The translations under genes were made by a program, and so were the position numbers. A stretch of DNA of 64,000 bases, taken from positions 147,113 through 211,112 of the forward strand of contig JANWYD010000001.1 in NCBI GenBank assembly GCA_025057155.1. The letters are read 5' to 3'. This document shows positions 1 to 64,000 of this stretch, one piece after another (within the stretch, counting starts at the first letter, position 1; each line of letters opens with the position of its first letter). The notes beneath the pieces were generated by a model. That model saw only the letters and a program-made list of their open reading frames with translations. It had not been told where the DNA came from and made no database searches. Source of the stretch: Chloroflexaceae bacterium (GTDB lineage: Bacteria; Chloroflexota; Chloroflexia; Chloroflexales; Chloroflexaceae).

Positions 1-3000
1 GGCGGGCGGAGCGGCGGGCGCGGCCTCGGCGGCGGCTCTGGCGGCCTCAAGCTGGGCGATCTCTTCGGGAGAGAGGCCGAGTTCTTCGAGGGAGAAGGGG
101 GTCAACTCGGGTTCGGCGGGCGGAGCGGCGGGCGCGGCCTCGGCGGCGGCTCTGGCGGCCTCAAGCTGGGCGATCTCTTCGGGAGAGAGGCCGAGTTCTT
201 CGAGGGAGAAGGGGGTCAACTCGGGTTCGGCGGGCGGAGCGGCGGGCGCGGCCTCGGCGGCGGCTCTGGCGGCCTCAAGCTGGGCGATCTCTTCGGGAGA
301 GAGGCCGAGTTCTTCGAGGGAGAAGGGGGTCAACTCGGGTTCGGCGGGCGGAGCGGCGGGCGCCGCCTCGGCGGTTGCCTCCGTCAGGCCGAGCGCGGCG
401 ATTTCCTCCGGCGACAGGCCCAGTTCCTCCAGTGAAAAGGGGGTGAGTTCAGCTTCCGCTGTCGGTGCGACGGCCTCTGATTCGCCCTCAGCTTCGACTT
501 CCTCCATATCAATAATCTCATCGCCATCGCGGATCTGAATGCCAGCCCGGTGCAGGGCCCAGCCAATCGCCTCGATCCGATCCGCCTCCGCCTCGGGGTC
601 AGAAACGACGGCGATGATGTCGGTCAGATCCACGTAGCCCTGGCGCCGCCCCAGGCTCATCAGCCGTTCGAGCGCCGCGTCACCCTGATTGGAGGGCGTT
701 GCGTGTGTGTCGTAATGCTCGTTCAGGATCGTCTCGAACTGGCCGAGATCAAGACCTTCCAGTTCTTCGGCGCTCAGCCCCAGTTCCCGGCTGGCCGTCT
801 GCCCGTCGAAGCTCTCGATGTCACCGAGGTCAAGATCCTCGAACGAGAATGGTTCGATATCTTCCGGGAGCGCTTCGTCTGGAGCGGACGGCTGGACCGT
901 GGCGCCGAAATCTTCTGGAGCGAAGGGCTTGAGACCCGAAAGGTCCAGCTCAGCGCCGGAGGCGGCGGCATTGATGCTCAGCTCGTCGGGAGCGAAGGGT
1001 TGCAGTTCTGGTTCTTCGCCCCTGGACCAGCCGGGCACAATCGTATCGCCAGTGGCCGGCGAGGGCAACTCGCCCCGCGCGGCGGCCTCAAGCTGGGCGA
1101 TCTCTTCGGGAGAGAGGCCGAGTTCTTCAAGGGAGAAGGGGGTCAACTCGGGTTCGGCGGGCGGCGGCTCGGGCGCAGAGGGCGCGGCGGCCTGCGCGGC
1201 GGCCTCAAGCTGGGCGATCTCTTCGGGGGAGAGGCCGAGTTCTTCAAGGGAGAAGGGGGTCAACTCGGGTTCGGCGGGCGGCGGCTCGGGCGCAGAGGGC
1301 GCGGCGGCCTGCGCGGCGGCCTCAAGCTGGGCGATCTCTTCGGGAGAGAGGCCGAGTTCTTCAAGGGAGAAGGGGGTCAACTCGGGTTCGGCGGGCGGCG
1401 GCTCCTTAACCCGCTCGGTCGCGCCCGGCGCTGGGGACGCCTCGCTGATCGGAACGTCCTCTTTGGGGAGCCGGAAGCCGCCCACGAAGCGATTCTGCCC
1501 GGCGGGCTCATCCTCGCGCAGTGAAACGTCATCGTGGGAGAAATAATCGCTCTGCGCAAGCTCTTCATCTGCAATCGGACGCAGCGGCTCGGGCTCCTGG
1601 AGCGGAAGGGCGGCGGCCCGCGCCTTTAGCCGATCAAAAATGCTTTCCTGACCGTGGGTTTCCTCCTCCTGCCGGCTGGCGAAGCCAGGCTGGGACTTAG
1701 CCGCAGGTTGCTGCCAACTATAGGCCGCTTTCGGCTCCGCTTCCTCCTCAGCCGGTGGAGGGGTCGTCGTCGCCGGTGGTTCGTCAATCGAAAACGGACG
1801 CAGCGAAGGCGGCAGCTCGCCTTCACCCGGTTCAAAGTTTGGGGCGTCGAGATCAAACTCCTCCAGCGAGAAGGGGGTAATTTCCCCCAGATCATTCTCG
1901 GCCGCTGTCGGTGTTTCGGCAACGGCGCCAAACGTGCTGCTCCCCCTTGATAGGTTCTCCTGTTGATTGCGTGAGGATGGCGAGGCTTCCCGCTCGCCGG
2001 CAGCGCCGGTCCGGGCGGCCTCAAGCTGGGCGATCTCTTCGGGAGAGAGGCCGAGTTCTTCAAGGGAGAAGGGGGTCAACTCGGGTTCGGCGGGCGGAGC
2101 CTCAGCGCCGGTCCGGGCGGCCTCAAGCTGGGCGATCTCTTCGGGAGAGAGGCCGAGTTCTTCGAGGGAGAAGGGGGTCAACTCGGGTTCGGCGGCGCTC
2201 TCGGCCGCTTCACCCGCAGCGGCTTCAAGCTGGGCGATCTCCTCTGAAGAAAGGCCCAGTTCTTCAAGGGAGAGAGGTTCCAGTTCAGGCTTGCCGGTTT
2301 CGAAACCGGCCTGGATCTGGCCGGTTTCGTCCAGATCATCGGTGGGCGTCTCGGCGAGGCTGGCGGGCAGGGCCACTGCTGGCGGCGGCGAAAGCGGCTC
2401 AGGTTCGGCGCGTAGCTGAGCGATCTCCTCTTCGCTCAAGCCGAGATCAGCGAGCGAGAACGGCTCCAACTCGGGCTCGGCGGTTGGCGTCGCGTATAGT
2501 TGCGGAGCGGCGCTATCAATATCCTCCAACGAAAAGGGGACGACCCCGCTGGACGTATCCAGATCCACCCCGCGCTCCGTAGGCACAGGAGGTTCCATCG
2601 CCAGCAGGCTGGCGAGCAGATCATCAGCGTCAAAGCCGCCCTGATCGGCGATGGAGGGTTCGGCGGCGCTCCAGGCGGGCGTCGGGCGCTCCGGCTGTTG
2701 CTGAACGGTCGCCACGGCGGCGGCGGCAACCGCGGCCTGGGCCGCACGGCGTTCGGCCTCTTCCCGGGCGCGCCGTTCGGCCGCTTCCCGGGTGCGCCGC
2801 TCGGCCCAGGCTGTTTCGTCCCAGGCGGGAATCTGCACCGCAGGTGCAGGCAGATCGGGAAGGGTCTCGAAGAGGGTGCGCGCGACGTGCTGGTAGGGAT
2901 CAAGGCGTTGGGCCTGACGCCAGAACCGCTCGCCATCGGGATCGCCGGAGGCCAGTTTAATATAGCCGAGCAACAAGTTGGCCTTCAGCACATCGGGGCG

Positions 3001-3579
3001 CAGGGCCAGGATCTCGCCGCACACCTCTGCAGCCTGCTGCTCCTGCTGGTTGCGCCAGAGAGCCTCGGCCAGGCCGACGCGGGCGTCGAAGCGCTCGGGC
3101 TGCTCTTCGATAACGCCGCGATATTCCTGGATGGCCTGCGGCAGCATATGCCCCTTGGCGTAGAGGCGGGCCAGGCCGGGCCGGCTCAGCCGCAGGGTGG
3201 CGCCTTCGCTGCCCCAGATATCGGTGTAGAGGCGCAGGAGCTGGCTGCGCAGTTCGGGCATATCCGGGCGCACTTCAAGGGCCTGCTCAAACTCGGCGAC
3301 CGCCTGATCGAGCTTGCCCTGCCGTTCGAACGTGATGCCCAGGCCGACATGGGCGGGAATATCCTCCGGGTCGGCGCGCAACACGCGCGTAAACGCTGCC
3401 TCGGCCTGCTCGAACTGTCGCCCGGCGAGATACGCCTCGCCGAGGATGCGGTGAGCCTCCAGGCTCTCCGGGAAATGCTCCAGGATATGCTGAGCCACAC
3501 CGATCGCCTGCTCGACCTTATTAGCTTCAAGGTAGCTGCGGGCCTGATCGTATGCAGCTTGCAGGCTCATCGTCGCCAT
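1..3579 (-). CDS. TPR protein with repeated PFSLEELGLSPEEIAQLE motifs and a sigma-1.1-like domain (3' end off the window)
   Basis: One uninterrupted minus-strand frame of at least 1193 codons runs off the left edge with no stop. The ATG at 3579 follows AGGAGG by about 7 bases. Residues 1-265 are helical TPR-type repeats (for example EAHRILGEAYLAGRQFEQA). Residues about 270-310 are an Ala/Arg/Glu-rich charged stretch. The remainder is acidic, Pro/Ala-rich linker carrying at least eight near-identical copies, plus diverged ones, of EPELTPFSLEELGLSPEE-IAQLE. Around residues 963-1026 a folded island, LERLMSLGRRQGYVDLTDII followed by a second helix pair, resembles sigma-70 region 1.1. No signal peptide or membrane segment is visible. 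The function is unknown; I infer a scaffold or regulator. The promoter candidate is at 3799-3828. Very confident it is a real gene, not confident of its role. Confidence 0.88.
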   Translation of the reverse strand, partial: MATMSLQAAYDQARSYLEANKVEQAIGVAQHILEHFPESLEAHRILGEAYLAGRQFEQAEAAFTRVLRADPEDIPAHVGLGITFERQGKLDQAVAEFEQALEVRPDMPELRSQLLRLYTDIWGSEGATLRLSRPGLARLYAKGHMLPQAIQEYRGVIEEQPERFDARVGLAEALWRNQQEQQAAEVCGEILALRPDVLKANLLLGYIKLASGDPDGERFWRQAQRLDPYQHVARTLFETLPDLPAPAVQIPAWDETAWAERRTREAAERRAREEAERRAAQAAVAAAAVATVQQQPERPTPAWSAAEPSIADQGGFDADDLLASLLAMEPPVPTERGVDLDTSSGVVPFSLEDIDSAAPQLYATPTAEPELEPFSLADLGLSEEEIAQLRAEPEPLSPPPAVALPASLAETPTDDLDETGQIQAGFETGKPELEPLSLEELGLSSEEIAQLEAAAGEAAESAAEPELTPFSLEELGLSPEEIAQLEAARTGAEAPPAEPELTPFSLEELGLSPEEIAQLEAARTGAAGEREASPSSRNQQENLSRGSSTFGAVAETPTAAENDLGEITPFSLEEFDLDAPNFEPGEGELPPSLRPFSIDEPPATTTPPPAEEEAEPKAAYSWQQPAAKSQPGFASRQEEETHGQESIFDRLKARAAALPLQEPEPLRPIADEELAQSDYFSHDDVSLREDEPAGQNRFVGGFRLPKEDVPISEASPAPGATERVKEPPPAEPELTPFSLEELGLSPEEIAQLEAAAQAAAPSAPEPPPAEPELTPFSLEELGLSPEEIAQLEAAAQAAAPSAPEPPPAEPELTPFSLEELGLSPEEIAQLEAAARGELPSPATGDTIVPGWSRGEEPELQPFAPDELSINAAASGAELDLSGLKPFAPEDFGATVQPSAPDEALPEDIEPFSFEDLDLGDIESFDGQTASRELGLSAEELEGLDLGQFETILNEHYDTHATPSNQGDAALERLMSLGRRQGYVDLTDIIAVVSDPEAEADRIEAIGWALHRAGIQIRDGDEIIDMEEVEAEGESEAVAPTAEAELTPFSLEELGLSPEEIAALGLTEATAEAAPAAPPAEPELTPFSLEELGLSPEEIAQLEAARAAAEAAPAAPPAEPELTPFSLEELGLSPEEIAQLEAARAAAEAAPAAPPAEPELTPFSLEELGLSPEEIAQLEAARAAAEAAPAAPPA
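43..384. repeat. tandem 114-bp repeat, three near-perfect units
   Basis: Units begin at 43, 157 and 271, exactly 114 bp apart and almost identical in sequence. They encode 38-residue units of the protein described at 1-3579. Further sequence of the same type continues to the left edge, and a diverged fourth unit starts near 385. The near-identity at synonymous positions suggests recent amplification or gene conversion. Confidence 0.95.
1084..1404. repeat. tandem 117-bp repeat, three units (last truncated)
   Basis: Units begin at 1084, 1201 and 1318, with a period of 117 bp (39 residues). The 69-residue-coding core is the same as in the 114-bp array, but the linker between cores differs, reading AAAQAAAPSAPEPPPAEP-like instead of ARAAAEAAPAAPPAEP. 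The third unit loses similarity near 1404. The array lies in the same reading frame as the other arrays. Confidence 0.93.
2017..2290. repeat. tandem 102-bp repeat, two close units and one diverged
   Basis: Units begin at 2017, 2119 and 2221, 102 bp apart (34 residues). The first two are close copies and the third is diverged. A fourth, weaker unit is near 2405. All encode the PELTPFSLEELGLSPEEIAQ core in the same frame with a shorter linker than the other two arrays. Confidence 0.9.
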
Positions 3580-4069
3580 GCTAACGCCTCCTGTTGTCCC
3601 TTGGGCAAGGTTTAAACCTGCTTGACGCACTGCCTCGCCACCCAATGGCCCCACAGCCGACCGACGGCATGCTGGCCAGGGTGTTGAATTGGAGTGTCGT
3701 GCAAGCCATTGGCGCTGAAACCTTGTCCGGGTCGCGATGGGGAAAGGGTGTGATCCCTGGTCAGGAGCACCATCTCAGGTGCCTGGCATAATGCGTCAAG
3801 TATACGACTGCCATCAAACCAGTGTCAAGGCGAAGATCAGATGTTTTCTGCGCCCAGGCGCTTAAAAATGAGGCAAAATCATTTACTCGCGTGCTATTGT
3901 AGCACGTCGGCGCAACCTGTCGCAACCACCTGGATAGGGCCACAATTCTGATCCTCTCGCTCACGGGCACGGACGAGGGCAACCCTGATCCACTCGCTCG
4001 CCTGCGCAGTCATTTTCGCCTTACGATACCTGATTGGTATGACGGGAGCATTACCGGCGACACACATAA
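3580..4069. other. intergenic region upstream of the TPR protein gene
   Basis: About 490 bp with no convincing gene. Short open frames here have no ribosome site and lack protein-like composition. The only structure I can support is the promoter at 3799-3828. Transcription from it would give an untranslated leader of about 210 nt before the ATG at 3579. Confidence 0.6.
3799..3828 (-). promoter_or_regulatory. sigma-70-type promoter for the TPR protein gene
   Basis: On the minus strand, a perfect TTGACA (3823-3828) and TATACT (3799-3804) are separated by 18 bp. Start of transcription would be near 3792. Confidence 0.7.
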
Positions 4070-4095
4070 AGCGCGGCACATGTTCGTGCCGCGCT
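4070..4095 (-). terminator. hairpin terminator after tRNA-Pro
   Basis: A perfect 10-bp inverted repeat (AGCGCGGCAC / GTGCCGCGCT, 6-nt loop) lies 13 bp beyond the tRNA 3' end and is followed on the minus strand by TTTATG. The T-tract is short, so termination strength is uncertain. Confidence 0.65.
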
Positions 4096-4108
4096 CAACA
4101 GGCGATAG

Positions 4109-4185
4109 TGGTCGGGGCGACTGGATTTGAACCAGCGACCTCCTGAACCCCATTCAGGTGCGCTACCGGTCTGCGCTACGCCCCG
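4109..4185 (-). tRNA. tRNA-Pro (anticodon GGG)
   Basis: A 77-nt cloverleaf with encoded CCA. The acceptor stem CGGGGCG pairs with CGCCCCG, the discriminator is A, the anticodon stem is CCTGA/TCAGG with loop ATGGGGT, and the T-loop is TTCAAAT. The anticodon occupies plus-strand 4149-4151 and reads CCC/CCU proline codons. The first base C1 is typical of bacterial tRNA-Pro. It is flanked by its own promoter (4197-4225) and hairpin (4070-4095), so it is probably a single-gene transcription unit. Confidence 0.96.
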
Positions 4186-4196
4186 TGTTCCAATGG

Positions 4197-4225
4197 ATTA
4201 TAGCGCCTGAGGGCAGCTACGTCAA
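4197..4225 (-). promoter_or_regulatory. strong promoter of tRNA-Pro
   Basis: Minus-strand TTGACG (4220-4225), a 17-bp spacer, then TATAAT (4197-4202). Predicted transcription start is a few bases before the mature tRNA 5' end at 4185, so 5' processing would remove very little. Confidence 0.85.
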
Positions 4226-4260
4226 CTCAGCCCCGAAACGCCTCGCCAGGTGCAAAGTCT

Positions 4261-4328
4261 GCCTCCAGCGGGGAGAGCGGGGCGGCGCAGTCGCTCGCCG
4301 GATGGGGAAGATCTCCGCCTCTGGAGGC
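4261..4328. repeat. short element with 8-bp terminal inverted repeats
   Basis: A 68-bp stretch starts with GCCTCCAGCGGGG and ends with CTGGAGGC, giving perfect 8-bp terminal inverted repeats. A related element starts the same way at 7551 and ends at 7607 (CTGGAGAC). Both sit in gene-free spacers. Confidence 0.5.
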
Positions 4329-4395
4329 ACGCGTCGGGCGGGCCCCCGAAGACGTTTTGCATCAACCGTGGACGGGCCTTCACAGGCGGTCCCCA

Positions 4396-4674
4396 TCAGG
4401 CGGCGTTTTCGTCCCGCCAGATCATCGAGGCGAAGGCGCCCAGCACCGCCCCGAAGAAGAGGCCGCCGCCGCCCCAGGCCAGGGCGGAGCGGAGCAGGAA
4501 CCAGGCCCAGAAGGCTATTCCGGCATCGGCGGGGATGGCCCCCAGGGCGTAGCCTATCAGAATATTGAACAACGCGCCGATGAGAATGGCAAAGGTCGCC
4601 AGGGCCAGCGCGCCGCGGAAGGCCCAGCGTAAGCGCCTGCGCAGGGTTGGATCGAGGTGCGACCTGGATGCCAT
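4396..4674 (-). CDS. small integral membrane protein, unknown function
   Basis: The protein is 92 residues. The ATG at 4674 has GAGG 7 bases upstream, whereas an upstream in-frame ATG at 4710 lacks a site. A basic N-terminus (about residues 1-18) is followed by two hydrophobic segments, roughly residues 19-48 and 53-85, predicting a two-helix membrane protein with a charged C-terminal tail (WRDENAA). The ending resembles small bacterial membrane proteins whose role is unknown. Its neighbours are citrate synthase (downstream in coordinates, same strand) and tRNA-Pro, and neither informs its function. Confidence 0.65.
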   Translation of the reverse strand: MASRSHLDPTLRRRLRWAFRGALALATFAILIGALFNILIGYALGAIPADAGIAFWAWFLLRSALAWGGGGLFFGAVLGAFASMIWRDENAA

Positions 4675-5034
4675 ACCCTTACCTCGTTTGTAGAGAGCGA
4701 AAGCCCTCATTTTCTCGACCCCCTGCCAGAGGGGAGGGGTGTACGATTTCAGATTGTGGATTTTGGGTTGTGGATTGCCGTATACGGAGTCGCTATGAAA
4801 CCGTAGTAATGATGTAGTCCAGGCAGCATGAGCTATTATCAGTTCCCCTGGAGATTGGCATAGGCGCCAGTACTACAACGAGCCTTCTCCTTGTAGGGGC
4901 GGCTCGGAGGGGCGAAGTCCCTCCAAAAGCCTCTTTCCGGTGCAGCGCGGTGCAGCTTCGCCGCGCTGAGACGGGAAATTCTACAGGGGCCACAGGTCCC
5001 GCCGCCCTCACGGAGACGAAGTCTCGTCGCAGGA
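4675..5034. other. intergenic region with heptad repeat
   Basis: No gene is supported in this 360-bp spacer. It holds a GATTTTG-type heptad tract at 4752-4787 and otherwise unstructured sequence before the citrate synthase stop codon. Confidence 0.6.
4752..4787. repeat. GATTTTG-type heptad repeat, copy A
   Basis: Four consecutive 7-mers (GATTGTG, GATTTTG, GGTTGTG, GATTGCC) end in GTATACGG. The same 7-bp period and the same GATTGCCGTA ending recur at 22844-22872 and, inverted, at 63379-63416. Confidence 0.8.
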
Positions 5035-6159
5035 CTAATCACGTTGCTCGATCGGCGTGTACGGCACGTCGAGCGGACCGATGTACTCGGCTTCGGGACG
5101 GATAAGGCGGTTGTCGGAGTACTGTTCATAGACGTGGGCCGTCCACCCGGCGACGCGACTGATAGCGAAGATGGGGGTGAACAGGTCAATCGGCACCCCC
5201 AGCGTGTAGTACACCGACGCAGAGTAGAAATCAACATTGACGGGAAGCGCCTTTTCCGCCTGTACGATGGCGCGAATACGCTCACTCATATCGAACCAGC
5301 GCCGGTTGCCGGTGCGATCGGCCAGGTGGGCGGCCAGGCGTCGCAGCCAGAGCGCGCGGGGGTCGTCGGCCTTGTAGACGCGGTGACCGAAGCCCATGAT
5401 CTTCTTTTTGGCGGCCAGCGCTCCGCGCATGTACTGATCGACGCGCTCGGGATTGCCGATTTCGAGCAACATGCGCATCACCTGCTCATTGGCTCCGCCG
5501 TGCAGCGGCCCCTTGAGAGTGCCGATAGCCGAGACGATCGCGCTATGGAGGTTCGAGAGCGTTGAGGCCGTAATGCGGGCGGCGAAGGTGCTGGCGTTCA
5601 GGCCGTGATCGGCGTGCAGAATGAGGCACCGGTCGAGCACGCGCGCCGTCTCCGGGTCGGGTTCGACGCCGGTGAGCATGTACAGGAAGTTGGCGGCGTG
5701 GTCGAGATGCTCGCTGGGAGTGACCGGCCACAGGCCATTGCGGATGCGCTCCCACGCGGCGACAATTGTCGGCAGTGCGGCGGTCAGACGGATGGACTTG
5801 TTAACATTCGCTTCCAGCGAGTTGTCGCCGGTTTCGGGATCGAACGGCGCCAGCGCGGAGACGGCCGTGCGCAGCACGCCCATTGGCGAGGTTTTCCTGG
5901 GCAGCAGCAGCAGCAGGGCGATGATCTCGTTGGGCACAAGGCGGTTTTCAACCATCTTGCGCTTGAAACTGTCGAGTTGCCTGGCGGTGGGCAGATCTCC
6001 GTACCAGAGGAGGGCGGTGGTCTCCTCGAACGTCGAGTGCTCGACCAGTTCATTAATGTCAATGCCGCGGTAAAACAGGCGCCCATTCGCCCCATCAATG
6101 AAGCTGATCCCGGTTTGCGCGGCGATGACCCCTTCCAACCCTCGGCTTAGCGACGTCAT
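5035..6159 (-). CDS. gltA: citrate synthase
   Basis: 374 residues, the usual length of the short bacterial citrate synthase. The enzyme condenses acetyl-CoA and oxaloacetate, the entry step of the TCA cycle. Visible family signatures include the N-terminal LEGVIAAQTGISFIDG and the active-site stretch GPLHGGANEQVM, whose catalytic His is in GGAN context, followed by GFGHRVYKADDPRA, with its second catalytic His, and DFYSASVYYTLG containing the catalytic Asp. The ATG at 6159 follows AAGAGAG; the frame is open further upstream but without family similarity. A 2-methylcitrate synthase activity cannot be excluded from sequence. The gene may be co-transcribed after trpA and the Lrp-like gene, both on the same strand. 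Confidence 0.95.
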   Translation of the reverse strand: MTSLSRGLEGVIAAQTGISFIDGANGRLFYRGIDINELVEHSTFEETTALLWYGDLPTARQLDSFKRKMVENRLVPNEIIALLLLLPRKTSPMGVLRTAVSALAPFDPETGDNSLEANVNKSIRLTAALPTIVAAWERIRNGLWPVTPSEHLDHAANFLYMLTGVEPDPETARVLDRCLILHADHGLNASTFAARITASTLSNLHSAIVSAIGTLKGPLHGGANEQVMRMLLEIGNPERVDQYMRGALAAKKKIMGFGHRVYKADDPRALWLRRLAAHLADRTGNRRWFDMSERIRAIVQAEKALPVNVDFYSASVYYTLGVPIDLFTPIFAISRVAGWTAHVYEQYSDNRLIRPEAEYIGPLDVPYTPIEQRD

Positions 6160-6250
6160 GGCGTTCTCTCTTGATGCTCGTAGCTGTGGGAAACTGACTT
6201 CCCCGGACGGGAAACCTGGTTGCCCTGCACCCCTGTCGCACAGTGATGGC

Positions 6251-6273
6251 CTGGGAGGGCGCAGCCCTCCCAG
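6251..6273. repeat. dispersed palindrome GGGAGGGC-GCA-GCCCTCCC, copy
   Basis: CTGGGAGGGC, GCA, then GCCCTCCCAG forms a perfect hairpin in the spacer between the Lrp-like gene and citrate synthase. An identical copy is at 23941-23963, and variants are near 11777, 11914, 15525, 15613 and 23873. Confidence 0.85.
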
Positions 6274-6307
6274 AACGTACCTGGATGCCGGGTGTCCGGT
6301 CACGCGC

Positions 6308-6541
6308 CTAGCCAATCACAATGCACGTCACCGTGCGTTTAATGCCCTCGACGCCCTGAATCTGGTTCATCACCAGCCGGCCAATATTGCGGGGGTCGGG
6401 AGTCTGCACGGTGGCGATAATATCATAGGGGCCGGTAACCGCATCGGCGGCGCTCACGCCCTCGATGGTGCGCAGGGCGGTAAGCACTTCGGCGACATGC
6501 CCGGACTCGGCTTCGATTAACACATAGGCTTTCGCTTCCAT
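6308..6541 (-). CDS. standalone Lrp/AsnC ligand-binding (RAM) domain protein
   Basis: 77 residues, starting at an ATG preceded by AGGAGG. The sequence (AYVLIEAESGHVAEVLTALR, then GVSAADAVTGPYDIIATVQT) is the ferredoxin-like effector domain of Lrp/AsnC regulators without the helix-turn-helix. Such short proteins form oligomers and bind amino acids or interact with full-length Lrp proteins (family knowledge). The location between trpA and citrate synthase suggests a link to amino acid or carbon metabolism, but that is inference. It is complete, not a truncated regulator: it starts exactly at the domain boundary with its own ribosome site. Confidence 0.88.
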   Translation of the reverse strand: MEAKAYVLIEAESGHVAEVLTALRTIEGVSAADAVTGPYDIIATVQTPDPRNIGRLVMNQIQGVEGIKRTVTCIVIG

Positions 6542-6647
6542 GGTTCCTCCTCAATCTTGCAGACGCCGACCTCTGAAGCCTGCGTCGGTGTGCAGGGAGG
6601 TTCGGCGGGGCGAAGCCCCGCTGAGAGAAAGGCAAAGAGGTCTCTGA

Positions 6648-7442
6648 TCAGCGCTGCGATGTCAGCAACTCGCGCACAAACGCGGCCGCTCCGCCTGCCG
6701 CCTGGTCAGGCGGCAGACGCTCCAGGTGGGCGATCAACGCGCTGCCGACGATCGCGCCGTCTGCCAGACGCGCCACTTCGGCAACGTGGCTGGCATTGCT
6801 GATGCCGAAGCCTACGACGAGCGGCAGATCGCTATGGCGGCGGACGCGGGTGATCACCTCGCCGAGGTTGGCCGCCAGGCTGTGGCGCGCGCCGGTGACC
6901 CCGGTGAGGGAGACAACGTAAATGAAGCCGCTGGCCTCAGCGCAGATCGCCGCGACACGCTCCTCCGGGGTTGTCGGGGCCACGAACATAATCGTATCCA
7001 GCCCATGGGAGCGCGCGGCGGCGCGCAGTTCGGCCGACTCTTCGGGGGGCGCGTCGGGGACGATCCAGCCGTCGCCGCCCGCGGCGGCCAGGTCGCGGGA
7101 AGCACGTTCGAGTCCGTAGCGCAGCAGCGGGTTGTAGTAGCCCATCAACAGGAGCGGCGCCTGCACGCCCCGGTCGCGGAGTGCGGCCACGGCGCGCAGG
7201 CAATCCGCCAGCGTAATGCCGTTGGCGAGGGCGCGCTGATTCGCGCGCTGGATGGTGGCCCCATCGGCGAGCGGATCTGAGAACGGAACGCCCAGTTCAA
7301 AGATGCTCGCGCCAGCGGCTTCCATCGCTGGCACGAGTTCGAGGGCGCTGTCCCGTTCGGGGAAGCCGACGGTGAGGAAGGGCATCAGCGCGATACGTCC
7401 CTCGGCGCGCAGGCGGGCGAAGGTCTGGGCGATACGGCTCAT
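6648..7442 (-). CDS. trpA: tryptophan synthase alpha chain
   Basis: 264 residues, normal for the family. It cleaves indole-3-glycerol phosphate to indole and glyceraldehyde-3-phosphate for the TrpB partner. The catalytic Glu49 (in [10 protein letters not shown]) and Asp60 (in PLADG) are both present, and the phosphate-binding GFGIS and GAIVGSAL loops are visible. The chosen ATG at 7442 gives an N-terminus matching the family ([16 protein letters not shown]); an upstream ATG at 7487 would add 15 atypical residues. No other trp genes are in the window, so the trp genes are dispersed or trpB lies elsewhere. Confidence 0.95.
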
Positions 7443-7762
7443 AGCGGCTGTGTAGAGTGACGGGCTGGATCTCCGGCCCGGCTTCATTAACGGCTATCAT
7501 ACCATACCTGGCCCGGCATGTGCCGGAGAGCGCAAGGCCGATGCAACTCCGCCTCCAGCGGGGGGATCGGGGCAAGCCTCAGAGACTCTGTCACAGCCTC
7601 TGGAGACCTGATGCTTCTTATACCGCTTTTTTTGAGCTGCGTGCTATAATAGGACAAACCACCACCGGATGGGAGGTTTGGGAAGGTCTGCGCCCTCCCC
7701 GAAAACCCGTAGATAGTCCGATAGTGCGCGCAGTGCACAGGTGACTGGCGAGGAGCGTGACG
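7443..7762. other. divergent intergenic region between trpA and the PucC-like gene
   Basis: 320 bp between divergent genes. It holds the extended -10 promoter at 7642-7650 (plus strand) and the CCTCCAG...CTGGAG element at 7551-7607. I see no coding sequence and no attenuator-like leader for trpA. Confidence 0.6.
7642..7650 (+). promoter_or_regulatory. extended -10 promoter for the PucC-like gene
   Basis: TGC-TATAAT (TATAAT at 7645-7650) is a consensus extended -10 element about 110 bp before the ATG at 7763. A good -35 hexamer is not visible, as is common with extended -10 promoters. Confidence 0.6.
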
Positions 7763-9184
7763 ATGGCAGCAGGCAGGATGCTGATGCGTCCGGTGGAGGG
7801 AGCGCGGCGCTGGCTCGAGCGGCATCCGTCCGCGGCAAGCTGGCTGGGCGTCCTCAGACTTGGTCTGTTTCAATTTGGCATGGGCGTTTCCCTCGCGCCG
7901 CTCACTGGCACGCTGAACCGTGTGCTGATTGACGAACTGCGCATCCCTGCCGTGGCGGTGGGCTTTCTGCTGGCCATTCACTATTTTGTATCGCCGGCGC
8001 GGGCGATGATTGGCTTTCGCTCCGACGTTGATCGCGCCGCGGGCAACTGGCGCACCCCCTACCTGGTCTTTGGCGCGATGCTTACCTACGGCGGTCTGGC
8101 GACGGCGCCCTTCTCGCTGATCCTCCTGAGCGGCGATGGGGCGCTGACTTTTCCTGTCGCCATGATCGTCTGCACGCTGATCTTTCTGGCCTACGGCATC
8201 GGCGTCAATGCGGTCGAAACGATCTATCTGGCCACGGTCAGCGACATTACTCCGGCGCGCCAGCGTGGCCAGGTCCTTGGCGTGTTGTGGATCATGCTGG
8301 TGCTGGGGACGATTGTCAGTTCGATCGTCATGGGCCAGTTGCTGATCCGCTACAACCACATCCGCTTGATCCAGGTGATGCAGGGCTCGGCGGTGGTGTT
8401 CGTGGCGCTGACGTTCGTGGCGATGTACAACCAGGAGCGTCTCAGGCCAGATGGCAAGCTCGAGGACGCCGGCGAGCCAATCCAGGTGCGGCAGACGTTG
8501 CTCGAGTCGGTGCGTTTGCTGGCCGCCCAGCGCCCGCTGCGGAACCTGTTCGTTGTGCTCTTCCTGGCGACGCTGGGCTTTGCCACCCACGACGTGCTGC
8601 TGGAACCCTACGGCGGCCAGGTGCTGAGGATGAGCGTGGCGCAGACCACTCAGCTCACCGCCCTGTGGGGTGCGGGCATGTTGCTGGGCATCGCGCTCTC
8701 GGCGGTGCTGCTGTGGCGCGGGCGCTCACCGGTGACGCTGATCGCCGGCGGCTGCCTGGTCGGTCTGTCAGGGTTTCTGGTGGTCACGCTGTCCAGCAGC
8801 GAAGCTCTGGTGAACCCCTTCCGCGCCGGCGCCGTGCTGATCGGTGCGGGGCGGGGCGTGTTCATCGTGGGCGCCCTGGCGCTGGTGATGAGCCTGGTGG
8901 ATAAGAACCACGCCGGTCTCTTCATCGGGCTGTGGGGCATCACGCAGGCCCTGGCGCAGGGCTTTGGCACCATCGGCGGCGGCCTGATGCGCGATCTGGT
9001 GCAGCGGGCCACTGCTGATGTGGCCCTCGGCTACACCGCGGTGTACGCCACTTCGATGAGCCTGCTGGCGCTGTCGGTGGTGTTGCTCGCTGTGCTGCGC
9101 CTCGGGCGCCAGATCCGCAGCGGCGTGGTGCGCACGCCCTGGTCCAGCCTTGACCAGGCGAACGTCGATCAGATTATCTTCTAG
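7763..9184 (+). CDS. PucC/LhaA-family (BCD) MFS membrane protein
   Basis: 473 residues. The ATG at 7763 has AGGAG 7 bases upstream; a GTG two codons earlier sits too close to that site. About twelve hydrophobic segments are visible. The N-terminal region (LRLGLFQFGMGVSLAPLTGT, then LNRVLIDELRIPA) and the GFRSD loop after TM2 are hallmarks of the PucC/LhaA family, which in purple bacteria and relatives is needed for assembly of light-harvesting complexes or handling of bacteriochlorophyll (family knowledge). This is the clearest phototrophy marker in the window. The exact substrate in this lineage is unknown. It converges with the amidase gene with only a 15-bp gap. Confidence 0.85.
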   Translation: MAAGRMLMRPVEGARRWLERHPSAASWLGVLRLGLFQFGMGVSLAPLTGTLNRVLIDELRIPAVAVGFLLAIHYFVSPARAMIGFRSDVDRAAGNWRTPYLVFGAMLTYGGLATAPFSLILLSGDGALTFPVAMIVCTLIFLAYGIGVNAVETIYLATVSDITPARQRGQVLGVLWIMLVLGTIVSSIVMGQLLIRYNHIRLIQVMQGSAVVFVALTFVAMYNQERLRPDGKLEDAGEPIQVRQTLLESVRLLAAQRPLRNLFVVLFLATLGFATHDVLLEPYGGQVLRMSVAQTTQLTALWGAGMLLGIALSAVLLWRGRSPVTLIAGGCLVGLSGFLVVTLSSSEALVNPFRAGAVLIGAGRGVFIVGALALVMSLVDKNHAGLFIGLWGITQALAQGFGTIGGGLMRDLVQRATADVALGYTAVYATSMSLLALSVVLLAVLRLGRQIRSGVVRTPWSSLDQANVDQIIF

Positions 9185-9199
9185 AGCGACGACGCAGCC

Positions 9200-10267
9200 T
9201 CAAGGTCGTGGCGCCAGCGGCTCGCCGGTGTCTTCGACATCAACACTCCGCACCCATCCCAGATCCCAGTTCCCGCCGCGGGTAAAGACCAGCACCCAGC
9301 CGCTGGTGTCGGCCATGGGCGCCAGCCGCTCATGGCGGGCCAGGAGACATTCTATGGCGCTCTGCTCGTCGGGTCGAGCGTAGAGGGGCGCGCCTTCGCG
9401 TGCAGGCCGGAGCAGCGTGCGTCCCGCTGGCGCGCGCGCCGCCGCGTCAGCCGGATCGTAGCCCGCGAGGTAGTCCAGGACGCCCCGGGCAATACCCTCG
9501 GCGATCAGGTCGGGCCGTCCGAAGAGCAGTTCGCGATCCGCTGGATGGGTCATAAAACCGGCTTCGAGGATTACGGCCGGCGTTTCCGGCGCGATGCTGT
9601 GATGGTAGCGGTAGTAAGCGAAGGCATAGTAGGCGCGCATGTCGTAGGAAGGGCCATGGGGGTCCTCAGGCAAGCCGGTGATCCGAGGATAGGCGGCGCT
9701 CATCTCCTCGGCCAGGGCGAGTGACGCGGCCGAGGCGCGAAACGGCGTGGCGAGCTTCCAGCCGCGCCGGGTGGCCGCCTGCGCGCCGGTGGCGCCATCT
9801 ACGTGAATGGACACGAAACCGTCGGCCAGATAGCCCGGCGGCACCATAGCGGGAAGCAGATCAACCGTCACCCCGGCGTCCTCGAGGCGCTCCATGGTCT
9901 GCCTGGCGATAATGATGTTGAGTTCCCACTCGTCGTAACCGCGGTAGTAGGCCCCGGAGAAGCGGCGCAGACTGGCCTGCTCGTCGGGATGCTCCTCGAT
10001 ACGCCAGTGGCCTGCCTGGAGGCCAATACGGCGTGGCGCGGCAGGATCGAGCGTGACGATTGGCGCCGTTTCAGGCGCGAGTCCGACCGTCGGCGCGGCG
10101 ACTGCTGTCGCCGTGGCCGGTTCTGGCGGCGTATGAGGAACCAGCGGCGCCTGGGCGATGGGCACGCCGCAGAAACTCAAACAGGCGAGCAAGACCGCGA
10201 GACTCAGCAACTGCCATGGGCGTAGCCATGGCCGTCGGGCAGGGTGACGCTGAGGGCTGTTGCGCAT
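9200..10267 (-). CDS. N-acetylmuramoyl-L-alanine amidase (Amidase_3 type), exported
   Basis: About 355 residues from the ATG at 10267; a GTG at 10303 is an alternative start. An N-terminal hydrophobic segment (LLSLAVLLACLSFCG, about residues 20-35) acts as signal peptide or anchor and is followed by a Pro/Thr/Ala linker. The Amidase_3 zinc ligands appear as AGHW (His), WELNI (Glu) and SIHVD (His), with the catalytic Glu in VILEAGF. It would cleave the amide bond between MurNAc and the peptide stem outside the membrane. The C-terminal 80 residues look like an SH3-type wall-binding domain. The first motif is QAGHW instead of the common DAGHGG, a variant within the family. Confidence 0.85.
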   Translation of the reverse strand: MRNSPQRHPARRPWLRPWQLLSLAVLLACLSFCGVPIAQAPLVPHTPPEPATATAVAAPTVGLAPETAPIVTLDPAAPRRIGLQAGHWRIEEHPDEQASLRRFSGAYYRGYDEWELNIIIARQTMERLEDAGVTVDLLPAMVPPGYLADGFVSIHVDGATGAQAATRRGWKLATPFRASAASLALAEEMSAAYPRITGLPEDPHGPSYDMRAYYAFAYYRYHHSIAPETPAVILEAGFMTHPADRELLFGRPDLIAEGIARGVLDYLAGYDPADAAARAPAGRTLLRPAREGAPLYARPDEQSAIECLLARHERLAPMADTSGWVLVFTRGGNWDLGWVRSVDVEDTGEPLAPRP

Positions 10268-10378
10268 CAGGCACGACTCTCGTGGTCGCGGTTGAGTGGA
10301 CACGACGCGGGCAATCGCATTTACGCCATTCCGCGTCGCCGTTCGTCTACAGGCGCAGGCAGAGCCGGTCAGTACTGA

Positions 10379-11599
10379 TCACTTCCCCAGAGTAGCGAGG
10401 AACTCGGCGTTACTCCTGGTCTTCGCCATACGCGCAAGCATCAGTTCGGTGCCCTCGTTTTCGCCAACCATGCTGACCATGCGCCGCAGCGCATACGTCT
10501 GGCGCAGGGTGGTTGCATCAAGGAGCAATTCTTCACGGCGGGTGCTGGAGCGCTGAATGTCAATCGCGGGGAAGATCCGCTTCTCGGCCAGTCTGCGGTC
10601 GAGGTTAAGCTCCATATTGCCGGTGCCCTTGAACTCCTCGAAGATCACATCGTCCATTTTGCTGCCGGTATCAATCAGACAGGTGGCGATGATGGTCAAC
10701 GAACCGCCCTCCTCGATGGCGCGGGCCGATCCGAAGAAGCGCTTGGGCGGATAGAGCGCGGCGGGGTCGATGCCACCGGAGAGGGTGCGGCCCGAAGAAG
10801 GCATAGCGATATTGTAGGCGCGGGCGAGGCGGGTGATCGAATCCATCAGGATAGCCACGTGGCGACCGTGCTCCACCTGGCGGCGGGCGCGTTCGAGGGT
10901 CAATTCAGCGACCTTGATATGATCCTCGACCGGCTCATCGAAGGTGGCGGCAATCACCTCGCCCTTGACCGAGCGGCGCATATCAGTCACTTCCTCAGGG
11001 CGCTCGCCGATGAGCAGGACGATCAACTGGACATCGGGGTTGTTGGTAGTAATCCCATTGGCAATCGCCTTGAGCAGCATCGTCTTGCCGGCCTTGGGCG
11101 GGGCGACGATCAGCCCGCGCTGCCCGCGCCCAATCGGGGCGATCAAGTCAACCAGGCGCGTGGAGAGGATATTCGGTTCGGTTGCCAGCACCAGTTGTTG
11201 GAACGGGTGGACGGGGGTCAGGCGTTCAAAGACGGGGCGTTTCTGGGCCTCTTCCGTGGGAACGTCATTGACCTTCTCGACCCAGAGGAGCGAGGGATAG
11301 CGTTCGCCTTCGCGCGGCGGGCGCACGCGCCCGGTGATATGATCGCCGGTGCGGAGGCCGAAGCGCCGGATCTGCGACTGCGCCACATAGACGTCATCGG
11401 GACCGGGCAGGAGACGCGGGCCGCGCAGGAAGCCGAAGCCTTCGGAGCCGATCTCCAGGATGCCGCTGCCGAGCGCGGTTGCGGCGCTCTCAGGGGGTTG
11501 GACATTTTCAACCGCCGCGCCATTATTATTCTGGGTCGCCGCGCCATTCTGAGCGGCGGCGCCTTCGGTGGCGGCGTTTTTCTTTGATGTACGTGCCAT
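10379..11599 (-). CDS. rho: transcription termination factor Rho
   Basis: 406 residues. Rho is a hexameric RNA-dependent ATPase that ends transcription. Residues 1-35 are a short Ala/Asn/Gln-rich low-complexity tail. The RNA-binding cold-shock-like domain follows ([33 protein letters not shown]), then the ATPase core with P-loop PPKAGKT, Walker [16 protein letters not shown], and the Q/R loops [11 protein letters not shown] and [11 protein letters not shown]. The ATG at 11599 gives the MARTSKK start with only a distant GGGAG. A single gene with no adjacent operon partner is typical. Autoregulation through the long upstream region is possible but not shown. Confidence 0.97.
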
Positions 11600-12139
11600 A
11601 TGCTTGTTATACTCCCAGGAGATACAGTGAACTGGATACCGCGAGACGAGAAGGTTCACATCTGACGGACCGCACGACGAGACCGTAGTTTCCCGTAGCT
11701 ACGGCGCATGCAGCAACTGCGCCTTGAGACCTGGTTTCACTGCGCGGCATATTTCCTGACCGTCGGGAAGAGGGGCCGAGGGCGCAGCCCTCGCAATCGG
11801 TTTTCGCGCCCGCCGCTGGCTGAACCGAGGTTGCGGAGAGGCCAGGTCTTCCCTCCTCCAACGGTAACGCAGGTGCGAACCATGTCTGACAGTTGTAGCC
11901 GGAGAAGATGTTTGGGAGGGCGATGCCCTTCCGGACACTCCCTGCGCCAACGTGCTGGCTGTACTATTGACCTTGTGGATCTGCCAGCGGGCAGCAGCTT
12001 GGCTCCCTTCGATGCCGGGGGAACCGATCCCTGGCAGGCGCCAGGTTGGGTTGGGGCGCGAGGCGACACAGAAGCCGCTCGCGCCATGCGCGTCAGGGAA
12101 ACGTTCAGAGGTGAACGTTAGAGGAGCGCGAGGCCGGAC
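11600..12139. other. 540-bp spacer between rpoA-like gene and rho, palindrome-rich
   Basis: No convincing gene. It contains two GGGAGGGC-type palindromes (11777-11793 and 11914-11932) and an 8-bp perfect hairpin at 12100-12119. Open frames crossing it are Arg/Pro/Gly-rich and read through the palindromes, so I treat them as non-coding. The rho promoter should lie here, but I do not see a clear consensus. Confidence 0.6.
12100..12119 (-). terminator. hairpin 20 bp after the rpoA-like stop codon
   Basis: AACGTTCA-GAGG-TGAACGTT is a perfect 8-bp stem with a 4-nt loop just downstream of the alpha subunit gene on the minus strand. There is no real T-tract, so it may be Rho-assisted or a processing hairpin. 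Confidence 0.45.
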
Positions 12140-13156
12140 TCAGGCCATAGCGGACTCAGTGCTGTCGGGCAGCAGTTCGTCGCTGGCGGAGTCATCACCT
12201 TCGGGCAGGGATGACTTTTCACCGCCTTCGAGATAGCCGGCCCTGGCGAGGTGCGTGCGGATCTCCTCTACTCCCTTGGGGCCAAGGTTGCGGATGCTCT
12301 GCAACGCGCGCTCATCGAGTTCGAGCAGCCGCCCGATGGTCGTGATATCGGCGCGTCGCAGACTGTTGTAGGTGCGCGTGCTTAGCCCCAGTTCATCAAT
12401 CGTGCGATTATAGACATCAGGAGGAATAGAGCGACCGGTGGATGTAGGCAGTTCGGCGACCGGTTCGGGCTGGTCGAAGGCGGCGATGCGCCCGAAGTGC
12501 TGGCTCAACACCTGCGCGGCGTGACCCAGCGCGTCGCCGGGTTTGATCGTCCCATCGGTCCAGATCTCGATGACCAGGCGTTCAAGCGCCTGAGCTTCCT
12601 CGCCTCCGATGCGCTCGACGAGAAAGTTCACCTGCGGGACGGGATTGAAGAGCGCGTCTACGGCAATCTCACCGATGTTCAGGCCGCTATTGTTATCGGC
12701 CAGACTGGTGCCGCGTCCGCGCTCGGCAGTGAGTTGCATTTCCAGCACCGAGTCGTCGTCGATTGTGCAGAGGTAATGATCCGGATTGACAATCTCAACC
12801 GTGCTGGGGGCATCAATATCGCGGGCATACACCGGGCCGGGGCCGCGCTTGATCAACTGCATCGTTACAGCGCGCTCGGAGTACGAACGCAGGCGGATGC
12901 CCTTAATGTTCAGGACCAGTTGCGTGCCATCTTCAAGCACGCCGGGGATGGTCGAGAACTCGTGAATCACCCCGCCGATTTTGATGCGAGTAATCGCCGC
13001 GCCGGGAATGGAGGATAACAACACCCGTCGCAGGGCGTTTCCCAGCGGCCCGGCATGCCCGACCTGCAGCGGCTCGATGGCAAACCGGCCATAGTTGACG
13101 CCCGCTGCGATCAGGTGGACACGCGGCTGGGCGACCAGTAACTCCGATTTTGGCAT
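12140..13156 (-). CDS. rpoA: RNA polymerase alpha subunit, isolated and divergent copy
   Basis: 338 residues with full alpha architecture. The N-terminal dimerisation domain is recognisable (NYGRFAIEPL, LGNALRRVLLSSIPGAAIT, IHEFSTIPGVLED), and so is the C-terminal domain with its helix-hairpin-helix (LSTRTYNSLRRADITTIGRL, RNLGPKGVEEI). Unusual points: HAGPLGNALRR in place of the very conserved G(H/Y)TLGNALRR, LEDGTQLVLN in place of EDVTEI-type sequence, and GRGTSLAD where most have GRGY(V/I)PA. It is not in a ribosomal protein operon; its neighbours are rho and a metal ATPase. It could be the only alpha gene, relocated, or a second paralogue; the diverged motifs make me favour a paralogue. 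The ATG at 13156 has GAGAG upstream. Confidence 0.88.
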   Translation of the reverse strand: MPKSELLVAQPRVHLIAAGVNYGRFAIEPLQVGHAGPLGNALRRVLLSSIPGAAITRIKIGGVIHEFSTIPGVLEDGTQLVLNIKGIRLRSYSERAVTMQLIKRGPGPVYARDIDAPSTVEIVNPDHYLCTIDDDSVLEMQLTAERGRGTSLADNNSGLNIGEIAVDALFNPVPQVNFLVERIGGEEAQALERLVIEIWTDGTIKPGDALGHAAQVLSQHFGRIAAFDQPEPVAELPTSTGRSIPPDVYNRTIDELGLSTRTYNSLRRADITTIGRLLELDERALQSIRNLGPKGVEEIRTHLARAGYLEGGEKSSLPEGDDSASDELLPDSTESAMA

Positions 13157-13267
13157 GGCTCTCTCGTCGTATTTCCGTCGCGCAACGGGGGATAAACGAC
13201 AATGCGGGCGCACGCTTCAGCGTCGCCCAAAACGCTTCTCATGTCGCTCTACATTCACGCCACCCAT

Positions 13268-13295
13268 ATTGTACCGCATCCTGGCAAATATGCAA
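13268..13295 (-). promoter_or_regulatory. promoter for the rpoA-like gene
   Basis: Minus-strand TTGCAT (13290-13295), 16-bp spacer, TACAAT (13268-13273). The leader to the ATG at 13156 would be about 105 nt. Confidence 0.55.
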
Positions 13296-13346
13296 ACCCG
13301 GATTCTGCCGGTGCTGCGTAACTTCAGCCGGTCCGCCGGACCGGCT

Positions 13347-15482
13347 CTACGCCGCGCCGGGCTGCAATTCCGTGGTCCGGGAAGGGGGCGTGGCCGGAGC
13401 ACGGGGGCGCAGGAGGCGAGCCGAGTTGACCAGAATGCCCAGATCAGGCAGCGATTGGGCCGCGGCGGCCAGCACCGGCGGCAGGAGACCGGCGGCGGCC
13501 AGGCTCAATCCGACCAGGTTGTAGGCCACAGTAAATCCAAGGTTGAAGCGCACCACGCGCATCGTGCGCCGGGCCAGGCGCAGCGCCTCGGGCAGGAGCG
13601 TCCAGTCATCGCGCATCAGCGCCACGTGGGCGGCTTCGAGGGCGATGTCGCTGCCGGCCACGCCCATAGCCACACCCACGTCGGCCTGGGCCAGCGCCGG
13701 GGCGTCGTTGATCCCGTCGCCGACCATCACCACCCGGTGGCCGCGGGCCTGATACTCGCGCACGATGGCGATCTTGTCCTCGGGCAGCAGGTTGGCCCGG
13801 CACCCGACGCCGAGACGTTCGGCCAGCGCTGCGGCGGCGGGCGCGCTGTCGCCGGTCAGGATTACGATCTCACGGATGCCTGCCTGCCGCGCCTCGGCCA
13901 GGGCGCGGGCCACTTCGGGGCGCTCGCCATCGGCGGCTGCCAGCACGGCCGCCGGTACACCGTCTAGCACGACAACGAACAGCGTCCGTCCGGCGGCCGC
14001 CAGGGCCTGCGCCGTGGGCGGCAGGCTGAAGCCGGGCGGCAGCAGCCGGGCATTGCCGACCGCTACCTCCACGCCGTTCACCTCGGCGCGCACGCCCTGG
14101 CCGGGGAGCGCCGCGAACCGTTGCGGCGCGGGGATGGCCAGGCCGCGCTCAACCGCCGCCACCCGCACCGCTTCGGCGAGGGGGTGCTCGGAGTAGCGTT
14201 CGGCGGCCGCAGCCAGCGCCAGGACCTCGGCCTCCGACCGTTCGCCCAGGGCGAGCACCTCGGTGATGCGCGGCCGGCCCAGGGTGAGGGTGCCGGTCTT
14301 GTCCACCAGCAGCACATCGGCGCGGGCCAGGATCTCGAGGTAACGCCCGCCTTTAATCAGCAGGCCGCGGCGAGCGGCCCCGCCAATGGCCGCCAGCACC
14401 GCCACCGGGGTGGCCAGGGCGAAAGAACACGAACAGGCCACCACCAGCACCGCCGCCGTCGCCAGCGGGTCGCGCCGCAGGAGCAGGGTCAGCGCGGCCA
14501 GAGTCAGGACCACCGGCAGCAGCCAGGCGGCGAAGCGGTCGGCCAGGCGTTGCACGTCGGCGCGCCGGGCCTCAGCCTCTTCGACCAGGCGCACGACCCT
14601 GCCGAAGGTGCTGGCCTCCCCCACGCGGGTCGCGCGCACGCGCAGGCTGCCGAACTCGGCGATGGTGGCGGCGAAGACATGCACCCCTGGCCCGGCTTCG
14701 ACCGGCATAGGCTCGCCGGTGATCGCCGCCTGGTTAATGGTCGCCTGGCCGGCGATGACCTCGCCATCCACAGGAATGCGTTCGCCGGGCCGCACCACGA
14801 CTACATCGCCGGGCTGCACGGCGGCGATGGGCAGTTCCACCTCGGCGCCCTCGCGTTCGACGCGGGCGGTTTGCGGCGCAAGGGCGTCGAGCCGGCGCAC
14901 CGCCCGTCGGGCCTGTTCGGCGGTAAAACGCTCCACGCCATCGCCGACGCGCATGAAGAACACCACCACCGCCGCCGTCGCCCATTCGCCCACGGCCAGC
15001 GCCGCCAGCACTCCCAGACTCATGAGCGTGTGGGCGGTCACCTGCCAGCGCAGGGCCGCGCGGATCACCCCGGCAAAGACCGGCCAGCCGGCCAGCAGGA
15101 CCAGACCGGCGCCGATCCAGAACGGCACCCTGGCGGTGATCGTTTCGAGCAGGCCCAGCCACTCGCCCACGACCACCACGAACAGCACCGCCCCCAAGAT
15201 CAGGCCGAAGAGCATCAGCGCGCGCCGAGCCAGGGCCGCGCCCGCCTCGCCGCGGCCATGCGGCGCCGGAGCGGCGGGGACCTGGTACCCCGCCGCTTCT
15301 ACCGCCGCGCGCAACGCCTCCGGTGTGACCCGGCCGGGGTCGCCGCGGATGATCGCCTTCTCCGCCGCCAGCAGCACCGTCACTGCCTCGACTCCGGGCA
15401 CCGCAGCGATGGCCCGCTCGACGTGCGCGGCGCATTCGGCGCAGTCCATGCCGCAGATAGGGAGTTCAATCGTTTCGGCCAT
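13347..15482 (-). CDS. P1B-type heavy-metal-transporting ATPase with a CSC motif
   Basis: 711 residues. Residues 1-70 form a metal-binding HMA domain with CAEC in GMDCAECA. The transport core has the actuator loop ITGEPMP, the phosphorylation site DKTGTLT, the SEHPLAEAV nucleotide-site HP, TGDSAPAA and the GDGINDAPAL hinge. The membrane metal site, normally CPC, reads Cys350-Ser-Cys352-Ser (ACSCSFALATP), so the conserved proline is replaced by serine. GMDC in the HMA domain is more typical of Zn/Cd/Pb pumps than of copper pumps, and the last membrane pair ends SLPDLGILVNSARLL; metal specificity is therefore unresolved. The ATG at 15482 was chosen for the HMA start; an in-frame ATG eight codons earlier exists. 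Confidence 0.93.
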   Translation of the reverse strand: MAETIELPICGMDCAECAAHVERAIAAVPGVEAVTVLLAAEKAIIRGDPGRVTPEALRAAVEAAGYQVPAAPAPHGRGEAGAALARRALMLFGLILGAVLFVVVVGEWLGLLETITARVPFWIGAGLVLLAGWPVFAGVIRAALRWQVTAHTLMSLGVLAALAVGEWATAAVVVFFMRVGDGVERFTAEQARRAVRRLDALAPQTARVEREGAEVELPIAAVQPGDVVVVRPGERIPVDGEVIAGQATINQAAITGEPMPVEAGPGVHVFAATIAEFGSLRVRATRVGEASTFGRVVRLVEEAEARRADVQRLADRFAAWLLPVVLTLAALTLLLRRDPLATAAVLVVACSCSFALATPVAVLAAIGGAARRGLLIKGGRYLEILARADVLLVDKTGTLTLGRPRITEVLALGERSEAEVLALAAAAERYSEHPLAEAVRVAAVERGLAIPAPQRFAALPGQGVRAEVNGVEVAVGNARLLPPGFSLPPTAQALAAAGRTLFVVVLDGVPAAVLAAADGERPEVARALAEARQAGIREIVILTGDSAPAAAALAERLGVGCRANLLPEDKIAIVREYQARGHRVVMVGDGINDAPALAQADVGVAMGVAGSDIALEAAHVALMRDDWTLLPEALRLARRTMRVVRFNLGFTVAYNLVGLSLAAAGLLPPVLAAAAQSLPDLGILVNSARLLRPRAPATPPSRTTELQPGAA

Positions 15483-15814
15483 AGCTGTCTCTTGTGGTTG
15501 CATCACGAGCTTGAACGGGAGAGTCTGGGAGGTCGCAGCCTCTCAGGAACTTGCGTTGCTCACTCGGTTGAGGGAAGCAGGTGTCCCCACAGCCCTGCCT
15601 GCGGGGAGAGTCCGGGAGGTCGCAGCCTCCCCGCGGGCAGCGGAGTGGAGGAGAGATGGGGAAACCTGGTTTCCACAAAGCCCTGCCTGCGAGGAGGGTC
15701 CGGGAAGGCCAGACCCTCGCAGAACCCGCGTTGCTCACCCCCGAGTGAAGGAGGGTCCAGGAGAGCGCAATCCTCCCAGAAAGAAACCGGATACTCAAAG
15801 TGTCGAAAAGGTGT
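15483..15814. repeat. spacer packed with dispersed palindromes
   Basis: 332 bp between the metal ATPase and uvrA with no gene. It holds at least four related palindromes: CTGGGAGGTCGCAGCC at 15525, a copy at 15613-15633, and degenerate copies near 15703 and 15759. It also holds a GGGGAAACCTGGTTTCC element at 15658-15674. The units alternate with phrases such as CTGCCTGCG, suggesting tandem accretion of the same composite. Confidence 0.75.
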
Positions 15815-18800
15815 TTAATCAGCCGCAGCGCGGCGGGTCTCGGCCTGCAGGATCTCGCGCAGGAAGCGGCCGGTGTGCGAGGCCTCGACCATGGCCACCT
15901 CTTCGGGCGCACCCTCCGCCACAATGTAGCCGCCGCCATCGCCGCCCTCCGGCCCCAGGTCAATCACCCAGTCGGCAGTTTTGATCACGTCCAGGTTGTG
16001 CTCGATCACGATGACCGTATTGCCCGCGTCCACCAGGCGATGCAGCACCCGCAGCAGGTTCTGCACATCGGCGAAGTGCAGGCCGGTGGTTGGCTCATCG
16101 AGGATGTAGATCGTGCGTCCCGTGGCCACCCGCGCCAGTTCCCTGGCCAGCTTCACTCGCTGGGCCTCGCCGCCGGAGAGCGTCGTGGCCGGCTGGCCGA
16201 GCTTGATATAGTCCAGGCCCACGTCGTGGAGCGTCTGCAGGATGCGCCGCACCCGCGGCACGTTGTCGAAGAACTCCAGGGCCGTCTGCACGTCCATATC
16301 CAGCACGTCGGCGATGGACTTGCCCTTGTATTTGACCTGCAGGGTCTCGCGATTGTAGCGCTTGCCCTTGCACTCGTTGCAGCGCACCCACACATCGGCC
16401 AGGAACTGCATGTCAATTTTAATTTCGCCGTTGCCCTCGCACGCCTCGCAGCGACCGCCCCGAACGTTGAAGGAGAAGCGCCCCGGCGAGTAGCCGCGCA
16501 GGCGCGCCTCGGGGGTGCTGGCGAACAGGTCGCGCAGCAGGTCGAATAACTTTACATAAGTAGCAGGATTCGAGCGCGGCGTGCGCCCGATCGGCTGCTG
16601 GTCAATGTCAATCACTTTATCGAGGTGCTCGATGCCGCGCAGGGCGCGGTAGGGGCCGGGCTTGAGCTGGGCCTTGTTGAGGCGATTGGCCAGGGCCGGG
16701 TAGAGTGTTTCGGTGATGAGGGATGACTTGCCCGATCCTGACACCCCGGTGACGGCCACGAAGCAGCCCAGGGGGAAGCGGGCGCTGACATCGCGCAGGT
16801 TGTTAAGGGTCGCGCCTTCGATCTCCAGCCAGGCCTCCTGGTCAGAAGGCGCCGGGGCGGACGGGGCGCGTCGGGTGCGCCGCAGCAGGGGCGCAGGCTG
16901 GCGTTCGGCGATGGCCGAGACCGGGAGGGGCCGCCGCCGCCGCGCGGGCACGGGGATCTCCAGGCGCCCGCTGAGGTACTGGCCGGTCAGTGAGGTGGGA
17001 TGGGCCGCGATCGTTTCGGGTGGCCCCGCCGCCACCACTTCGCCGCCTTTCACCCCGGCGCCGGGGCCAAAATCAATGATCCAGTCGGCGGCCTGCATCG
17101 TCTCCAGATCGTGTTCGACCACTACCAGGGTGTTCCCCAGGTCGCGCAGGCGCAGCAGCGAGTCGAGGAGCTTGCGATTGTCGCGCTGGTGGAGACCAAT
17201 GCTCGGCTCATCGAGAATGTACATGACCCCGACGAGGCCCGAACCGATCTGCGAAGCCAGGCGAATGCGCTGGGCCTCGCCTCCAGAGAGGGTCGGCGCG
17301 GGGCGAGCGAGGGTCAGGTAGTGCAGGCCGACGTTGTTGAGGAAACCCAGGCGTTCGCGGATCTCTTTCAACACATCAGCGACGATCTGCACCTGGGTCT
17401 CGGTGAGCGGCCCGGCGCTAAGGCTCATGACCCATTCCAGGGCCTCGGTGACGTTGCGTTCGCAGACTTCGTGGATGCTGGCCCCGGCCACGCGCACGGC
17501 AAGGCTTTCGGGGCGCAGGCGCGCGCCGCGGCAGGCCGGGCAGGGCTGCTCGCTCATGAACTGGAGGTAGTACTCGCGGGCGGCATCGCTGCCGGTCTGC
17601 AAGAAGCGGCGGCGGATCTCGGCGGCCAGGCCCTCCCAGGGCCGATGGAACTCGCCGCGGCCGCCGTGCTCGTTTGACCAGAAGAAGCGGATGCGCTCCT
17701 GACCGCTGCCGTAGATGATGGCCTCGCGCTGCCGCGGCGTCAACTGGTTCCAGGGGGTGTCGAGGCTGAAGCCGTAGTGCGCGGCGATGGCGACGAGGGC
17801 CTTGTAGCCCCACGAGTCGCTCTTCTTGCGCATTTCGCCCCAGTAGGTCACCGCGCCCTCGTGGATGGACAGGTCGCCATTAGGCACGAGCAGGTCGGGG
17901 TCCACCTCCAGGCGCGTGCCCAGGCCGGTGCACTGGGGGCAGGCGCCCTGGGGCGAGTTAAACGAGAACATCTGGGGGGTCAGTTCGGGGAAGGAGATGC
18001 CACAACTCAGGCAGGTATTGCTCTCGCTCATCAGCCACTCTTCTGGAGCGGGAGCAGCGTGCTCCTCTCCCGGCGCCGCGCGGGCTTGCGCTTGGATGCT
18101 GATGATGACGCTACCCTCGCCCACGCGCAGGGCCTGCTCGATGCTGTCGGTGAGCCGGGTCACGAAGCCCTCGTAGACGCTGCCCGACCCGGCCGCCGCC
18201 ATCCCCTGGCCGGTCGCGGGGGCCTCCTCTGCGAGCGCGTCACGTTCCGGCATCACCAGACGATCAACGACCACTTCGATGGTGTGCCTGACCTTCTTAT
18301 TGAGCCGGATCTCCTCGTCAAGCCCGCGGATCTCGCCGTCCACCCGCACGCGCACGAAGCCCTCGGCGCGGGCCTCGGCGAAGATGTCGCGATACTCGCC
18401 CTTGCGCTGGGAGACGAGCGGAGCGAGGATCATAAAGCGCGTCCCCGCCGGGAGGGTCAGCACGCGCTGGACCATCTGCTCGGCGGTCTGCGAAGCGACC
18501 GGGCAGCCGCACTGGTGGCAGTGCTGCGTGCCGACTCGGGCGAAGAGCAGGCGCAGGTAATCGTAAATCTCGGTCACCGTGCCCACGGTGGAGCGAGGGT
18601 TCTTGCTGGCGCTCTTCTGCTCGATGGCGATGGCCGGGGACAGACCCTCGATGAGGTCAACGCGGGGCTTCTCCATCTGGCCGAGGAACTGTCGGGCGTA
18701 GGCCGAGAGGCTCTCGACGTAGCGGCGTTGCCCCTCGGCATAGAGCGTATCGAAGGCCAGGGAACTCTTGCCCGAACCGCTGACGCCGGTAAGCACCACC

Positions 18801-18883
18801 AGCCGGTCGCGGGGGATCTCAACGTCAATCCCCTTGAGGTTATGCTCACGGGCGCCCTTGATAACGATCCTGTCCTTCGCCAT
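15815..18883 (-). CDS. uvrA: UvrABC excinuclease subunit A
   Basis: 1022 residues, longer than the usual 940-960. It is the damage-recognition ATPase of nucleotide excision repair. Two ABC modules are present, each with [10 protein letters not shown] Walker A and LSGGEAQR(I/V)(R/K)LA signature. Zinc-binding clusters are visible: CHQCG (first domain), CLSCG with CPQC (insertion) and CEAC with CNEC (second module). Extra length comes from an Ala/Gly-rich insert near residue 230 and an Arg/Pro/Ala-rich linker (about residues 650-710) between the modules. The start ATG at 18883 ([18 protein letters not shown]) matches the family; the open frame further upstream does not. Confidence 0.97.
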
Positions 18884-19088
18884 AGGCCCTTGCACCCCTG
18901 CCGCGCAGACGAAAGCGCCGCCTGGCGTCGCGGCGGCGCTGGAGTTGAACGACCGTGCGAGTAGTATACCACTACTTGTGGAGGCAAACAATGCCGGGAG
19001 AGCTTTGCGGACCTGCCGCAGAGCGCGCAGAGAGTGGAATGGTGAAACCCTCGGCGCTCCTCTGCCGTGAATGCGTGGTCGCGCCCGA

Positions 19089-19106
19089 TCCAAAATCCAA
19101 AAAGCC
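19089..19106. repeat. short GATTTTG heptad tract, copy E (inverted)
   Basis: Reads CCAAAATCCAAAAAGCC on the plus strand, which is two 7-bp units of TTTTTGG/GATTTTG on the minus strand. It lies at the 3' edge of the SDR gene and is the shortest of the five copies in the window. Confidence 0.5.
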
Positions 19107-19108
19107 AC

Positions 19109-19867
19109 TCACACCACTACAATCGCCTCGCCGTTCTCCCGCGAGTCCGGGCGGGCCAGGCGCAGCACGACCGCCGCCACCTCCTCCGGCGTGACGGGGC
19201 GGCTCTGGTTGCCCGCCGCCAGCAGCGCGGCCCGCGCCTCTTCCGCCGTGCGGCCGGTCTTCGCCATCAGGTTGGCGACCGCCTCCTCCAGCATGGCCGT
19301 GTCTGTCCAGCCAGGACAGACGGCGTTGACGCTGATCCCGTGACGGGCCAGCTCGCCCGCCAGGGAGCGGGTCAGGCCGATCAGGGCGTGCTTGGAGGCG
19401 CTGTAGGCCGCCGAGTAGGGCATGCCCCGCAACCCGCCAATGGAGGCGATGGTGATGATGCGCCCCCAGCCGGCGGCGATCATATCCGGGACCGCGGCTT
19501 TGCAGCAGTAGAATGCCCCGCTGGCGTTCACGCGCATGATCTCCTCCCAGAGGGCGTCGGGCGTGTCCGTCAGCTTCATGCTTGCGGTGACGCCAGCGTT
19601 GACGACGAGGATGCCGACCGGGCCAAAGGCGGCCCGCGTCGCCGCGAAGGCCGCCCGCACCGCCTCCGGGTCGCCGGTGTCGCCAGTGAGGGCCATGGCC
19701 CGCCCGCCCGCGGCGCCGATCGCCGCTACGGTCTCCTCCAGGCTGCCGGGGTGGCGCCCGGTCACCGCAACCGCCGCCCCCGCCCCGGCCAGGGCCAGCG
19801 CCACCGCGCGCCCGATCCCCCGCCCGCCGCCGGTTACCAGCGCCACTTTGCCGGTGAGTTCCCCCAT
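19109..19867 (-). CDS. short-chain dehydrogenase/reductase (FabG-like)
   Basis: 252 residues with a classical SDR Rossmann fold. It has TGGGRGIG for cofactor binding at residues 13-20, NAGV, the Ser of TIASIGG and the YSASK catalytic pair, and the PGWTDT loop. The ATG at 19867 follows AGGAGG. The family reduces 3-oxoacyl groups or diverse alcohols and ketones using NAD(P)H. The substrate cannot be told from sequence, and its neighbours (uvrA, serS) are unrelated. The stop codon overlaps a short CCAAAAT tract. Confidence 0.88.
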   Translation of the reverse strand: MGELTGKVALVTGGGRGIGRAVALALAGAGAAVAVTGRHPGSLEETVAAIGAAGGRAMALTGDTGDPEAVRAAFAATRAAFGPVGILVVNAGVTASMKLTDTPDALWEEIMRVNASGAFYCCKAAVPDMIAAGWGRIITIASIGGLRGMPYSAAYSASKHALIGLTRSLAGELARHGISVNAVCPGWTDTAMLEEAVANLMAKTGRTAEEARAALLAAGNQSRPVTPEEVAAVVLRLARPDSRENGEAIVVV

Positions 19868-19949
19868 GGCTTCCTCCTATTCGGGCGCGATCGTCATTCC
19901 GGCGGCAGAGGCGGCCCGCCGGGCCGTCTCTGCCTGTCAACGGAAAGCG

Positions 19950-20020
19950 GCGCACAGAGCTTCAAAAAGCTCATCCTCTACGTTCCTCTGCGTGCGCTGC
20001 GGTACATCCGAACACGCGCC
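19950..20020. repeat. dispersed ~60-70 bp element, copy (minus orientation)
   Basis: Read on the minus strand, it starts GTGTTCGGATGTACCGCAG, continues with CGCAGAGG, and ends TTTTTGAAGCTCTGTGCGCC. The same order of motifs is found at 35041-35099 on the plus strand, and degenerate versions occur near 19005 and 52543. It lies between the SDR gene and serS. Confidence 0.7.
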
Positions 20021-20080
20021 ATCGGTCGAGATGAAGGAGGGGGCGCAAACCTGGCTTCCCCGCGCCTCTGCCGAAGCGCC

Positions 20081-21346
20081 TTACCTGATCACCTCAACCC
20101 CGCCCATGTAGGGCCGCAGCACCTCAGGCACGACAATGCTGCCGTCCTCCTGCTGGTAATTTTCCATAATTGCGATAATGGTGCGCGGCAGCCCCAGGCC
20201 AGAGCCGTTGAGGGTATGCAGAAACTCCGGCTTCGCCCCCGGTTCGGGGCGATAACGCAGATTGGCGCGCCGGGCCTGGAACGCTTCCACATTTGAGCAC
20301 GAACTAACCTCCAGCCACTCGCCCTGTCCCGGCGCCCAGACCTCGATGTCGTAGGTCTTGGCCGATGCGAACCCCAGGTCGCCCGTGCAGAGCAAGCGGG
20401 TGCGGAAGGGCAGCCCGAGCAGCCGGCAACACTCCTCGGCGTCGCGGCGCAGCTTCTCCAGGGCGGCATAGCTGTGCTCGGGCTTCTCGAAAATGTACAT
20501 TTCGACCTTGTCGAACTGGTGGCCGCGCTTGATGCCGCGCACATCGCGCCCGGCGCTCATCTGCTCCTTGCGGAAGCAGGGCGTATAGGCCACATGGTAG
20601 ATCGGCAACTGCGCAGCCTCCAGGATCTCGTCGGCGTAGACCCCGGTGATCGGCACCTCCGCTGTTGGCACCAGCCACAGACCCGACTCCTCGTCGCGGT
20701 AGAGATTGTCGCGGAACTTGGGCAACTGACCCGAACCCCAGAGCACGTGTTCTCTGACCACGAAGGGCGTATAGATCTCTTCGTAGCCCTGGCGCAGGTG
20801 CAGGTCGAGCAGCCACTGAATGGTAGCTCGCTGGAGACGCGCCCCCAGCCCGCGCATGACATAGAAGCGCGACCCGGCCAGCTTCACCCCCTGCTCGAAA
20901 TTGATGATCCCCAGGGCTTCGGCCAGATCCCAGTGGGGCTTCGCGAAGGGCGGCGTGCGCGGCTCGCCCTCCTGGTAGACGACCGGATTATCGCTGTCGT
21001 CGCTGCCATCGGGCACATCAGGGTGGGGCAGGTTGCGGATCTCCAGCATTGTCGCCCGCTGCTCCTCCTCGACCCGCACCACCTCATGATCGAGGGCGCT
21101 GATGCGCTCGCCCACCTCGCGCATCGCGGCGATCTGGGCGTTCCGCTCGGCCTCGTCCTGCATACGGCTGATGGCCTTTGAGACCGCGTTGCGGCGGGCC
21201 TTCAGATCTTCCACCTCGCGCAGCAGAGCGCGGCGGCGCTCATCGAAGGCCAGCACCCGATCCACAACTGACCCGTCAATAGCGAAGCGGGCCAGTTGTT
21301 GCTTGACATAATCAGGGCTTTCGCGCAGTAGCTTGATGTCTAACAT
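20081..21346 (-). CDS. serS: serine-tRNA ligase
   Basis: 421 residues, a class II synthetase charging tRNA-Ser (and tRNA-Sec where present). An N-terminal coiled-coil arm covers about residues 30-105. The catalytic core has motif 2 ([20 protein letters not shown]) and motif 3 ([19 protein letters not shown]). The ATG at 21346 has AAGGAG 10 bases upstream. I looked for a T-box leader upstream and did not see its specifier/antiterminator consensus. Confidence 0.97.
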
Positions 21347-21743
21347 GCCCACAACTCCTTTGGGGTGCATCCGGCACGTTCGCAAACGGGAGGATCCGGC
21401 GGCGCTGCGCCTTTCCGCGAACCGGCTTCCCCAACCGTGCACATAAGCTACGTCGCCGGATGCACCACGTCATTGGCGCTACGCCCAGGATACACCACAC
21501 TGCCATACCTGACGGCCAGGGTTTTGCCGCGCGGCCTCGTCCATGTCCCTGTAGAGAAGCTGCGAAGGGCGCAACGCTCCGTGATCCGCCCGCGGCGGAC
21601 GCCCGTCCCGGCGCATCGGGGACAGGCATGCCGCGTTCCCGTTGCCCGGAGTGCGTATACGTGCCGGAACCTGCTGCAATGCCACCTGAAACGCGCCAAC
21701 CTTCACAATCCAAAATCCAGATTCCAAAATCCCGAATCGCAGG
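21347..21743. other. spacer upstream of serS
   Basis: About 400 bp without a supported gene. It contains the heptad repeat at 21706-21742. Several open frames overlap each other here, but none has a ribosome site or a recognisable protein. The serS promoter must lie here; no consensus stands out. Confidence 0.55.
21706..21742. repeat. GATTTTG heptad repeat, copy C (inverted)
   Basis: On the minus strand the 7-mers GATTCGG, GATTTTG, GAATCTG, GATTTTG and GATTGTG follow one another without gaps. The tract abuts the stop codon of the gene at 21744. Confidence 0.8.
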
Positions 21744-22217
21744 CTACTTTCGCCTCAACTGGCTCATTACCTGCATGACTTCGACCAGGGATACCCCTTC
21801 CAGGTCACCTGCATTAAGGCCCTTGAACAGACCGATCAACTGCTCGCGCCGGGCTGGATCAGGCACGCGATAGGCGGCAAAGTACACCTGATCGCCTTCA
21901 CGGGTGAAGAACATCGCATACGGTCCGCCGCCACGGTCAAGGGCGGCATTGACGGCCCGCGCGACCACAGGATTGGTAATGGGGATCATATCCTCACGGG
22001 TTTCCCAGCCCGTGGGCGAATCTTCTTCCGCTTCGGCCTCCTCCTCATCAACCGGGGGCGTAGCGCCCAGCCGCCGCTGCGGCGCGGGTGGGAGGTCGGG
22101 AGGCAACTGACCGACCCGTGAGGGGAAATTGCCCCAGGCCCGGTTGAGCATATAGGCCGTGATGCCGATCGCCAGCAGACCGGCCACGACGATGATCGCA
22201 ATCGTTAGCAGATCCAT
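21744..22217 (-). CDS. hypothetical protein with N-terminal membrane anchor
   Basis: 157 residues. Residues 3-24 (LLTIAIIVVAGLLAIGITAY) form one membrane helix. It is followed by a Pro-rich and acidic linker (DEEEAEAEEDS, about residues 55-70) and a C-terminal domain of about 85 residues with no motif I recognise (PYAMFFTREGDQVYFAAYRV, then a helical tail VEVMQVMSQLRRK). The ATG at 22217 was chosen because the hydrophobic helix starts directly after it. Codon use matches the neighbours, so the gene is probably real. Function unknown. Confidence 0.75.
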   Translation of the reverse strand: MDLLTIAIIVVAGLLAIGITAYMLNRAWGNFPSRVGQLPPDLPPAPQRRLGATPPVDEEEAEAEEDSPTGWETREDMIPITNPVVARAVNAALDRGGGPYAMFFTREGDQVYFAAYRVPDPARREQLIGLFKGLNAGDLEGVSLVEVMQVMSQLRRK

Positions 22218-22305
22218 AGGCGGCGCTCCGCGGCGCGCACAACCCGGAGAGTTGCGTTGCGGCATTTCCCTGGAAGGGAAGGGTATGAGGAAACCCGATT
22301 CCCCG

Positions 22306-22325
22306 GCGCAACCCGAAGGGTTGGG
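22306..22325. repeat. GCAACCCGAAGGGTTG palindrome
   Basis: GCGCAACCCGAAGGGTTGGG in the spacer between the hypothetical gene and the Nudix gene, a member of the GCAACCCGGAGGGTTGC family also found at 38351-38395, 42767-42785 and 48686-48702. A GAGGAAACCCGATTCCCC variant of another family lies just before it. Confidence 0.65.
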
Positions 22326-22333
22326 CTACGGCG

Positions 22334-22828
22334 TTATATCAGCGTATAAGTCCAGCTCACCGGTTGTCCTTCTCGGTATGGCATGACCCCGTGAAACTGG
22401 CGCGGATCGTCGCCGAAGACCAGGGGCAGAAAGTACGGGTCGCCGGGCCAAAGGGGGAGATCGCCCCGCAGCAGGCGCTCGACCGGCACCCACTCCAGGC
22501 GGCCCTCGGCGTTGGACGGCGGCGGTTCGCCGCGGAAGCGGGTGATCAGAAAGATGAAGCCCAGCCAGTCCTCACCCTGCTTTCCGAAGCCGGGCCAACT
22601 GATCGTTCCTCGCAGAGTCAGGTCGAGGGCCTCGATCGCCGCCTCCTCGCGCAACTCCCGGCGCATGCCGCTCACCACGTCTTCGTAAGGCTCGATTTTG
22701 CCGCCCAGCCCGTTGTACTTGCCAAGATGCTGGTCTTGCGCGCGGGCATTGCGATGCACCAGCAGCACCGCAGTACGCTCGGGCGAGAGGACGTACCCCA
22801 GGGTAGCGATGATGGGGGTGTATGGCAT
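22334..22828 (-). CDS. Nudix hydrolase, MutT-like
   Basis: 164 residues. The Nudix box runs from GKIEPYEDVV through MRRELREEAAIE, matching G-x5-E-x7-REL-x-EE with Ala instead of the usual Gly near the end. The context (LLVHRNARAQDQHLGKYNGL) resembles 8-oxo-dGTP/8-oxo-GTP diphosphatases, which sanitise oxidised nucleotides. Substrate assignment is inference. A second, unrelated Nudix gene follows at 22951-23451. Confidence 0.85.
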   Translation of the reverse strand: MPYTPIIATLGYVLSPERTAVLLVHRNARAQDQHLGKYNGLGGKIEPYEDVVSGMRRELREEAAIEALDLTLRGTISWPGFGKQGEDWLGFIFLITRFRGEPPPSNAEGRLEWVPVERLLRGDLPLWPGDPYFLPLVFGDDPRQFHGVMPYREGQPVSWTYTLI

Positions 22829-22843
22829 AGGTTATACCATTTT

Positions 22844-22872
22844 CGATTTTGGATTTTGGATTGCCGTATACG
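22844..22872. repeat. GATTTTG heptad repeat, copy B
   Basis: GATTTTG, GATTTTG, GATTGCC, GTATACG in phase directly upstream of the Nudix gene. The last 14 bases are identical to those ending copy A at 4752-4787. Confidence 0.85.
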
Positions 22873-22950
22873 CCCCCTGGTGAGACCGGGCGATGGCGCG
22901 GGTGCGTGGCGTTCGCCAGGAGACGCCGGGAGTATAGTCCTCCAGAAGCC

Positions 22951-23451
22951 TCACCACGGCCCGTAGAGGCCCCGCGCGCCTTGCTGGTATTCCTCAACGC
23001 GACGCAGGCTTCCCGGTTCGGTATTCCCTGGCAGATCACACTGGCGGAAAAAGCGCGCGTCAACAATCTCCAGATCACTGGTAGGGGGATGCACCTGCCC
23101 CAGCGGTTCGCAGACGAACACGGCCACGTAGTTGATCATTCCCTCATTGATGGCCCGGTACAGGCCCAGGAGTTCACGCGGGCGCGTTTCACAGCCTGCC
23201 TCCTCGCGCACCTCGCGGACGATGGCGGTAAGCATCGTCTCGTTCCGCCCCAGGCCGCCGCCGGGCAACGACCAGGGGTAGCGTCCGCCCCGATGGCGCA
23301 CCAGCAACACCTCGTCATCGCGTACAACCAGGGCGCGCACGCCGACCTCGGTGGGGCGGGTGAGCTGGCGCAGACCGGCGCGGACGAGGATGATGGCATT
23401 GTATGCGAGCGACAACCCGCCTTCGCGCAGGCTGGCCTTCCAGATATGCAT
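22951..23451 (-). CDS. Nudix hydrolase
   Basis: About 166 residues from the ATG at 23451; a GTG four codons upstream is possible. The canonical Nudix box is seen in GGGLGRNETMLTAIVREV then REEAGCE, within ALVVRDDEVLLVRHRGGRYP. The N-terminal 30 residues include a hydrophobic stretch (LAYNAIILVRAGLRQL). The family hydrolyses nucleoside diphosphates linked to other moieties, but the specific substrate cannot be named. Confidence 0.85.
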   Translation of the reverse strand: MHIWKASLREGGLSLAYNAIILVRAGLRQLTRPTEVGVRALVVRDDEVLLVRHRGGRYPWSLPGGGLGRNETMLTAIVREVREEAGCETRPRELLGLYRAINEGMINYVAVFVCEPLGQVHPPTSDLEIVDARFFRQCDLPGNTEPGSLRRVEEYQQGARGLYGPW

Positions 23452-23537
23452 AGAGCAAAACACCCCCGCCTTCCCGTGGAAGGACGAGGGTAGTTCTTCG
23501 TTGTCCCGTGTGCCTCCCGTGGATGGCGGCGACGGAC

Positions 23538-23789
23538 TCAGCCCCGCGTGTGGGCCGGCGCCGCAGGCAGCAGGGCCAGGTGGCGGGCGCGCTTAATCGC
23601 CACTGACAGGCGCCGCTGCATTTTGGCCGTCACGCCGGTGCGCCGGCGCGGCAGGATCTTGCCCTGGGCCGTCAGATACTTCTGCAGGCGCTTAACGTCT
23701 TTGTAATCGGGCTCAATGCCCAGCTTCGTGAATTCGCATTCGCGGCGGCGACCACGCCCGCCGCTCTTTACCCCTCGCGACCGGCTCAT
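23538..23789 (-). CDS. rpsR: 30S ribosomal protein S18
   Basis: 83 residues. The core matches S18: [52 protein letters not shown]. There is a single Cys in RRECEF, so it is not the zinc-binding form with paired cysteines. S18 sits on the small-subunit platform next to S6. In many bacteria it lies between rpsF/ssb and rplI, but here it stands alone; bacteria with two S18 genes often carry one such isolated copy. GAGGAG is 10 bases before the ATG. Confidence 0.95.
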
Positions 23790-23843
23790 AGGCTATCGCT
23801 CTCCTCGGATCAGTTCCAGGCTGCCATAGACAAACCAGCGTTT

Positions 23844-23849
23844 AGTATA
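23844..23849 (-). promoter_or_regulatory. -10 element (TATACT) for rpsR
   Basis: Minus-strand TATACT about 55 bp before the S18 ATG, with a weak TGTAAT 16 bp upstream as possible -35. Confidence 0.45.
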
Positions 23850-23872
23850 CCACATGTGCGAGTTCATTACAT

Positions 23873-23963
23873 GGGAGGGCGAAGCCCTTCAAGGCTGTTG
23901 CAAAGTCTTTCGGGCTTGCTCCGAACCCTGGATGGAGGGTCTGGGAGGGCGCAGCCCTCCCAG
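23873..23963. repeat. pair of GGGAGGGC palindromes
   Basis: GGGAGGGCGAAGCCCTTC at 23873-23890 and a perfect CTGGGAGGGC-GCA-GCCCTCCCAG at 23941-23963 in the gatA-rpsR spacer. The second is identical to the copy at 6251-6273. Confidence 0.85.
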
Positions 23964-23975
23964 ACCTTTCTCCAC

Positions 23976-25427
23976 TCACAGCGGCGGGTAGCGTGTGTGC
24001 CAGTCGGTCAGGCGCTGGTAGGCGTCGCCTACCCGTAAGAGGGTGGCTTCGTCAAAGGGGCGGCCGATCAACTGCAACCCGACAGGCAGCCCCTGACTGA
24101 AGCCGCACGGGACTACCAGGCTCGGCACGCCGGCCAGGTTGATCGGCAGGGTGCACACGTCGCTCAGGTACATGGCGATCGGGTCATCGAGCTTCTCACC
24201 CACCCTGAAGGCGACAGTGGGGGAGGTGGGGGCGGCAATCACGTCAACGCGGGCAAAGGCTTCGTCAAAATCGCGCTTGATGAGCGTGCGCACCTGCTGG
24301 GCGCGCTTGTAGTAGGCATCGTAGTAGCCCGCCGAAAGGGCGTAGGTGCCCAGCATAATGCGCCGGCGCACCTCGGGGCCGAAGCGGCGACCCCGCGTCA
24401 ACTCGATCTCGTCCCACATGCTCTCACCCCGCTCGCGCGGGCCATAGCGCACCCCGTCGAAGCGCGCCAGGTTGGCGCTGGCCTCAGCCGGAGCGATGAT
24501 GTAGTAGGCTGGCAGAGCGTAGCGGGTGTGGGGCAGCGAGATCTCCACCACCTCGGCGCCCTGCGCGCGCAGCACAGCGATGGCCTCGCGAGTGGCCTGC
24601 TCGACCCCCGGCTCCATGCCCTCCACGAAGTACTCGCCGGGCACGCCAATGCGCAGCCCGCGCACTTCGCCGCTCAACGCCGCGCGGTAGTCGGCGACCG
24701 GCACGGGGGCGCTGGTGCCATCGCGCGGGTCGTGCCCGGCGATCACCTGCAACACCAGCGCCAGATCCTCAACTGTGCGCGCGAAGGGGCCGATCTGGTC
24801 GAGCGATGAACCGTAGGCTACCAGGCCGAAGCGGCTCACGCGCCCGTAGGTAGGCTTGAGGCCGCTGACGCCGCACAGGGCCGCCGGCTGGCGGATCGAA
24901 CCGCCGGTATCCGTGCCCAGGCTGGCCGGGACCATCAGCGCCGCCACGGCCGCCGCGCTGCCGCCGCTGCTGCCGCCCGGCACGCGCTCCAGGTCCCACG
25001 GATTGCGCGTGATGTGAAAGGCGCTGGTCTCGGTGCTCGACCCCATGGCAAACTCGTCGCAGTTGAGTTTGCCCAGGCTGATCGCCCCGGCGGCTTTGAG
25101 GCGGGTGATCACTGTGGCATCGTAGGGCGGCACGAACGTTTCCAGAATGGCCGAGCCGCAGGTGGTGCGCACGCCGCGGGTGCAGATCACGTCCTTGATG
25201 GCCAGGGGCATGCCGTGGAGCGGGCCGGAGTCGCGGCGGCGGGTAGCATCGGCGGCGCGGGCTTCAGCCAGGGCCTGTTCGCCGGTGAGCGTAAGAAAGG
25301 CCCGCACCTGTGGCTCGACAGCCTGGATGCGCGCCAGCAGGGCCTCGGTGAGTTCGTAGGAACTGAGCATCCCGGCCGCGAAGGCGGCCTCCGCCTCCGC
25401 GACGGTCAGGGTATGCAGGTCGGTCAT
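23976..25427 (-). CDS. gatA: aspartyl/glutamyl-tRNA amidotransferase subunit A
   Basis: 483 residues, an amidase-signature enzyme. The catalytic Ser-cisSer-Lys triad is present: Lys in AIKDV, and the two serines in [14 protein letters not shown] and [12 protein letters not shown]. It generates ammonia from glutamine to convert mischarged Glu-tRNA-Gln or Asp-tRNA-Asn as part of GatCAB. The C-terminal region ([20 protein letters not shown]) fits GatA rather than other amidases. GatB and GatC are not in the window. The start [16 protein letters not shown] matches family N-termini. Confidence 0.95.
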
Positions 25428-25550
25428 CGGCTCTCCCCTCTACGGATCGGCGCCAGCCGCGCCGGGAAGTGACGCCTTTATTATACCCTGATGAGAGCCG
25501 AGGCCTGAGGGGAGGGCAACGCTGCCGAAACCCTCTCTGCAAGCAGGGGT

Positions 25551-25647
25551 GAGGGAAAACCAGGGCTCCCTTCACCCACATATGATGATCGTGGTATTGC
25601 GAGACGGCGTCCTGCGAGCGGGGGTGAGGGGAAACCAGGGTTCCCCC
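25551..25647. repeat. two GGGGAAACC-type palindromes upstream of gatA
   Basis: GGGAAAACCAGGGCTCCC (about 25553-25570) and GGGGAAACCAGGGTTCCCC (about 25628-25646), each preceded by GGGGTGAGG, in the pstB-gatA spacer. They are members of the family best seen at 51541-51654. Confidence 0.7.
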
Positions 25648-25686
25648 ATCTCTCCAACCGGAGTCAAGGCGCCTGGCGATTGTCCC

Positions 25687-26547
<861 letters not shown>

Positions 26548-26630
26548 CTGTCAGGCTCCCATGCGGCTGTGCCGCGCATTAATGGAACGAGGGTGCAACG
26601 CTTCCAGCCCTTTCCTTCGAGCAGGGGCGT

Positions 26631-26649
26631 GGGGAAACCCTGGTTCCCT
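26631..26649. repeat. GGGGAAACCCTGGTTCCC palindrome between the two pstB genes
   Basis: GGGGAAACCCTGGTTCCC preceded by GCAGGGGCGT, the same composite as in the spacers at 51541-51654 and 25628. Confidence 0.75.
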
Positions 26650-26658
26650 GCGTTCCTG

Positions 26659-27477
26659 TCAGCCCACTCTTCCACTGATGTAATCCTCGGTGCGCGGATC
26701 CTTGGGAGTGGAAAAGATCTGCTCAGTGGGTCCTTCTTCGATCAGAACTCCGATGGGAACATCATCAGTCTTTTCCACCATAAACACGGCGGTGCGATCC
26801 GAGATACGCGCCGCCTGCTGCATATTGTGGGTGACGATGACTATCGTAAAGCGCAGCCGCAGGCTAAGCAGCAGTTCCTCGATTTTGAGGGTCGAAATCG
26901 GGTCAAGCGCCGAGCAGGGTTCATCGAAGAGAATGACATCAGGTTCGACGGCAATGGTGCGGGCGATGCTCAGGCGTTGCTGCTGGCCGCCGGAGAGGGC
27001 CATGCCTGAGAGGTGCAGCTTGTCTTTCACCTCGTCCCAAAGATTGGCGAGGACGAGGGCCCTTTCTACACGGTCGTCGAGCTCGGACTTGTTGTTGATC
27101 CCGCCGAGGCGCAGGCCCACGGCCACGTTCTCGTAGATGTTGCGCGTGCGCAGGGCGATCGGCATCTGGAAGACCATGCCGATTTTGCGTCGCACCAGCG
27201 CAGGATCAACCCCCGGCGCATAGATGTCAATGTCATCGAGCTTGACCACGCCCTCGGCGCGGGCGTAGGGTATAAGTTCGTGCATCCGGTTCAGGCAGCG
27301 CAGCACCGTGCTCTTGCCGCAGCCCGACGGGCCGATCAGCGCCAGAATCTGGTTTGGCCGCACGTCCAGATCCAGCGCCTGCACGGCGAGACGTTTGCCG
27401 TAGAAGGGCTTGAGGCCGCGCACGGTCATGCTGTGGGCAGTCTGCGTGGCCGGGGCGGGTTGGGTTGCAATGGCCAT
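26659..27477 (-). CDS. pstB: phosphate ABC transporter ATP-binding protein, second copy
   Basis: 272 residues with the same ABC motifs as the neighbouring Pst[47 protein letters not shown]. It differs in its Q-loop ([15 protein letters not shown] instead of FQRPNPF) and carries an insert before the C-terminus ([18 protein letters not shown]). The ATG at 27477 follows GAGGTG and lies 6 bp after the pstA stop. The Q-loop difference suggests the two ATPases are not simple duplicates; they may form a heterodimer or serve different conditions. Confidence 0.95.
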
Positions 27478-27483
27478 GGGCGC

Positions 27484-28413
27484 TCACCTCTTAATACGCG
27501 CGGTGGTGATACGTACCAGCAGGTTCACCCCGAGCACCAGCATCGTCAGGACGAAGGCCGTGCCCCAGGCAAGCTGGTTTTCAGCGGGGAAGGGCGACTC
27601 GATGTACTTGTAGGTCAGAATAGGCAACGCGGCCATGGCGGCGAACATGTTGAAGCTGAGATTGCTGTTGCCCTGAATGGTCAGCAGGAGCGGAGCGGTC
27701 TCGCCGGCGCCGCGGGCGAAGGCCAGCAGCGCGCCGGTGACGATCCCTGTCAGGGCGGTGGGTACCACCACGGTAAGCGTAGTGTACCACATGGGCGCGC
27801 CCATAGCCATTGCCGCTTCGCGCACGGCGTTGGGCACGAGTTTAAGGATCTCCTCAGTCGTGCGGGCGATGGTCGGCACCATTAGAAAGGTGAGGGCGAT
27901 CGAACCGGCAATGCCTGAGTAGGTTTCGGACGGTCGGACGATCATGGTAAATCCAACCACCCCGATGACAATCGACGGCGCGCCGCTGAGCACGTCGCAA
28001 CAGAAGCGGATAAAGGTATTGAAGGGAGTGTCGGGGTACTCGGCTAAGAAAATGCCGGCCAGAATGCCGATTGGCAGGGAAAACAGCAGCGCGGTGATTG
28101 TTACCATCAAGGTGCCGACGATGCCGTGCAGCACGCCCCCGCGCGCCTGCACCTGAGCAGTGGCGTCTTCTCCCATCCCCTCGATGGGCAACCCGGTGCG
28201 CGGGTCAACGCCGGCGGGCACCGGCGGACGGTAGGTGTCGGTAAAGAAGTCCCAGTTCAGGGCCGCGCCGCCCAAAAGCAGCACGTAGGCGATAATCAGC
28301 ACCAGAGGCACGATGGCGATTGCCGTCGCGACAATCGTACATCCGCGCAGGACCTTATCAACCCAGCTGCGCCGCCGGTACGTCAGCATGTTGGTCTGGA
28401 TATTAACACTCAT
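27484..28413 (-). CDS. pstA: phosphate ABC transporter permease PstA
   Basis: 309 residues, six membrane segments, with the ABC-permease EAA loop (AVREAAMAMGAPMWYTTLTV). An extracytoplasmic loop of about 60 residues follows TM1 (YRPPVPAGVDPRTGLPIEGM). The ATG at 28413 overlaps the pstC stop as ATGA, and GGGAG precedes it, indicating translational coupling with PstC, its partner in the membrane channel. Confidence 0.95.
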   Translation of the reverse strand: MSVNIQTNMLTYRRRSWVDKVLRGCTIVATAIAIVPLVLIIAYVLLLGGAALNWDFFTDTYRPPVPAGVDPRTGLPIEGMGEDATAQVQARGGVLHGIVGTLMVTITALLFSLPIGILAGIFLAEYPDTPFNTFIRFCCDVLSGAPSIVIGVVGFTMIVRPSETYSGIAGSIALTFLMVPTIARTTEEILKLVPNAVREAAMAMGAPMWYTTLTVVVPTALTGIVTGALLAFARGAGETAPLLLTIQGNSNLSFNMFAAMAALPILTYKYIESPFPAENQLAWGTAFVLTMLVLGVNLLVRITTARIKR

Positions 28414-29405
28414 GCTTTTTCTCCCGCCGGTCCCCGCGCCGTCTGCCACACCAGATAACGCGCAATCGCGTTCAGCAGCAGCGTAATGCCGAAGAGCGCC
28501 AGGGCCAGAGCGATAAGCGAACTCTCGTGGATCAGGCTCACAGAGTTGGGCAGTTCGCTGGCGATCAGAGCCGCCGCAGTGGTGGCCGGCATAAAGATAG
28601 ATGGTTCAATGCGCGTGCTGTTGCCGACGAGCATTGTAGCCGCCATGGTCTCTCCCAGGGCGCGCCCCAGTCCAAGCATGATCCCTCCGACGATCCCGGC
28701 GCGGGCGTAGGGCACCACCGCACCCCAGATCACTTCCCAGCGGGTCGCGCCGAGGGAGAACATGGCTTCGCGCTGGTGATTTGGCACCGCCTGTAGCACA
28801 TCGCGGGTGATCGCCGATACGGTGGGCAGGATCATGATCGCCAGGACGGTGCCAGTGATCGCTAACCCCCGGCTCACTGCGATCGGGCCGGCCAGCCAGG
28901 GCACAAACTGTCCTGCGGTGTTGGCAATGGGGTTGGCCACCCAGTCGTTGAACCAGTTTGCAAACACCGCCACGCCCCAGAGGCCGTAAATGACCGAGGG
29001 AATGGCCGCCAGCAGTTCAACCATGAAGCCCAGCGGCTGGCGCAGGCGCAAGGGGCACAATTCAGAGAGAAAGATGCCAATGGCTACCCCAGTAGGCGCC
29101 GCCAGGATCAGGGCGATCAGCGAAGAGATCAGGGTGCCGCGAATGGCCGGCCAGGCTCCGAAGCTGACCGGATAGAGATCGGTTTCAATCGGGTTCCAGT
29201 CAGTGCCCCACAGAAAGCTCCACCCATAGGCAGCACGGGCCTCGGCCGACCCATTATATGTCACCACCCCCACTACTACCACCAGACCGATGATCACCAG
29301 GGCGAAGAAGAGGGTCAACAACCAGAAAAATACATCGCCATGTCTGGTCTGTCGCGCCCAGCGGCTGCTCGCGGTGATGCGCGGTACGGCTTTTGCATCT
29401 GCCAT
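28410..29405 (-). CDS. pstC: phosphate ABC transporter permease PstC
   Basis: 331 residues with six membrane helices, the first at about residues 25-50. The EAA loop is NHQREAMFSLGATRWEVIW, and the phosphate-channel region GLGRALGETMAATMLVGN is typical of PstC. The start ATG at 29405 has GGAG 10 bases upstream; an ATG 21 codons earlier is less likely. The coding end overlaps pstA by 4 bases. Confidence 0.95.
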   Translation of the reverse strand: MADAKAVPRITASSRWARQTRHGDVFFWLLTLFFALVIIGLVVVVGVVTYNGSAEARAAYGWSFLWGTDWNPIETDLYPVSFGAWPAIRGTLISSLIALILAAPTGVAIGIFLSELCPLRLRQPLGFMVELLAAIPSVIYGLWGVAVFANWFNDWVANPIANTAGQFVPWLAGPIAVSRGLAITGTVLAIMILPTVSAITRDVLQAVPNHQREAMFSLGATRWEVIWGAVVPYARAGIVGGIMLGLGRALGETMAATMLVGNSTRIEPSIFMPATTAAALIASELPNSVSLIHESSLIALALALFGITLLLNAIARYLVWQTARGPAGEKA

Positions 29406-29504
29406 TGATAGTGCTCCGTAAAAGCAAGGCGGCTCCCGCAGCCAATACGAAGAGACGTGATGCAGCATTCATCGCTGCATCACGTCTCCCTTCAACCCGA
29501 GGCG

Positions 29505-30593
29505 TCAGCGCGCCGGGCCATCGAAGACGCGCTGGCCATCAACCGTAATGCTCCGGAGCGCCTCGATCGCCCGCACGCGCAGCGAGGCCGGCAGCGGCGC
29601 ATAGCCGAGGCGGTTAGCTGCGCCGGTGCCTTCCGTCAGACACCAGTAGAGGAAGTCGGTGAGCGCCTGCGCCTTGGGAACGTCCTTGTAGGTGTTCTGG
29701 CGCACCAGGATGTAGGTGAAGCCGGCGATCGGGTAGGCGTTGGGGTTGGGCGAGTTGGTGATCGAGGCCACCAGGTTGGCCGGGATCGGCACGCCATCCG
29801 CCGCGGCCGAGGTGGCCTCCAGCGACGCGGCGACAAAGTTGCCCGAAGCGTTCTGCACCGGCGGCAGGGGCAGGCGGTTGGCGGTGGCGAAGACCTGCTC
29901 CACGTAACCGATCGCACCGCGGGTGTTCTTCACCGTGCTGGCCACGCCGGCGTTGCCCGGCGCACCCACACCCACCGGCCAGCGCACCGTCGTGCCCGCT
30001 CCGACCCGGCTGCGCCAGTCGGTGCTGATCTTGCTCAGGTAGTCAGTCCAGATAGCCGTGGTGCCGGAGCTGTCCGAGCGGTAGACCACCGTAATCGGCA
30101 GGTTCGGCAGGCGCACGTTGGGGTTCGCGGCAGCGATGCGCGGGTCGTTCCAGTTGCGGATGGCGCCCAGGTAGATGCCTGCCAGGATCTCCGGGTTGAA
30201 GCGCAGTTCGGTGATGCCGGGAATGTTGTAGGTGGGAACCACAGCGCCGATCACCATGGGGATATGCAGGGCGTCAGGCGCCTCGGTCTGCACGCGCTGG
30301 GCGGCGATAGCCGCATCGGTGCCGCCGAAATCCGTCAGGTAGGCGATGAAGTCGCGAATGCCCTGGCCCGAGCCTACCGGCTGGTAGCTGATAGAGACGC
30401 TCGGATTAACTTGCTTATAGGTATCGATCCAGGCGGCATAGAGTGGAGCAGGGAATGTAGCGCCAGATCCTTTCAAGGAGGCCTGGACCGGTCGAGGACT
30501 CCAGCTCTGGGCCAGGGCCGGACTCGCCAGAGTGAGCAGAGTTGCGACGGCAAGCACGATTGCGAACACCCGAACGATCATGGTCCGTGTCAT
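29505..30593 (-). CDS. pstS: periplasmic/extracytoplasmic phosphate-binding protein
   Basis: 362 residues. A signal peptide covers about residues 1-28 (basic MTRTMIVR, hydrophobic core, ASPALAQ cleavage). There is no lipobox Cys. Phosphate-site motifs are present: LKGSGATFPAPLY near the mature N-terminus, SYQPVGSGQGIRDF, DFGGTDAAI and VYRSDSSGTTAIWTDYL. It delivers phosphate to PstCA. It is the first gene of the pst unit, 100 bp before pstC, and is preceded by the candidate Pho box at 30660-30713. Confidence 0.96.
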   Translation of the reverse strand: MTRTMIVRVFAIVLAVATLLTLASPALAQSWSPRPVQASLKGSGATFPAPLYAAWIDTYKQVNPSVSISYQPVGSGQGIRDFIAYLTDFGGTDAAIAAQRVQTEAPDALHIPMVIGAVVPTYNIPGITELRFNPEILAGIYLGAIRNWNDPRIAAANPNVRLPNLPITVVYRSDSSGTTAIWTDYLSKISTDWRSRVGAGTTVRWPVGVGAPGNAGVASTVKNTRGAIGYVEQVFATANRLPLPPVQNASGNFVAASLEATSAAADGVPIPANLVASITNSPNPNAYPIAGFTYILVRQNTYKDVPKAQALTDFLYWCLTEGTGAANRLGYAPLPASLRVRAIEALRSITVDGQRVFDGPAR

Positions 30594-30659
30594 ACAGTGT
30601 TCCCCCTTCTTCAGCTAGTCCTACGAGAAACGAGAGCCTGTGTCGGAGAAGGCGAGCTA

Positions 30660-30713
30660 ATCCTACCGGAGTTGTGTTAAGGTTCAGCAAAACAGGGGTT
30701 AAATAACTGTAAA
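30660..30713 (-). promoter_or_regulatory. candidate Pho box and promoter of pstS
   Basis: Reading the minus strand, four TT(A/T)ACA-like hexamers are spaced exactly 11 bp: TTTACA (30708-30713), TTAACC (30697-30702), TTTGCT (30686-30691), TTAACA (30675-30680). After 9 bp comes TAGGAT (30660-30665) as -10. The same last hexamer, 9-bp gap and TAGGAT precede the phoB-like gene at 31764-31784. This resembles PhoP/PhoB direct-repeat sites of other bacteria. The leader to the pstS ATG would be about 60 nt. Confidence 0.75.
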
Positions 30714-30843
30714 ACAACAATGACAATTGTTGCCCTGAAATGTTTGATTCTGTAGTGGATAAATCAGGGTTTCGCGCGACCCTGCCGGGCGGTGGCGTCT
30801 CGGAGCGCCGGACTTGCCTGGAACGTCATCGGCCAGCCCCATC

Positions 30844-31542
30844 TCACGCCGGTTCGTCTACTGAGTCGAAGCGATATCCAACGCCACGAACAGTCTGGAT
30901 GTACCGCGGTCGCGCTGGGTCCTGTTCAATCTTCTCGCGGAGCCAGCGGATGTGGACATCAACTGTGCGGCTGTCGCCAGCGAACTCGGTGCCCCAGACC
31001 CGTTCGAGCAGCAGGTCGCGCGTCAGAGCGATGCCGCGGTTGCGGATGAGGCAGGTCAGCAGGTCGAACTCCTTCTGCGCCAGGCTCAGTTCGACTCCGT
31101 CGCGCCATGCCCGCCGGCTGCTGGTATCCACCTTGATGCCCCCGGCGATCAGCACTTCGCGACCGGTGATGCGCGGGTGGGCTTCGCTGCGGCGCAGGAT
31201 GGCCCGCAGGCGCGCCAGGAACTCTCCCAGACTGAAGGGCTTGGTAATATAATCGTCGGCGCCCAGCTCCAGACCGGCAATGCGGTCAACTTCGTCCTGC
31301 CGCGCCGTGAGCATGATGACGGGAACGTCGCTCTCCTGGCGCAGAATGCGGCACACTGAGAAGCCATCGAGGCGTGGAAGCATAATATCCAGGACAATCA
31401 GATCGGGGTTGTGCCGGCGCGCCAGGTCCAACCCTTCGACGCCATCGAGTGCCTGAATAACCGTGTAGCCTTCGCGTTCAAGGTTGTAGCGCAGGGTCTC
31501 GGCGAAGGTCACCTCGTCCTCAACCAGCAGGATGGTGGGCAT
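30844..31542 (-). CDS. phoB: PhoB-type response regulator (OmpR/PhoB family)
   Basis: 232 residues. The receiver domain covers residues 1-120, with phosphoacceptor Asp in LIVLDIMLPR, acidic pair VEDE, Thr in MLTARQ and Lys in ITKPF. A winged-helix DNA-binding domain covers about 135-228 (LSLAQKEFDLLTCLI, RTVDVHIRWLREKIE, YIQTVRGVGYRF). Its placement next to pstSCAB and the shared Pho-box-like sites suggest it controls phosphate uptake, including its own gene. The chosen ATG at 31542 starts exactly at the receiver domain; the longer frame upstream runs through the regulatory region. Confidence 0.92.
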   Translation of the reverse strand: MPTILLVEDEVTFAETLRYNLEREGYTVIQALDGVEGLDLARRHNPDLIVLDIMLPRLDGFSVCRILRQESDVPVIMLTARQDEVDRIAGLELGADDYITKPFSLGEFLARLRAILRRSEAHPRITGREVLIAGGIKVDTSSRRAWRDGVELSLAQKEFDLLTCLIRNRGIALTRDLLLERVWGTEFAGDSRTVDVHIRWLREKIEQDPARPRYIQTVRGVGYRFDSVDEPA

Positions 31543-31763
31543 AGGCGCTGTCTGACCGCCGGGATAGCAACACGTCGCGGGCGGTTTGGAGCCTTCCGAG
31601 AGAACTGCGATGGCGCGTCCCGATCCACGCGTCTCCGGTGCGGCAGATGCCGACGAGCGTCCGATGATCGGCAGCGCATTGCTGCCGCGCCGTACCGGTT
31701 GTTTCACGGATGCGTCGCCAGAAATAGCGATGCCTGCTCGTGAATGCTTACGGATTATGCGCT

Positions 31764-31828
31764 ATCCTACTGGGTTAATGTTAAAAATTTTTCAAAAATT
31801 TTTTAAGCATTTATCAAGCAACGGTTAA
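31764..31828 (-). promoter_or_regulatory. candidate Pho box and promoter of the phoB-like gene
   Basis: Minus-strand hexamers at 11-bp spacing: TTAACC (31823-31828), TTGATA, TTAAAA, TTGAAA, TTAACA (31779-31784), then 9 bp and TAGGAT (31764-31769). The array is longer than at pstS (five units against four) but has the same TTAACA-N9-TAGGAT promoter core. The leader to the ATG at 31542 would be about 215 nt. The site lies in a markedly AT-rich island. Confidence 0.75.
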
Positions 31829-31895
31829 CGCGCAGAGGGCGGATCAGCCGGGTGCGAGGGGTTCTGCAACCTGCGTCGTTGTAATACTCATCGCA

Positions 31896-31901
31896 TATAA
31901 T
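31896..31901 (+). promoter_or_regulatory. -10 element (TATAAT) for the hybrid kinase gene
   Basis: A consensus TATAAT on the plus strand, 68 bp from the divergent phoB Pho box. No clear -35 is visible, which may mean activator dependence or that the adjacent Pho repeats serve both directions. Confidence 0.45.
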
Positions 31902-32113
31902 GTTGCTGACCCGGCCAGGGCAGCAGTGCGATGCATACGGCACGCGGCCCCGAACCTGAATCTGCCGCGGATAACCCGGCAAGGCCGATCCGGGAAATCC
32001 GCCACTCCTTCCCTGTCCTTAGCAGTAAAGGTTCCGTTTGCACCTCACAACCAGAAGATCGCTGGCAGGCAGACGTAGCGTATGAAACCCTCCAGGGGTT
32101 GCCGGGTGCGCCT

Positions 32114-34963
32114 ATGCAATTTCTGGCCCGCTCCTCGCTTCAGCGCAAGCTAATCTTGGCCTTCGCCGCAGTACTGCTGATTCCTACACTGATCCTCTCG
32201 ATCTATCATCTGGTGGAGATGCGCTTGCTGCTGATGGAACGGGCCAGCCTGGAGTACCGGCAGCGCGCCGCGATGCACGCCGGCTTTGCTAAGGCGCTGA
32301 TAGCAAGCGCAGCGGCGGATCTGCTGGCAGTGGCCGGATCGCCTTCCTTGCTCGATGATCCGTTCCCGACGGATCTTTCCATTTTTCTGCAGCAAAGGGA
32401 CAATCCCTATCAGGCCCTGTGCGTCTTCCCTCTCAGTGCCAGCGAACGACGCTGTCTGCGCTCCCCTTTCCCGGGCAACAGGATCGCGTGGATACCGGTG
32501 GTTGAGGTGGCGCCGGCAGGGGTGGTTCACGCCGCGCGCGAGGCGCTGGCGGGCGAAGGGCGTTCCGGCGCCCAGTCCGTTACCACGGCGCTGATTGACG
32601 GCCCGGCCCCTGGCGCGCCCGTGCTGTCTCTGCTTACCCTGGTGCAGCGCCAGGAAGGCGAGCCGCTTGCCGTGACGCTCGAACTGCCGGCCCAGGCGCT
32701 CTTCGACCTGCTGGTTGAGACGGAGCATGGCGTGTGCACCACGATTGTTGATGCGGCGGGAACCTCGCTCTATCGCTCCGTCGCCTGCCGGCCAGATGCT
32801 CCCGGAGCACTGTCCGTGTCGGCGCCCCGCCCTCGTGATGGTCTGCGCATCCTCGGCAATGCGGACGGCGTGTTGGTTGTCTCTCAGGAACGTCCGCAGA
32901 CGTTGCAGGTCATTATGCCGGTTCAGCCTCCCGGCCAGACCGGATTGGAGTGGACGGTGATCTACGCCCTTCCCCTCAGCGCGATCACCGGCCGGATCTG
33001 GCGCAGCGAGGCGATGATTGCCGTTATCACCCTGGGCGCCCTGCTGATCGCCCTGATGGCGGCCATGCGTCTGGCATGCGACATTGTGCGCCCTGTGCGC
33101 GCCCTGGCCGCCGCGGCCGAGCGTGTGGGCAACGGGGATCTGCAAGCCACCATTCCCGTTACCGGCGATGACGAAGTTGGCGCTCTGGGCCGGACACTGG
33201 ATCGCACGGTGGCCCGCCTGCGCGACGCCATCGCCGCCACCGAGAGCCGCCGCCAGGAGGCCGAGACGCTCCGCGCGGCCATGCAGGCGCTCAGCTCCAC
33301 CCTCGATCTGAAGCAGGTGCTCGACCTGATCTTAAGCGAGTTGCGTAAGGTGGTGCCCTACGACAGCGCCTCGGTGCAGGTGGTCCGCGACGGGTATGCC
33401 GAGATCATCGGCGCCTACGGCCTGCGGCGTGGTGAAGAGGTGATCGGCTTCCGCTTCGACCTCGCCCCCGGTCTGACACCCAATGCCGAAGTCGCCGCCA
33501 GCCGCGCGCCGGTGATCCTTGACGATGCTCCCGCGCGCTATCCCCATTTCAACAGCGAGCCATACAATGCCGACCCGATCCACTCCTGGCTCGGCGTGCC
33601 GCTCATCTTCGGCGAGCGCCTGACCGGCATGCTGACCCTCGACAAGTTCCAGCCGGGGTTCTTTACCCGCGAACACGCTCGTCTGGCCGCGGCCTTCGCC
33701 ACCCAGGCCGCGATTGCCCTGGAGAATGCCCGCCTGTACGAAGAGGCGCGGCGCGAGCTGGCTGAACGCCAGCGCGTCGAGGCCGAGCAGCGGCAGTCGC
33801 AAAAGATGGAGGCTCTGGGTCGCCTCGCCGGCGGCATCGCCCACGATTTTAACAATGTGCTCACCGTCATCCTGGGCGAAGTGGGCCTGCTGCTCGATGA
33901 TCTGCCCTCCGATGATCCCCGCCGGCACGGGCTGGAACAGATCCTCCAATCAGGTGGTCGCGCCGCGGCCCTCATCCGCCAGTTGCTGGCCTTCAGCCGG
34001 CGTCAGGTGCTGCAACCCGAGTTGCTGAACCTGAACGAGGTGATTACGGGCATGGAGCAGATGCTCCGCCGCCTGATCGGCGAAGATATTATGCTCACGA
34101 TCCTGCTCTCCCACGATCTGCCTCCGGTGCTGGCCGACCGGGGGCAGATCGAGCAGGTGGTGATGAACCTGGTGATCAATGCGCGCGATGCCATGCCTCA
34201 GGGTGGCCAACTGGTGATCCAGACCGCCTCATACTACGCGGATGTTCTGACCGCGCCGCATGCCGCCGGCACGCGGCTGGACCGCTATGCCCTGCTGACG
34301 GTCACCGATACAGGCACGGGGATCGATCCCGCGGTGCAACCCCACATTTTTGAACCGTTCTTTACCACCAAGCCGCGCGACAAAGGCACAGGTCTGGGTC
34401 TGGCCATGGTCCACGGCATCGTTCAGCAGAGCGGCGGCTTCATCCGCTTCAGTAGCCGGGTCAACCACGGCACCACGTTTGAGATCTACCTGCCCGCGGC
34501 GACTGAGGCGGCGCCGGACACGCCGGCGTCCGCGCCTCGACCCGACACCCTGCGGGTCGCTGGCGCTACCGTCTTGCTGGTGGAAGACGATGCCGCCGTG
34601 CGACAGCTCGCCAGCCAGATCCTGCGCCGCGCCGGGTTCACCGTGCTGGAGGCTGGCAATGGCCATCGCGCTCTGCAACTTGCCGATCAGCACGCCGCTT
34701 CAATTGACCTGCTGCTGACCGACATTGTTATGCCGGAGGGTCTCAACGGCGTACAACTGGCCGACGCCATTCGCGCCCGGCGCCCGAATATCGCGGTCGT
34801 CTATATGTCTGGCTATACCGACGATGCGCGGATCGAAGCCGCCCACGGCGAGCGGTTCATCCAGAAGCCATTTACCCCTGAAGTCCTCATAGGCGCCCTC
34901 AACGAGGTCCTCGGCGCACATGCGCCGCTGGCGAACCGGGCCAACGGCCGCGCCGTCGGTTGA
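32114..34963 (+). CDS. hybrid sensor histidine kinase (HAMP-GAF-HisKA-HATPase-REC)
   Basis: 949 residues from the ATG at 32114. An upstream in-frame ATG at 31931 would add 61 residues with clearly lower third-position GC and no domain, so I prefer 32114. The domain order is TM1 (about residues 14-35), an extracytoplasmic sensor of about 250 residues, TM2 ([19 protein letters not shown]), HAMP, a GAF domain (DSASVQVV to [11 protein letters not shown]), HisKA with phosphoacceptor His in [11 protein letters not shown], an ATPase with NARDAMPQ and DTGTGIDP and GTGLGLAMV, and a C-terminal receiver with Asp in [11 protein letters not shown]. It is divergent from the phoB-like gene; whether it is the cognate kinase is unproven, and no PhoR-like kinase is nearby. 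Confidence 0.9.
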
Positions 34964-34997
34964 GATCTCCGCCGGGACAACCTGATTTTCCCTCTTG

Positions 34998-35017
34998 CCT
35001 CTCCCCGCCGGGAGAGG
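34998..35017 (+). terminator. hairpin after the hybrid kinase gene
   Basis: CCTCTCCC-CGCC-GGGAGAGG, a perfect 8-bp stem 35 bp beyond the kinase stop. The sequence after it (TTGCGCC) has no T-run, so this may be one of the G/C-rich dispersed palindromes rather than a dedicated terminator. Confidence 0.4.
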
Positions 35018-35040
35018 TTGCGCCGACGCGGGCCTCCACA

Positions 35041-35099
35041 GGTGTTCGGATGTACCGCAGGGCGCGCGGAGGACGCCCTTTTTGAGGCTCTTTGCGCCG
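35041..35099. repeat. dispersed ~60-70 bp element, copy (plus orientation)
   Basis: Starts GTGTTCGGATGTACCGCAG and ends GAGGCTCTTTGCGCC; the same motifs in the same order occur inverted at 19950-20020. It lies just upstream of the secA promoter. Confidence 0.7.
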
Positions 35100-35112
35100 C
35101 TCAAGCTATTTC

Positions 35113-35142
35113 TTGTGTCGCCGCGATGCTCTCGGGTATAAT
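35113..35142 (+). promoter_or_regulatory. promoter of secA
   Basis: TTGTGT (35113-35118), 18-bp spacer, TATAAT (35137-35142). The untranslated leader to the ATG at 35323 would be about 175 nt and is G/C-rich with several short inverted repeats (for example around 35165-35215). Confidence 0.65.
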
Positions 35143-35322
35143 GAGGCCGGTTTAACCGGGCAGGGCGCTGCCTCCCCCGCCGGGGAAGGCAACCGGGCGC
35201 CTCCTCCTGGCGGGGAGAGAGGCGCGACGCCGCGAAGCATCCAAACCCCTGCGATCCTGCCTGATGGAGAATGCCGCTGCCTGTCGTCTCCACGCGCCCG
35301 GACAGCGACGGAGTATATGCTG

Positions 35323-38300
35323 ATGTTTAACTGGCTGAAAAAGATCGTTGGCGATGGCAATGAGAAGGCTCTGAACCAGATCAAGCCCCTGGTTGAGAAG
35401 ATAAACCAGCTCGAGCCCGAATATCAACGCCTTTCCGATGAGGAACTGCAGGGCAAAACGGCGGTCTTCCGCGAACGCCTGGCCGCAGGCGAAACCCTCG
35501 ATGATCTGCTTCCCGAGGCCTTTGCCGCCGTGCGCGAGGCCGCGCGCCGCACCATCGGCCTCCGCCATTACGATGTGCAGCTCATCGGCGGCATCGTGCT
35601 GCACCAGGGCAAGATCGCCGAGATGAAAACCGGCGAGGGCAAAACCCTCGTGGCCACCCTGCCGCTCTACCTCAATGCGCTGGAAGGCAAAGGCGCCCAT
35701 CTGGTCACGGTCAATGATTACCTGGCCAGGGTCGGCGCGGGCTGGATGGGGCCGATCTATCATTTCCTCGGCCTAACGGTGGGCTTTATCGCCCATGAGC
35801 AGAGCGCCATCTATGATCCTGACTACGTGGACCCCCACGCCAATCCCGAGGATCAGCGGCTCGTCCATTGGCGACCGGTGACGCGCCGCGAGGCGTATCT
35901 GGCCGATATTACCTACGGGACCAACAATGAGTTCGGCTTCGATTATCTGCGTGACAATATGGCCTACGATAAGGCCCAGATGGTCCAGCGCGAGCTGCAC
36001 TACGCCATCGTTGACGAGGTGGACAACATTCTCATTGACGAGGCCCGCACCCCGCTGATCATCTCCGGCCCGGCGCAGAAGTCGAGCGATCTCTATCGCC
36101 AGATGGCGCGCCTGGTGCGTAATCTGCGGCGCTCCAGCATCACGCCCAAGCAGATGAAGGAAGAGGGTTTGCTGCCCGATGGCGACTTTTTTATTGATGA
36201 GCGCACCCGCTCGATTACGCTGACCGACCAGGGCATCGAGCGCCTCGAGCGCCTGCTGAACATTCCCGAAGGCGAGAGCCTCTACGATCCGCAACACTAC
36301 GAAAAGACCCATTACGTTGAGAATGCTCTCAAGGCCGAGTTTATCTTCCAACGCGATCGCGACTACATGGTTACGCCTGATGGCGAGGTGGTGATCATTG
36401 ATGAGTTCACCGGGCGGGCCATGCCCGGACGCCGCTGGTCCGACGGGCTGCACCAGGCGGTCGAGGCAAAAGAGGGCGTGGCGATCAAGAATGAAAACGT
36501 CACCCTCGCGACGATCACGTTCCAGAACTACTTCCGCATGTACCACAAGCTCGCCGGCATGACCGGTACGGCCTACACCGAGCGGGAGGAGTTCGGCAAG
36601 ATCTACAACCTGGACGTGGTGGTCATTCCCACCCACAAGCCCATGATCCGCGAGGACTACCCCGACCAGATCTACCGCAGCGAGAGCGCCAAGTTCAAGG
36701 CGGTCGTGCGCGAGGTGCAGGAGATGCACGAACAGGGCCGCCCGGTGCTGATCGGCACCACCTCGGTGGAGACCTCCGAGCGGGTGAGCCGGCTGCTCCA
36801 GCAGGCGGGGATCAAGCACAGCGTGCTCAACGCCAAGCACCACGAGAAGGAAGCCGCAATCGTGGCCCAGGCCGGGCGCAAGGGCGCGGTGACCGTGGCC
36901 ACCAACATGGCCGGTCGCGGCACCGACATCCTGCTGGGCGGCAACCCCGATGGTCTGGTGGACGATATTCTTGCCGCGAAGGGCATCAAGTTCGAGGAAG
37001 CCACCCCCGAGCAGAAGCGCGCCGCCTGGGAGGAGGCGAAGCGCATCACCGACGCCGAAGGCGAAGAGGTGCGCGCCCTCGGCGGCCTGCACATCATTGG
37101 CACTGAGCGCCACGAGGCCCGCCGCATTGATAATCAGCTTCGGGGCCGCGCCGGTCGTCAGGGTGATCCCGGCTCCTCGCGCTTTTTCCTCTCTCTCGAA
37201 GATGAATTGCTGCGCCGCTTCGGCCCCGTTGATCGCATTCGCGGCCTGATGGATCGCTTCCTCGATGAGGAAGTGCCGCTGGAGGCGGGCATCCTCGACC
37301 GCACCATCGAGAGCGCCCAGACCCGCGTTGAGGGCTATAACTTCGACATCCGCAAGCACACCGTCGAGTTCGACGATGTGATGAACAAGCAGCGCCAGAT
37401 CATCTACAAGGATCGGCGCGAGATCCTTGACGGCAAGGATGTTCACGATCAGATCCTGCAGATGATCGGCGAAGAGATTGCGGCCCTGGTTGATGAACAC
37501 CTGCCAGCGGAACAGCCCGACGCCTGGGATGTTGCGGAACTGTTGCGCCACTATCGGCAGATCAATCCCCTCCTGCCCGCCTCGGTCAGCAGCGCTACAC
37601 TGGAGGGCAAGAGCCGCGAGGAGATCGAGATCTGGCTGGTGGAACAACTGGAGCAGGCCTACGCCGAGCGCGAGCGGGCGATTGGCCCGGAGATGATGCG
37701 CGACATCGAACGGCGCATGATGCTGGCGGCCATTGATCGCCAGTGGATTGATTATCTGACGGCGATGGACGAACTGCGCCAGAGCATCATGCTCCAGGCC
37801 TTCGCCCAGCGTGATCCCCTGGTGGAGTTCCGCCGCCAGTCGTTCCAGATGTTCGAGCAACTCAAGGAGAACATCACGCGCGACGTAGTGTATCAGATTA
37901 TTAACCAGACCTTCGCCTACGAGCGCTACCTGCGGCAGATCGAGGCCGAACAGCAGGCGCGCCTGGCGATGGCCCGGCGGGCGGGCGGCAGCAGCGAACT
38001 GGCCAATGTCGCCGGCAAGCCCGCGCGGCGCAAGGCCCCGGCCCTGCCCGGCCGAAACGATCCCTGTCCCTGCGGCTCGGGCAAGAAGTTCAAGCAGTGC
38101 CACATGGGTCGCGAGCAGGAGATTATGCATCTGCTCGGCAACCCCTCCGCTGCTGCCCAGCTCAAGGCCGGAGGCGCGCCAGCGCGCGCCGGGCAGGCGC
38201 CGCCGGATAATCCGGCCATCGCCGCCGAAGCTGAGAAGATCCGCCAGGCGCTCAATTCCCAGTCCGCCCCGCCCACGCCCCGAGGCCGCCAGGCGCCGGC

Positions 38301-38325
38301 CGTGCCGCGCGGCAAGCGCAAATAG
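35323..38325 (+). CDS. secA: preprotein translocase ATPase SecA
   Basis: 1000 residues. It is the motor of Sec-dependent secretion at the SecYEG channel. The sequence has Walker A EMKTGEGKT, the DEAD motif with VDEVDNILIDEARTPLIISG, the preprotein cross-linking domain, helicase motifs GRGTDILLGGNPDG and QLRGRAGRQGDPG, and a C-terminal zinc-binding SecB/ribosome tail (DPCPCGSGKKFKQCH). After the zinc finger comes an unusual extra 75 residues rich in Ala/Pro ending in basic PRGKRK. The ATG at 35323 (MFNWLKKIVGDGNEKAL) has GGAG at 9 bases; an ATG two codons earlier would be too close. Confidence 0.98.
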   Translation: MFNWLKKIVGDGNEKALNQIKPLVEKINQLEPEYQRLSDEELQGKTAVFRERLAAGETLDDLLPEAFAAVREAARRTIGLRHYDVQLIGGIVLHQGKIAEMKTGEGKTLVATLPLYLNALEGKGAHLVTVNDYLARVGAGWMGPIYHFLGLTVGFIAHEQSAIYDPDYVDPHANPEDQRLVHWRPVTRREAYLADITYGTNNEFGFDYLRDNMAYDKAQMVQRELHYAIVDEVDNILIDEARTPLIISGPAQKSSDLYRQMARLVRNLRRSSITPKQMKEEGLLPDGDFFIDERTRSITLTDQGIERLERLLNIPEGESLYDPQHYEKTHYVENALKAEFIFQRDRDYMVTPDGEVVIIDEFTGRAMPGRRWSDGLHQAVEAKEGVAIKNENVTLATITFQNYFRMYHKLAGMTGTAYTEREEFGKIYNLDVVVIPTHKPMIREDYPDQIYRSESAKFKAVVREVQEMHEQGRPVLIGTTSVETSERVSRLLQQAGIKHSVLNAKHHEKEAAIVAQAGRKGAVTVATNMAGRGTDILLGGNPDGLVDDILAAKGIKFEEATPEQKRAAWEEAKRITDAEGEEVRALGGLHIIGTERHEARRIDNQLRGRAGRQGDPGSSRFFLSLEDELLRRFGPVDRIRGLMDRFLDEEVPLEAGILDRTIESAQTRVEGYNFDIRKHTVEFDDVMNKQRQIIYKDRREILDGKDVHDQILQMIGEEIAALVDEHLPAEQPDAWDVAELLRHYRQINPLLPASVSSATLEGKSREEIEIWLVEQLEQAYAERERAIGPEMMRDIERRMMLAAIDRQWIDYLTAMDELRQSIMLQAFAQRDPLVEFRRQSFQMFEQLKENITRDVVYQIINQTFAYERYLRQIEAEQQARLAMARRAGGSSELANVAGKPARRKAPALPGRNDPCPCGSGKKFKQCHMGREQEIMHLLGNPSAAAQLKAGGAPARAGQAPPDNPAIAAEAEKIRQALNSQSAPPTPRGRQAPAVPRGKRK

Positions 38326-38350
38326 GCGCGCCGGGCGATCTGATAATCCA

Positions 38351-38395
38351 GTAGCGCAACCCTCCGGATTGCCGCAACCCGGAGGGTTGCGCTAC
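38351..38395. terminator. 17-bp perfect hairpin between convergent secA and a membrane protein gene
   Basis: GTAGCGCAACCCTCCGG pairs perfectly with CCGGAGGGTTGCGCTAC, with an 11-nt loop. It sits 25 bp after the secA stop and 4 bp before the stop codon of the minus-strand gene. No strong T-tract is present on either strand. It belongs to the GCAACCCGGAGGGTTGC dispersed family and probably serves as a bidirectional terminator. Confidence 0.7.
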
Positions 38396-38398
38396 TGT

Positions 38399-38773
38399 TT
38401 ACAATGGCATCAGCGCAAATGTCGCCACATATGCATAGGCAAAAATAAACGCTGAAAAGTTCGCTACCAGCGCCGCCAGGTAGCCGCGCGAAAAGGTCGT
38501 GCGTCGCAGCAGCGCCAGCACGAAGCCCTCAGCGATCCAGGCGATCAGCAGCGCCAGCAGCAGGGCCAGGAAGATGTTGGGAACGCTCAGGATCAAGCGG
38601 CTCAGCAGCACGATCACGACGGCCGAGATCAGATTGGCGATCAGCGAGTCGCGGAAGCTGCCTTTGAGATCCGCCCATCGGGTCTGAAACAGTATCAGCG
38701 CGTCAATAATAATCGAGACGACCAGAAAGACGAACGGGAAGGTGCCGGCGGCAAGAAGGCTGGTATCGAGCAT
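38399..38773 (-). CDS. small integral membrane protein, unknown function
   Basis: 124 residues from the ATG at 38773. About four hydrophobic segments are predicted: TFPFVFLVVSIIIDALILFQ, LIANLISAVVIVLLSRLIL, NIFLALLLALLIAWIAEGFV and GYLAALVANFSAFIFAYAY. A short basic/acidic loop (TRWADLKGSFRDS) lies between the first two. I recognise no family. No good ribosome site is visible, but composition and third-position GC fit a coding sequence. It converges with secA. Confidence 0.65.
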   Translation of the reverse strand: MLDTSLLAAGTFPFVFLVVSIIIDALILFQTRWADLKGSFRDSLIANLISAVVIVLLSRLILSVPNIFLALLLALLIAWIAEGFVLALLRRTTFSRGYLAALVANFSAFIFAYAYVATFALMPL

Positions 38774-38854
38774 GGGTTGTGCCTGTGAACATACGGCGAC
38801 CGGGCGGGCATGGTTTAGTGGTCTGTGAACGACGTTTTTCGCTAAATCCCGCCC

Positions 38855-38928
38855 CCTCCCCAACCCTCCCCCGCTGGGGGAGGGAGTCTGACTCCTCCCC
38901 CCAGCGGGGGGAGGTTGGGAGGGGGACG
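38855..38928. repeat. large C/G-rich inverted repeat
   Basis: About 31-bp arms (CCCCTCCCCAACCCTCCCCC... and its inverse) around an AGTCTGACT centre, each arm itself containing a smaller palindrome around GCTGGGGG. A related structure is at 63148-63200 and a simpler one at 45408-45442. The transcript from either strand would fold into a very stable cruciform-like hairpin. Confidence 0.75.
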
Positions 38929-38965
38929 AAAACGCCAGAAAACTTGCTTTATAGACCAAGATGCT

Positions 38966-40144
38966 CTATCTCCCGGCCGGTTCTTCGAGATAGGACAGCC
39001 TCGCGGCGAAGATCGCCGCCCTCTGTAGCGCGGCGCTGAACATCGCGTCGCGACTGAGGAGCCGTAGTTCGGCGGCCACCAGTTCGGCCAGTGATGGCTC
39101 GACACAGCGGGTGAGCCGACGCACCGGGGGATGGCCGGCGACCTCCGCGCTGGTCAGGACATGCCCCTGATCGTCGGTGCGCTGCACGTGAAAATCGGCG
39201 GTTACGCCGTCGAGCGCGCGCAGGCGCAACGAGGCCAGACCCGGCGTGGCGCCGCCGACCGGGGTGATGATGATCGTCACCAGGCGAATGGCCCGCGGGC
39301 CAACCCCGACCGCCGGACGACGCAGGTGCAGGCGCAGCGTTGCGCCCTCGATGCTCACAGCGTCCTCCAGCGGCGTCCAGTCGAGACAGGCGGCGAGCCA
39401 GCCGGTGATAAGCAGTCCCGGAACAGGATTCAGCCGCTCGCCAGCGGGCACGTAGCCGATTTCGACCTGATCCAGCCGGCGAAGGTGAGGCAACAGCGGG
39501 CGCGTATCGAAGAACTGAGCGGTCAGTTCGCGCCACGGGGTCAACGCGGCCCAGCCCAGGTCGCTCAGCGCCACCCGGCGTGACGCTCCCACCGGTGTTC
39601 CCGGATCACGATCAAAGACGGCCATGCGCTTCAGATCGCGCGCGGGATCGGTCAGGTCGCGCGAGTCGATGATCAGCCGGTCAATCACCCCCAGCAGGCG
39701 GGGGAGCAGCGGATCATCGAAGGGCGCCGGGCCGGGAAGCCAGAGAACCACCGGCAGGTCGGGCGCCAGCAGGGCCAGGATGAGCGAGGCGATCTGCGCA
39801 GTGACCGGGCCGCGGGCGTCAATGCTGATCTGCTCGCCGCAGACCTGGGGCACGCCGGGGGCGCTCAGCAGGCAGTTGGCCTGCACCCAGGCTTCAATGC
39901 GCGGCGGCGTCTCTTCGGGACGGCAGATCGCCAGCAGGGTCCGGTTGGGGTGGCTCGCCACCAGGTCGCGCGCGACGGCGCTGATCCGTTCGGCCATGGC
40001 CGGGTCGGTGGCGCGGGCAATCAGGTTCAGGGTCAGCGCGCGGGTCACCGCCTCGCCGCTGGCAGACGTCTCGGCGGTCTCCTGCCAGAGCCGCTGCAAC
40101 TCGCTCTCGATCGTGGCGCTATCAACAAAGGGAAGCGTGTTCAT
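38966..40144 (-). CDS. opcA: glucose-6-phosphate dehydrogenase assembly protein OpcA
   Basis: 392 residues. It matches the OpcA family: ARTLLAICRPEE-type N-terminal region seen as HPNRTLLAICRPEE, the central LASLILALLAPDLPVVLWLPG-like stretch, LIIDSRDL, and a C-terminal domain with VEIGYVPAGERLNP. OpcA is needed for G6PD activity in cyanobacteria and actinobacteria (family knowledge). The start ATG at 40144 overlaps the zwf stop as ATGA, so the two are translationally coupled, which supports the assignment. Confidence 0.92.
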   Translation of the reverse strand: MNTLPFVDSATIESELQRLWQETAETSASGEAVTRALTLNLIARATDPAMAERISAVARDLVASHPNRTLLAICRPEETPPRIEAWVQANCLLSAPGVPQVCGEQISIDARGPVTAQIASLILALLAPDLPVVLWLPGPAPFDDPLLPRLLGVIDRLIIDSRDLTDPARDLKRMAVFDRDPGTPVGASRRVALSDLGWAALTPWRELTAQFFDTRPLLPHLRRLDQVEIGYVPAGERLNPVPGLLITGWLAACLDWTPLEDAVSIEGATLRLHLRRPAVGVGPRAIRLVTIIITPVGGATPGLASLRLRALDGVTADFHVQRTDDQGHVLTSAEVAGHPPVRRLTRCVEPSLAELVAAELRLLSRDAMFSAALQRAAIFAARLSYLEEPAGR

Positions 40145-41688
40145 AGTCGGCGCCAGGCGCGGCCATCGCGGGCGATGAACGCATCGGCGGCGGCGGGCCC
40201 CCAGGCGCCGGCCTCGTAGTTGGGGAAGTTCTGCGGCGGACCGGCGGCCCAACCCTCCAGGATTGGCGTGAGCAGCGCCCAGCTTGCCTCGACCTCGTCG
40301 CGCCGGGTGAAGAGCGTGCTATCGCCGAGCATGCAATCGAGCAACAGGCGTTCGTAGGCTTCGGGTGAAGCCACCCCGAACGAAGTTCCGTAGCGAAAAT
40401 CCATCGTCACCGGGCGGATCTGGGCCTGGCCCGGCACCTTGGAGCTAAACTTGAGCGTGATGCCCTCGTCGGGCTGGATGCGGATCGCCAGGACGTTCGG
40501 TTCGATCTCGTTGACCGGCGTGTCGGCAAAGAGGAGCGTTGGCACGCTGCGGAACTGGATGGCAATCTCGCTCACCCGGCGCGGCAGGGCCTTGCCGCTG
40601 CGCAGGTAGAATGGCACGCCGGCCCAGCGCCAGTTCTCAACGAAGAGCTTGAGCGCCACGTAAGTCTCGGTCTGCGAATCAGGGGCCACGCCGCGCTCTT
40701 CGCGGTACCCGCGCATAAGCCGCCCGCTGACGCTGCCGGGGCCGTACTGGCCGCGCACGGTAAACCGCTCCGCCTCCGCCGGAGCAATGGGCCGGATCGC
40801 GCGCAGGACCTTCACCTTCTCGTCGCGCACCGCGTCGGCGTCGTAGGCTACGGGCGGCTCCATCGCCGTCAGGGTAAGCAACTGGGTGAGATGGTTCTGG
40901 ATCATATCGCGCAGGGCCCCGGCGCGGTCGTAGTAGCCGCCGCGGTCCTCCACCCCCAGGCTCTCGGCCACGGTGATCTGCACGTGATCCACGTAGCGCC
41001 GGTTCCAGATCGGCTCGAAGATGCCGTTGGCGAAGCGAAACACCAGCAGGTTCTGGACCGTCTCTTTGCCCAGGTAATGGTCAATCCGGTACACCTGGCG
41101 TTCATCAAAGACGGCGAGCACCTGCCGGTTGAGGTCGCGGGCGCTCTCCAGGTCGCGGCCAAAGGGCTTTTCGATGATGATCCGCGTCCAGCCGTCGCCG
41201 GGGGAGCGATTGAGGCCGTGGTCGCCAAGCCGGGCGATGATCTCGGGGTAGGCTTCGGGCGGGGTGGCCAGGTAGAAGACACGGTTGCCGCCGGTGTCGC
41301 GCGCTGCGTCAATCGCCGCCAGGCGCTCGGCGAGACGCGCGTAGCCCGCCGGGTCGTCGAAACTGGCGCGGTGGTAAAAGATCCCCTCGGCGAAACTGGC
41401 CCACAGCGCCTGCTCCACCGGGCGGGTGCGCGAATTAGCATTGACCGCCTCGAGCAGTATCTGGCGAAAGGCGGCGTCGTCCCAGTCGCGGCGGGCGAAG
41501 CCCACCACCGAGAAGCCGCCCGGCAGGCGCCGCTCGCGGGCCAGATTGTAGAGCGCGGGCACCAGCTTGCGGCTGGTCAGGTCGCCGCTGGCGCCGAAGA
41601 TAACCATGATGCACGGTTCCGGCGTGCGCCAGAGCCGCAGCCCTGCCCGCAGCGGGTTTTCGAGAGAGGTGGCGACGCCGTCGCTCAT
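40141..41688 (-). CDS. zwf: glucose-6-phosphate 1-dehydrogenase
   Basis: 515 residues. It oxidises glucose-6-phosphate to 6-phosphogluconolactone, making NADPH. The sequence has the GASGDLTSRKL nucleotide-binding motif, IIIEKPFGRDL, and the active-site signature RIDHYLGKETVQN containing the catalytic His. A start at ATG 41688 (MSDGVATSLENPL) is chosen; an ATG at 41727, 10 bases after the gnd stop, would add 13 residues and cannot be excluded. It is the middle gene of gnd-zwf-opcA. Confidence 0.96.
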   Translation of the reverse strand: MSDGVATSLENPLRAGLRLWRTPEPCIMVIFGASGDLTSRKLVPALYNLARERRLPGGFSVVGFARRDWDDAAFRQILLEAVNANSRTRPVEQALWASFAEGIFYHRASFDDPAGYARLAERLAAIDAARDTGGNRVFYLATPPEAYPEIIARLGDHGLNRSPGDGWTRIIIEKPFGRDLESARDLNRQVLAVFDERQVYRIDHYLGKETVQNLLVFRFANGIFEPIWNRRYVDHVQITVAESLGVEDRGGYYDRAGALRDMIQNHLTQLLTLTAMEPPVAYDADAVRDEKVKVLRAIRPIAPAEAERFTVRGQYGPGSVSGRLMRGYREERGVAPDSQTETYVALKLFVENWRWAGVPFYLRSGKALPRRVSEIAIQFRSVPTLLFADTPVNEIEPNVLAIRIQPDEGITLKFSSKVPGQAQIRPVTMDFRYGTSFGVASPEAYERLLLDCMLGDSTLFTRRDEVEASWALLTPILEGWAAGPPQNFPNYEAGAWGPAAADAFIARDGRAWRRL

Positions 41689-41737
41689 GGTGAATGCTCG
41701 CTGGCCCGCGGGCCGAAGCAGCGGCATAGCCGCTGCT

Positions 41738-42649
<912 letters not shown>

Positions 42650-42685
42650 ACATGCTCCTGAACGATGGGTCACGTGCGCCAGGGC

Positions 42686-42691
42686 ATTATA
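42686..42691 (-). promoter_or_regulatory. -10 element (TATAAT) of the gnd-zwf-opcA operon
   Basis: A perfect minus-strand TATAAT 37 bp before the gnd ATG; the -35 region is G/C-rich and not consensus, hinting at activator control. Confidence 0.55.
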
Positions 42692-42766
42692 CACTGTTCG
42701 GGCGCACACACGCGCCGGTTGTGGTATGCTACAGGGAACCCTGGATGGTAAATGAATCTGTGGGAG

Positions 42767-42785
42767 TGCAACCCGGAGGGTTGCG
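42767..42785. repeat. GCAACCCGGAGGGTTGC palindrome before the molybdoenzyme gene
   Basis: A perfect 17-bp palindrome core (plus flanking TG/G) 45 bp before the ATG at 42830, so it would lie in the mRNA leader. The identical core occurs at 48686-48702 and inside 38351-38395. Confidence 0.8.
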
Positions 42786-42829
42786 CCACGATGATCTATG
42801 TTCAGGCCCTGAGGCAACAAGGATCACCT

Positions 42830-45052
42830 ATGGCCCGCGCGCGGCACTGCTGGGACCCATCGCTCTGGGTCAGCCTCAAGCCTTTTGGCATCGGTGAGCA
42901 GCGTCCCAACAATTACCTGGAGATCTGGAAGGCGCTGGTTGAAAACCGCGATCAGTTGCCCTACGCCTGGCGCATCCTCAGCCAGGGCGTATGCGATGGC
43001 TGCGCCCTGGGCACCACCGGTCTGAGCGACTGGACGTTAAGCGGCGTGCACCTGTGTAACATCCGCCTGCGCCTGCTGCGTCTCAACACGATGCCGCCCT
43101 TCGCTCCCTCGCTCCTGGCCGATGTGCGGGCGCTCGCTGGCAAGTCCAGCGGCGAGTTGCGCGCTCTGGGCCGGCTGCCGTGTCCGCTGGCGCGGCGGCG
43201 CGGCGAGACAGGCTTTCGGCCCCTGAGCTGGGACGCGGCGCTGGATCTGGCAGCGGAGCGCATTCGCGCTGCCGCCCCTCAGCGTCTCGGCTTCTACCTC
43301 ACCAGCCGGGGCATGCCTAACGAGAGCTACTACATGGCCCAGAAGGCGGTGCGGGCGATGGGCACGAACTCGATTGACAACGCCGCCCGCCTCTGCCACG
43401 CGCCCAGCACCGTGGCGCTTAAGGGCAGCCTGGGCGTCGGCGCGACCACCTGCTCCTACAGCGACTGGCTGGAAACCGACCTGATCGTCTTCATCGGCTC
43501 GAACGTGGCCAACAATCAGCCCGTCGCCACCAAGTATCTCTACCATGCCCGGCGCAACGGCGCGCGCATCGTCTGTGTGAACAGCTACCGCGAGCCGGGA
43601 ATGGAACGCTACTGGATCCCTTCGATCGCTGATAGCGCCCTCTTTGGCACAAAACTGGCCGAGACCTTCTTTCTCATTAACACCGGGGGCGACGTGGCCT
43701 TCCTCAATGGCGTGCTCAAGCACATCCTCGCCGAGGGGTGGTACGACAACGATTTTGTGAGCCGGTACACCAGCGGTTTCACGGCGCTCCGCGAATGTCT
43801 TGACCGGCAGCAGTGGGAGGAGTTAGAGGCCGAGTCAGGCGCGAGCCGGGCTGAGATGCGCCACCTGGCCGAACTGGTTCGCGATGCTCCGCGGGCCGTG
43901 TTTGTGTGGAGCATGGGAGTGACGCAGCACGCGCACGGGGAGGACGGCGTGCGGGCCATCCTCAATCTGGCGCTGAGCAAGGGCTTCGTCGGGCGTCCCG
44001 GCTGCGGGGTGATGCCCATTCGCGGCCATTCGGGGGTGCAGGGCGGCGCCGAGATGGGCGCCTACGCCACGGTGTTCCCCGGCGGCGAGCCGATCACCGA
44101 GGCCGCGGCCGAACGTCTGGAGCGGCTGTGGGGCTTCCGCCCGCCCACCCAACCGGGTATGACCACTCCCGAGATGCTCGAGGCGGCCTTTCGTGGCGAA
44201 CTCGACGTGCTCTTCGCTGTTGGCGGCAACTTCATAGAGGTGATGCCCGAGCCGGAGCATGCCCGCGCGGCGCTGGAGCGCGTGCCGCTGCGGGTGCACA
44301 TGGACATCGTGCTCTCCAGCCAGATGTTGATCGAGCCGGCGGATACGGTGCTCTTGCTCCCCGCGACCACGCGCTATGAAATCCCCGGCGGCGTCACCGA
44401 AACCAGCACCGAGCGGCGGTTGATCTTCAGCCCCGAGATCCCCGGCCCGCGCGTGCCGCAGGCGCGCTGCGAGGCTGAGGTCTTTGCCGAGCTGGCCGCC
44501 CGCGTGCGCCCCGATCTGGCCGAGCGGCTGCGCTACCGGGGCATGGCCGCGATCCGCGAGGAGATCGCCCGGGTGATCCCCTTCTACGACGGCATCCAGC
44601 ACCTGCGGAAGCAAGGCGACCAGTTCCAGTACGGCGGGCCGCACCTCTGCGCGGGGTGGCGTTTCCCCACGCCCGATGGCAAGGCGCGTTTCGCGCCCGT
44701 GACGCCGCCGCGCACCGCCGTACCTGAGGGTATGTTCCGCCTCAGCACTCGCCGTGGCAAGCAGTTTAACAGCATGGTGCACGAGCAGCGCGATGCGCTC
44801 AACGGCGCCACCCGCGACGCGGTGCTGATGAACCGCGCCGACGCTATGCGCCTCGGGTTGCGCAACGGAGACGCCGTGCGCCTGGTGAACGAGCGTGGCG
44901 AATACCGGGGCCGGGTGCTGCTGGCGCCGCTGCGGCCGGGCAATCTCCAGGTCCACTGGCCCGAAGCCAATCACCTGCTGAGCCGCGACAGTTGCTCGCC
45001 AGAGGCCCGCATTCCCGATTACAACGCTCTGGTGCGCGTCGAGCGCCTGTGA
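42830..45052 (+). CDS. molybdopterin oxidoreductase, FdhF/YdeP-like (formate dehydrogenase alpha-type)
   Basis: 740 residues from the ATG at 42830 (AAGGA 6 bases upstream). It begins with the YdeP-family signature KPFGIGEQRPNNYLEIWKAL followed by GVCDGCALGTTGLSDWT. The residue aligned to the Mo-ligating Sec of FdhF is Cys (ARLCHAPSTVAL). MGVTQHAHGEDGV, GCGVMPIRGHSGVQGG and the C-terminal dinucleotide-binding region (STRRGKQFNSMVHEQRDALN) match the molybdopterin fold. Such cytoplasmic enzymes are annotated as formate dehydrogenase-like, but the true substrate is often unproven. A CxxC FdhD (45573-46436) nearby on the same strand supports a bis-MGD cofactor needing sulfuration. Confidence 0.88.
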   Translation: MARARHCWDPSLWVSLKPFGIGEQRPNNYLEIWKALVENRDQLPYAWRILSQGVCDGCALGTTGLSDWTLSGVHLCNIRLRLLRLNTMPPFAPSLLADVRALAGKSSGELRALGRLPCPLARRRGETGFRPLSWDAALDLAAERIRAAAPQRLGFYLTSRGMPNESYYMAQKAVRAMGTNSIDNAARLCHAPSTVALKGSLGVGATTCSYSDWLETDLIVFIGSNVANNQPVATKYLYHARRNGARIVCVNSYREPGMERYWIPSIADSALFGTKLAETFFLINTGGDVAFLNGVLKHILAEGWYDNDFVSRYTSGFTALRECLDRQQWEELEAESGASRAEMRHLAELVRDAPRAVFVWSMGVTQHAHGEDGVRAILNLALSKGFVGRPGCGVMPIRGHSGVQGGAEMGAYATVFPGGEPITEAAAERLERLWGFRPPTQPGMTTPEMLEAAFRGELDVLFAVGGNFIEVMPEPEHARAALERVPLRVHMDIVLSSQMLIEPADTVLLLPATTRYEIPGGVTETSTERRLIFSPEIPGPRVPQARCEAEVFAELAARVRPDLAERLRYRGMAAIREEIARVIPFYDGIQHLRKQGDQFQYGGPHLCAGWRFPTPDGKARFAPVTPPRTAVPEGMFRLSTRRGKQFNSMVHEQRDALNGATRDAVLMNRADAMRLGLRNGDAVRLVNERGEYRGRVLLAPLRPGNLQVHWPEANHLLSRDSCSPEARIPDYNALVRVERL

Positions 45053-45100
45053 GTCTGACCGTCCCCCGGACCCGCTCGCCGCCCGTGGCTCAGGAACGGG

Positions 45101-45137
45101 AAAAAAATGGGCCGGGAGGGCGAAAACCCTCCCGGCC
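45101..45137 (-). terminator. intrinsic terminator for the minus-strand small gene
   Basis: On the minus strand a perfect 11-bp stem (GGCCGGGAGGG / CCCTCCCGGCC, 6-nt loop, 45110-45137) is followed by CCA and seven T residues (45101-45107). It lies 40 bp past the stop codon of the small gene at 45177-45362. From the plus side it also follows the molybdoenzyme gene. Confidence 0.85.
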
Positions 45138-45176
45138 TCGCATCCAGAGTGACGGGACAGGGCGATGGAGTTGCCG

Positions 45177-45362
45177 TCAAAAGCCCGGCCGCGTTTGCGA
45201 AGGCGCCGGGAAGGTCTGACCACGCCGCCGCTGCAGAACTTCTTGCAACGGAGGCGCTACCAGTTCATTAACCACCAGGACCAGCGCTACAATCCAGCCC
45301 ATCAACGCTCCGCCGATCATACCGACGCCTATCATCGCCGCGATGATTGAGATCATATCCAT
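45177..45362 (-). CDS. small single-pass membrane protein (61 residues)
   Basis: The ATG at 45362 has GAGG with ideal spacing (6 bases), the frame ends at 45177, and a strong intrinsic terminator follows 40 bp later, three independent signs of a real gene. Residues 2-36 are hydrophobic and Gly/Met-rich (MISIIAAMIGVGMIGGALMG). The tail is amphipathic then basic (LQEVLQRRRGQTFPAPSQTR). No family is recognised. It lies antisense between the FDH-like gene and fdhD. Confidence 0.7.
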   Translation of the reverse strand: MDMISIIAAMIGVGMIGGALMGWIVALVLVVNELVAPPLQEVLQRRRGQTFPAPSQTRPGF

Positions 45363-45407
45363 GGCACACCTCGAATTCGTGATCGTGGGCCTTGCACTCC
45401 TCCCAAT

Positions 45408-45442
45408 CCCCTCCCTCTCTACTTGCAGTGGAGAGGGAGGGG
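45408..45442. repeat. 12-bp C/G hairpin upstream of fdhD
   Basis: CCCCTCCCTCTC and its inverse flank an 11-nt loop. It is a member of the C/G-rich hairpin group, located between the divergent small gene and fdhD. Confidence 0.6.
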
Positions 45443-45572
45443 GCGCCGGGCGGAACGAAAAGCGAGCGTATGCAACCAGGCATTCTGATGGTACCAGGGG
45501 CTGGCGCAGGCAGTTAGAGAAAGAATTCGACGGTGGTGAGAGCAGATCTCCCGCCGCGAGGAGGGAAGGTTC

Positions 45573-46436
45573 ATGACCAGACGCGGGGCGCAGCGGATCA
45601 TGGTCTGGACGTTCAACGAAGGTGTCGGGCGATCGCGTCGCGATGAACTGGCGGTTGAGGAGCCGCTCGAAGTACGGTTGCGAGCGGGGGCGGCGCAGCG
45701 CAGCCTGGCCATCACCATGCGCACGCCGGGCAACGACTTCGAGCTGGCTGCCGGCTTCCTCTTTAGCGAAGGGCTGATCGCTGATCGCCACGACGTTGCG
45801 CAGATCGCGTACTGTGTCGATCCCCAGGTAGACGGTGAGCAGCGCTACAACATTGTGCAGGTGGTGTTGCGGCGGGAGGAATTGCCCGATCTGACGACCT
45901 TCACCCGGCATTTCACGATGGGGAGCGCCTGCGGGGTGTGTGGCCGCGCGGGGCTGGACACGCTGCGCGGACGTGGCTGTGCGCCGCTGGCTTCGGGGCC
46001 GCTTATCCGCCCCGAAGTGATAACGGCGCTGCCGCGGCGACTCCAAGACGCTCAGGGATTGTTCAGCCGCACGGGGGGGTTGCACGCCGCCGCGCTCTTC
46101 GACCCGGAGGGAGCATTGCTGGTCTCCCGCGAGGACATCGGACGTCACAACGCCCTGGACAAGCTCATCGGCTGGGCGCTCCTCGCCGGGCGCGTGCCGC
46201 TGGCCGGCGGCGTATTGATGGTGAGCGGCCGGGCCAGTTACGAGATTGTGCAAAAGGCCCTGGTGGCCGGTATTCCCATTGTGTGCGCGGTCTCCGCGCC
46301 GAGCAGCCTGGCGGTGCAGGTGGCCCGCGAGTTCGGGATGACGCTGATCGGGTTCGTCCGTGGCGCTCGTTTCAACGTGTACGCGGGAGTGGAGCGGGTT
46401 GGCTTGCCTGCCAGTACTTCCCGGCCTGATGCATAG
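45573..46436 (+). CDS. fdhD: formate dehydrogenase accessory sulfurtransferase FdhD, CxxC type
   Basis: 287 residues. FdhD passes sulfur to the bis-MGD cofactor of formate dehydrogenases. The reactive loop has the classic CGVCG (GSACGVCGRAGLD, about residues 118-122), and family motifs GNDFELAAGFLFSEG, TGGLHAAAL, SREDIGRHNALDKLIG and SGRASYEIVQKA are all present. GGAAGG precedes the ATG at 45573. It is on the same strand as the FDH-like gene ending at 45052 but 520 bp away. A second FdhD of a different subtype is encoded at 58730-59539. Confidence 0.95.
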   Translation: MTRRGAQRIMVWTFNEGVGRSRRDELAVEEPLEVRLRAGAAQRSLAITMRTPGNDFELAAGFLFSEGLIADRHDVAQIAYCVDPQVDGEQRYNIVQVVLRREELPDLTTFTRHFTMGSACGVCGRAGLDTLRGRGCAPLASGPLIRPEVITALPRRLQDAQGLFSRTGGLHAAALFDPEGALLVSREDIGRHNALDKLIGWALLAGRVPLAGGVLMVSGRASYEIVQKALVAGIPIVCAVSAPSSLAVQVAREFGMTLIGFVRGARFNVYAGVERVGLPASTSRPDA

Positions 46437-46516
46437 GGGCCGGACGATGGAGGGTACACAAAAACACGAAAGGGAGGGTGTCGCCCTCCCCTTCGGCTGT
46501 GACTATCTGACAGGGA

Positions 46517-46957
46517 TCAGCCGACGTTGATCTGGATCTTGCGCGGCTTGACCTCTTCAGCCTTGGGTACGCGCAGCGTGAGCACGCCATTCTCCAGGCG
46601 GGCCTCGATAGCATCGCCGCGAACCGTGCTCGGCAGGGTAATGGAGCGATTGAAGCGTCCGTAGCGGCGCTCGATGCGATGGTAGTTGCGCTCGTGCTCT
46701 TCGGCGCTCCTCTTCACCTCGCCGCTGATCGAGAGCACCCCGTTCTCGATGGTGACGTTCAGGTCGTCAGCCTTCATCCCCGGCACGGCCAGCTCGACGA
46801 TGTAGGCGTCGGGCGTCTCGCTCAGGTCGAGCGCGGGTACGAAGCTGCCATCGCGGGTAGGCATCATCGGAACGAAGCTCTCTTCGAACAGGCGGTTCAC
46901 GGCCTCACGCAGCGTCATCGCCTCCTGGAACGGATCCCAACGAGTCAGGCTCGTCAT
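46517..46957 (-). CDS. small heat-shock protein, Hsp20/alpha-crystallin family
   Basis: 146 residues. The start MTSLTRWDPFQEAMTLREAV is typical of bacterial Hsp20. The alpha-crystallin domain spans about residues 40-130 (AYIVELAVPGMKADDLNVTI, GVLSISGEV, GRFNRSITLP, LENGVLTLRVPKAE), ending with IQINVG. It is an ATP-independent holdase that keeps unfolded proteins soluble. A GGAGGT site lies 7 bases before the ATG. No CIRCE element is seen; the repeated TCTAACA at 47053-47079 is a candidate operator. Confidence 0.95.
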   Translation of the reverse strand: MTSLTRWDPFQEAMTLREAVNRLFEESFVPMMPTRDGSFVPALDLSETPDAYIVELAVPGMKADDLNVTIENGVLSISGEVKRSAEEHERNYHRIERRYGRFNRSITLPSTVRGDAIEARLENGVLTLRVPKAEEVKPRKIQINVG

Positions 46958-47354
46958 CTTACCACCTCCCTGTGTGTATTGTGTTCAGTTCTGTGCAGTC
47001 CGGCGCTGCACCTGCAGCGCTTTCGTTCTGGCGCTACTGTAACGCGGAAGTGTTAGATGAACGTCTAAGCGATGTTAGAAAGGCGTAAATGGTGGGGAGA
47101 CAGGGGGGGAGGCGGGTTCTCAGGTGTAGGGTTTTTCGAGCGAGAAGCGGTTTTCGGCATTCCCATGCGCTTACGATCCTCACCCCCCGCTCCCGCGCGC
47201 GGGAGCGGGGGGTTGGGCGTCCCAATGCCCCGGATGGCGCATGCGACGCGAGCGTGCGCCGGAAAACCCTCCACCTGAGAACGGGAGGTGGGGAGGTGGA
47301 GGGGTGTGCAGCGGTTGCTCTTGGATCCGCACAGCTTGCCATCCCCTGGCGCCT
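46958..47354. other. hsp20 upstream region
   Basis: About 400 bp between hsp20 and the expansin gene. It carries the TCTAACA direct repeat (47053-47079) and, further up, two repeats of CCCCCCGCTCCCGCGCGCGG-like and GGGAGGTGGGGAGGTGGAG sequence. No gene is supported. Confidence 0.5.
47053..47080 (-). promoter_or_regulatory. candidate operator upstream of hsp20
   Basis: On the minus strand TCTAAC occurs twice exactly 22 bp apart (two helical turns), with an inverted TTAGA midway, so the right half also forms TTAGA-N6-TCTAA. It lies about 100 bp before the hsp20 ATG. The arrangement suggests a dimeric regulator site. Confidence 0.4.
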
Positions 47355-48122
47355 CTATGGTCCAGGCGGGAACTGAGCGCGGCCTGGCGTCTCGACGCCG
47401 TCGCCGAGAACGATGCCGCTGTCGGTGAGCACATTGCCGTAGGCGTCGGTGACGCGGAGCGTGTACGGGCCGGGCCCCATATCGCGCCCGACAAAGTAGT
47501 TGTAGTCCTGCCGCACCAGCGGCAGCCACTGCCCGGCGGCGGTGCGGTACTCCAGTTTGACGATCGGGTTGCGGTGGTAGCGCACCTGGATGGCCGTCCA
47601 CCAGCGATTGCTGCCCTCTTTGACCCGGTAGGCGATGGCGCGTCCCAGCTCCGGGCTGATCACCCGCCAGGTAATGGGCACGATGCCCTTTTCGAGGGGA
47701 GCGATGCGGGCAAAGGCCTGGGCGCTCAGGTCAAGGTGCCCCCGTGTGCACTGAGCATCGGGACATTTGTCAACGATGCGCACCACGACGCTGCCCAGTT
47801 CGCCAAATACCTCGACGTAGGCCCCGCAGTAGACGGCGGCCGGGCCGCCCGCGGGGTTGCCTTCGGGATCGGGGTTGCCATAGTCTTCGTGGCTGATCGC
47901 CGCGACCATCAGGTCGCCGGGGGAGGGACCAAAGGAGCAGTTGCCGTCGCCCGTGGCGTTGTAGTACGTCGCCCGTCCGGCGCGCAACTCGTTCAGTGGC
48001 CGGGCAACGCTTAGCAGCGGCAGATAGATGGGGGCAGGCGGTTGGGACACGGTTGTGGTCAGGCTTCCCAGACCTGCCAGCGCCACGATGGTGACGAGCA
48101 TCGCCCGCAGCGGAAGGAACAT
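47355..48122 (-). CDS. bacterial expansin (EXLX-type, DPBB plus CBM63)
   Basis: 255 residues. A signal peptide covers about residues 1-27, followed by a short linker. Domain D1 is a six-stranded double-psi beta barrel with GRATYYNATGDGNCSF, two further Cys in VYCGAYVEVF and DKCPDAQCTRGH, and the conserved Asp in GHLDLSAQAF. Domain D2 (about 160-245) fits the CBM63 cellulose-binding module, including adjacent tryptophans in SNRWWTAIQVRYHRNP and YNYFVGRDMGPGPYTLRVTD. Expansins loosen cellulose/peptidoglycan contacts without hydrolysis (family knowledge). It could help gliding filaments on a matrix or interact with cellulose, which is inference. Confidence 0.85.
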   Translation of the reverse strand: MFLPLRAMLVTIVALAGLGSLTTTVSQPPAPIYLPLLSVARPLNELRAGRATYYNATGDGNCSFGPSPGDLMVAAISHEDYGNPDPEGNPAGGPAAVYCGAYVEVFGELGSVVVRIVDKCPDAQCTRGHLDLSAQAFARIAPLEKGIVPITWRVISPELGRAIAYRVKEGSNRWWTAIQVRYHRNPIVKLEYRTAAGQWLPLVRQDYNYFVGRDMGPGPYTLRVTDAYGNVLTDSGIVLGDGVETPGRAQFPPGP

Positions 48123-48309
48123 CGGAGCCGCCCTTTACTGCTTTTTAACCGCGCTGGCCCCAGTTAACCACATGTCGCTGCGGTATGCACGCCGGCAGCC
48201 TGGTACCATGGTCCTTATTGTGTGCTACAACTGGTCGGGAGGCGTTGCCCCGCGTCGGGGCAGTGGAGACTCTGGCGGGCGGGGACATGGGAGTCCCGAT
48301 TTCTTCACC
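48123..48309. other. spacer between expansin and HEPN genes
   Basis: I looked here for the nucleotidyltransferase (MNT) partner usual for a HEPN protein and found no coding sequence. Confidence 0.5.
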
Positions 48310-48720
48310 TTATGCAGGCCGCATATCTGGCGGCAGCAACGAGATGATGAAGGCGTACAGTCCTTCCGCCGCTGACAGCGCCCGCTCGAACCGGGGTCGG
48401 TCTGGTTCCTTCGCGTATCCGGGATACCGAAAAATTCGCGTATAGGGTGTCAGTTCTATGCCCGCATCAATCCAACTGACGAAGTCGGGTGCATATGCCG
48501 CGGCAGCGCGCACCAGGACCTCGATGTCAAGGATGCGCCCGAACTCGTGGTTGCACAGAACCAGATAGCCCCTGACCGCCTTCTCGGCTGCTTGCTGGCA
48601 GTGGCATATCGCGGTGTCGAGCAACGGCGGATCGTTGGCGGCCAGGACTTTCTTTGAGACGACCGCGCCCTTCCGAACACCGGGCGCAACCCGGAGGGTT
48701 GCATAACCGGCCCTTCCCAA
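48310..48720 (-). pseudogene. HEPN-domain protein, apparently 5'-truncated
   Basis: The frame from 48720 encodes 136 residues. From about residue 22 it matches HEPN proteins (DPPLLDTAICHCQQAAEKAV, RGYLVLCN, ELTPYTRIFRYPGY). The usual N-terminal helix (W..KA..DL..A) is missing. In its place the frame reads through the dispersed palindrome GCAACCCGGAGGGTTGC at 48686-48702, giving unrelated residues GYATLRVAPGVRKGA. This suggests the palindrome inserted into, or replaced, the 5' end. No MNT partner is adjacent. It could still be expressed as a shortened protein, so I mark it as a probable pseudogene. Confidence 0.6.
48686..48702. repeat. GCAACCCGGAGGGTTGC palindrome inside the HEPN 5' end
   Basis: A perfect 17-bp copy, identical to the core at 42768-42784. 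Between pepF and the HEPN fragment. Confidence 0.85.
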
Positions 48721-48725
48721 TAATG

Positions 48726-50534
48726 TTACACCAGCCTCTCAAGTTCCGCGATATATCCTTCGAGCACGGCAAAGGCCCGCTGCACCGGTTCGGGAGAAGC
48801 CAGATCCACCCCGGCGTGGCGCAGGATATCCAGGGGGTAGCGAGAGCTGCCGGCCTTGAGGAAGTCGAGGTAGCGTTCGGCCGCGCCGGGAGCGCCGGCC
48901 AGCACCCCTTCGGCGAGCGCGTGCGCGCCAGAGATGCCGGTGGCATACTGGTAGGTGTAAAAGTTGGCGTAGAGGTGGGTGGAGAACTGCATCCAGGTCG
49001 CGCCGACGCGCTCGCGATCCATCGCCACTTCGTCGCCGTAGCCCTCGGCAAACAGGTCGGCCATCAGGTTGATCAGGCTGTCGGCGGTCAGGGCCTCGCC
49101 TCGTTCGACCCGTTCGTGGATCTCGAGTTCGAAGCGCGCCAGGGTTGGCATCATGAAGAAGTAACGGTGGAAGTTCGATAGCGCCTCTTCGAGGATGCTG
49201 ATCCGGGCCTCGCGCTCCTGGAGGCGCTTCAGGAGGTGGGCGCGCACCAGGGCCTGATTGAAGTTCGAGGCGACTTCGGCGAGAAAAAGGCCATAGTTGG
49301 CGTACACGAACGGCTGGCTGGCCCAGGTGTAGTACGAGTGCATCGAGTGGCCGAGTTCGTGAGCCAGGGTGCTGAGGCCGAAGATGTCGTCGTTGTACGA
49401 CATCATGATGAACGGGTGCGTTCCCGGCGCGCCCATTGAGAAGGCCCCGGCGCGTTTTCCCCGATTGGGATACACGTCTACCCAGCGTTGCTCGAGGAGG
49501 CCCCGGCGCATCACCGCGACGTACTCTTCACCCAGCGGCTGCATCCCCTCGCAGATCCACTCGATGGCCTGGGAGTAAGGCACGCGGAGCGGCGCGCCGG
49601 TCAGCGGCGCCTTGATGTCGTAGACCTGCAACGCATCCAGGCCCAGGGCCCTGCGGCGCAGCCGCCAGTAACGGCGCCACAGCGGGAGGTGCTGCCGGAA
49701 GGTGGCGATCAGATGGTGAAAGACCTCGAGCGGGATGTCATTCGACGCCAGCGCCGCTTCAAGCGCCGAACGGTAGCCCCGCGCCCGGGCGATGAAGATG
49801 TTTTGTTTGACTCCCGTGGCCAGACAGTTGGCCTGAACGTGTTTGAGCGCCAGATGAGCGTCGGCATAATTCTCCCACGCGCTGCGGCGCACCTCCCGGT
49901 CGGGATGGGTCAGCAGGGCGTTAATCGCGCTCTGAGCGATCTCGAACGGTTGGCCCTGTGAGTCCCGGGCCGGGGCGAAGCGCAGGTCGGCGTTGGTCAG
50001 GATGCCGTGGGTGGCTCTAGCGGACGTGAACGGTTCGCTGAGCTGGCCCAGCAGTTCCTCGACCTCCGCCGAGCGCACGTGGGCGGCACGGCGGGCAAGG
50101 CGCTCGAAGTAGTGGGCATAATGGGCCAGACGGGGCTCGGTCCGGGTCCACTCCCGTAACTTTTCGGGTCCAATGGCGAGCATCTCCGGCTCGCCGAAGG
50201 CCAGGGCAGCGCTCAGCCGTCCGTTCAGCGCCGTGGCCCGATCCACACGAGCCTGAGCGGTCGCGTCAGTGGTGTTGACGGCGTAGAACATGCGGGCGTA
50301 GACGCCAACCCGCAGCGCGACGCGGAGCAACTCCTCGGCCAGTTCGAGGTAGCTGGCCAGGGTGGCCGGTCCGTCAGCAAGGCGCCCGCGATAGCCGGCC
50401 ACTTCCTCCAGCCGGCTGGCGACCATACGCGCCGCCGCGGCCCATTCGGACTCGGTGGCGAAGACGCTGGCGGGATCCCAGGTGTATTCAGCAGGGATCT
50501 CGCTGCGCTCAGGGACAATCTGGTTCATTGGCAT
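48726..50534 (-). CDS. pepF: oligoendopeptidase F (M3 metallopeptidase)
   Basis: 602 residues. The zinc site [11 protein letters not shown] (His, Glu, His) lies near residue 385 and the third ligand Glu in [13 protein letters not shown] follows about 25 residues later. Upstream [20 protein letters not shown] and downstream [17 protein letters not shown] are typical of PepF. It hydrolyses oligopeptides in the cytoplasm. The start at ATG 50534 follows AGAG; a second ATG two codons later is equally possible. Confidence 0.95.
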
Positions 50535-50666
50535 CGTTCTCTATCCTGAATCCGGCATCGCCGAACGTTGCAGGCTAACCCCTGGCTGAGTTCACGCAAG
50601 CCCCTGCGGGGCTTGTACGTCTTAGCCCGCTTCTTTCTGATCCTCCCGCGCGAGGGTTCTGGGCGC

Positions 50667-51443
50667 TCAGGCAAAACGCGCCGGGCGCTTCTCGCGGAAG
50701 GCCGCCACGCCCTCGGCGAAGTCCGGGTGAGCGCTGGCGGCCTCCTGGGCCATGGCCTCATAGTTGAGGGCCGCTTCGAGCGTGGCATGCTGCGAGAACT
50801 CCAGACTGCGCTTGATCAGACTGATGGCCAGGGAGGGGCCGCGGGCCAGTTCCAGGGCGAGGTCGCGGGCCGCCTGGGCGAGGTCGCCATCGGGCACAAT
50901 GCGGTTGAGCATGCCCCACTGGAGAGCGGTAGGCGCATCGAGTTCGCCGCCGCGGGTCGCCAGTTCAAAGGTGCGCGCCTGGCCGATCAGTCGCGGGAGA
51001 GTGTAGGTCATGCCACAGTCGGGTATCAAGCCGATGCGGGCAAAGGCCACCACCAGGCGGGCGCTCTCGGCGGCCAGGCGCAGGTCGCAGGCCAGGGCCA
51101 GGCTGAGGCCGGCTCCCGCGGCCACGCCGTTGATCGCCGCGATCACCGGTTTCGGCAGCGCGCGTAGTTTGGTGACCAGGGGATTGTAGCTCTGGCGCAA
51201 ACGTTCGCCAATCAGCGCCGCGGCCCCTTCGGCCGGGAACTCCCGCAGGTCCTGCCCGGAGCAGAACGCCTTCCCGGCCCCGGTGATCACCACCACCCGC
51301 ACCTGCGGGTCGCGTTCGGCCTGTTGCAGGGCCGCCAGCAGATCGGCGTGCAGCTGGGCGTTCAGCGCATTGAACACCTCGGGCCGGTTCAAGGTGAGGG
51401 TTGCAACACCGTCGGCCGTCGCATAGAGGACAGTTGTATCCAT
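50667..51443 (-). CDS. enoyl-CoA hydratase/isomerase, PaaG-like
   Basis: 258 residues, crotonase fold. The oxyanion-hole segments are AFCSGQDLREF and NGVAAGAGLSLALACD. The stretch ARIGLIPDCGMTYTLPRLIG, with Asp where hydratases have Glu, is characteristic of PaaG (1,2-epoxyphenylacetyl-CoA isomerase) and relatives. The substrate is inferred only. It pairs with a PaaF-like hydratase at 51662-52438 on the same strand, separated by a 218-bp spacer of palindromes. Confidence 0.85.
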   Translation of the reverse strand: MDTTVLYATADGVATLTLNRPEVFNALNAQLHADLLAALQQAERDPQVRVVVITGAGKAFCSGQDLREFPAEGAAALIGERLRQSYNPLVTKLRALPKPVIAAINGVAAGAGLSLALACDLRLAAESARLVVAFARIGLIPDCGMTYTLPRLIGQARTFELATRGGELDAPTALQWGMLNRIVPDGDLAQAARDLALELARGPSLAISLIKRSLEFSQHATLEAALNYEAMAQEAASAHPDFAEGVAAFREKRPARFA

Positions 51444-51540
51444 AATAGAAAGCCCCTTTTTGCATCATTCCGAACAAAACCTCCCCCTGGCGAATGAGGA
51501 GTTGGCGCGATGGGTTTCTGCCCCCATCGGGCAGGGGCGT

Positions 51541-51654
51541 GGGGAAACCCGGTTTTCCCACCCTCCTCGACCAGGCGAGGGTAGGGGGAAACCCGGTTTC
51601 CCCGTATTTCTCCAACCTGAGTTCGGTAGGAGCGTGGGGAAACCCGGTTTTCCC
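51541..51654. repeat. three GGGGAAACCCGGTTTTCCC palindromes in tandem
   Basis: Palindromes start at 51541, 51585 and 51636, each preceded by a G-rich lead (GCAGGGGCGT, GAGGGTA, TAGGAGCGT). All lie between the two enoyl-CoA hydratase genes. Related elements occur at 15658, 25553, 25628, 26631 and 59654. Confidence 0.85.
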
Positions 51655-51661
51655 TTGCCCC

Positions 51662-52438
51662 TCAGCGGCCCTGGAACACCGGCGGGCGCTTCTCGATGAA
51701 GGCGCGCATGCCTTCCTTCTGATCCTCGGTATCGAAGAGCAGGTAGAAATTACGCAACTCAATCGCCAGGCCCTCCCGCAGCGTCGTCTCGGCGGCCGCC
51801 CGCACGGCCTCCTTTGCCAGTTGCACTGCCAGGGGCGCCTTTGCCGCCGCCTGGGCGGCCAGGCGCTGCGCTTCCTGGAGAAACCTTTCCACGGGGGCCA
51901 GCCGGTTTACCAGCCCGTACTGGTAAGCCTCCTGGGCCGAGATCGTCGCGCCGGTGAGGATCAGTTCCATCGCGCGGTAGGGGCCGATGGCGCGCGTCAG
52001 CCGCTGGGTTCCTCCCGCGCCTGGAATGATCCCCAGGTTGATCTCCGGCTGGCCGAACTGCGCGGTTTCACTGGCGACAATCATATCGCACATCATCGCC
52101 AGTTCGCAGCCGCCTCCCAGGGCATACCCGCTCACCGCGGCGATCAGCGGCTTGCGAAAGGCCGCAATGCGCGCCCAGCGCTCAAAGGCGCGACTGGTGA
52201 GCATGCCCATCGGCGACGCCTCGGCCATGGCCTTGATGTCGGCGCCGGCGGCGAAGGCGCGCGGCCCGCCGGTCAGCACCACGGCGCGGATCTGGTCGTC
52301 GGCCTCGCACTGCGCCAGGGCTGCGGTGAGAGCGTCAATCAACTCCGGACTGAGGGCGTTGAGCACTCTGGGGCGGTTGAGGGTCAGGGTGGCCACGTGG
52401 CCCTCGATGGTGGAGAGCACCAGTTGCTCGTCGGACAT
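51662..52438 (-). CDS. enoyl-CoA hydratase, PaaF-like
   Basis: 258 residues. Oxyanion-hole loops are AFAAGADIKAM and GYALGGGCELAMMCD. Catalytic glutamates are in GQPEINLGIIPGAGGTQRL, the hallmark of true enoyl-CoA hydratases. The C-terminal EGMRAFIEKRPPVFQGR is typical of this group. It adds water to trans-2-enoyl-CoA in beta-oxidation or, as PaaF, to 2,3-dehydroadipyl-CoA in phenylacetate breakdown. No other paa genes are present. Confidence 0.92.
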   Translation of the reverse strand: MSDEQLVLSTIEGHVATLTLNRPRVLNALSPELIDALTAALAQCEADDQIRAVVLTGGPRAFAAGADIKAMAEASPMGMLTSRAFERWARIAAFRKPLIAAVSGYALGGGCELAMMCDMIVASETAQFGQPEINLGIIPGAGGTQRLTRAIGPYRAMELILTGATISAQEAYQYGLVNRLAPVERFLQEAQRLAAQAAAKAPLAVQLAKEAVRAAAETTLREGLAIELRNFYLLFDTEDQKEGMRAFIEKRPPVFQGR

Positions 52439-53203
52439 AGAGCCTCCCCCTGCTTCTATGGCGCGCTGTCAGCGCGCACTCGATGCTCCCTATCGTACCC
52501 TAACCCCGCAGAGGGCGTCAAAACCGGCGCCCCGCGCCGAGGTTCGTCCGAAGTCACCGCAGCGGACGCAGAGCGTTTGAAAACGCGCATCCCTCTGCAT
52601 GCTCTGCGGTAAGGCTGCGTTTCGTTGCGGAACCTTCACCTGTAGTTGACGAGAAAATTATTCTATGCCTCAAATGTCTCGCTCACGAACTCTCTGGTTG
52701 CGGAAGATTTACTTCTAGTTTACAAAACAGTTATTTCAATTTTTACGGTTTGCTGTACGATGCCGTCAACGATTTCCCTACTTGCTTCAAAGTCGCTGGC
52801 AGCAATTCACCGGTGTAAGCTCTGCACTGGACTGGTGAATGTTTGCGCAAAAAACTCTGCACGGTCGTCCGCGGGCTGGCCATAGCGCGCAGCCCTGCCG
52901 GGAGAGCCGGGCTGGTCGCTGTCACCTTGACGACCTTGATGTGGATGGGCGCGGTTTGCAGAGGGACATTCAGCCAGGCGCCCGCTGCGGAGGCCGCATT
53001 TCGCCCGGCCCGTAATGAGAGGGCAACCTCACAGGCCGGGTCATCCACCTGTGCCGGATGGACATACGCCAGGCGAGGGCGTGGGAAGCGTGTCGCTTTC
53101 CACACTCCTAGCCACTGCCGGATCGAGTCGATAGACCAGCTAGAGGAGTAGCATCACACCAGCGCGCTCAACAATCCATACTCCGGGTGAGGAGGGAGCC
53201 ACA
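52439..53203. other. long upstream region of the formate dehydrogenase operon
   Basis: 765 bp between the divergent hydratase and fdnG. It contains a degenerate copy of the ~70-bp dispersed element (52543-52616), an AT-rich island (about 52640-52770), and a structured segment at 53081-53148. A 102-codon frame with a TTG start at 52843 and a hydrophobic patch exists but has no ribosome site or family, so I do not call it. The promoter of the operon presumably lies here. Confidence 0.6.
53081..53148 (+). promoter_or_regulatory. structured mRNA leader before fdnG (two hairpins)
   Basis: Hairpin 1: GTGGGAAGCG and CGCTTTCCAC (53081-53103, 3-nt loop, one G-U). Hairpin 2: CTCCTAGC and GCTAGAGGAG (53105-53148, two-base bulge). 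Both lie 55-120 nt before the fdnG ATG. The position in front of a molybdoenzyme operon makes a cofactor-sensing leader worth testing, but I cannot match it to the Moco riboswitch consensus. Confidence 0.45.
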
Positions 53204-56200
53204 ATGAAAGTGTCACGGCGCGACTTTCTGAAGGCAACCGGTCTGGTGGCAGGTGGGTTGCTGTTGCCGACCGGCACTGCCGCAGCCGCAGCAACGGCGG
53301 CGACGGCGACCATCTTTCCCCTGCACAAACGTCTGGGCGAAGCGACCAGCGTGTGCCCCTACTGTAGCGTGGGTTGCGGCGTGTTGATTGCCACCGACGT
53401 CCACGGGCGTATCGTGAACACCGAGGGCGACCCCGACAACGTGCTGAATCGCGGCGCGCTCTGCTCCAAGGCTCAGTCCATCATTCAGCTCTCCACCGAC
53501 CCCAAACGGCTCCGCAAGGTGCTTTACCGCGCCCCGAACAGCACGGCCTGGGAAGAAAAATCGTGGGACTGGGCCATCACCGAGATTGCCAGACGGGTCA
53601 GGGCCACCCGCGATGCCACCTTCCGCGAAAAAGACGGCGAGGTGACGGTCAATCGCACCGAGGGGATCGCCTGGCTGGGCGGCGCGGCCAACAATACCGA
53701 AGACTGCTACCTCGCCTCCAAATTCGCCCGCGCCCTCGGCATCGTGTATCTCGAGCATCAGGCGCGTCTCTGCCATTCCTCAACCGTGGGCGCCCTGGGG
53801 CCGACCTTCGGGCGCGGCGCGATGACCAACCACTGGGTGGACCTCAAAAACAGCGACGTGTTCCTGGTGATGGGCAGCAACCCCGCCGAGAACCACCCGG
53901 TCTCCTTCCGCTGGATCACAAAAGCGATGGAAGAGCGTGGCGCGAAGCTGATCGTCGCCGACCCGCGCTTCACCCGCTCAGCCGCCAGGGCCGATCTCTA
54001 TGTGCCCTTCCGCTCCGGCACCGATATCGCCTTTATTGGCGGCTTGATCAACTATGCCATTGAAAACCGGCTGTACAACGAGGAGTATGTCAGAGCCTAC
54101 ACCAATGCCCTGACCCTCATCAATCCCGACTACCAGGGGCCGGACGAACTCGATGGGCTGTTCGTCGGCTACGATCCAGAGAAGCGCACCTATGACCAGT
54201 CGGCCTGGCAGTACCAGACCGAGAAGGTCAAAGTCAAGGTTAAGGAGCGCGACGCTTCCGGCAACGAGGTCGAGGTCGAGAAAGAAGCGACCGTTCCGAA
54301 ACGGGCCTCCTCGCTGGAGGACCCGCATACGGTCTTCGCGATCCTCAAGCGCCACTTTGCCCGCTACACTCCCGAGATGGTTGAACGCATCTGCGGCACT
54401 CCGCGCGATCGCTTCCTCGAGGTGGCGCGCCTGTACTGTTCGACCGGCGCTCCCGATAAGGCGGGGACGATCCTCTACGCCATGGGCACGACACAACACA
54501 CCGTCGGCGCGCAGAATGTCCGCGCCTATGCCATCCTGCAACTCCTGCTCGGTAATATCGGCATTCCCGGTGGCGGCGTGAACGCCCTGCGCGGCGAGTC
54601 CAACGTTCAGGGTTCGACCGATATGGGGTTGTTGTACCAGGACCTTCCGGGTTACCTCGGCCTGCCGACCGTCAAGCAGCCAGATTACCAGACCTTCGTC
54701 GCCAAGTATGCCAGAACCAGTTTCTGGGCCAACGGGCCGCGCTTCTTCAACAGCCTGATGAAGGCCTGGTTCGGCGAGAAGGCGACCAGCCAGAATAACT
54801 TCGCCTACGACTATCTCCCCAAGCGCTCCGGGGACTACTCCTTCATGCCGATGTTTGAGGCGCTGCACCGGGGGACGATCAAGGGGATGTTCGTGATGGG
54901 CCAGAACCCGTTCGTCAGCGGCCCGAATGCCCGCTTCGAGCGCCAGGCCTTTGCGAACCTCGACTGGCTGGTGGTAATGGAGCTGTTCGACACCGAAACC
55001 TCATCGTTCTGGCGCGCGCCGGGGGTGGACAGCGCTTCCATCAAGACCGAGGTGTTCCTCCTGCCCGCCGCCGCTGCTGTGGAGAAGGCCGGAAGCGTGG
55101 TCAACAGCGGTCGAACCATCCAGTGGCGCAACCGGGTCGCCAACCCGCCCGGCGAGGCGAAGGAGGATATCTGGATCCTCGACCGGCTGATGCGGGCGAT
55201 CAAGGCTGCCTACCAGGGCAGTACCGCCGTCAGGGACCGGCCCATCCTCGACCTGGTGTGGGATTACGGCGATCCGCCGCAGGCCGAGCGGGTAGCTCGC
55301 GAGATGAACGGGTACGCGCTGGAGGAGGTGAAGGACGCTTCGGATAAGGTGCTGGTGGCCGCTGGCGCAGTGCTCCCCTCCTTTGCCGTTATCGCCAATG
55401 CCGCCAATCCCGAGGTCATCGCCTGTGGCGCGTGGATCTACGCCGGCTACTGGGCGCCTGCCGATGATGGCACCGGTGTGATCATGCCCGCAGCCAGACG
55501 GCGCGGGCAGAACGATCCCGGCGGGATTGGCACCCATCCCTTCTGGGCCTGGACATGGCCCGCCAACCGGCACATTGTCTACAACCGCGCCTCGGCCCGC
55601 CCCGACGGCACGCCGTGGTCCGAAGCCAAGAAGCTCATCTGGTGGGATGCCGCCCAGAAGAAGTGGACCGGCTACGACGTGCCCGACTTCCCCGTCACCA
55701 AGGCGCCGGAGACGCAGGCCAATCCTGCCGGTGTCAGCCTGGCCGCTCAATCCGGGGCCGATGCCTTCATCATGAAGCCCGATGGCAAGGCCTGGCTGTT
55801 CACCCCATCGGGGATGGCCGACGGCCCGTTGCCCGAGCATTACGAGCCGCTCGAGTCGCCTGTCGCCAATCCGCTCTCCCGCACCCAGTTCAATCCGGTG
55901 GTCAAAGTGTACGACACCGACCGGGGCCAGGATATCGGCGACAACGTGGGCGCGCCCGATCGTTTCCCCATCGTCTGCACCACCTTCCGCCTCACCGAAC
56001 ACTGGCAGTCGGGAGCCATGACCCGCTATCTCCCCTGGCCCTCCGAGGCCCAGCCGGGCATGTTCGTCGAAATCTCCAACGCCCTGGCCGCCGAACGGGG
56101 TATTCGCAATGGCGACCTGGTGGAGGTGGTCAGCGCCCGGGGCGCGATCAGGGCCGTTGCGATGGTCACTGCCCGCTGGAAACCGTACACCATTAATGGT

Positions 56201-56353
56201 CGGCTGGTGCACCACATTGGCATGCCCTGGCACTTCGCCTGGCAAGGCATTGCCCGTGGCGCCAGCGCCAATGATCTCACGCCCCACGTCGGGGACGGCA
56301 ATACGAACATCCCCGAATACAAGGCCTTCCTGGTTGACGTGCGGAAGCTGTAA
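53204..56353 (+). CDS. fdnG: formate dehydrogenase alpha subunit, FdnG-type, Cys in place of Sec
   Basis: 1049 residues. A Tat signal (VSRRDFLKATG) heads the protein, so it is exported folded with cofactor. A [4Fe-4S] motif follows (VCPYCSVGCG, then GALCSKAQS). Similarity to E. coli FdnG/FdoG continues to the end, including LGPTFGRGAMTNHWVD, GMTQHTVG-like MGTTQHTVGAQNVRAYA and NALRGESNVQGSTDMGLL. The Mo ligand is Cys in HQARLCHSSTVG, where E. coli has selenocysteine. The gene is complete in a single frame. It is first in fdnG-fdnH-fdnI-fdhE-fdhD. GGAGG precedes the ATG. Confidence 0.96.
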   Translation: MKVSRRDFLKATGLVAGGLLLPTGTAAAAATAATATIFPLHKRLGEATSVCPYCSVGCGVLIATDVHGRIVNTEGDPDNVLNRGALCSKAQSIIQLSTDPKRLRKVLYRAPNSTAWEEKSWDWAITEIARRVRATRDATFREKDGEVTVNRTEGIAWLGGAANNTEDCYLASKFARALGIVYLEHQARLCHSSTVGALGPTFGRGAMTNHWVDLKNSDVFLVMGSNPAENHPVSFRWITKAMEERGAKLIVADPRFTRSAARADLYVPFRSGTDIAFIGGLINYAIENRLYNEEYVRAYTNALTLINPDYQGPDELDGLFVGYDPEKRTYDQSAWQYQTEKVKVKVKERDASGNEVEVEKEATVPKRASSLEDPHTVFAILKRHFARYTPEMVERICGTPRDRFLEVARLYCSTGAPDKAGTILYAMGTTQHTVGAQNVRAYAILQLLLGNIGIPGGGVNALRGESNVQGSTDMGLLYQDLPGYLGLPTVKQPDYQTFVAKYARTSFWANGPRFFNSLMKAWFGEKATSQNNFAYDYLPKRSGDYSFMPMFEALHRGTIKGMFVMGQNPFVSGPNARFERQAFANLDWLVVMELFDTETSSFWRAPGVDSASIKTEVFLLPAAAAVEKAGSVVNSGRTIQWRNRVANPPGEAKEDIWILDRLMRAIKAAYQGSTAVRDRPILDLVWDYGDPPQAERVAREMNGYALEEVKDASDKVLVAAGAVLPSFAVIANAANPEVIACGAWIYAGYWAPADDGTGVIMPAARRRGQNDPGGIGTHPFWAWTWPANRHIVYNRASARPDGTPWSEAKKLIWWDAAQKKWTGYDVPDFPVTKAPETQANPAGVSLAAQSGADAFIMKPDGKAWLFTPSGMADGPLPEHYEPLESPVANPLSRTQFNPVVKVYDTDRGQDIGDNVGAPDRFPIVCTTFRLTEHWQSGAMTRYLPWPSEAQPGMFVEISNALAAERGIRNGDLVEVVSARGAIRAVAMVTARWKPYTINGRLVHHIGMPWHFAWQGIARGASANDLTPHVGDGNTNIPEYKAFLVDVRKL

Positions 56354-56365
56354 AGGAGGCCGGTG

Positions 56366-57193
56366 ATGACCAGACTGGCGATGCTGTTTGATGCATCCAA
56401 ATGCATCGGATGCAAGAGTTGTCAGGTGGCCTGCAAGCAATGGTGGGGCCTGCCGGCCAGCGAGACGACCCAGGCGGGCAGCTACGAGAACCCTGCCGAC
56501 CTGGAACCGAACACCTGGGCGCGGGTCACCTTCCACGAGTATGAGACGGACAATGGGTTCCAGTGGTTGTTCCTGGCCTGGGGGTGCGTGCACTGCACCC
56601 AGGCGGCCTGCGTGGACGTGTGTCCGACCGGCGCCCTCAAGCACAATGCGCTGGGCTTCGTATCGCTCGAACGCGAGGCCTGCAATGGCTGCGGCTACTG
56701 TAGCCAGGCATGCCCCTTCAAGGTGCCCCGGATGGAGACCATCAATCTGCTGACCGGTGCAGCCAGAGCCTCCAAATGCACCTTCTGCCAGGATCGGGCG
56801 ACCAACGGCCTGACCCCCGCCTGCGTGAAAACCTGTCCCCCTGGCGCGCTGGAATGGGGCGAGCGCGATGCGCTCCTGGAGAAGGCCCATGCCCGGGTCG
56901 AGTGGTTGCGGAACCGGGGCTACACCCAGGCCCAGGTGTACGGCGAGACGCAACTCGGCGGCCTGGGGCGCCTCTTCGTCCTCACTGCGCCGCCCGAAGC
57001 CTACGGCTTGCCTGCCAATCCCCAGTACTCCTCCCTGATCACCGGCTGGCAGCAGATCGTGCAGCCCCTGGGCTATGTCGCCGTTGCCGCCACCACCCTC
57101 GGCCTGGCCTTCAACTGGCTGGCGACTCGCCGCGCTCGTCTGAGCAACCTCGAGGCCGTTGAGCCGGACGCAACTGACGAAAGTGAGGCATGA
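56366..57193 (+). CDS. fdnH: formate dehydrogenase iron-sulfur subunit, FdnH-type
   Basis: 275 residues. Four [4Fe-4S] Cys clusters are visible: CIGCKSCQVACK, CVHCTQAACVDVCP, CNGCGYCSQACP and CTFCQDR...CVKTCP. A C-terminal membrane helix (about residues 230-250, YVAVAATTLGLAFNWLA) anchors it next to the cytochrome subunit. The ATG at 56366 follows AAAGGAGG by 6 bases, 13 bp after the fdnG stop. It carries electrons from the Mo site to FdnI. Confidence 0.96.
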   Translation: MTRLAMLFDASKCIGCKSCQVACKQWWGLPASETTQAGSYENPADLEPNTWARVTFHEYETDNGFQWLFLAWGCVHCTQAACVDVCPTGALKHNALGFVSLEREACNGCGYCSQACPFKVPRMETINLLTGAARASKCTFCQDRATNGLTPACVKTCPPGALEWGERDALLEKAHARVEWLRNRGYTQAQVYGETQLGGLGRLFVLTAPPEAYGLPANPQYSSLITGWQQIVQPLGYVAVAATTLGLAFNWLATRRARLSNLEAVEPDATDESEA

Positions 57194-57196
57194 GCC

Positions 57197-57907
57197 ATGG
57201 CCACCTCAACTGTGACCAAACCGTGCAAGGACCGGCGCCAGGTGCTGGTGATGCGCTTTACGGCCGGTGAACGCATTGCCCACTGGGTGCATTTCATCGC
57301 CTTTACCATTCTTCTGGGCACCGGCCTGTTCATGTATATCCCCGCCCTGCGCCCGTTCGCGGTCGGGGAAGCGGGCGAGGCCAGCCGTCTGGCCCATCGC
57401 GCCGCGGCGGTCCTGTTCATGGCCGCGCCCCTGATCTACCTCATCTGGTCGCCGCGCGACTTCTTCTACAGCCTGCGCGAGGCCCTGACCTGGGGGCCTG
57501 ACGACCTGGGCTGGCTACGGGCGGCCTGGGGCTACTACACTCGCGGCGATACCACCCGGATGCCGCCCCAGGGCAAGTACAACGCCGGCCAGAAGTTTAA
57601 TGCCCTGACCCAGATCATCACCTTCATCCTGTTCGTCATCAGCGGGATGATTATGTGGTTTGGCAAAGGAGTAGCGCCGCCAGCGGTCTTCCTGGCCAGC
57701 GTGATCGTCCACGACCTGTCAATGATCGCCACAGTGATGCTCTTCCTTCTGCACATCTACCTGGTAGCCGTGCATCCCCTGATGCGCGAGTCGATCACGG
57801 CGATGTTTGAAGGCACGGTCACAGAAGAGTTTGCGCGCGAGCACCACGGAAAGTGGCTGGCCGAACAGGAGCAGGAGCGGGTCTACCGGCGCTGCAGGGA
57901 TGAGTAA
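57197..57907 (+). CDS. fdnI: formate dehydrogenase cytochrome b subunit, FdnI-type
   Basis: 236 residues, four membrane segments. Heme-ligand histidines are expected in ERIAHWVHFIAF, RLAHRAAAVLF and FLLHIYLVAVHP (two hemes in the family). The start ATG at 57197 lies 4 bases after the fdnH stop. It passes electrons to the quinone pool at the inner face. The C-terminus (EEFAREHHGKWLAEQEQERV) matches the family. The last codons overlap fdhE. Confidence 0.94.
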   Translation: MATSTVTKPCKDRRQVLVMRFTAGERIAHWVHFIAFTILLGTGLFMYIPALRPFAVGEAGEASRLAHRAAAVLFMAAPLIYLIWSPRDFFYSLREALTWGPDDLGWLRAAWGYYTRGDTTRMPPQGKYNAGQKFNALTQIITFILFVISGMIMWFGKGVAPPAVFLASVIVHDLSMIATVMLFLLHIYLVAVHPLMRESITAMFEGTVTEEFAREHHGKWLAEQEQERVYRRCRDE

Positions 57908-58733
57908 GGCGATGGAGACGATCGAACAGTTGCGTAAGGCGCTGCCTCAGCGTCCTGAGATGCGCGAGACCCTGGAGTTGCACATTGCGCTGCTGGAGAC
58001 GCGCGCCCGGGTCAATCCGCCGGCGCCCCCGCCGTTGCCCCCCGGCGTGGCGGAGGAATGTCTGGCCCGGGGTGAGCCGCTGCTCAACGCCGTGACCCTG
58101 GCGCCCGACTGGAGCGACCTGGCGCGCGCCTTTGGCAGGATCTGCGCGGTGGCCGCCGCCCATCGCTCTGCCGAGGCTGACGCCTTCCGCGCTCTCGCCG
58201 GCATTGCCGATAATCTTGAGGAACTGCGCGAAGCCGTCACCGAGCATCTAGAGAACACCGCGCATCCCGCCCGCCGGCCCGCCAGCGCGGCGACCTATGA
58301 GGCCACGTTGCTGGATTTCGCCCTCAACCAGGCCCTGCATCCCTTTCTCAACGTCTATGCGCGGACGTGGCAACCACTGGCGAGCGCCGAGACCTGGTAT
58401 CGATCGTGGTGTCCCATCTGTGGCGGGCCGGCGGATATGGCCGCGCTCCTCCCCGGCGGGGGCGCGCGCCGGCTGCTCTGCGCGCGCTGCGACGCCGAAT
58501 GGCAGGCTCTGCGTAGCGCATGCCCCTTCTGCGGTGAAACTACGCCGGGCCGTCTGGCCTACACCGTCAGCCAGGATGGGGTCTACCGTCTATACACCTG
58601 CGATACCTGCCGACGCTATCTGAAGACGATTGACCTGCGCGAACTGGCCTTTCCCGTCCATCTTCCCGCTGAACGGGTTCTCACCGTTGGCATGGACCTG
58701 ATGGCTATCTCGTCGGGCTATCAAAGCGTATGA
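57900..58733 (+). CDS. fdhE: formate dehydrogenase accessory protein FdhE
   Basis: About 277 residues from the ATG at 57900, which overlaps the fdnI stop; an ATG at 57912 is an alternative. A helical N-terminal half is followed by four Cys pairs (CPICGG, CARC, CPFCGE, CDTC), the rubredoxin-like metal sites of FdhE, and the C-terminal LRELAFPVHL. FdhE is required for maturation or export of respiratory FDH (family knowledge). Its stop overlaps fdhD as ATGA. Confidence 0.93.
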   Translation: MSKAMETIEQLRKALPQRPEMRETLELHIALLETRARVNPPAPPPLPPGVAEECLARGEPLLNAVTLAPDWSDLARAFGRICAVAAAHRSAEADAFRALAGIADNLEELREAVTEHLENTAHPARRPASAATYEATLLDFALNQALHPFLNVYARTWQPLASAETWYRSWCPICGGPADMAALLPGGGARRLLCARCDAEWQALRSACPFCGETTPGRLAYTVSQDGVYRLYTCDTCRRYLKTIDLRELAFPVHLPAERVLTVGMDLMAISSGYQSV

Positions 58734-59539
58734 TTGCCGCCTGGGCCGAACATGATCTGAGCTATCTCGAGATTGGCGATGGCGCCGTGGCGCCCGGCCG
58801 CAAGCCGATCATTCGGGAAACAAGTTGCGCGCTCTACGTCAATGGCCAGCGCTGGGTCTCGCTCCTCTGCACGCCTGCCGATCTCGATACGCTGGCCCTG
58901 GGCTTTCTGCGCACCGAGGGGCTGATCGAGTCTCTGGACGATGTCGTCGAACTCTCCGTGCGTTACCACGGCGAGACCAGCGTGGCCATCTGGCTCAAAC
59001 GGAGTGATCTCACCCTCCCCCGACGACCGCCGTTGCCGTCCGCATGCGTCGGCGGGCTGACCTTCGCGCAGCGGGTCCATGCCAGTTACCGGCTGCCTGC
59101 TGGTCCGCGCCTGACGCCAGCGCAGATCTACGACCAGATGGCGCGGATGCTGGCCCACACGGCTGACCTCTACCACGATATGGGCGGCTTTCACGTCGCC
59201 GCTCTCGGCGACGGGCAGACGCTCCTGTTGAGCGCCTATGATGTGGGGCGTCACAATGCCGTTGACCGGCTCGCCGGATTGAGCCTGGTGCGTGGCGTGC
59301 CCACTACGGGCCGGGTGCTGCTCGTCACCGGCCGGGTTTCGACCGAAATGCTCCACAAAGCTGCCCGCCTGGGCATTCCGCTGGTGGCTTCGCGCAATTC
59401 CCCCACTGAATCTGCCGTGCGCCTGGCTCGCGCGTGGGGTGTCACCCTCTGCGGCTACGTCCGTGGCCGGCGCATGCACCTCTACAGCGCCCCGGAACGG
59501 CTGGGCTTCGATCCCTCGGCGGTGCAGGCCGCCTCATAG
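58730..59539 (+). CDS. fdhD: FdhD homologue, CxGG-type (second copy)
   Basis: 269 residues, ATGA overlap with fdhE. Family motifs TDGLALGFLRTEGLIES-like (DTLALGFLRTEG), MGGFHVAALG, SAYDVGRHNAVDRLAG and VTGRVSTEMLHKAA are present. The reactive loop reads SACVGGLTFAQ: the first Cys is kept but the second Cys of CxxC is Gly, as in the single-Cys subgroup of FdhD. The other FdhD in the window (45573-46436) has the CGVCG form. Placement at the end of the fdn operon suggests it serves FdnG. Confidence 0.9.
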   Translation: MIAAWAEHDLSYLEIGDGAVAPGRKPIIRETSCALYVNGQRWVSLLCTPADLDTLALGFLRTEGLIESLDDVVELSVRYHGETSVAIWLKRSDLTLPRRPPLPSACVGGLTFAQRVHASYRLPAGPRLTPAQIYDQMARMLAHTADLYHDMGGFHVAALGDGQTLLLSAYDVGRHNAVDRLAGLSLVRGVPTTGRVLLVTGRVSTEMLHKAARLGIPLVASRNSPTESAVRLARAWGVTLCGYVRGRRMHLYSAPERLGFDPSAVQAAS

Positions 59540-59553
59540 TCCTGGCTGTGCCT

Positions 59554-59603
59554 GTAGCGCAATCCTCTGGATTGCGCTACAGCAATCCTCTGGATTGCGC
59601 TAC
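59554..59603. repeat. two tandem GCAATCCTCTGGATTGC palindromes
   Basis: GTAGCGCAATCCTCTGGATTGCGCTAC type: a perfect 27-bp palindrome (59554-59580) and a second 22-bp one (59582-59603) head to tail after the fdhD stop. A variant of the GCAACCC family. It may act as a terminator for the operon. Confidence 0.85.
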
Positions 59604-59653
59604 AGCGTTCTCTATTTCCGCCTCGCCCACACCTGGCGCCTCAATCAGGCGCG

Positions 59654-59672
59654 CGGGGAAACCTGGTTTCCT
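59654..59672. repeat. GGGGAAACCTGGTTTCC element
   Basis: Near-perfect palindrome preceded by GCGC; same family as 51541-51654. Confidence 0.7.
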
Positions 59673-59764
59673 CATTCTGGTTCCATGCCGCGGGCGACAA
59701 AAACTCAAAACTGTCGCATAATTAAAAAAGAACGCCGCATCGAAACAGAAAGACTTCCAGGCCA

Positions 59765-60238
59765 ATGGGTGTTGATCAACGCGAATACCGAACCACTATG
59801 GGTCTGTTCGCCACCGGGGTTGCCGTGATCACCGCGCGCTCCGGCGAGGAGACCCGTGGAATGACAGCCAACTCCGTCACCTCTGTCTCGCTGGAGCCGC
59901 TGCTGCTCCTGGTATGTGTGGACCGGCGGGCGCGCATGGCCCGGGTGATTACCGAAGCGCAGCGTTTCGCCGTAAACATCTTGCGCGCCGACCAGGAGGC
60001 CCTCTCGCGCCATTTCGCCGGGCGCCCCGATGCCGCGCTTGAGCCGCGCTTCGCCGACCTGGCGGGCGCCCCCGTGCTTGAGGACAGCCTGGCCGCCCTG
60101 GTCTGCGCAGTGGAACGGGTGCTCGACGGCGGCGATCACCTGATTGTCATCGGGCGCGTTGAGGCCCTGCGCCGCGCTGCCGAGGACGCCGCGCCGCTGA
60201 TTTACTTCCGCGGGTCGTACTGCCGCCTGGCCGCCTGA
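59765..60238 (+). CDS. flavin reductase-like (FMN-binding split-barrel) protein
   Basis: 157 residues. It begins YRTTMGLFATGVAVITA and continues with GMTANSVTSVSLEPLLLLVC, the FMN-binding part of the flavin reductase domain family (HpaC and relatives); VNILRADQEALSRHFAG follows. It would reduce flavin with NAD(P)H, often for a partner monooxygenase, but no oxygenase is adjacent. A start at ATG 59765 has only a weak upstream site. Confidence 0.85.
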   Translation: MGVDQREYRTTMGLFATGVAVITARSGEETRGMTANSVTSVSLEPLLLLVCVDRRARMARVITEAQRFAVNILRADQEALSRHFAGRPDAALEPRFADLAGAPVLEDSLAALVCAVERVLDGGDHLIVIGRVEALRRAAEDAAPLIYFRGSYCRLAA

Positions 60239-60248
60239 GGCAGGCGGG

Positions 60249-60276
60249 GCGCCCGATCTTCCGGCTGATCGGGCGC
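60249..60276 (+). terminator. hairpin after the flavin reductase gene
   Basis: GCGCCCGATC and GATCGGGCGC (10 bp, perfect) around an 8-nt loop, 10 bp after the stop, followed by GCAAATTTC. Weak T-tract. Confidence 0.6.
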
Positions 60277-60413
60277 GCAAATTTCGCTATACCGTTTCTC
60301 GAAAAGGTTCACCCGCAATGATAGCGACGCGAGTGCTCCGAGCCGCGCGGCTCAGTATCCTCGGCGGATCAAGCATGCCAGTCAGTGCTCTATGCGCACC
60401 CCTTGCAATGGTC

Positions 60414-60442
60414 TTGTGTTGGTAATGCAATCCTGGTACGAT
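60414..60442 (+). promoter_or_regulatory. promoter of the membrane protein gene
   Basis: TTGTGT (60414-60419), 17-bp spacer, TACGAT (60437-60442); transcription start about 36 bp before the ATG at 60485. Confidence 0.5.
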
Positions 60443-60484
60443 TCATGCAACTTGACAACTAGCTTACCAGCGCGGAGCCGTCCT

Positions 60485-61081
60485 ATGGTTGGTCGTTGTT
60501 TTCTCACACTGGTCCTTGGCTTTGCCCTCAGCACCATCATCCTCACCTTGCTTCCCGATCTGGGTCGTATCGCCGGGCCATTTGTTTGTGAGGGGACGCT
60601 CGAGCCCGGCCCGCGTAGCCATGGCCTCCACTATCGCTGTATCACTGCCGAGGGCCAGGCATTCACCGTCGCCCCCGATCAGGTGGCCTTTCGCGCCATT
60701 CCCCTGATTGCCGTGGTGCTGATGATCCCGATTTATGCGTTTGTGCGTCAGCGCGAAGTTGAGGCTCTCCGGGCGCAACAGGCGGCGGAAGCGGACCTGG
60801 CAAAGGCCGTCCCCGCTCGCGCCGAAGTGCTGCGCATCGTTCACAGCGGCAATCTGAAGCGCCAGCTCCTGCTGCGGGCCGCCGAACTCAATCTGGTGCT
60901 CTGGGTGCAGCCGCCCAATGGTCGCCCGTATGAGGCGCAGGTGGATTGGATCGTCGAGGAGGACGGTCTGGGCTGGATGCGAATCGGCGCCGTGGTGCCG
61001 GTGCGCATCAATCCTCTTCGCCCCCAGAAGGTCTATCCCGCGCAGCCCTGGGCGCACTATGCCTGGTGGTCCGCGTCATAA
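60485..61081 (+). CDS. membrane protein of unknown function
   Basis: 198 residues from ATG 60485 (GGAG 9 bases upstream). The first membrane helix is at about residues 6-25 (FLTLVLGFALSTIILTLLP). An outer loop with two Cys (FVCEG, HYRCIT) follows, then a second helix (IPLIAVVLMIPIYAFV). A coiled stretch (VEALRAQQAAEADLAKA) leads into a cytoplasmic domain of about 95 residues, ending VRINPLRPQKVYPAQPWAHY. I recognise no family. Codon use is that of the neighbours. Confidence 0.75.
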   Translation: MVGRCFLTLVLGFALSTIILTLLPDLGRIAGPFVCEGTLEPGPRSHGLHYRCITAEGQAFTVAPDQVAFRAIPLIAVVLMIPIYAFVRQREVEALRAQQAAEADLAKAVPARAEVLRIVHSGNLKRQLLLRAAELNLVLWVQPPNGRPYEAQVDWIVEEDGLGWMRIGAVVPVRINPLRPQKVYPAQPWAHYAWWSAS

Positions 61082-61207
61082 CCGCAACAGCGGTTTGTGA
61101 AAGGGTGTAGCTCTCTTGTTGGGCAAGGGAGATGGGAGGAACCCGGGTTCCTCCCATCCCCGTGCAATCGGTTCTGCTCGCGCTGAACTATAGCGGAGCG
61201 ATAGTTT

Positions 61208-63103
61208 ATGCCTCCCTCGCCTCCCTTCGGCCTCTGGCCGAGCCCCTTCACGCCGCGCGCGATGGCTACCGCGCTACGTTTCGACGATGTGCAGTGGGAC
61301 AGCGATGGGCGTCACGTCATCTGGCTGGAGTCGCGCGATGGTCGCGGCAGTCTGTGGTGCGCCGACGTCGCCTCTGCCGACGCCCCCCGCGAGTTGACGC
61401 CGGGCGACCTGAGCGTGCGTGGGCGGATCGGCTACGGCGGTGGCGAGTTTTGCGTCCATGGCGGCGCGGTCTTTTTTGCCGAGGCCAGCTCAGGGCGGCT
61501 GTTTCGCCAGAGCCTGGCCGGAGGTCGCCCGCGCCCCATCACGCCAGCTTTCGGAGCCGCCGCCGCCCCGGCCTGCTCGCCCGATGGCCGCTGGCTGCTC
61601 TTTGTCCACACCTATGAGGATGAGGATTGCGTCGCCGTGGTTGATGCCGAGGGCCGGCAATGGCCCCGGCGCCTGCTGACCGGTCACGATTTCTACATGT
61701 GGCCGGTCTGGCATCCCTCTGGCACGCAGGTGGCCTGCGTGGCCTGGGATCACCCCCGGATGCCCTGGGACGGCAGTCTCCTCTACCTGGCTGACCTTGA
61801 TCCCGCATCGGGGCCGGCGCCGGTCGTTCGGAGCGTGCAACAGATTGCCGGTGGCCCGGCGACGAGCATCTTCCAGCCCGCCTTTTCGCCCGACGGGCGC
61901 TTCCTGGCCTATGTCTCTGACGCCGATGGCTGGTGGCACATCTACCTGTACGATCTGACGACCGGGTCTCATCGCCGCCTTACCAGCGGCGCCGCCGAGC
62001 ACGGCCAGCCTGCCTGGACCCAGGGCATGCGCACCCTGGCCTGGTCGCGGGAGGGGCGCCGTATCTACTATTTGCGCAACGAAGGCGGGCAGCGGCGCGT
62101 ATATGTGCAACCGGTTGATGGCGGTCCGGCGCAGAGCCTGAGCGACGGCGAAGGGTATACCTGGTTCGCGCAGCCGTCTGCTTCACCTGGCGCCGACGCG
62201 GTGGCGGGCATTGCCTCGGCGCCGGCCATCCCCCCGCGCCTCCTGGTCGCCGACGGCCAGCGGACACGGGTGCTGCGCCGCAGTTCCGGCGAACTGATTC
62301 CAGCGGTGCAACTGGCCAGCGCGCTGCCAGTCACCTGGCTCGCGCCTGGCGCCGAAACGGTCCACGGCATTCTCTACCTGCCGCCGGGCTACGTGCCCGG
62401 CGGGTCTGGCCCGCGCCCCCCGGCCATCGTGCGCGTCCACGGCGGGCCGACAGGCCAGGCGGTGCTCAGCTACAGCGCCGAGGTGCAGTTCCTGGCCACA
62501 CGCGGCTACGCGGTGCTGGAAGTGAACTTCCGCGGCAGTACCGGCTACGGGCGGGCCTACGCCCAGGCCCTGCGCGAGCAGTGGGGGGTGCTCGATGTCG
62601 CCGATGCTGTGGCCGGGGCGCGCTACCTGGACGCGGCGGGCATCGCGGATCCGGAGCGGATCGTCATAATGGGCGGCAGTTCCGGCGGCTACACCGTGCT
62701 GGAGGCCCTGATCCAGGCCCCTGGCGTATTCCGGGCGGGGGTCTGTCTCTATGGGGTGACCGATCTCTTCAGCCTCGCCGCCGAGACTCACAAGTTCGAG
62801 GCGCACTACACCGACTGGCTGGTCGGGCCGCTGCCCGAAGCCGCTGCGCGCTACCGCGAGCGCTCCCCGCTCTTCCATGCCGACAAGATCGTCGCGCCCC
62901 TGGCGATCTTCCAGGGGGAAGAGGACCGGGTGGTGCCGCCCAATCAGGCCGAGGCGATCGTCGCCGCCCTGCGTCGCCGGGGCGTGCCCCATGTTTACCA
63001 TCTCTTCCCCGGCGAAGGGCATGGCTGGCGCCGCGCCGAGAACATTGAACGCTACTACACGGCCCTTGACGCCTTTCTGCGGCAGTATGTGGTGTTTGCG
63101 TGA
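61208..63103 (+). CDS. S9-family prolyl oligopeptidase-like/acylaminoacyl peptidase
   Basis: 631 residues. The N-terminal beta-propeller (about 20-360) contains several WD-like PDGRWLLFV and SPDGRFLAYVSD repeats. The C-terminal alpha/beta hydrolase has RVHGGPTGQ (oxyanion), nucleophile Ser in GGSSGGYT, Asp in GEEDRVVPP and His in GEGHGWR. The family cleaves N-blocked or short peptides, usually in the cytoplasm; there is no signal peptide. GGAG lies 9 bases before ATG 61208. Confidence 0.92.
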   Translation: MPPSPPFGLWPSPFTPRAMATALRFDDVQWDSDGRHVIWLESRDGRGSLWCADVASADAPRELTPGDLSVRGRIGYGGGEFCVHGGAVFFAEASSGRLFRQSLAGGRPRPITPAFGAAAAPACSPDGRWLLFVHTYEDEDCVAVVDAEGRQWPRRLLTGHDFYMWPVWHPSGTQVACVAWDHPRMPWDGSLLYLADLDPASGPAPVVRSVQQIAGGPATSIFQPAFSPDGRFLAYVSDADGWWHIYLYDLTTGSHRRLTSGAAEHGQPAWTQGMRTLAWSREGRRIYYLRNEGGQRRVYVQPVDGGPAQSLSDGEGYTWFAQPSASPGADAVAGIASAPAIPPRLLVADGQRTRVLRRSSGELIPAVQLASALPVTWLAPGAETVHGILYLPPGYVPGGSGPRPPAIVRVHGGPTGQAVLSYSAEVQFLATRGYAVLEVNFRGSTGYGRAYAQALREQWGVLDVADAVAGARYLDAAGIADPERIVIMGGSSGGYTVLEALIQAPGVFRAGVCLYGVTDLFSLAAETHKFEAHYTDWLVGPLPEAAARYRERSPLFHADKIVAPLAIFQGEEDRVVPPNQAEAIVAALRRRGVPHVYHLFPGEGHGWRRAENIERYYTALDAFLRQYVVFA

Positions 63104-63147
63104 GGGAGGTTGGGTAAAAGGTCGGTAAAGTACGTTGCCCTGCATTT

Positions 63148-63200
63148 CCGCCCCCCTCCCGGCCTCCCCCCGTTGGGGGGAGGAGGCTGGGAGGGGGTGG
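63148..63200. repeat. C/G-rich inverted repeat
   Basis: CCCCCCTCCCGGCCTCCCCC and its inverse around GTT, similar in layout to 38855-38928. It lies 45 bp after the peptidase stop and directly before the MITE-like element. Confidence 0.7.
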
Positions 63201-63205
63201 AGGTT

Positions 63206-63339
63206 CAGAGCCTATCCGGATAACCTGGTTATACGATGACTTCTGGAAGAGAGTAGCCCTTCCCGTCCCTCTCCTCAGGGAGGGGCGTGCGGAAACTCGC
63301 TTTCCCCGCCTTCCTACAGGAGTTATCGGATAGGCTCTG
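63206..63339. mobile_element. 134-bp MITE-like element with 18-bp terminal inverted repeats
   Basis: The left end CAGAGCCTATCCGGATAAC and right end GTTATCGGATAGGCTCTG are inverted copies (18 of 19 bases, one extra G on the left). The interior has no coding potential and contains a GCGGAAACTCGCTTTCCCCG segment like the dispersed palindromes. The outer flanks (GAGGTT and AGCGAG) show no obvious target duplication. I see no transposase in the window. Confidence 0.65.
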
Positions 63340-63378
63340 AGCGAGAGCCTTAATTTATATTGTCATCGGGAAGCAACG

Positions 63379-63416
63379 TACGGCAATCTAAAATCCAAAA
63401 TCCACAATCCGAAATC
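63379..63416. repeat. GATTTTG heptad repeat, copy D (inverted)
   Basis: On the minus strand GATTTCG, GATTGTG, GATTTTG, GATTTTA and GATTGCC follow in phase and are followed by GTACG, the same ending as copies A and B. It abuts the methyltransferase stop codon. Confidence 0.85.
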
Positions 63417-63419
63417 ACA

Positions 63420-64000
63420 TCACCTCCCGCCATCCTTCCGGGTATATTCGCAGATCACCGCCGGCTGGCCGAGCACAAAGACCCGGTGGCGCGGGCCAGG
63501 GCGCAGGGAACGGGCCGCGCCGCTACGTGCCTGTTCCAGTAGTTGCGCATCGCCTGCCAGGACCACCAGGCGCCCGCCCGGCCGCAGGACGCGCGCGATC
63601 TCGGCCAGCACCTCCCGGTACAGATCGGGCAACTCGGCCTGGTCGCCGATCTGCTTGCCGAAGGGCAGGTTGACCGCCACCTTGTCCACGCTCTGATCCT
63701 CCAGCGGCAGGCGCCGGGCGTCCCAGCGGCTGGTGACGACCTGGCCCCCGACGCCGCGCAGGTTGGCGCGCATCGCGCTGACCGCCTCGTCGCTGATGTC
63801 ACCCCCGTGCAAGGCAGCGAAGGGACCGGCGGCGGCCCGCTCGACCAGCAGCGTGCCCGCGCCGGCCATGGGGTCGAGGAACACATCGTCGGGCGTCGGG
63901 TGGGTCAGAGCAACCATGGCCGCGGCCAGGGCCGGGCGCAGGGAGGCAGGCAGGTGGCGGAGCTTGCCCCGCTGGCGCATCGAGACATCGGAGAGCCGCA
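63420..64000 (-). CDS. RNA methyltransferase (UPF0020/TrmN-like), 5' part off the window
   Basis: At least 193 codons; the frame is open at the right edge with RLSDVSMRQRGKLRHLP before an internal ATG at 63980, which is typical internal sequence of the family, so the true start lies beyond 64000. SAM-binding DPMAGAGTLLVERA and the catalytic NLPFGKQIG (NPPF/Y-type) are present. RPGGRLVVLAGD follows. Related enzymes modify guanines in tRNA or rRNA and often carry an N-terminal THUMP domain, which would be outside the window. Confidence 0.88.
   Translation of the reverse strand, partial: RLSDVSMRQRGKLRHLPASLRPALAAAMVALTHPTPDDVFLDPMAGAGTLLVERAAAGPFAALHGGDISDEAVSAMRANLRGVGGQVVTSRWDARRLPLEDQSVDKVAVNLPFGKQIGDQAELPDLYREVLAEIARVLRPGGRLVVLAGDAQLLEQARSGAARSLRPGPRHRVFVLGQPAVICEYTRKDGGR

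Follow-up and report, generated by a model that had tools for sequence, protein, structure and literature searches.

Region 1.1 is usually regarded as exclusive to primary sigma factors, where it works together with sigma regions 2 to 4. We asked what a domain of this kind is doing in a giant TPR protein, here called the scaffold, of a Chloroflexaceae bacterium (GCA_025057155.1). The gene lies at the left edge of the 64,000 nucleotides analysed (contig JANWYD010000001.1, positions 147,113 to 211,112), which we refer to as the window.

Architecture of the scaffold gene

The initial annotation, whose coordinates correspond to the in-window part of the gene, had reported an open frame of more than 1190 codons. 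This frame is real and comprises 1473 codons in all, continuing past the left edge of the window to genome position 146270; its final 843 bases, counting the gap and the stop codon, fall outside the window on that side. The start codon is an ATG at window positions 3579-3577 on the minus strand. The following features, all on the minus strand, were assigned in the window:

1 to 3579, minus strand: giant TPR scaffold gene, portion inside the window, where the frame stays open up to the edge
3587 to 3592, minus strand: AGGAGG ribosome-binding site of the scaffold gene, 7 bases before the ATG, as read from the sequence
2815 to 3579, minus strand: TPR domain at the N-terminus (residues 1-255), containing the conserved stretch LSRPGLARLYAKG (Pfam TPR models; alignment A2)
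706 to 2814, minus strand: acidic linker, long and rich in proline (residues 256-958; net charge of -117 by composition)
2001 to 2273, minus strand: first cluster of PFSLEELGLSPEEIAQL repeats, DNA period 102 (sequence)
1077 to 1404, minus strand: second cluster of PFSLEELGLSPEEIAQL repeats, DNA period 117 (sequence)
484 to 681, minus strand: sigma-70 region 1.1-like domain, residues 967-1032 (PF03979; AlphaFold2; structural match)
1 to 441, minus strand: third repeat cluster, of PFSLEELGLSPEEIA, with a period of 114 in the DNA, continuing into the assembly gap beyond the left edge

The gap consists of 7 N at genome positions 147106-147112, abutting window base 1 on the left, and sits inside the scaffold repeats, so that the repeat copy number there is uncertain. 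An interruption of the frame by assembly error had been considered in the initial annotation. Open scaffold frames of 1551-1885 aa were found in four single-contig genomes (G006, G007, G009 and G064), and the frame as such is therefore not an artefact.

The TPRs, the long acidic linker and the many copies of a short helical motif described initially were likewise borne out. The N-terminus matched several Pfam TPR models (best 63.2 bits; alignment A2 of this domain contains 13 sequences), and the TPR part gave one match per genome in 73 of the 82 genomes of the order Chloroflexales. The C-terminus is conserved among relatives, and the C-terminal end, which Pfam does not score as TPR, gave 11.8 bits with the model TPR_21 (cut-off 25.5). 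Exact PFSLEELGLSPEEIAQLE was present 8 times in the scaffold, and a looser 7-residue pattern 16 times, these 8 copies included. Searching the window genome with a 26-residue repeat query returned 13 matches, 12 of them within the scaffold gene and one elsewhere at E 0.89.

The region 1.1-like domain

The proposed resemblance to sigma-70 region 1.1 held up in a profile search, in which PF03979 matched the scaffold with 28.9 bits (gathering cut-off 22.5; E 1.1e-6). The same profile matched all 19 rows scanned, consisting of the gene itself and 18 relatives, at E up to 0.1 (best 9.7e-10). In a profile search against solved structures, sigma factors made up 19 of the 21 matches listed, the other two being unrelated proteins at E 0.24 and 0.94. 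The AlphaFold2 model of the domain alone (mean pLDDT 84.3) predicted a helix-strand-helix-helix-hairpin arrangement. The initial annotation had called for such a model, and it has the fold of sigma region 1.1: the top structural row was region 1.1 of B. subtilis sigmaA (5mww; Z 7.3, rmsd 4.1 over 61 residues), and rows 1 to 6 were all sigma factors (Z 7.3 to 4.0), with unrelated rows at Z of 4.0 or less. A Z below 8 is weak by itself and agrees here with the sequence match. Foldseek E-values were also weak (best 0.38 at probability 0.95; best 0.76 for a longer model), so that it is rank, Z and sequence in combination that support the fold. Docking of the repeats on the sigma-like domain was considered with a model that included the flanking motifs, but this model was of low confidence in the flanks (block pLDDT about 40-74, pTM 0.39) and carries no information on docking.

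Judged by sequence and modelled fold, the linker domain is a genuine homologue of sigma-70 region 1.1. In the scaffold it is embedded in 1473 residues in which no Pfam family for sigma regions 2, 3 or 4 was detected at E up to 1, and the protein thus does not qualify as a primary sigma factor. With a net charge of -13 across 77 residues, the domain is itself acidic and lies within the acidic linker. It also differs from its sigma counterparts at two sites: at the last position of GYVD, D was present in 23/23 scaffold domains, whereas T (GYVT) occupies it in 19/20 aligned sigma factors, and a hairpin RDGDE was present in 20/23 scaffold domains but in 0/20 aligned sigma factors, two of which have DGDE and one EGDE at this site. 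The 20/23 is the fair count, since RDGDE had served as the pattern for choosing the 19 rows of alignment A1, from which L044 and L053 were left out on that account, and its invariance within A1 is circular. In an unrooted tree of about 70 columns, 19 scaffold domains formed one clade (support 0.948). A search of phage families returned one unknown and one chance-level sigma match (E 0.045), and nothing more.

The initial annotation had suggested surveying Chloroflexota for the same architecture, which we found to be confined to one order: strong matches to the sigma-like domain occurred in 34 of 400 Chloroflexota genomes, every one within Chloroflexales. Region 1.1 is thus found in a non-sigma protein and retained across most genomes of a bacterial order. 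In one open literature library, neither this gene nor an occurrence of region 1.1 within other proteins turned up in any report.

Conserved neighbours and patterns of loss

In 21/21 loci with the sigma-like domain, a roadblock/LC7 gene lies immediately downstream on the same strand, and an NDK gene comes next (21/21). These counts omit four loci at contig ends (L097, L098, L100 and L101, the last of which has the sigma-like domain) as well as L099, whose frame is broken although it has roadblock and NDK; L056 was counted, although a run of N splits its scaffold frame. The downstream gene encodes 115 residues with a single Robl_LC7 domain (61.7 bits, cut-off 23), and PF03259 was detected in all six downstream proteins scanned (E 2e-17 to 2.4e-16). 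Across the 20 other loci, the roadblock protein is 84-97% identical to that of the window genome; the corresponding ranges are 62-84% (NDK), 56-81% (TPR domain) and 34-53% (scaffold C-terminus), which makes the roadblock protein the most constrained part.

Outside the order, a TPR protein precedes the roadblock gene in 8/8 loci read, drawn from the 41 genomes there that gave a roadblock match, and the gene pair thus extends beyond Chloroflexales. The N-terminal TPR profile matched seven of these eight proteins with 132-202 bits and L118 with just 42. The eight loci contained neither the lineage-specific repeat motifs of the scaffold nor the sigma-like domain. No description of the TPR-roadblock pair was found in the literature library, and the pair could offer an approach to polarity and gliding of filamentous Chloroflexota.

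Within the order, domain and neighbour can be separated. Family f3 has kept the rest of the scaffold and the roadblock gene and is missing the sigma-like domain (5 loci), genus g27 has kept the domain without the roadblock (one locus read of two genomes), and no more than a trace of it (4.9 bits, L092) is seen in the proteins of genus g34. As f3 and g27 indicate, the sigma-like domain itself does not track the module.

Three kinds of gene are missing together from the same 13 of 82 genomes, namely those for the roadblock protein, for an MglA-like GTPase and for T2SSE ATPases, the last of which may be secretion ATPases; the genomes lacking T2SSE are the complete g34 (11) and g27 (2) sets. No repeat motifs were present in the six loci read among these 13. 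Among the high-quality genomes (n=56), the GTPase was absent in 9 and the scaffold-type roadblock in 11, namely the same 9 plus G024 and G050; G050 has the GTPase, the motifs and T2SSE. In G002 and G028 the only GTPase is more distant (46-47% identity), and the roadblock of G028 has diverged (51% identity). The co-absence predicts that the scaffold acts together with an MglA-like GTPase. It represents one or two losses only, and the genera concerned have small genomes, from which much else was probably lost too. In the window genome, a Ras-like GTPase gene adjoins two other roadblock genes; the two matches to the GTPase found at E 1e-30 map to contigs C9 and C15, and the roadblock gene next to the scaffold maps to C1. 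The label MglA is inferred, the profile match being to small_GTP and sub-threshold. A PilT-type ATPase, also considered as a link to motility, was absent from 82/82 genomes at E 1e-60 and could not separate the genomes, as T2SSE did; a Myxococcus-like pilus cycle is thus not implied.

Possible roles of the scaffold

The conserved neighbour and the loss pattern favour a hub of cell polarity or surface motility over transcription control. We see roughly even prospects that the protein acts as the scaffold in a module for polarity or surface motility of Chloroflexota, made of an MglA-type Ras-like GTPase and roadblock/LC7 proteins. By analogy, the best reading would be an SgmX-like protein that has taken up a sigma-1.1 domain. 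SgmX, an MglA-GTP effector of Myxococcus, carries TPRs at either end of its 1,060 residues, with a middle part free of domain matches (PMC7519303), and Bd2492 of B. bacteriovorus is a TPR partner of MglA (PMC3983030). Like these MglA partners, whose middle is without known domains, the scaffold is a TPR protein, with clear N-terminal TPRs; unlike them, it has a repeat array and a sigma-1.1-like domain in its middle, and its gene adjoins roadblock and NDK rather than tamAB. The downstream protein shares the single Robl_LC7 domain with MglB and the roadblock/LC7 family, but it scored 14 to 19 bits, far below the NCBIfam MglB cut-off of 200, and no MglA-family GTPase was found within four genes of it. 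It matches the 'orphan' MglB-like proteins of PMC4316618. In such a module, the TPR ends would serve, as in SgmX, to bind the GTPase or parts of the motor, and the PFSLEELGLSPEEIAxL copies may serve as multivalent docking helices that cluster a partner. This partner could perhaps be roadblock dimers, although direct binding between motif and roadblock is a guess. The sigma-1.1-like domain would have been recruited as an additional protein-binding module.

That the domain instead binds the RNA polymerase core, and tethers, competes with or sequesters the enzyme, is rather unlikely in our view. Its homology to and shared fold with region 1.1 and its acidity within an acidic linker are consistent with this idea, as is the precedent of the delta N-terminal domain, a sigma 1.1-like domain that binds the polymerase surface and is followed by an acidic disordered tail (PMC7749165). 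Both proteins thus combine a sigma-1.1-like globule with an acidic disordered region, but delta is small and polymerase-bound, whereas polymerase binding of the scaffold is only putative. Moreover, no transcription gene was found among the annotated neighbours (five in the window genome and the roadblock in six genomes; the remaining neighbours were clustered by sequence, without annotation), the RDGDE hairpin sets the domain apart from sigma factors, and family f3 does without the domain. With roadblock/LC7 and NDK as conserved neighbours and sigma regions 2-4 absent, the initial suggestion that the scaffold binds RNA polymerase or sigma is unsupported. A combined form, in which a polarity or motility hub reuses the domain so as to retain either RNA polymerase or the primary sigma factor, seems quite improbable; if true, surface-motility state and transcription would be physically coupled in filamentous Chloroflexales. 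It is unlikely, too, that the protein has nothing to do with MglA and serves as a scaffold for the envelope or for cell division of the filament, with an FtsW/RodA gene as the relevant partner. An FtsW/RodA-like gene (PF01098, E 9.8e-91) is indeed the second gene past NDK in the window genome, and a corresponding sequence cluster was present in 12/21 loci. However, it is less constant than roadblock and NDK, and this proposal leaves the co-absence with GTPase and T2SSE unexplained.

The polarity or motility reading gives the repeats a binding role. Alternatively, the array might be a neutral tandem expansion without such a role, in which case nothing but the TPR part and its roadblock neighbour would matter, which we regard as the least probable of these explanations. 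Repeat number ranged from 5 to 24 across 21 loci (counted by one pattern), the copies are almost identical in DNA within the window genome, and TPR proteins outside the order have other repeats or none obvious, as neutral expansion would have it. Against this, raw pairwise codon differences among 11 copies were 234 synonymous and 59 non-synonymous, which fits a translated frame under selection. Furthermore, conservation extended to positions 14 and 16, which the search pattern had left free: among 174 pooled copies, 157 have A at position 14 and 146 have L at position 16. The first residue is P in 174/174, though the pattern also permitted L and A.

Architecture and reading frame of the scaffold gene

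The window (C1:147113-211112 in the 5.1-Mb assembly) contains the start of the scaffold gene, whose frame extends beyond the left window edge. The following features were assigned to it.

Minus strand, ATG at window 3579 to genome position 146270: scaffold gene, 1473 codons, AGGAGG site before the ATG
Residues 1-255: TPRs (Pfam)
Residues 256-958: acidic, proline-rich linker, net charge -117 (composition)
Residues 967-1032: sigma-70 region 1.1 domain (above the Pfam cut-off)
C-terminal of the sigma-like domain: further repeats
After the last repeats: conserved stretch of about 105 residues, TPR-like by eye

The motif PFSLEELGLSPEEIAQLE was present in 8 exact copies, or 16 under a looser pattern, and a motif search of the whole genome returned 12 matches in the scaffold gene and one elsewhere (E 0.89). 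Pfam did not call the C-terminal stretch of about 105 residues as TPR.

A gap of 7 N (genome 147106-147112) lies directly left of window base 1, within the repeats; judged from the repeat period, the stretch missing from the assembly is probably longer than 7 bases. The initial annotation had described a giant TPR frame, and this was borne out. The frame is uninterrupted through the gap, and four single-contig genomes have open frames of 1551-1885 aa; thus, only the repeat number is doubtful. On the same strand, window 4110-4190 resembled a tRNA gene by eye.

Identity and distribution of the sigma-1.1-like domain

The proposal that the scaffold carries a domain resembling sigma-70 region 1.1 was confirmed by profile, solved-structure search and AlphaFold2 comparison. 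PF03979 was matched by all 19 rows of the domain alignment, and a profile of these rows searched against solved structures ranked sigma factors first, at 19 of 21 among the matches listed, with 2k6x (sigma factor RpoD) as the top match (E 2.4e-4). AlphaFold2 predicted a helix-strand-helix-helix-hairpin fold (mean pLDDT 84.3), for which the best structural row was B. subtilis sigma 1.1 (Z 7.3, rmsd 4.1 over 61 residues), with E. coli sigma 1.1 also among the best. Rows 1-6 were sigma factors, the sixth being level with unrelated rows at Z 4.0; a longer model ranked similarly, with sigma factors in rows 1-4.

When the 19 scaffold domains were placed in a tree together with region 1.1 from 20 sigma factors of Chloroflexota, one clade united all 19 (support 0.948, short alignment), which would suit a single capture of the domain by the scaffold. 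The scaffold domains carry D at an aligned position where 19/20 sigma factors carry T, and an RDGDE hairpin was found in 20/23 of them. Three genus g4 sigma factors (L137, L138 and L139) have a similar hairpin, DGDE or EGDE, and the tree does not group their region 1.1 with the scaffold domains. The window genome has two more PF03979 matches; the frames that hold them, with 408 and 413 residues, are sigma factor-sized.

Among the 82 genomes of the order Chloroflexales, 55 had a domain match of at least 56 bits (counted from the table); no other row exceeded 38 bits, and the frames concerned were 111 to 598 residues long. In 400 Chloroflexota genomes, an even draw out of a larger group, the domain scored at least 98 bits in 34, every one in the order, and everything else among the matches listed was below 48 bits. 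The N-terminal TPR domain gave a single match per genome in 73/82 genomes of the order and was found in 55 of the 56 of high quality. In family f3 (5 loci read), TPRs were accompanied by 2-4 motifs without the sigma-like domain; genus g34 (5 loci read) lacked motifs and a clear sigma-like domain, and genus g27 (one locus read) had the domain without motifs. The domain looks like a later gain within the order, or else a loss in f3.

The roadblock neighbor of the scaffold gene and the GTPase genes of the order

Wherever a locus had the sigma-like domain (21 of 21), the scaffold gene was directly followed on its strand by a roadblock/LC7 gene and then by NDK; roadblock identity to the window genome's copy was 84-97% over the other 20. 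The roadblock gene was seen in 4/5 loci of f3, 0/5 of g34 and 0/1 of g27. Of the five Robl_LC7 matches in the window genome, two adjoin the gene for a small GTPase (contig C9), and contigs C3 and C12 carry others; contig C15 has a second GTPase.

L128:4301-5487: gene for a small GTPase, adjoining roadblock genes

We call the C9 GTPase MglA-like from its sequence and roadblock setting; in NCBIfam it reached no more than a small_GTP match below threshold, and for the adjoining roadblock the MglB match (7.8e-20) was likewise under the curated cut-off.

The 82 genomes were searched for the GTPase (E 1e-30), T2SSE (E 1e-40) and PilT (E 1e-60). The GTPase was found in 67, with only a distant match (46-47%) in G002 and G028, and was absent from 15: all 11 g34 genomes, both g27 genomes and the incomplete G010 and G066. 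The scaffold-type roadblock was absent from 19, namely, the 13 g34/g27 genomes and G002, G004, G024, G050, G061 and G062, and was diverged (51%) in G028. T2SSE ATPases were present in 69/82 genomes, absent from exactly the 13 g34/g27 genomes; no PilT family match was obtained at E 1e-60 in any of the 82, though 69 have these ATPases. The co-absence of roadblock, GTPase and T2SSE is suggestive, but it amounts to just one or two loss events, in genera whose genomes are small. G050 (99% complete) is an exception to this pattern: its locus L091 encodes a TPR protein with motifs, and the genome has GTPase and T2SSE without this roadblock type.

The scaffold-roadblock gene linkage and the co-absence pattern are observed; the working of the scaffold is proposed from systems in which MglA has a TPR partner. 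MglA-GTP is reported to act via SgmX in Myxococcus, a protein of 1,060 residues with five N-terminal TPRs, three C-terminal TPRs and an unmatched middle (PMC7519303); in Bdellovibrio, MglA is reported to bind the TPR protein Bd2492 (PMC3983030), and RomY is described as the partner with which MglB works (PMC9481161). By analogy to these systems, we infer that the scaffold may be a TPR hub in a GTPase/roadblock module, in which the repeats would provide multivalent docking sites and the sigma-1.1-like fold would have been recruited as an extra binding module. The initial annotation had suggested that a scaffold carrying this domain could bind RNA polymerase or sigma. The polymerase reading is unsupported here; it still has a realistic chance, as the delta subunit is reported to combine a sigma-1.1-like globule and an acidic tail with polymerase binding outside a sigma factor (PMC7749165).

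The TPR-roadblock pair outside the order

Roadblock relatives occurred in 41 genomes outside the order (78/400 minus 37 within it). A TPR protein was directly upstream of the roadblock in all 8 loci read from these, indicating that the TPR-roadblock pair extends past the order; against the N-terminal profile, seven of the upstream proteins scored 132-202 bits and one 42. Neither the sigma-like domain nor the PFSLEEL motif was found in the 8 loci, and the TPR protein before the roadblock in one of them (L117, 5635-9393) repeats EEPDW.KQ, in about eleven copies by eye; thus, the repeats differ between lineages.
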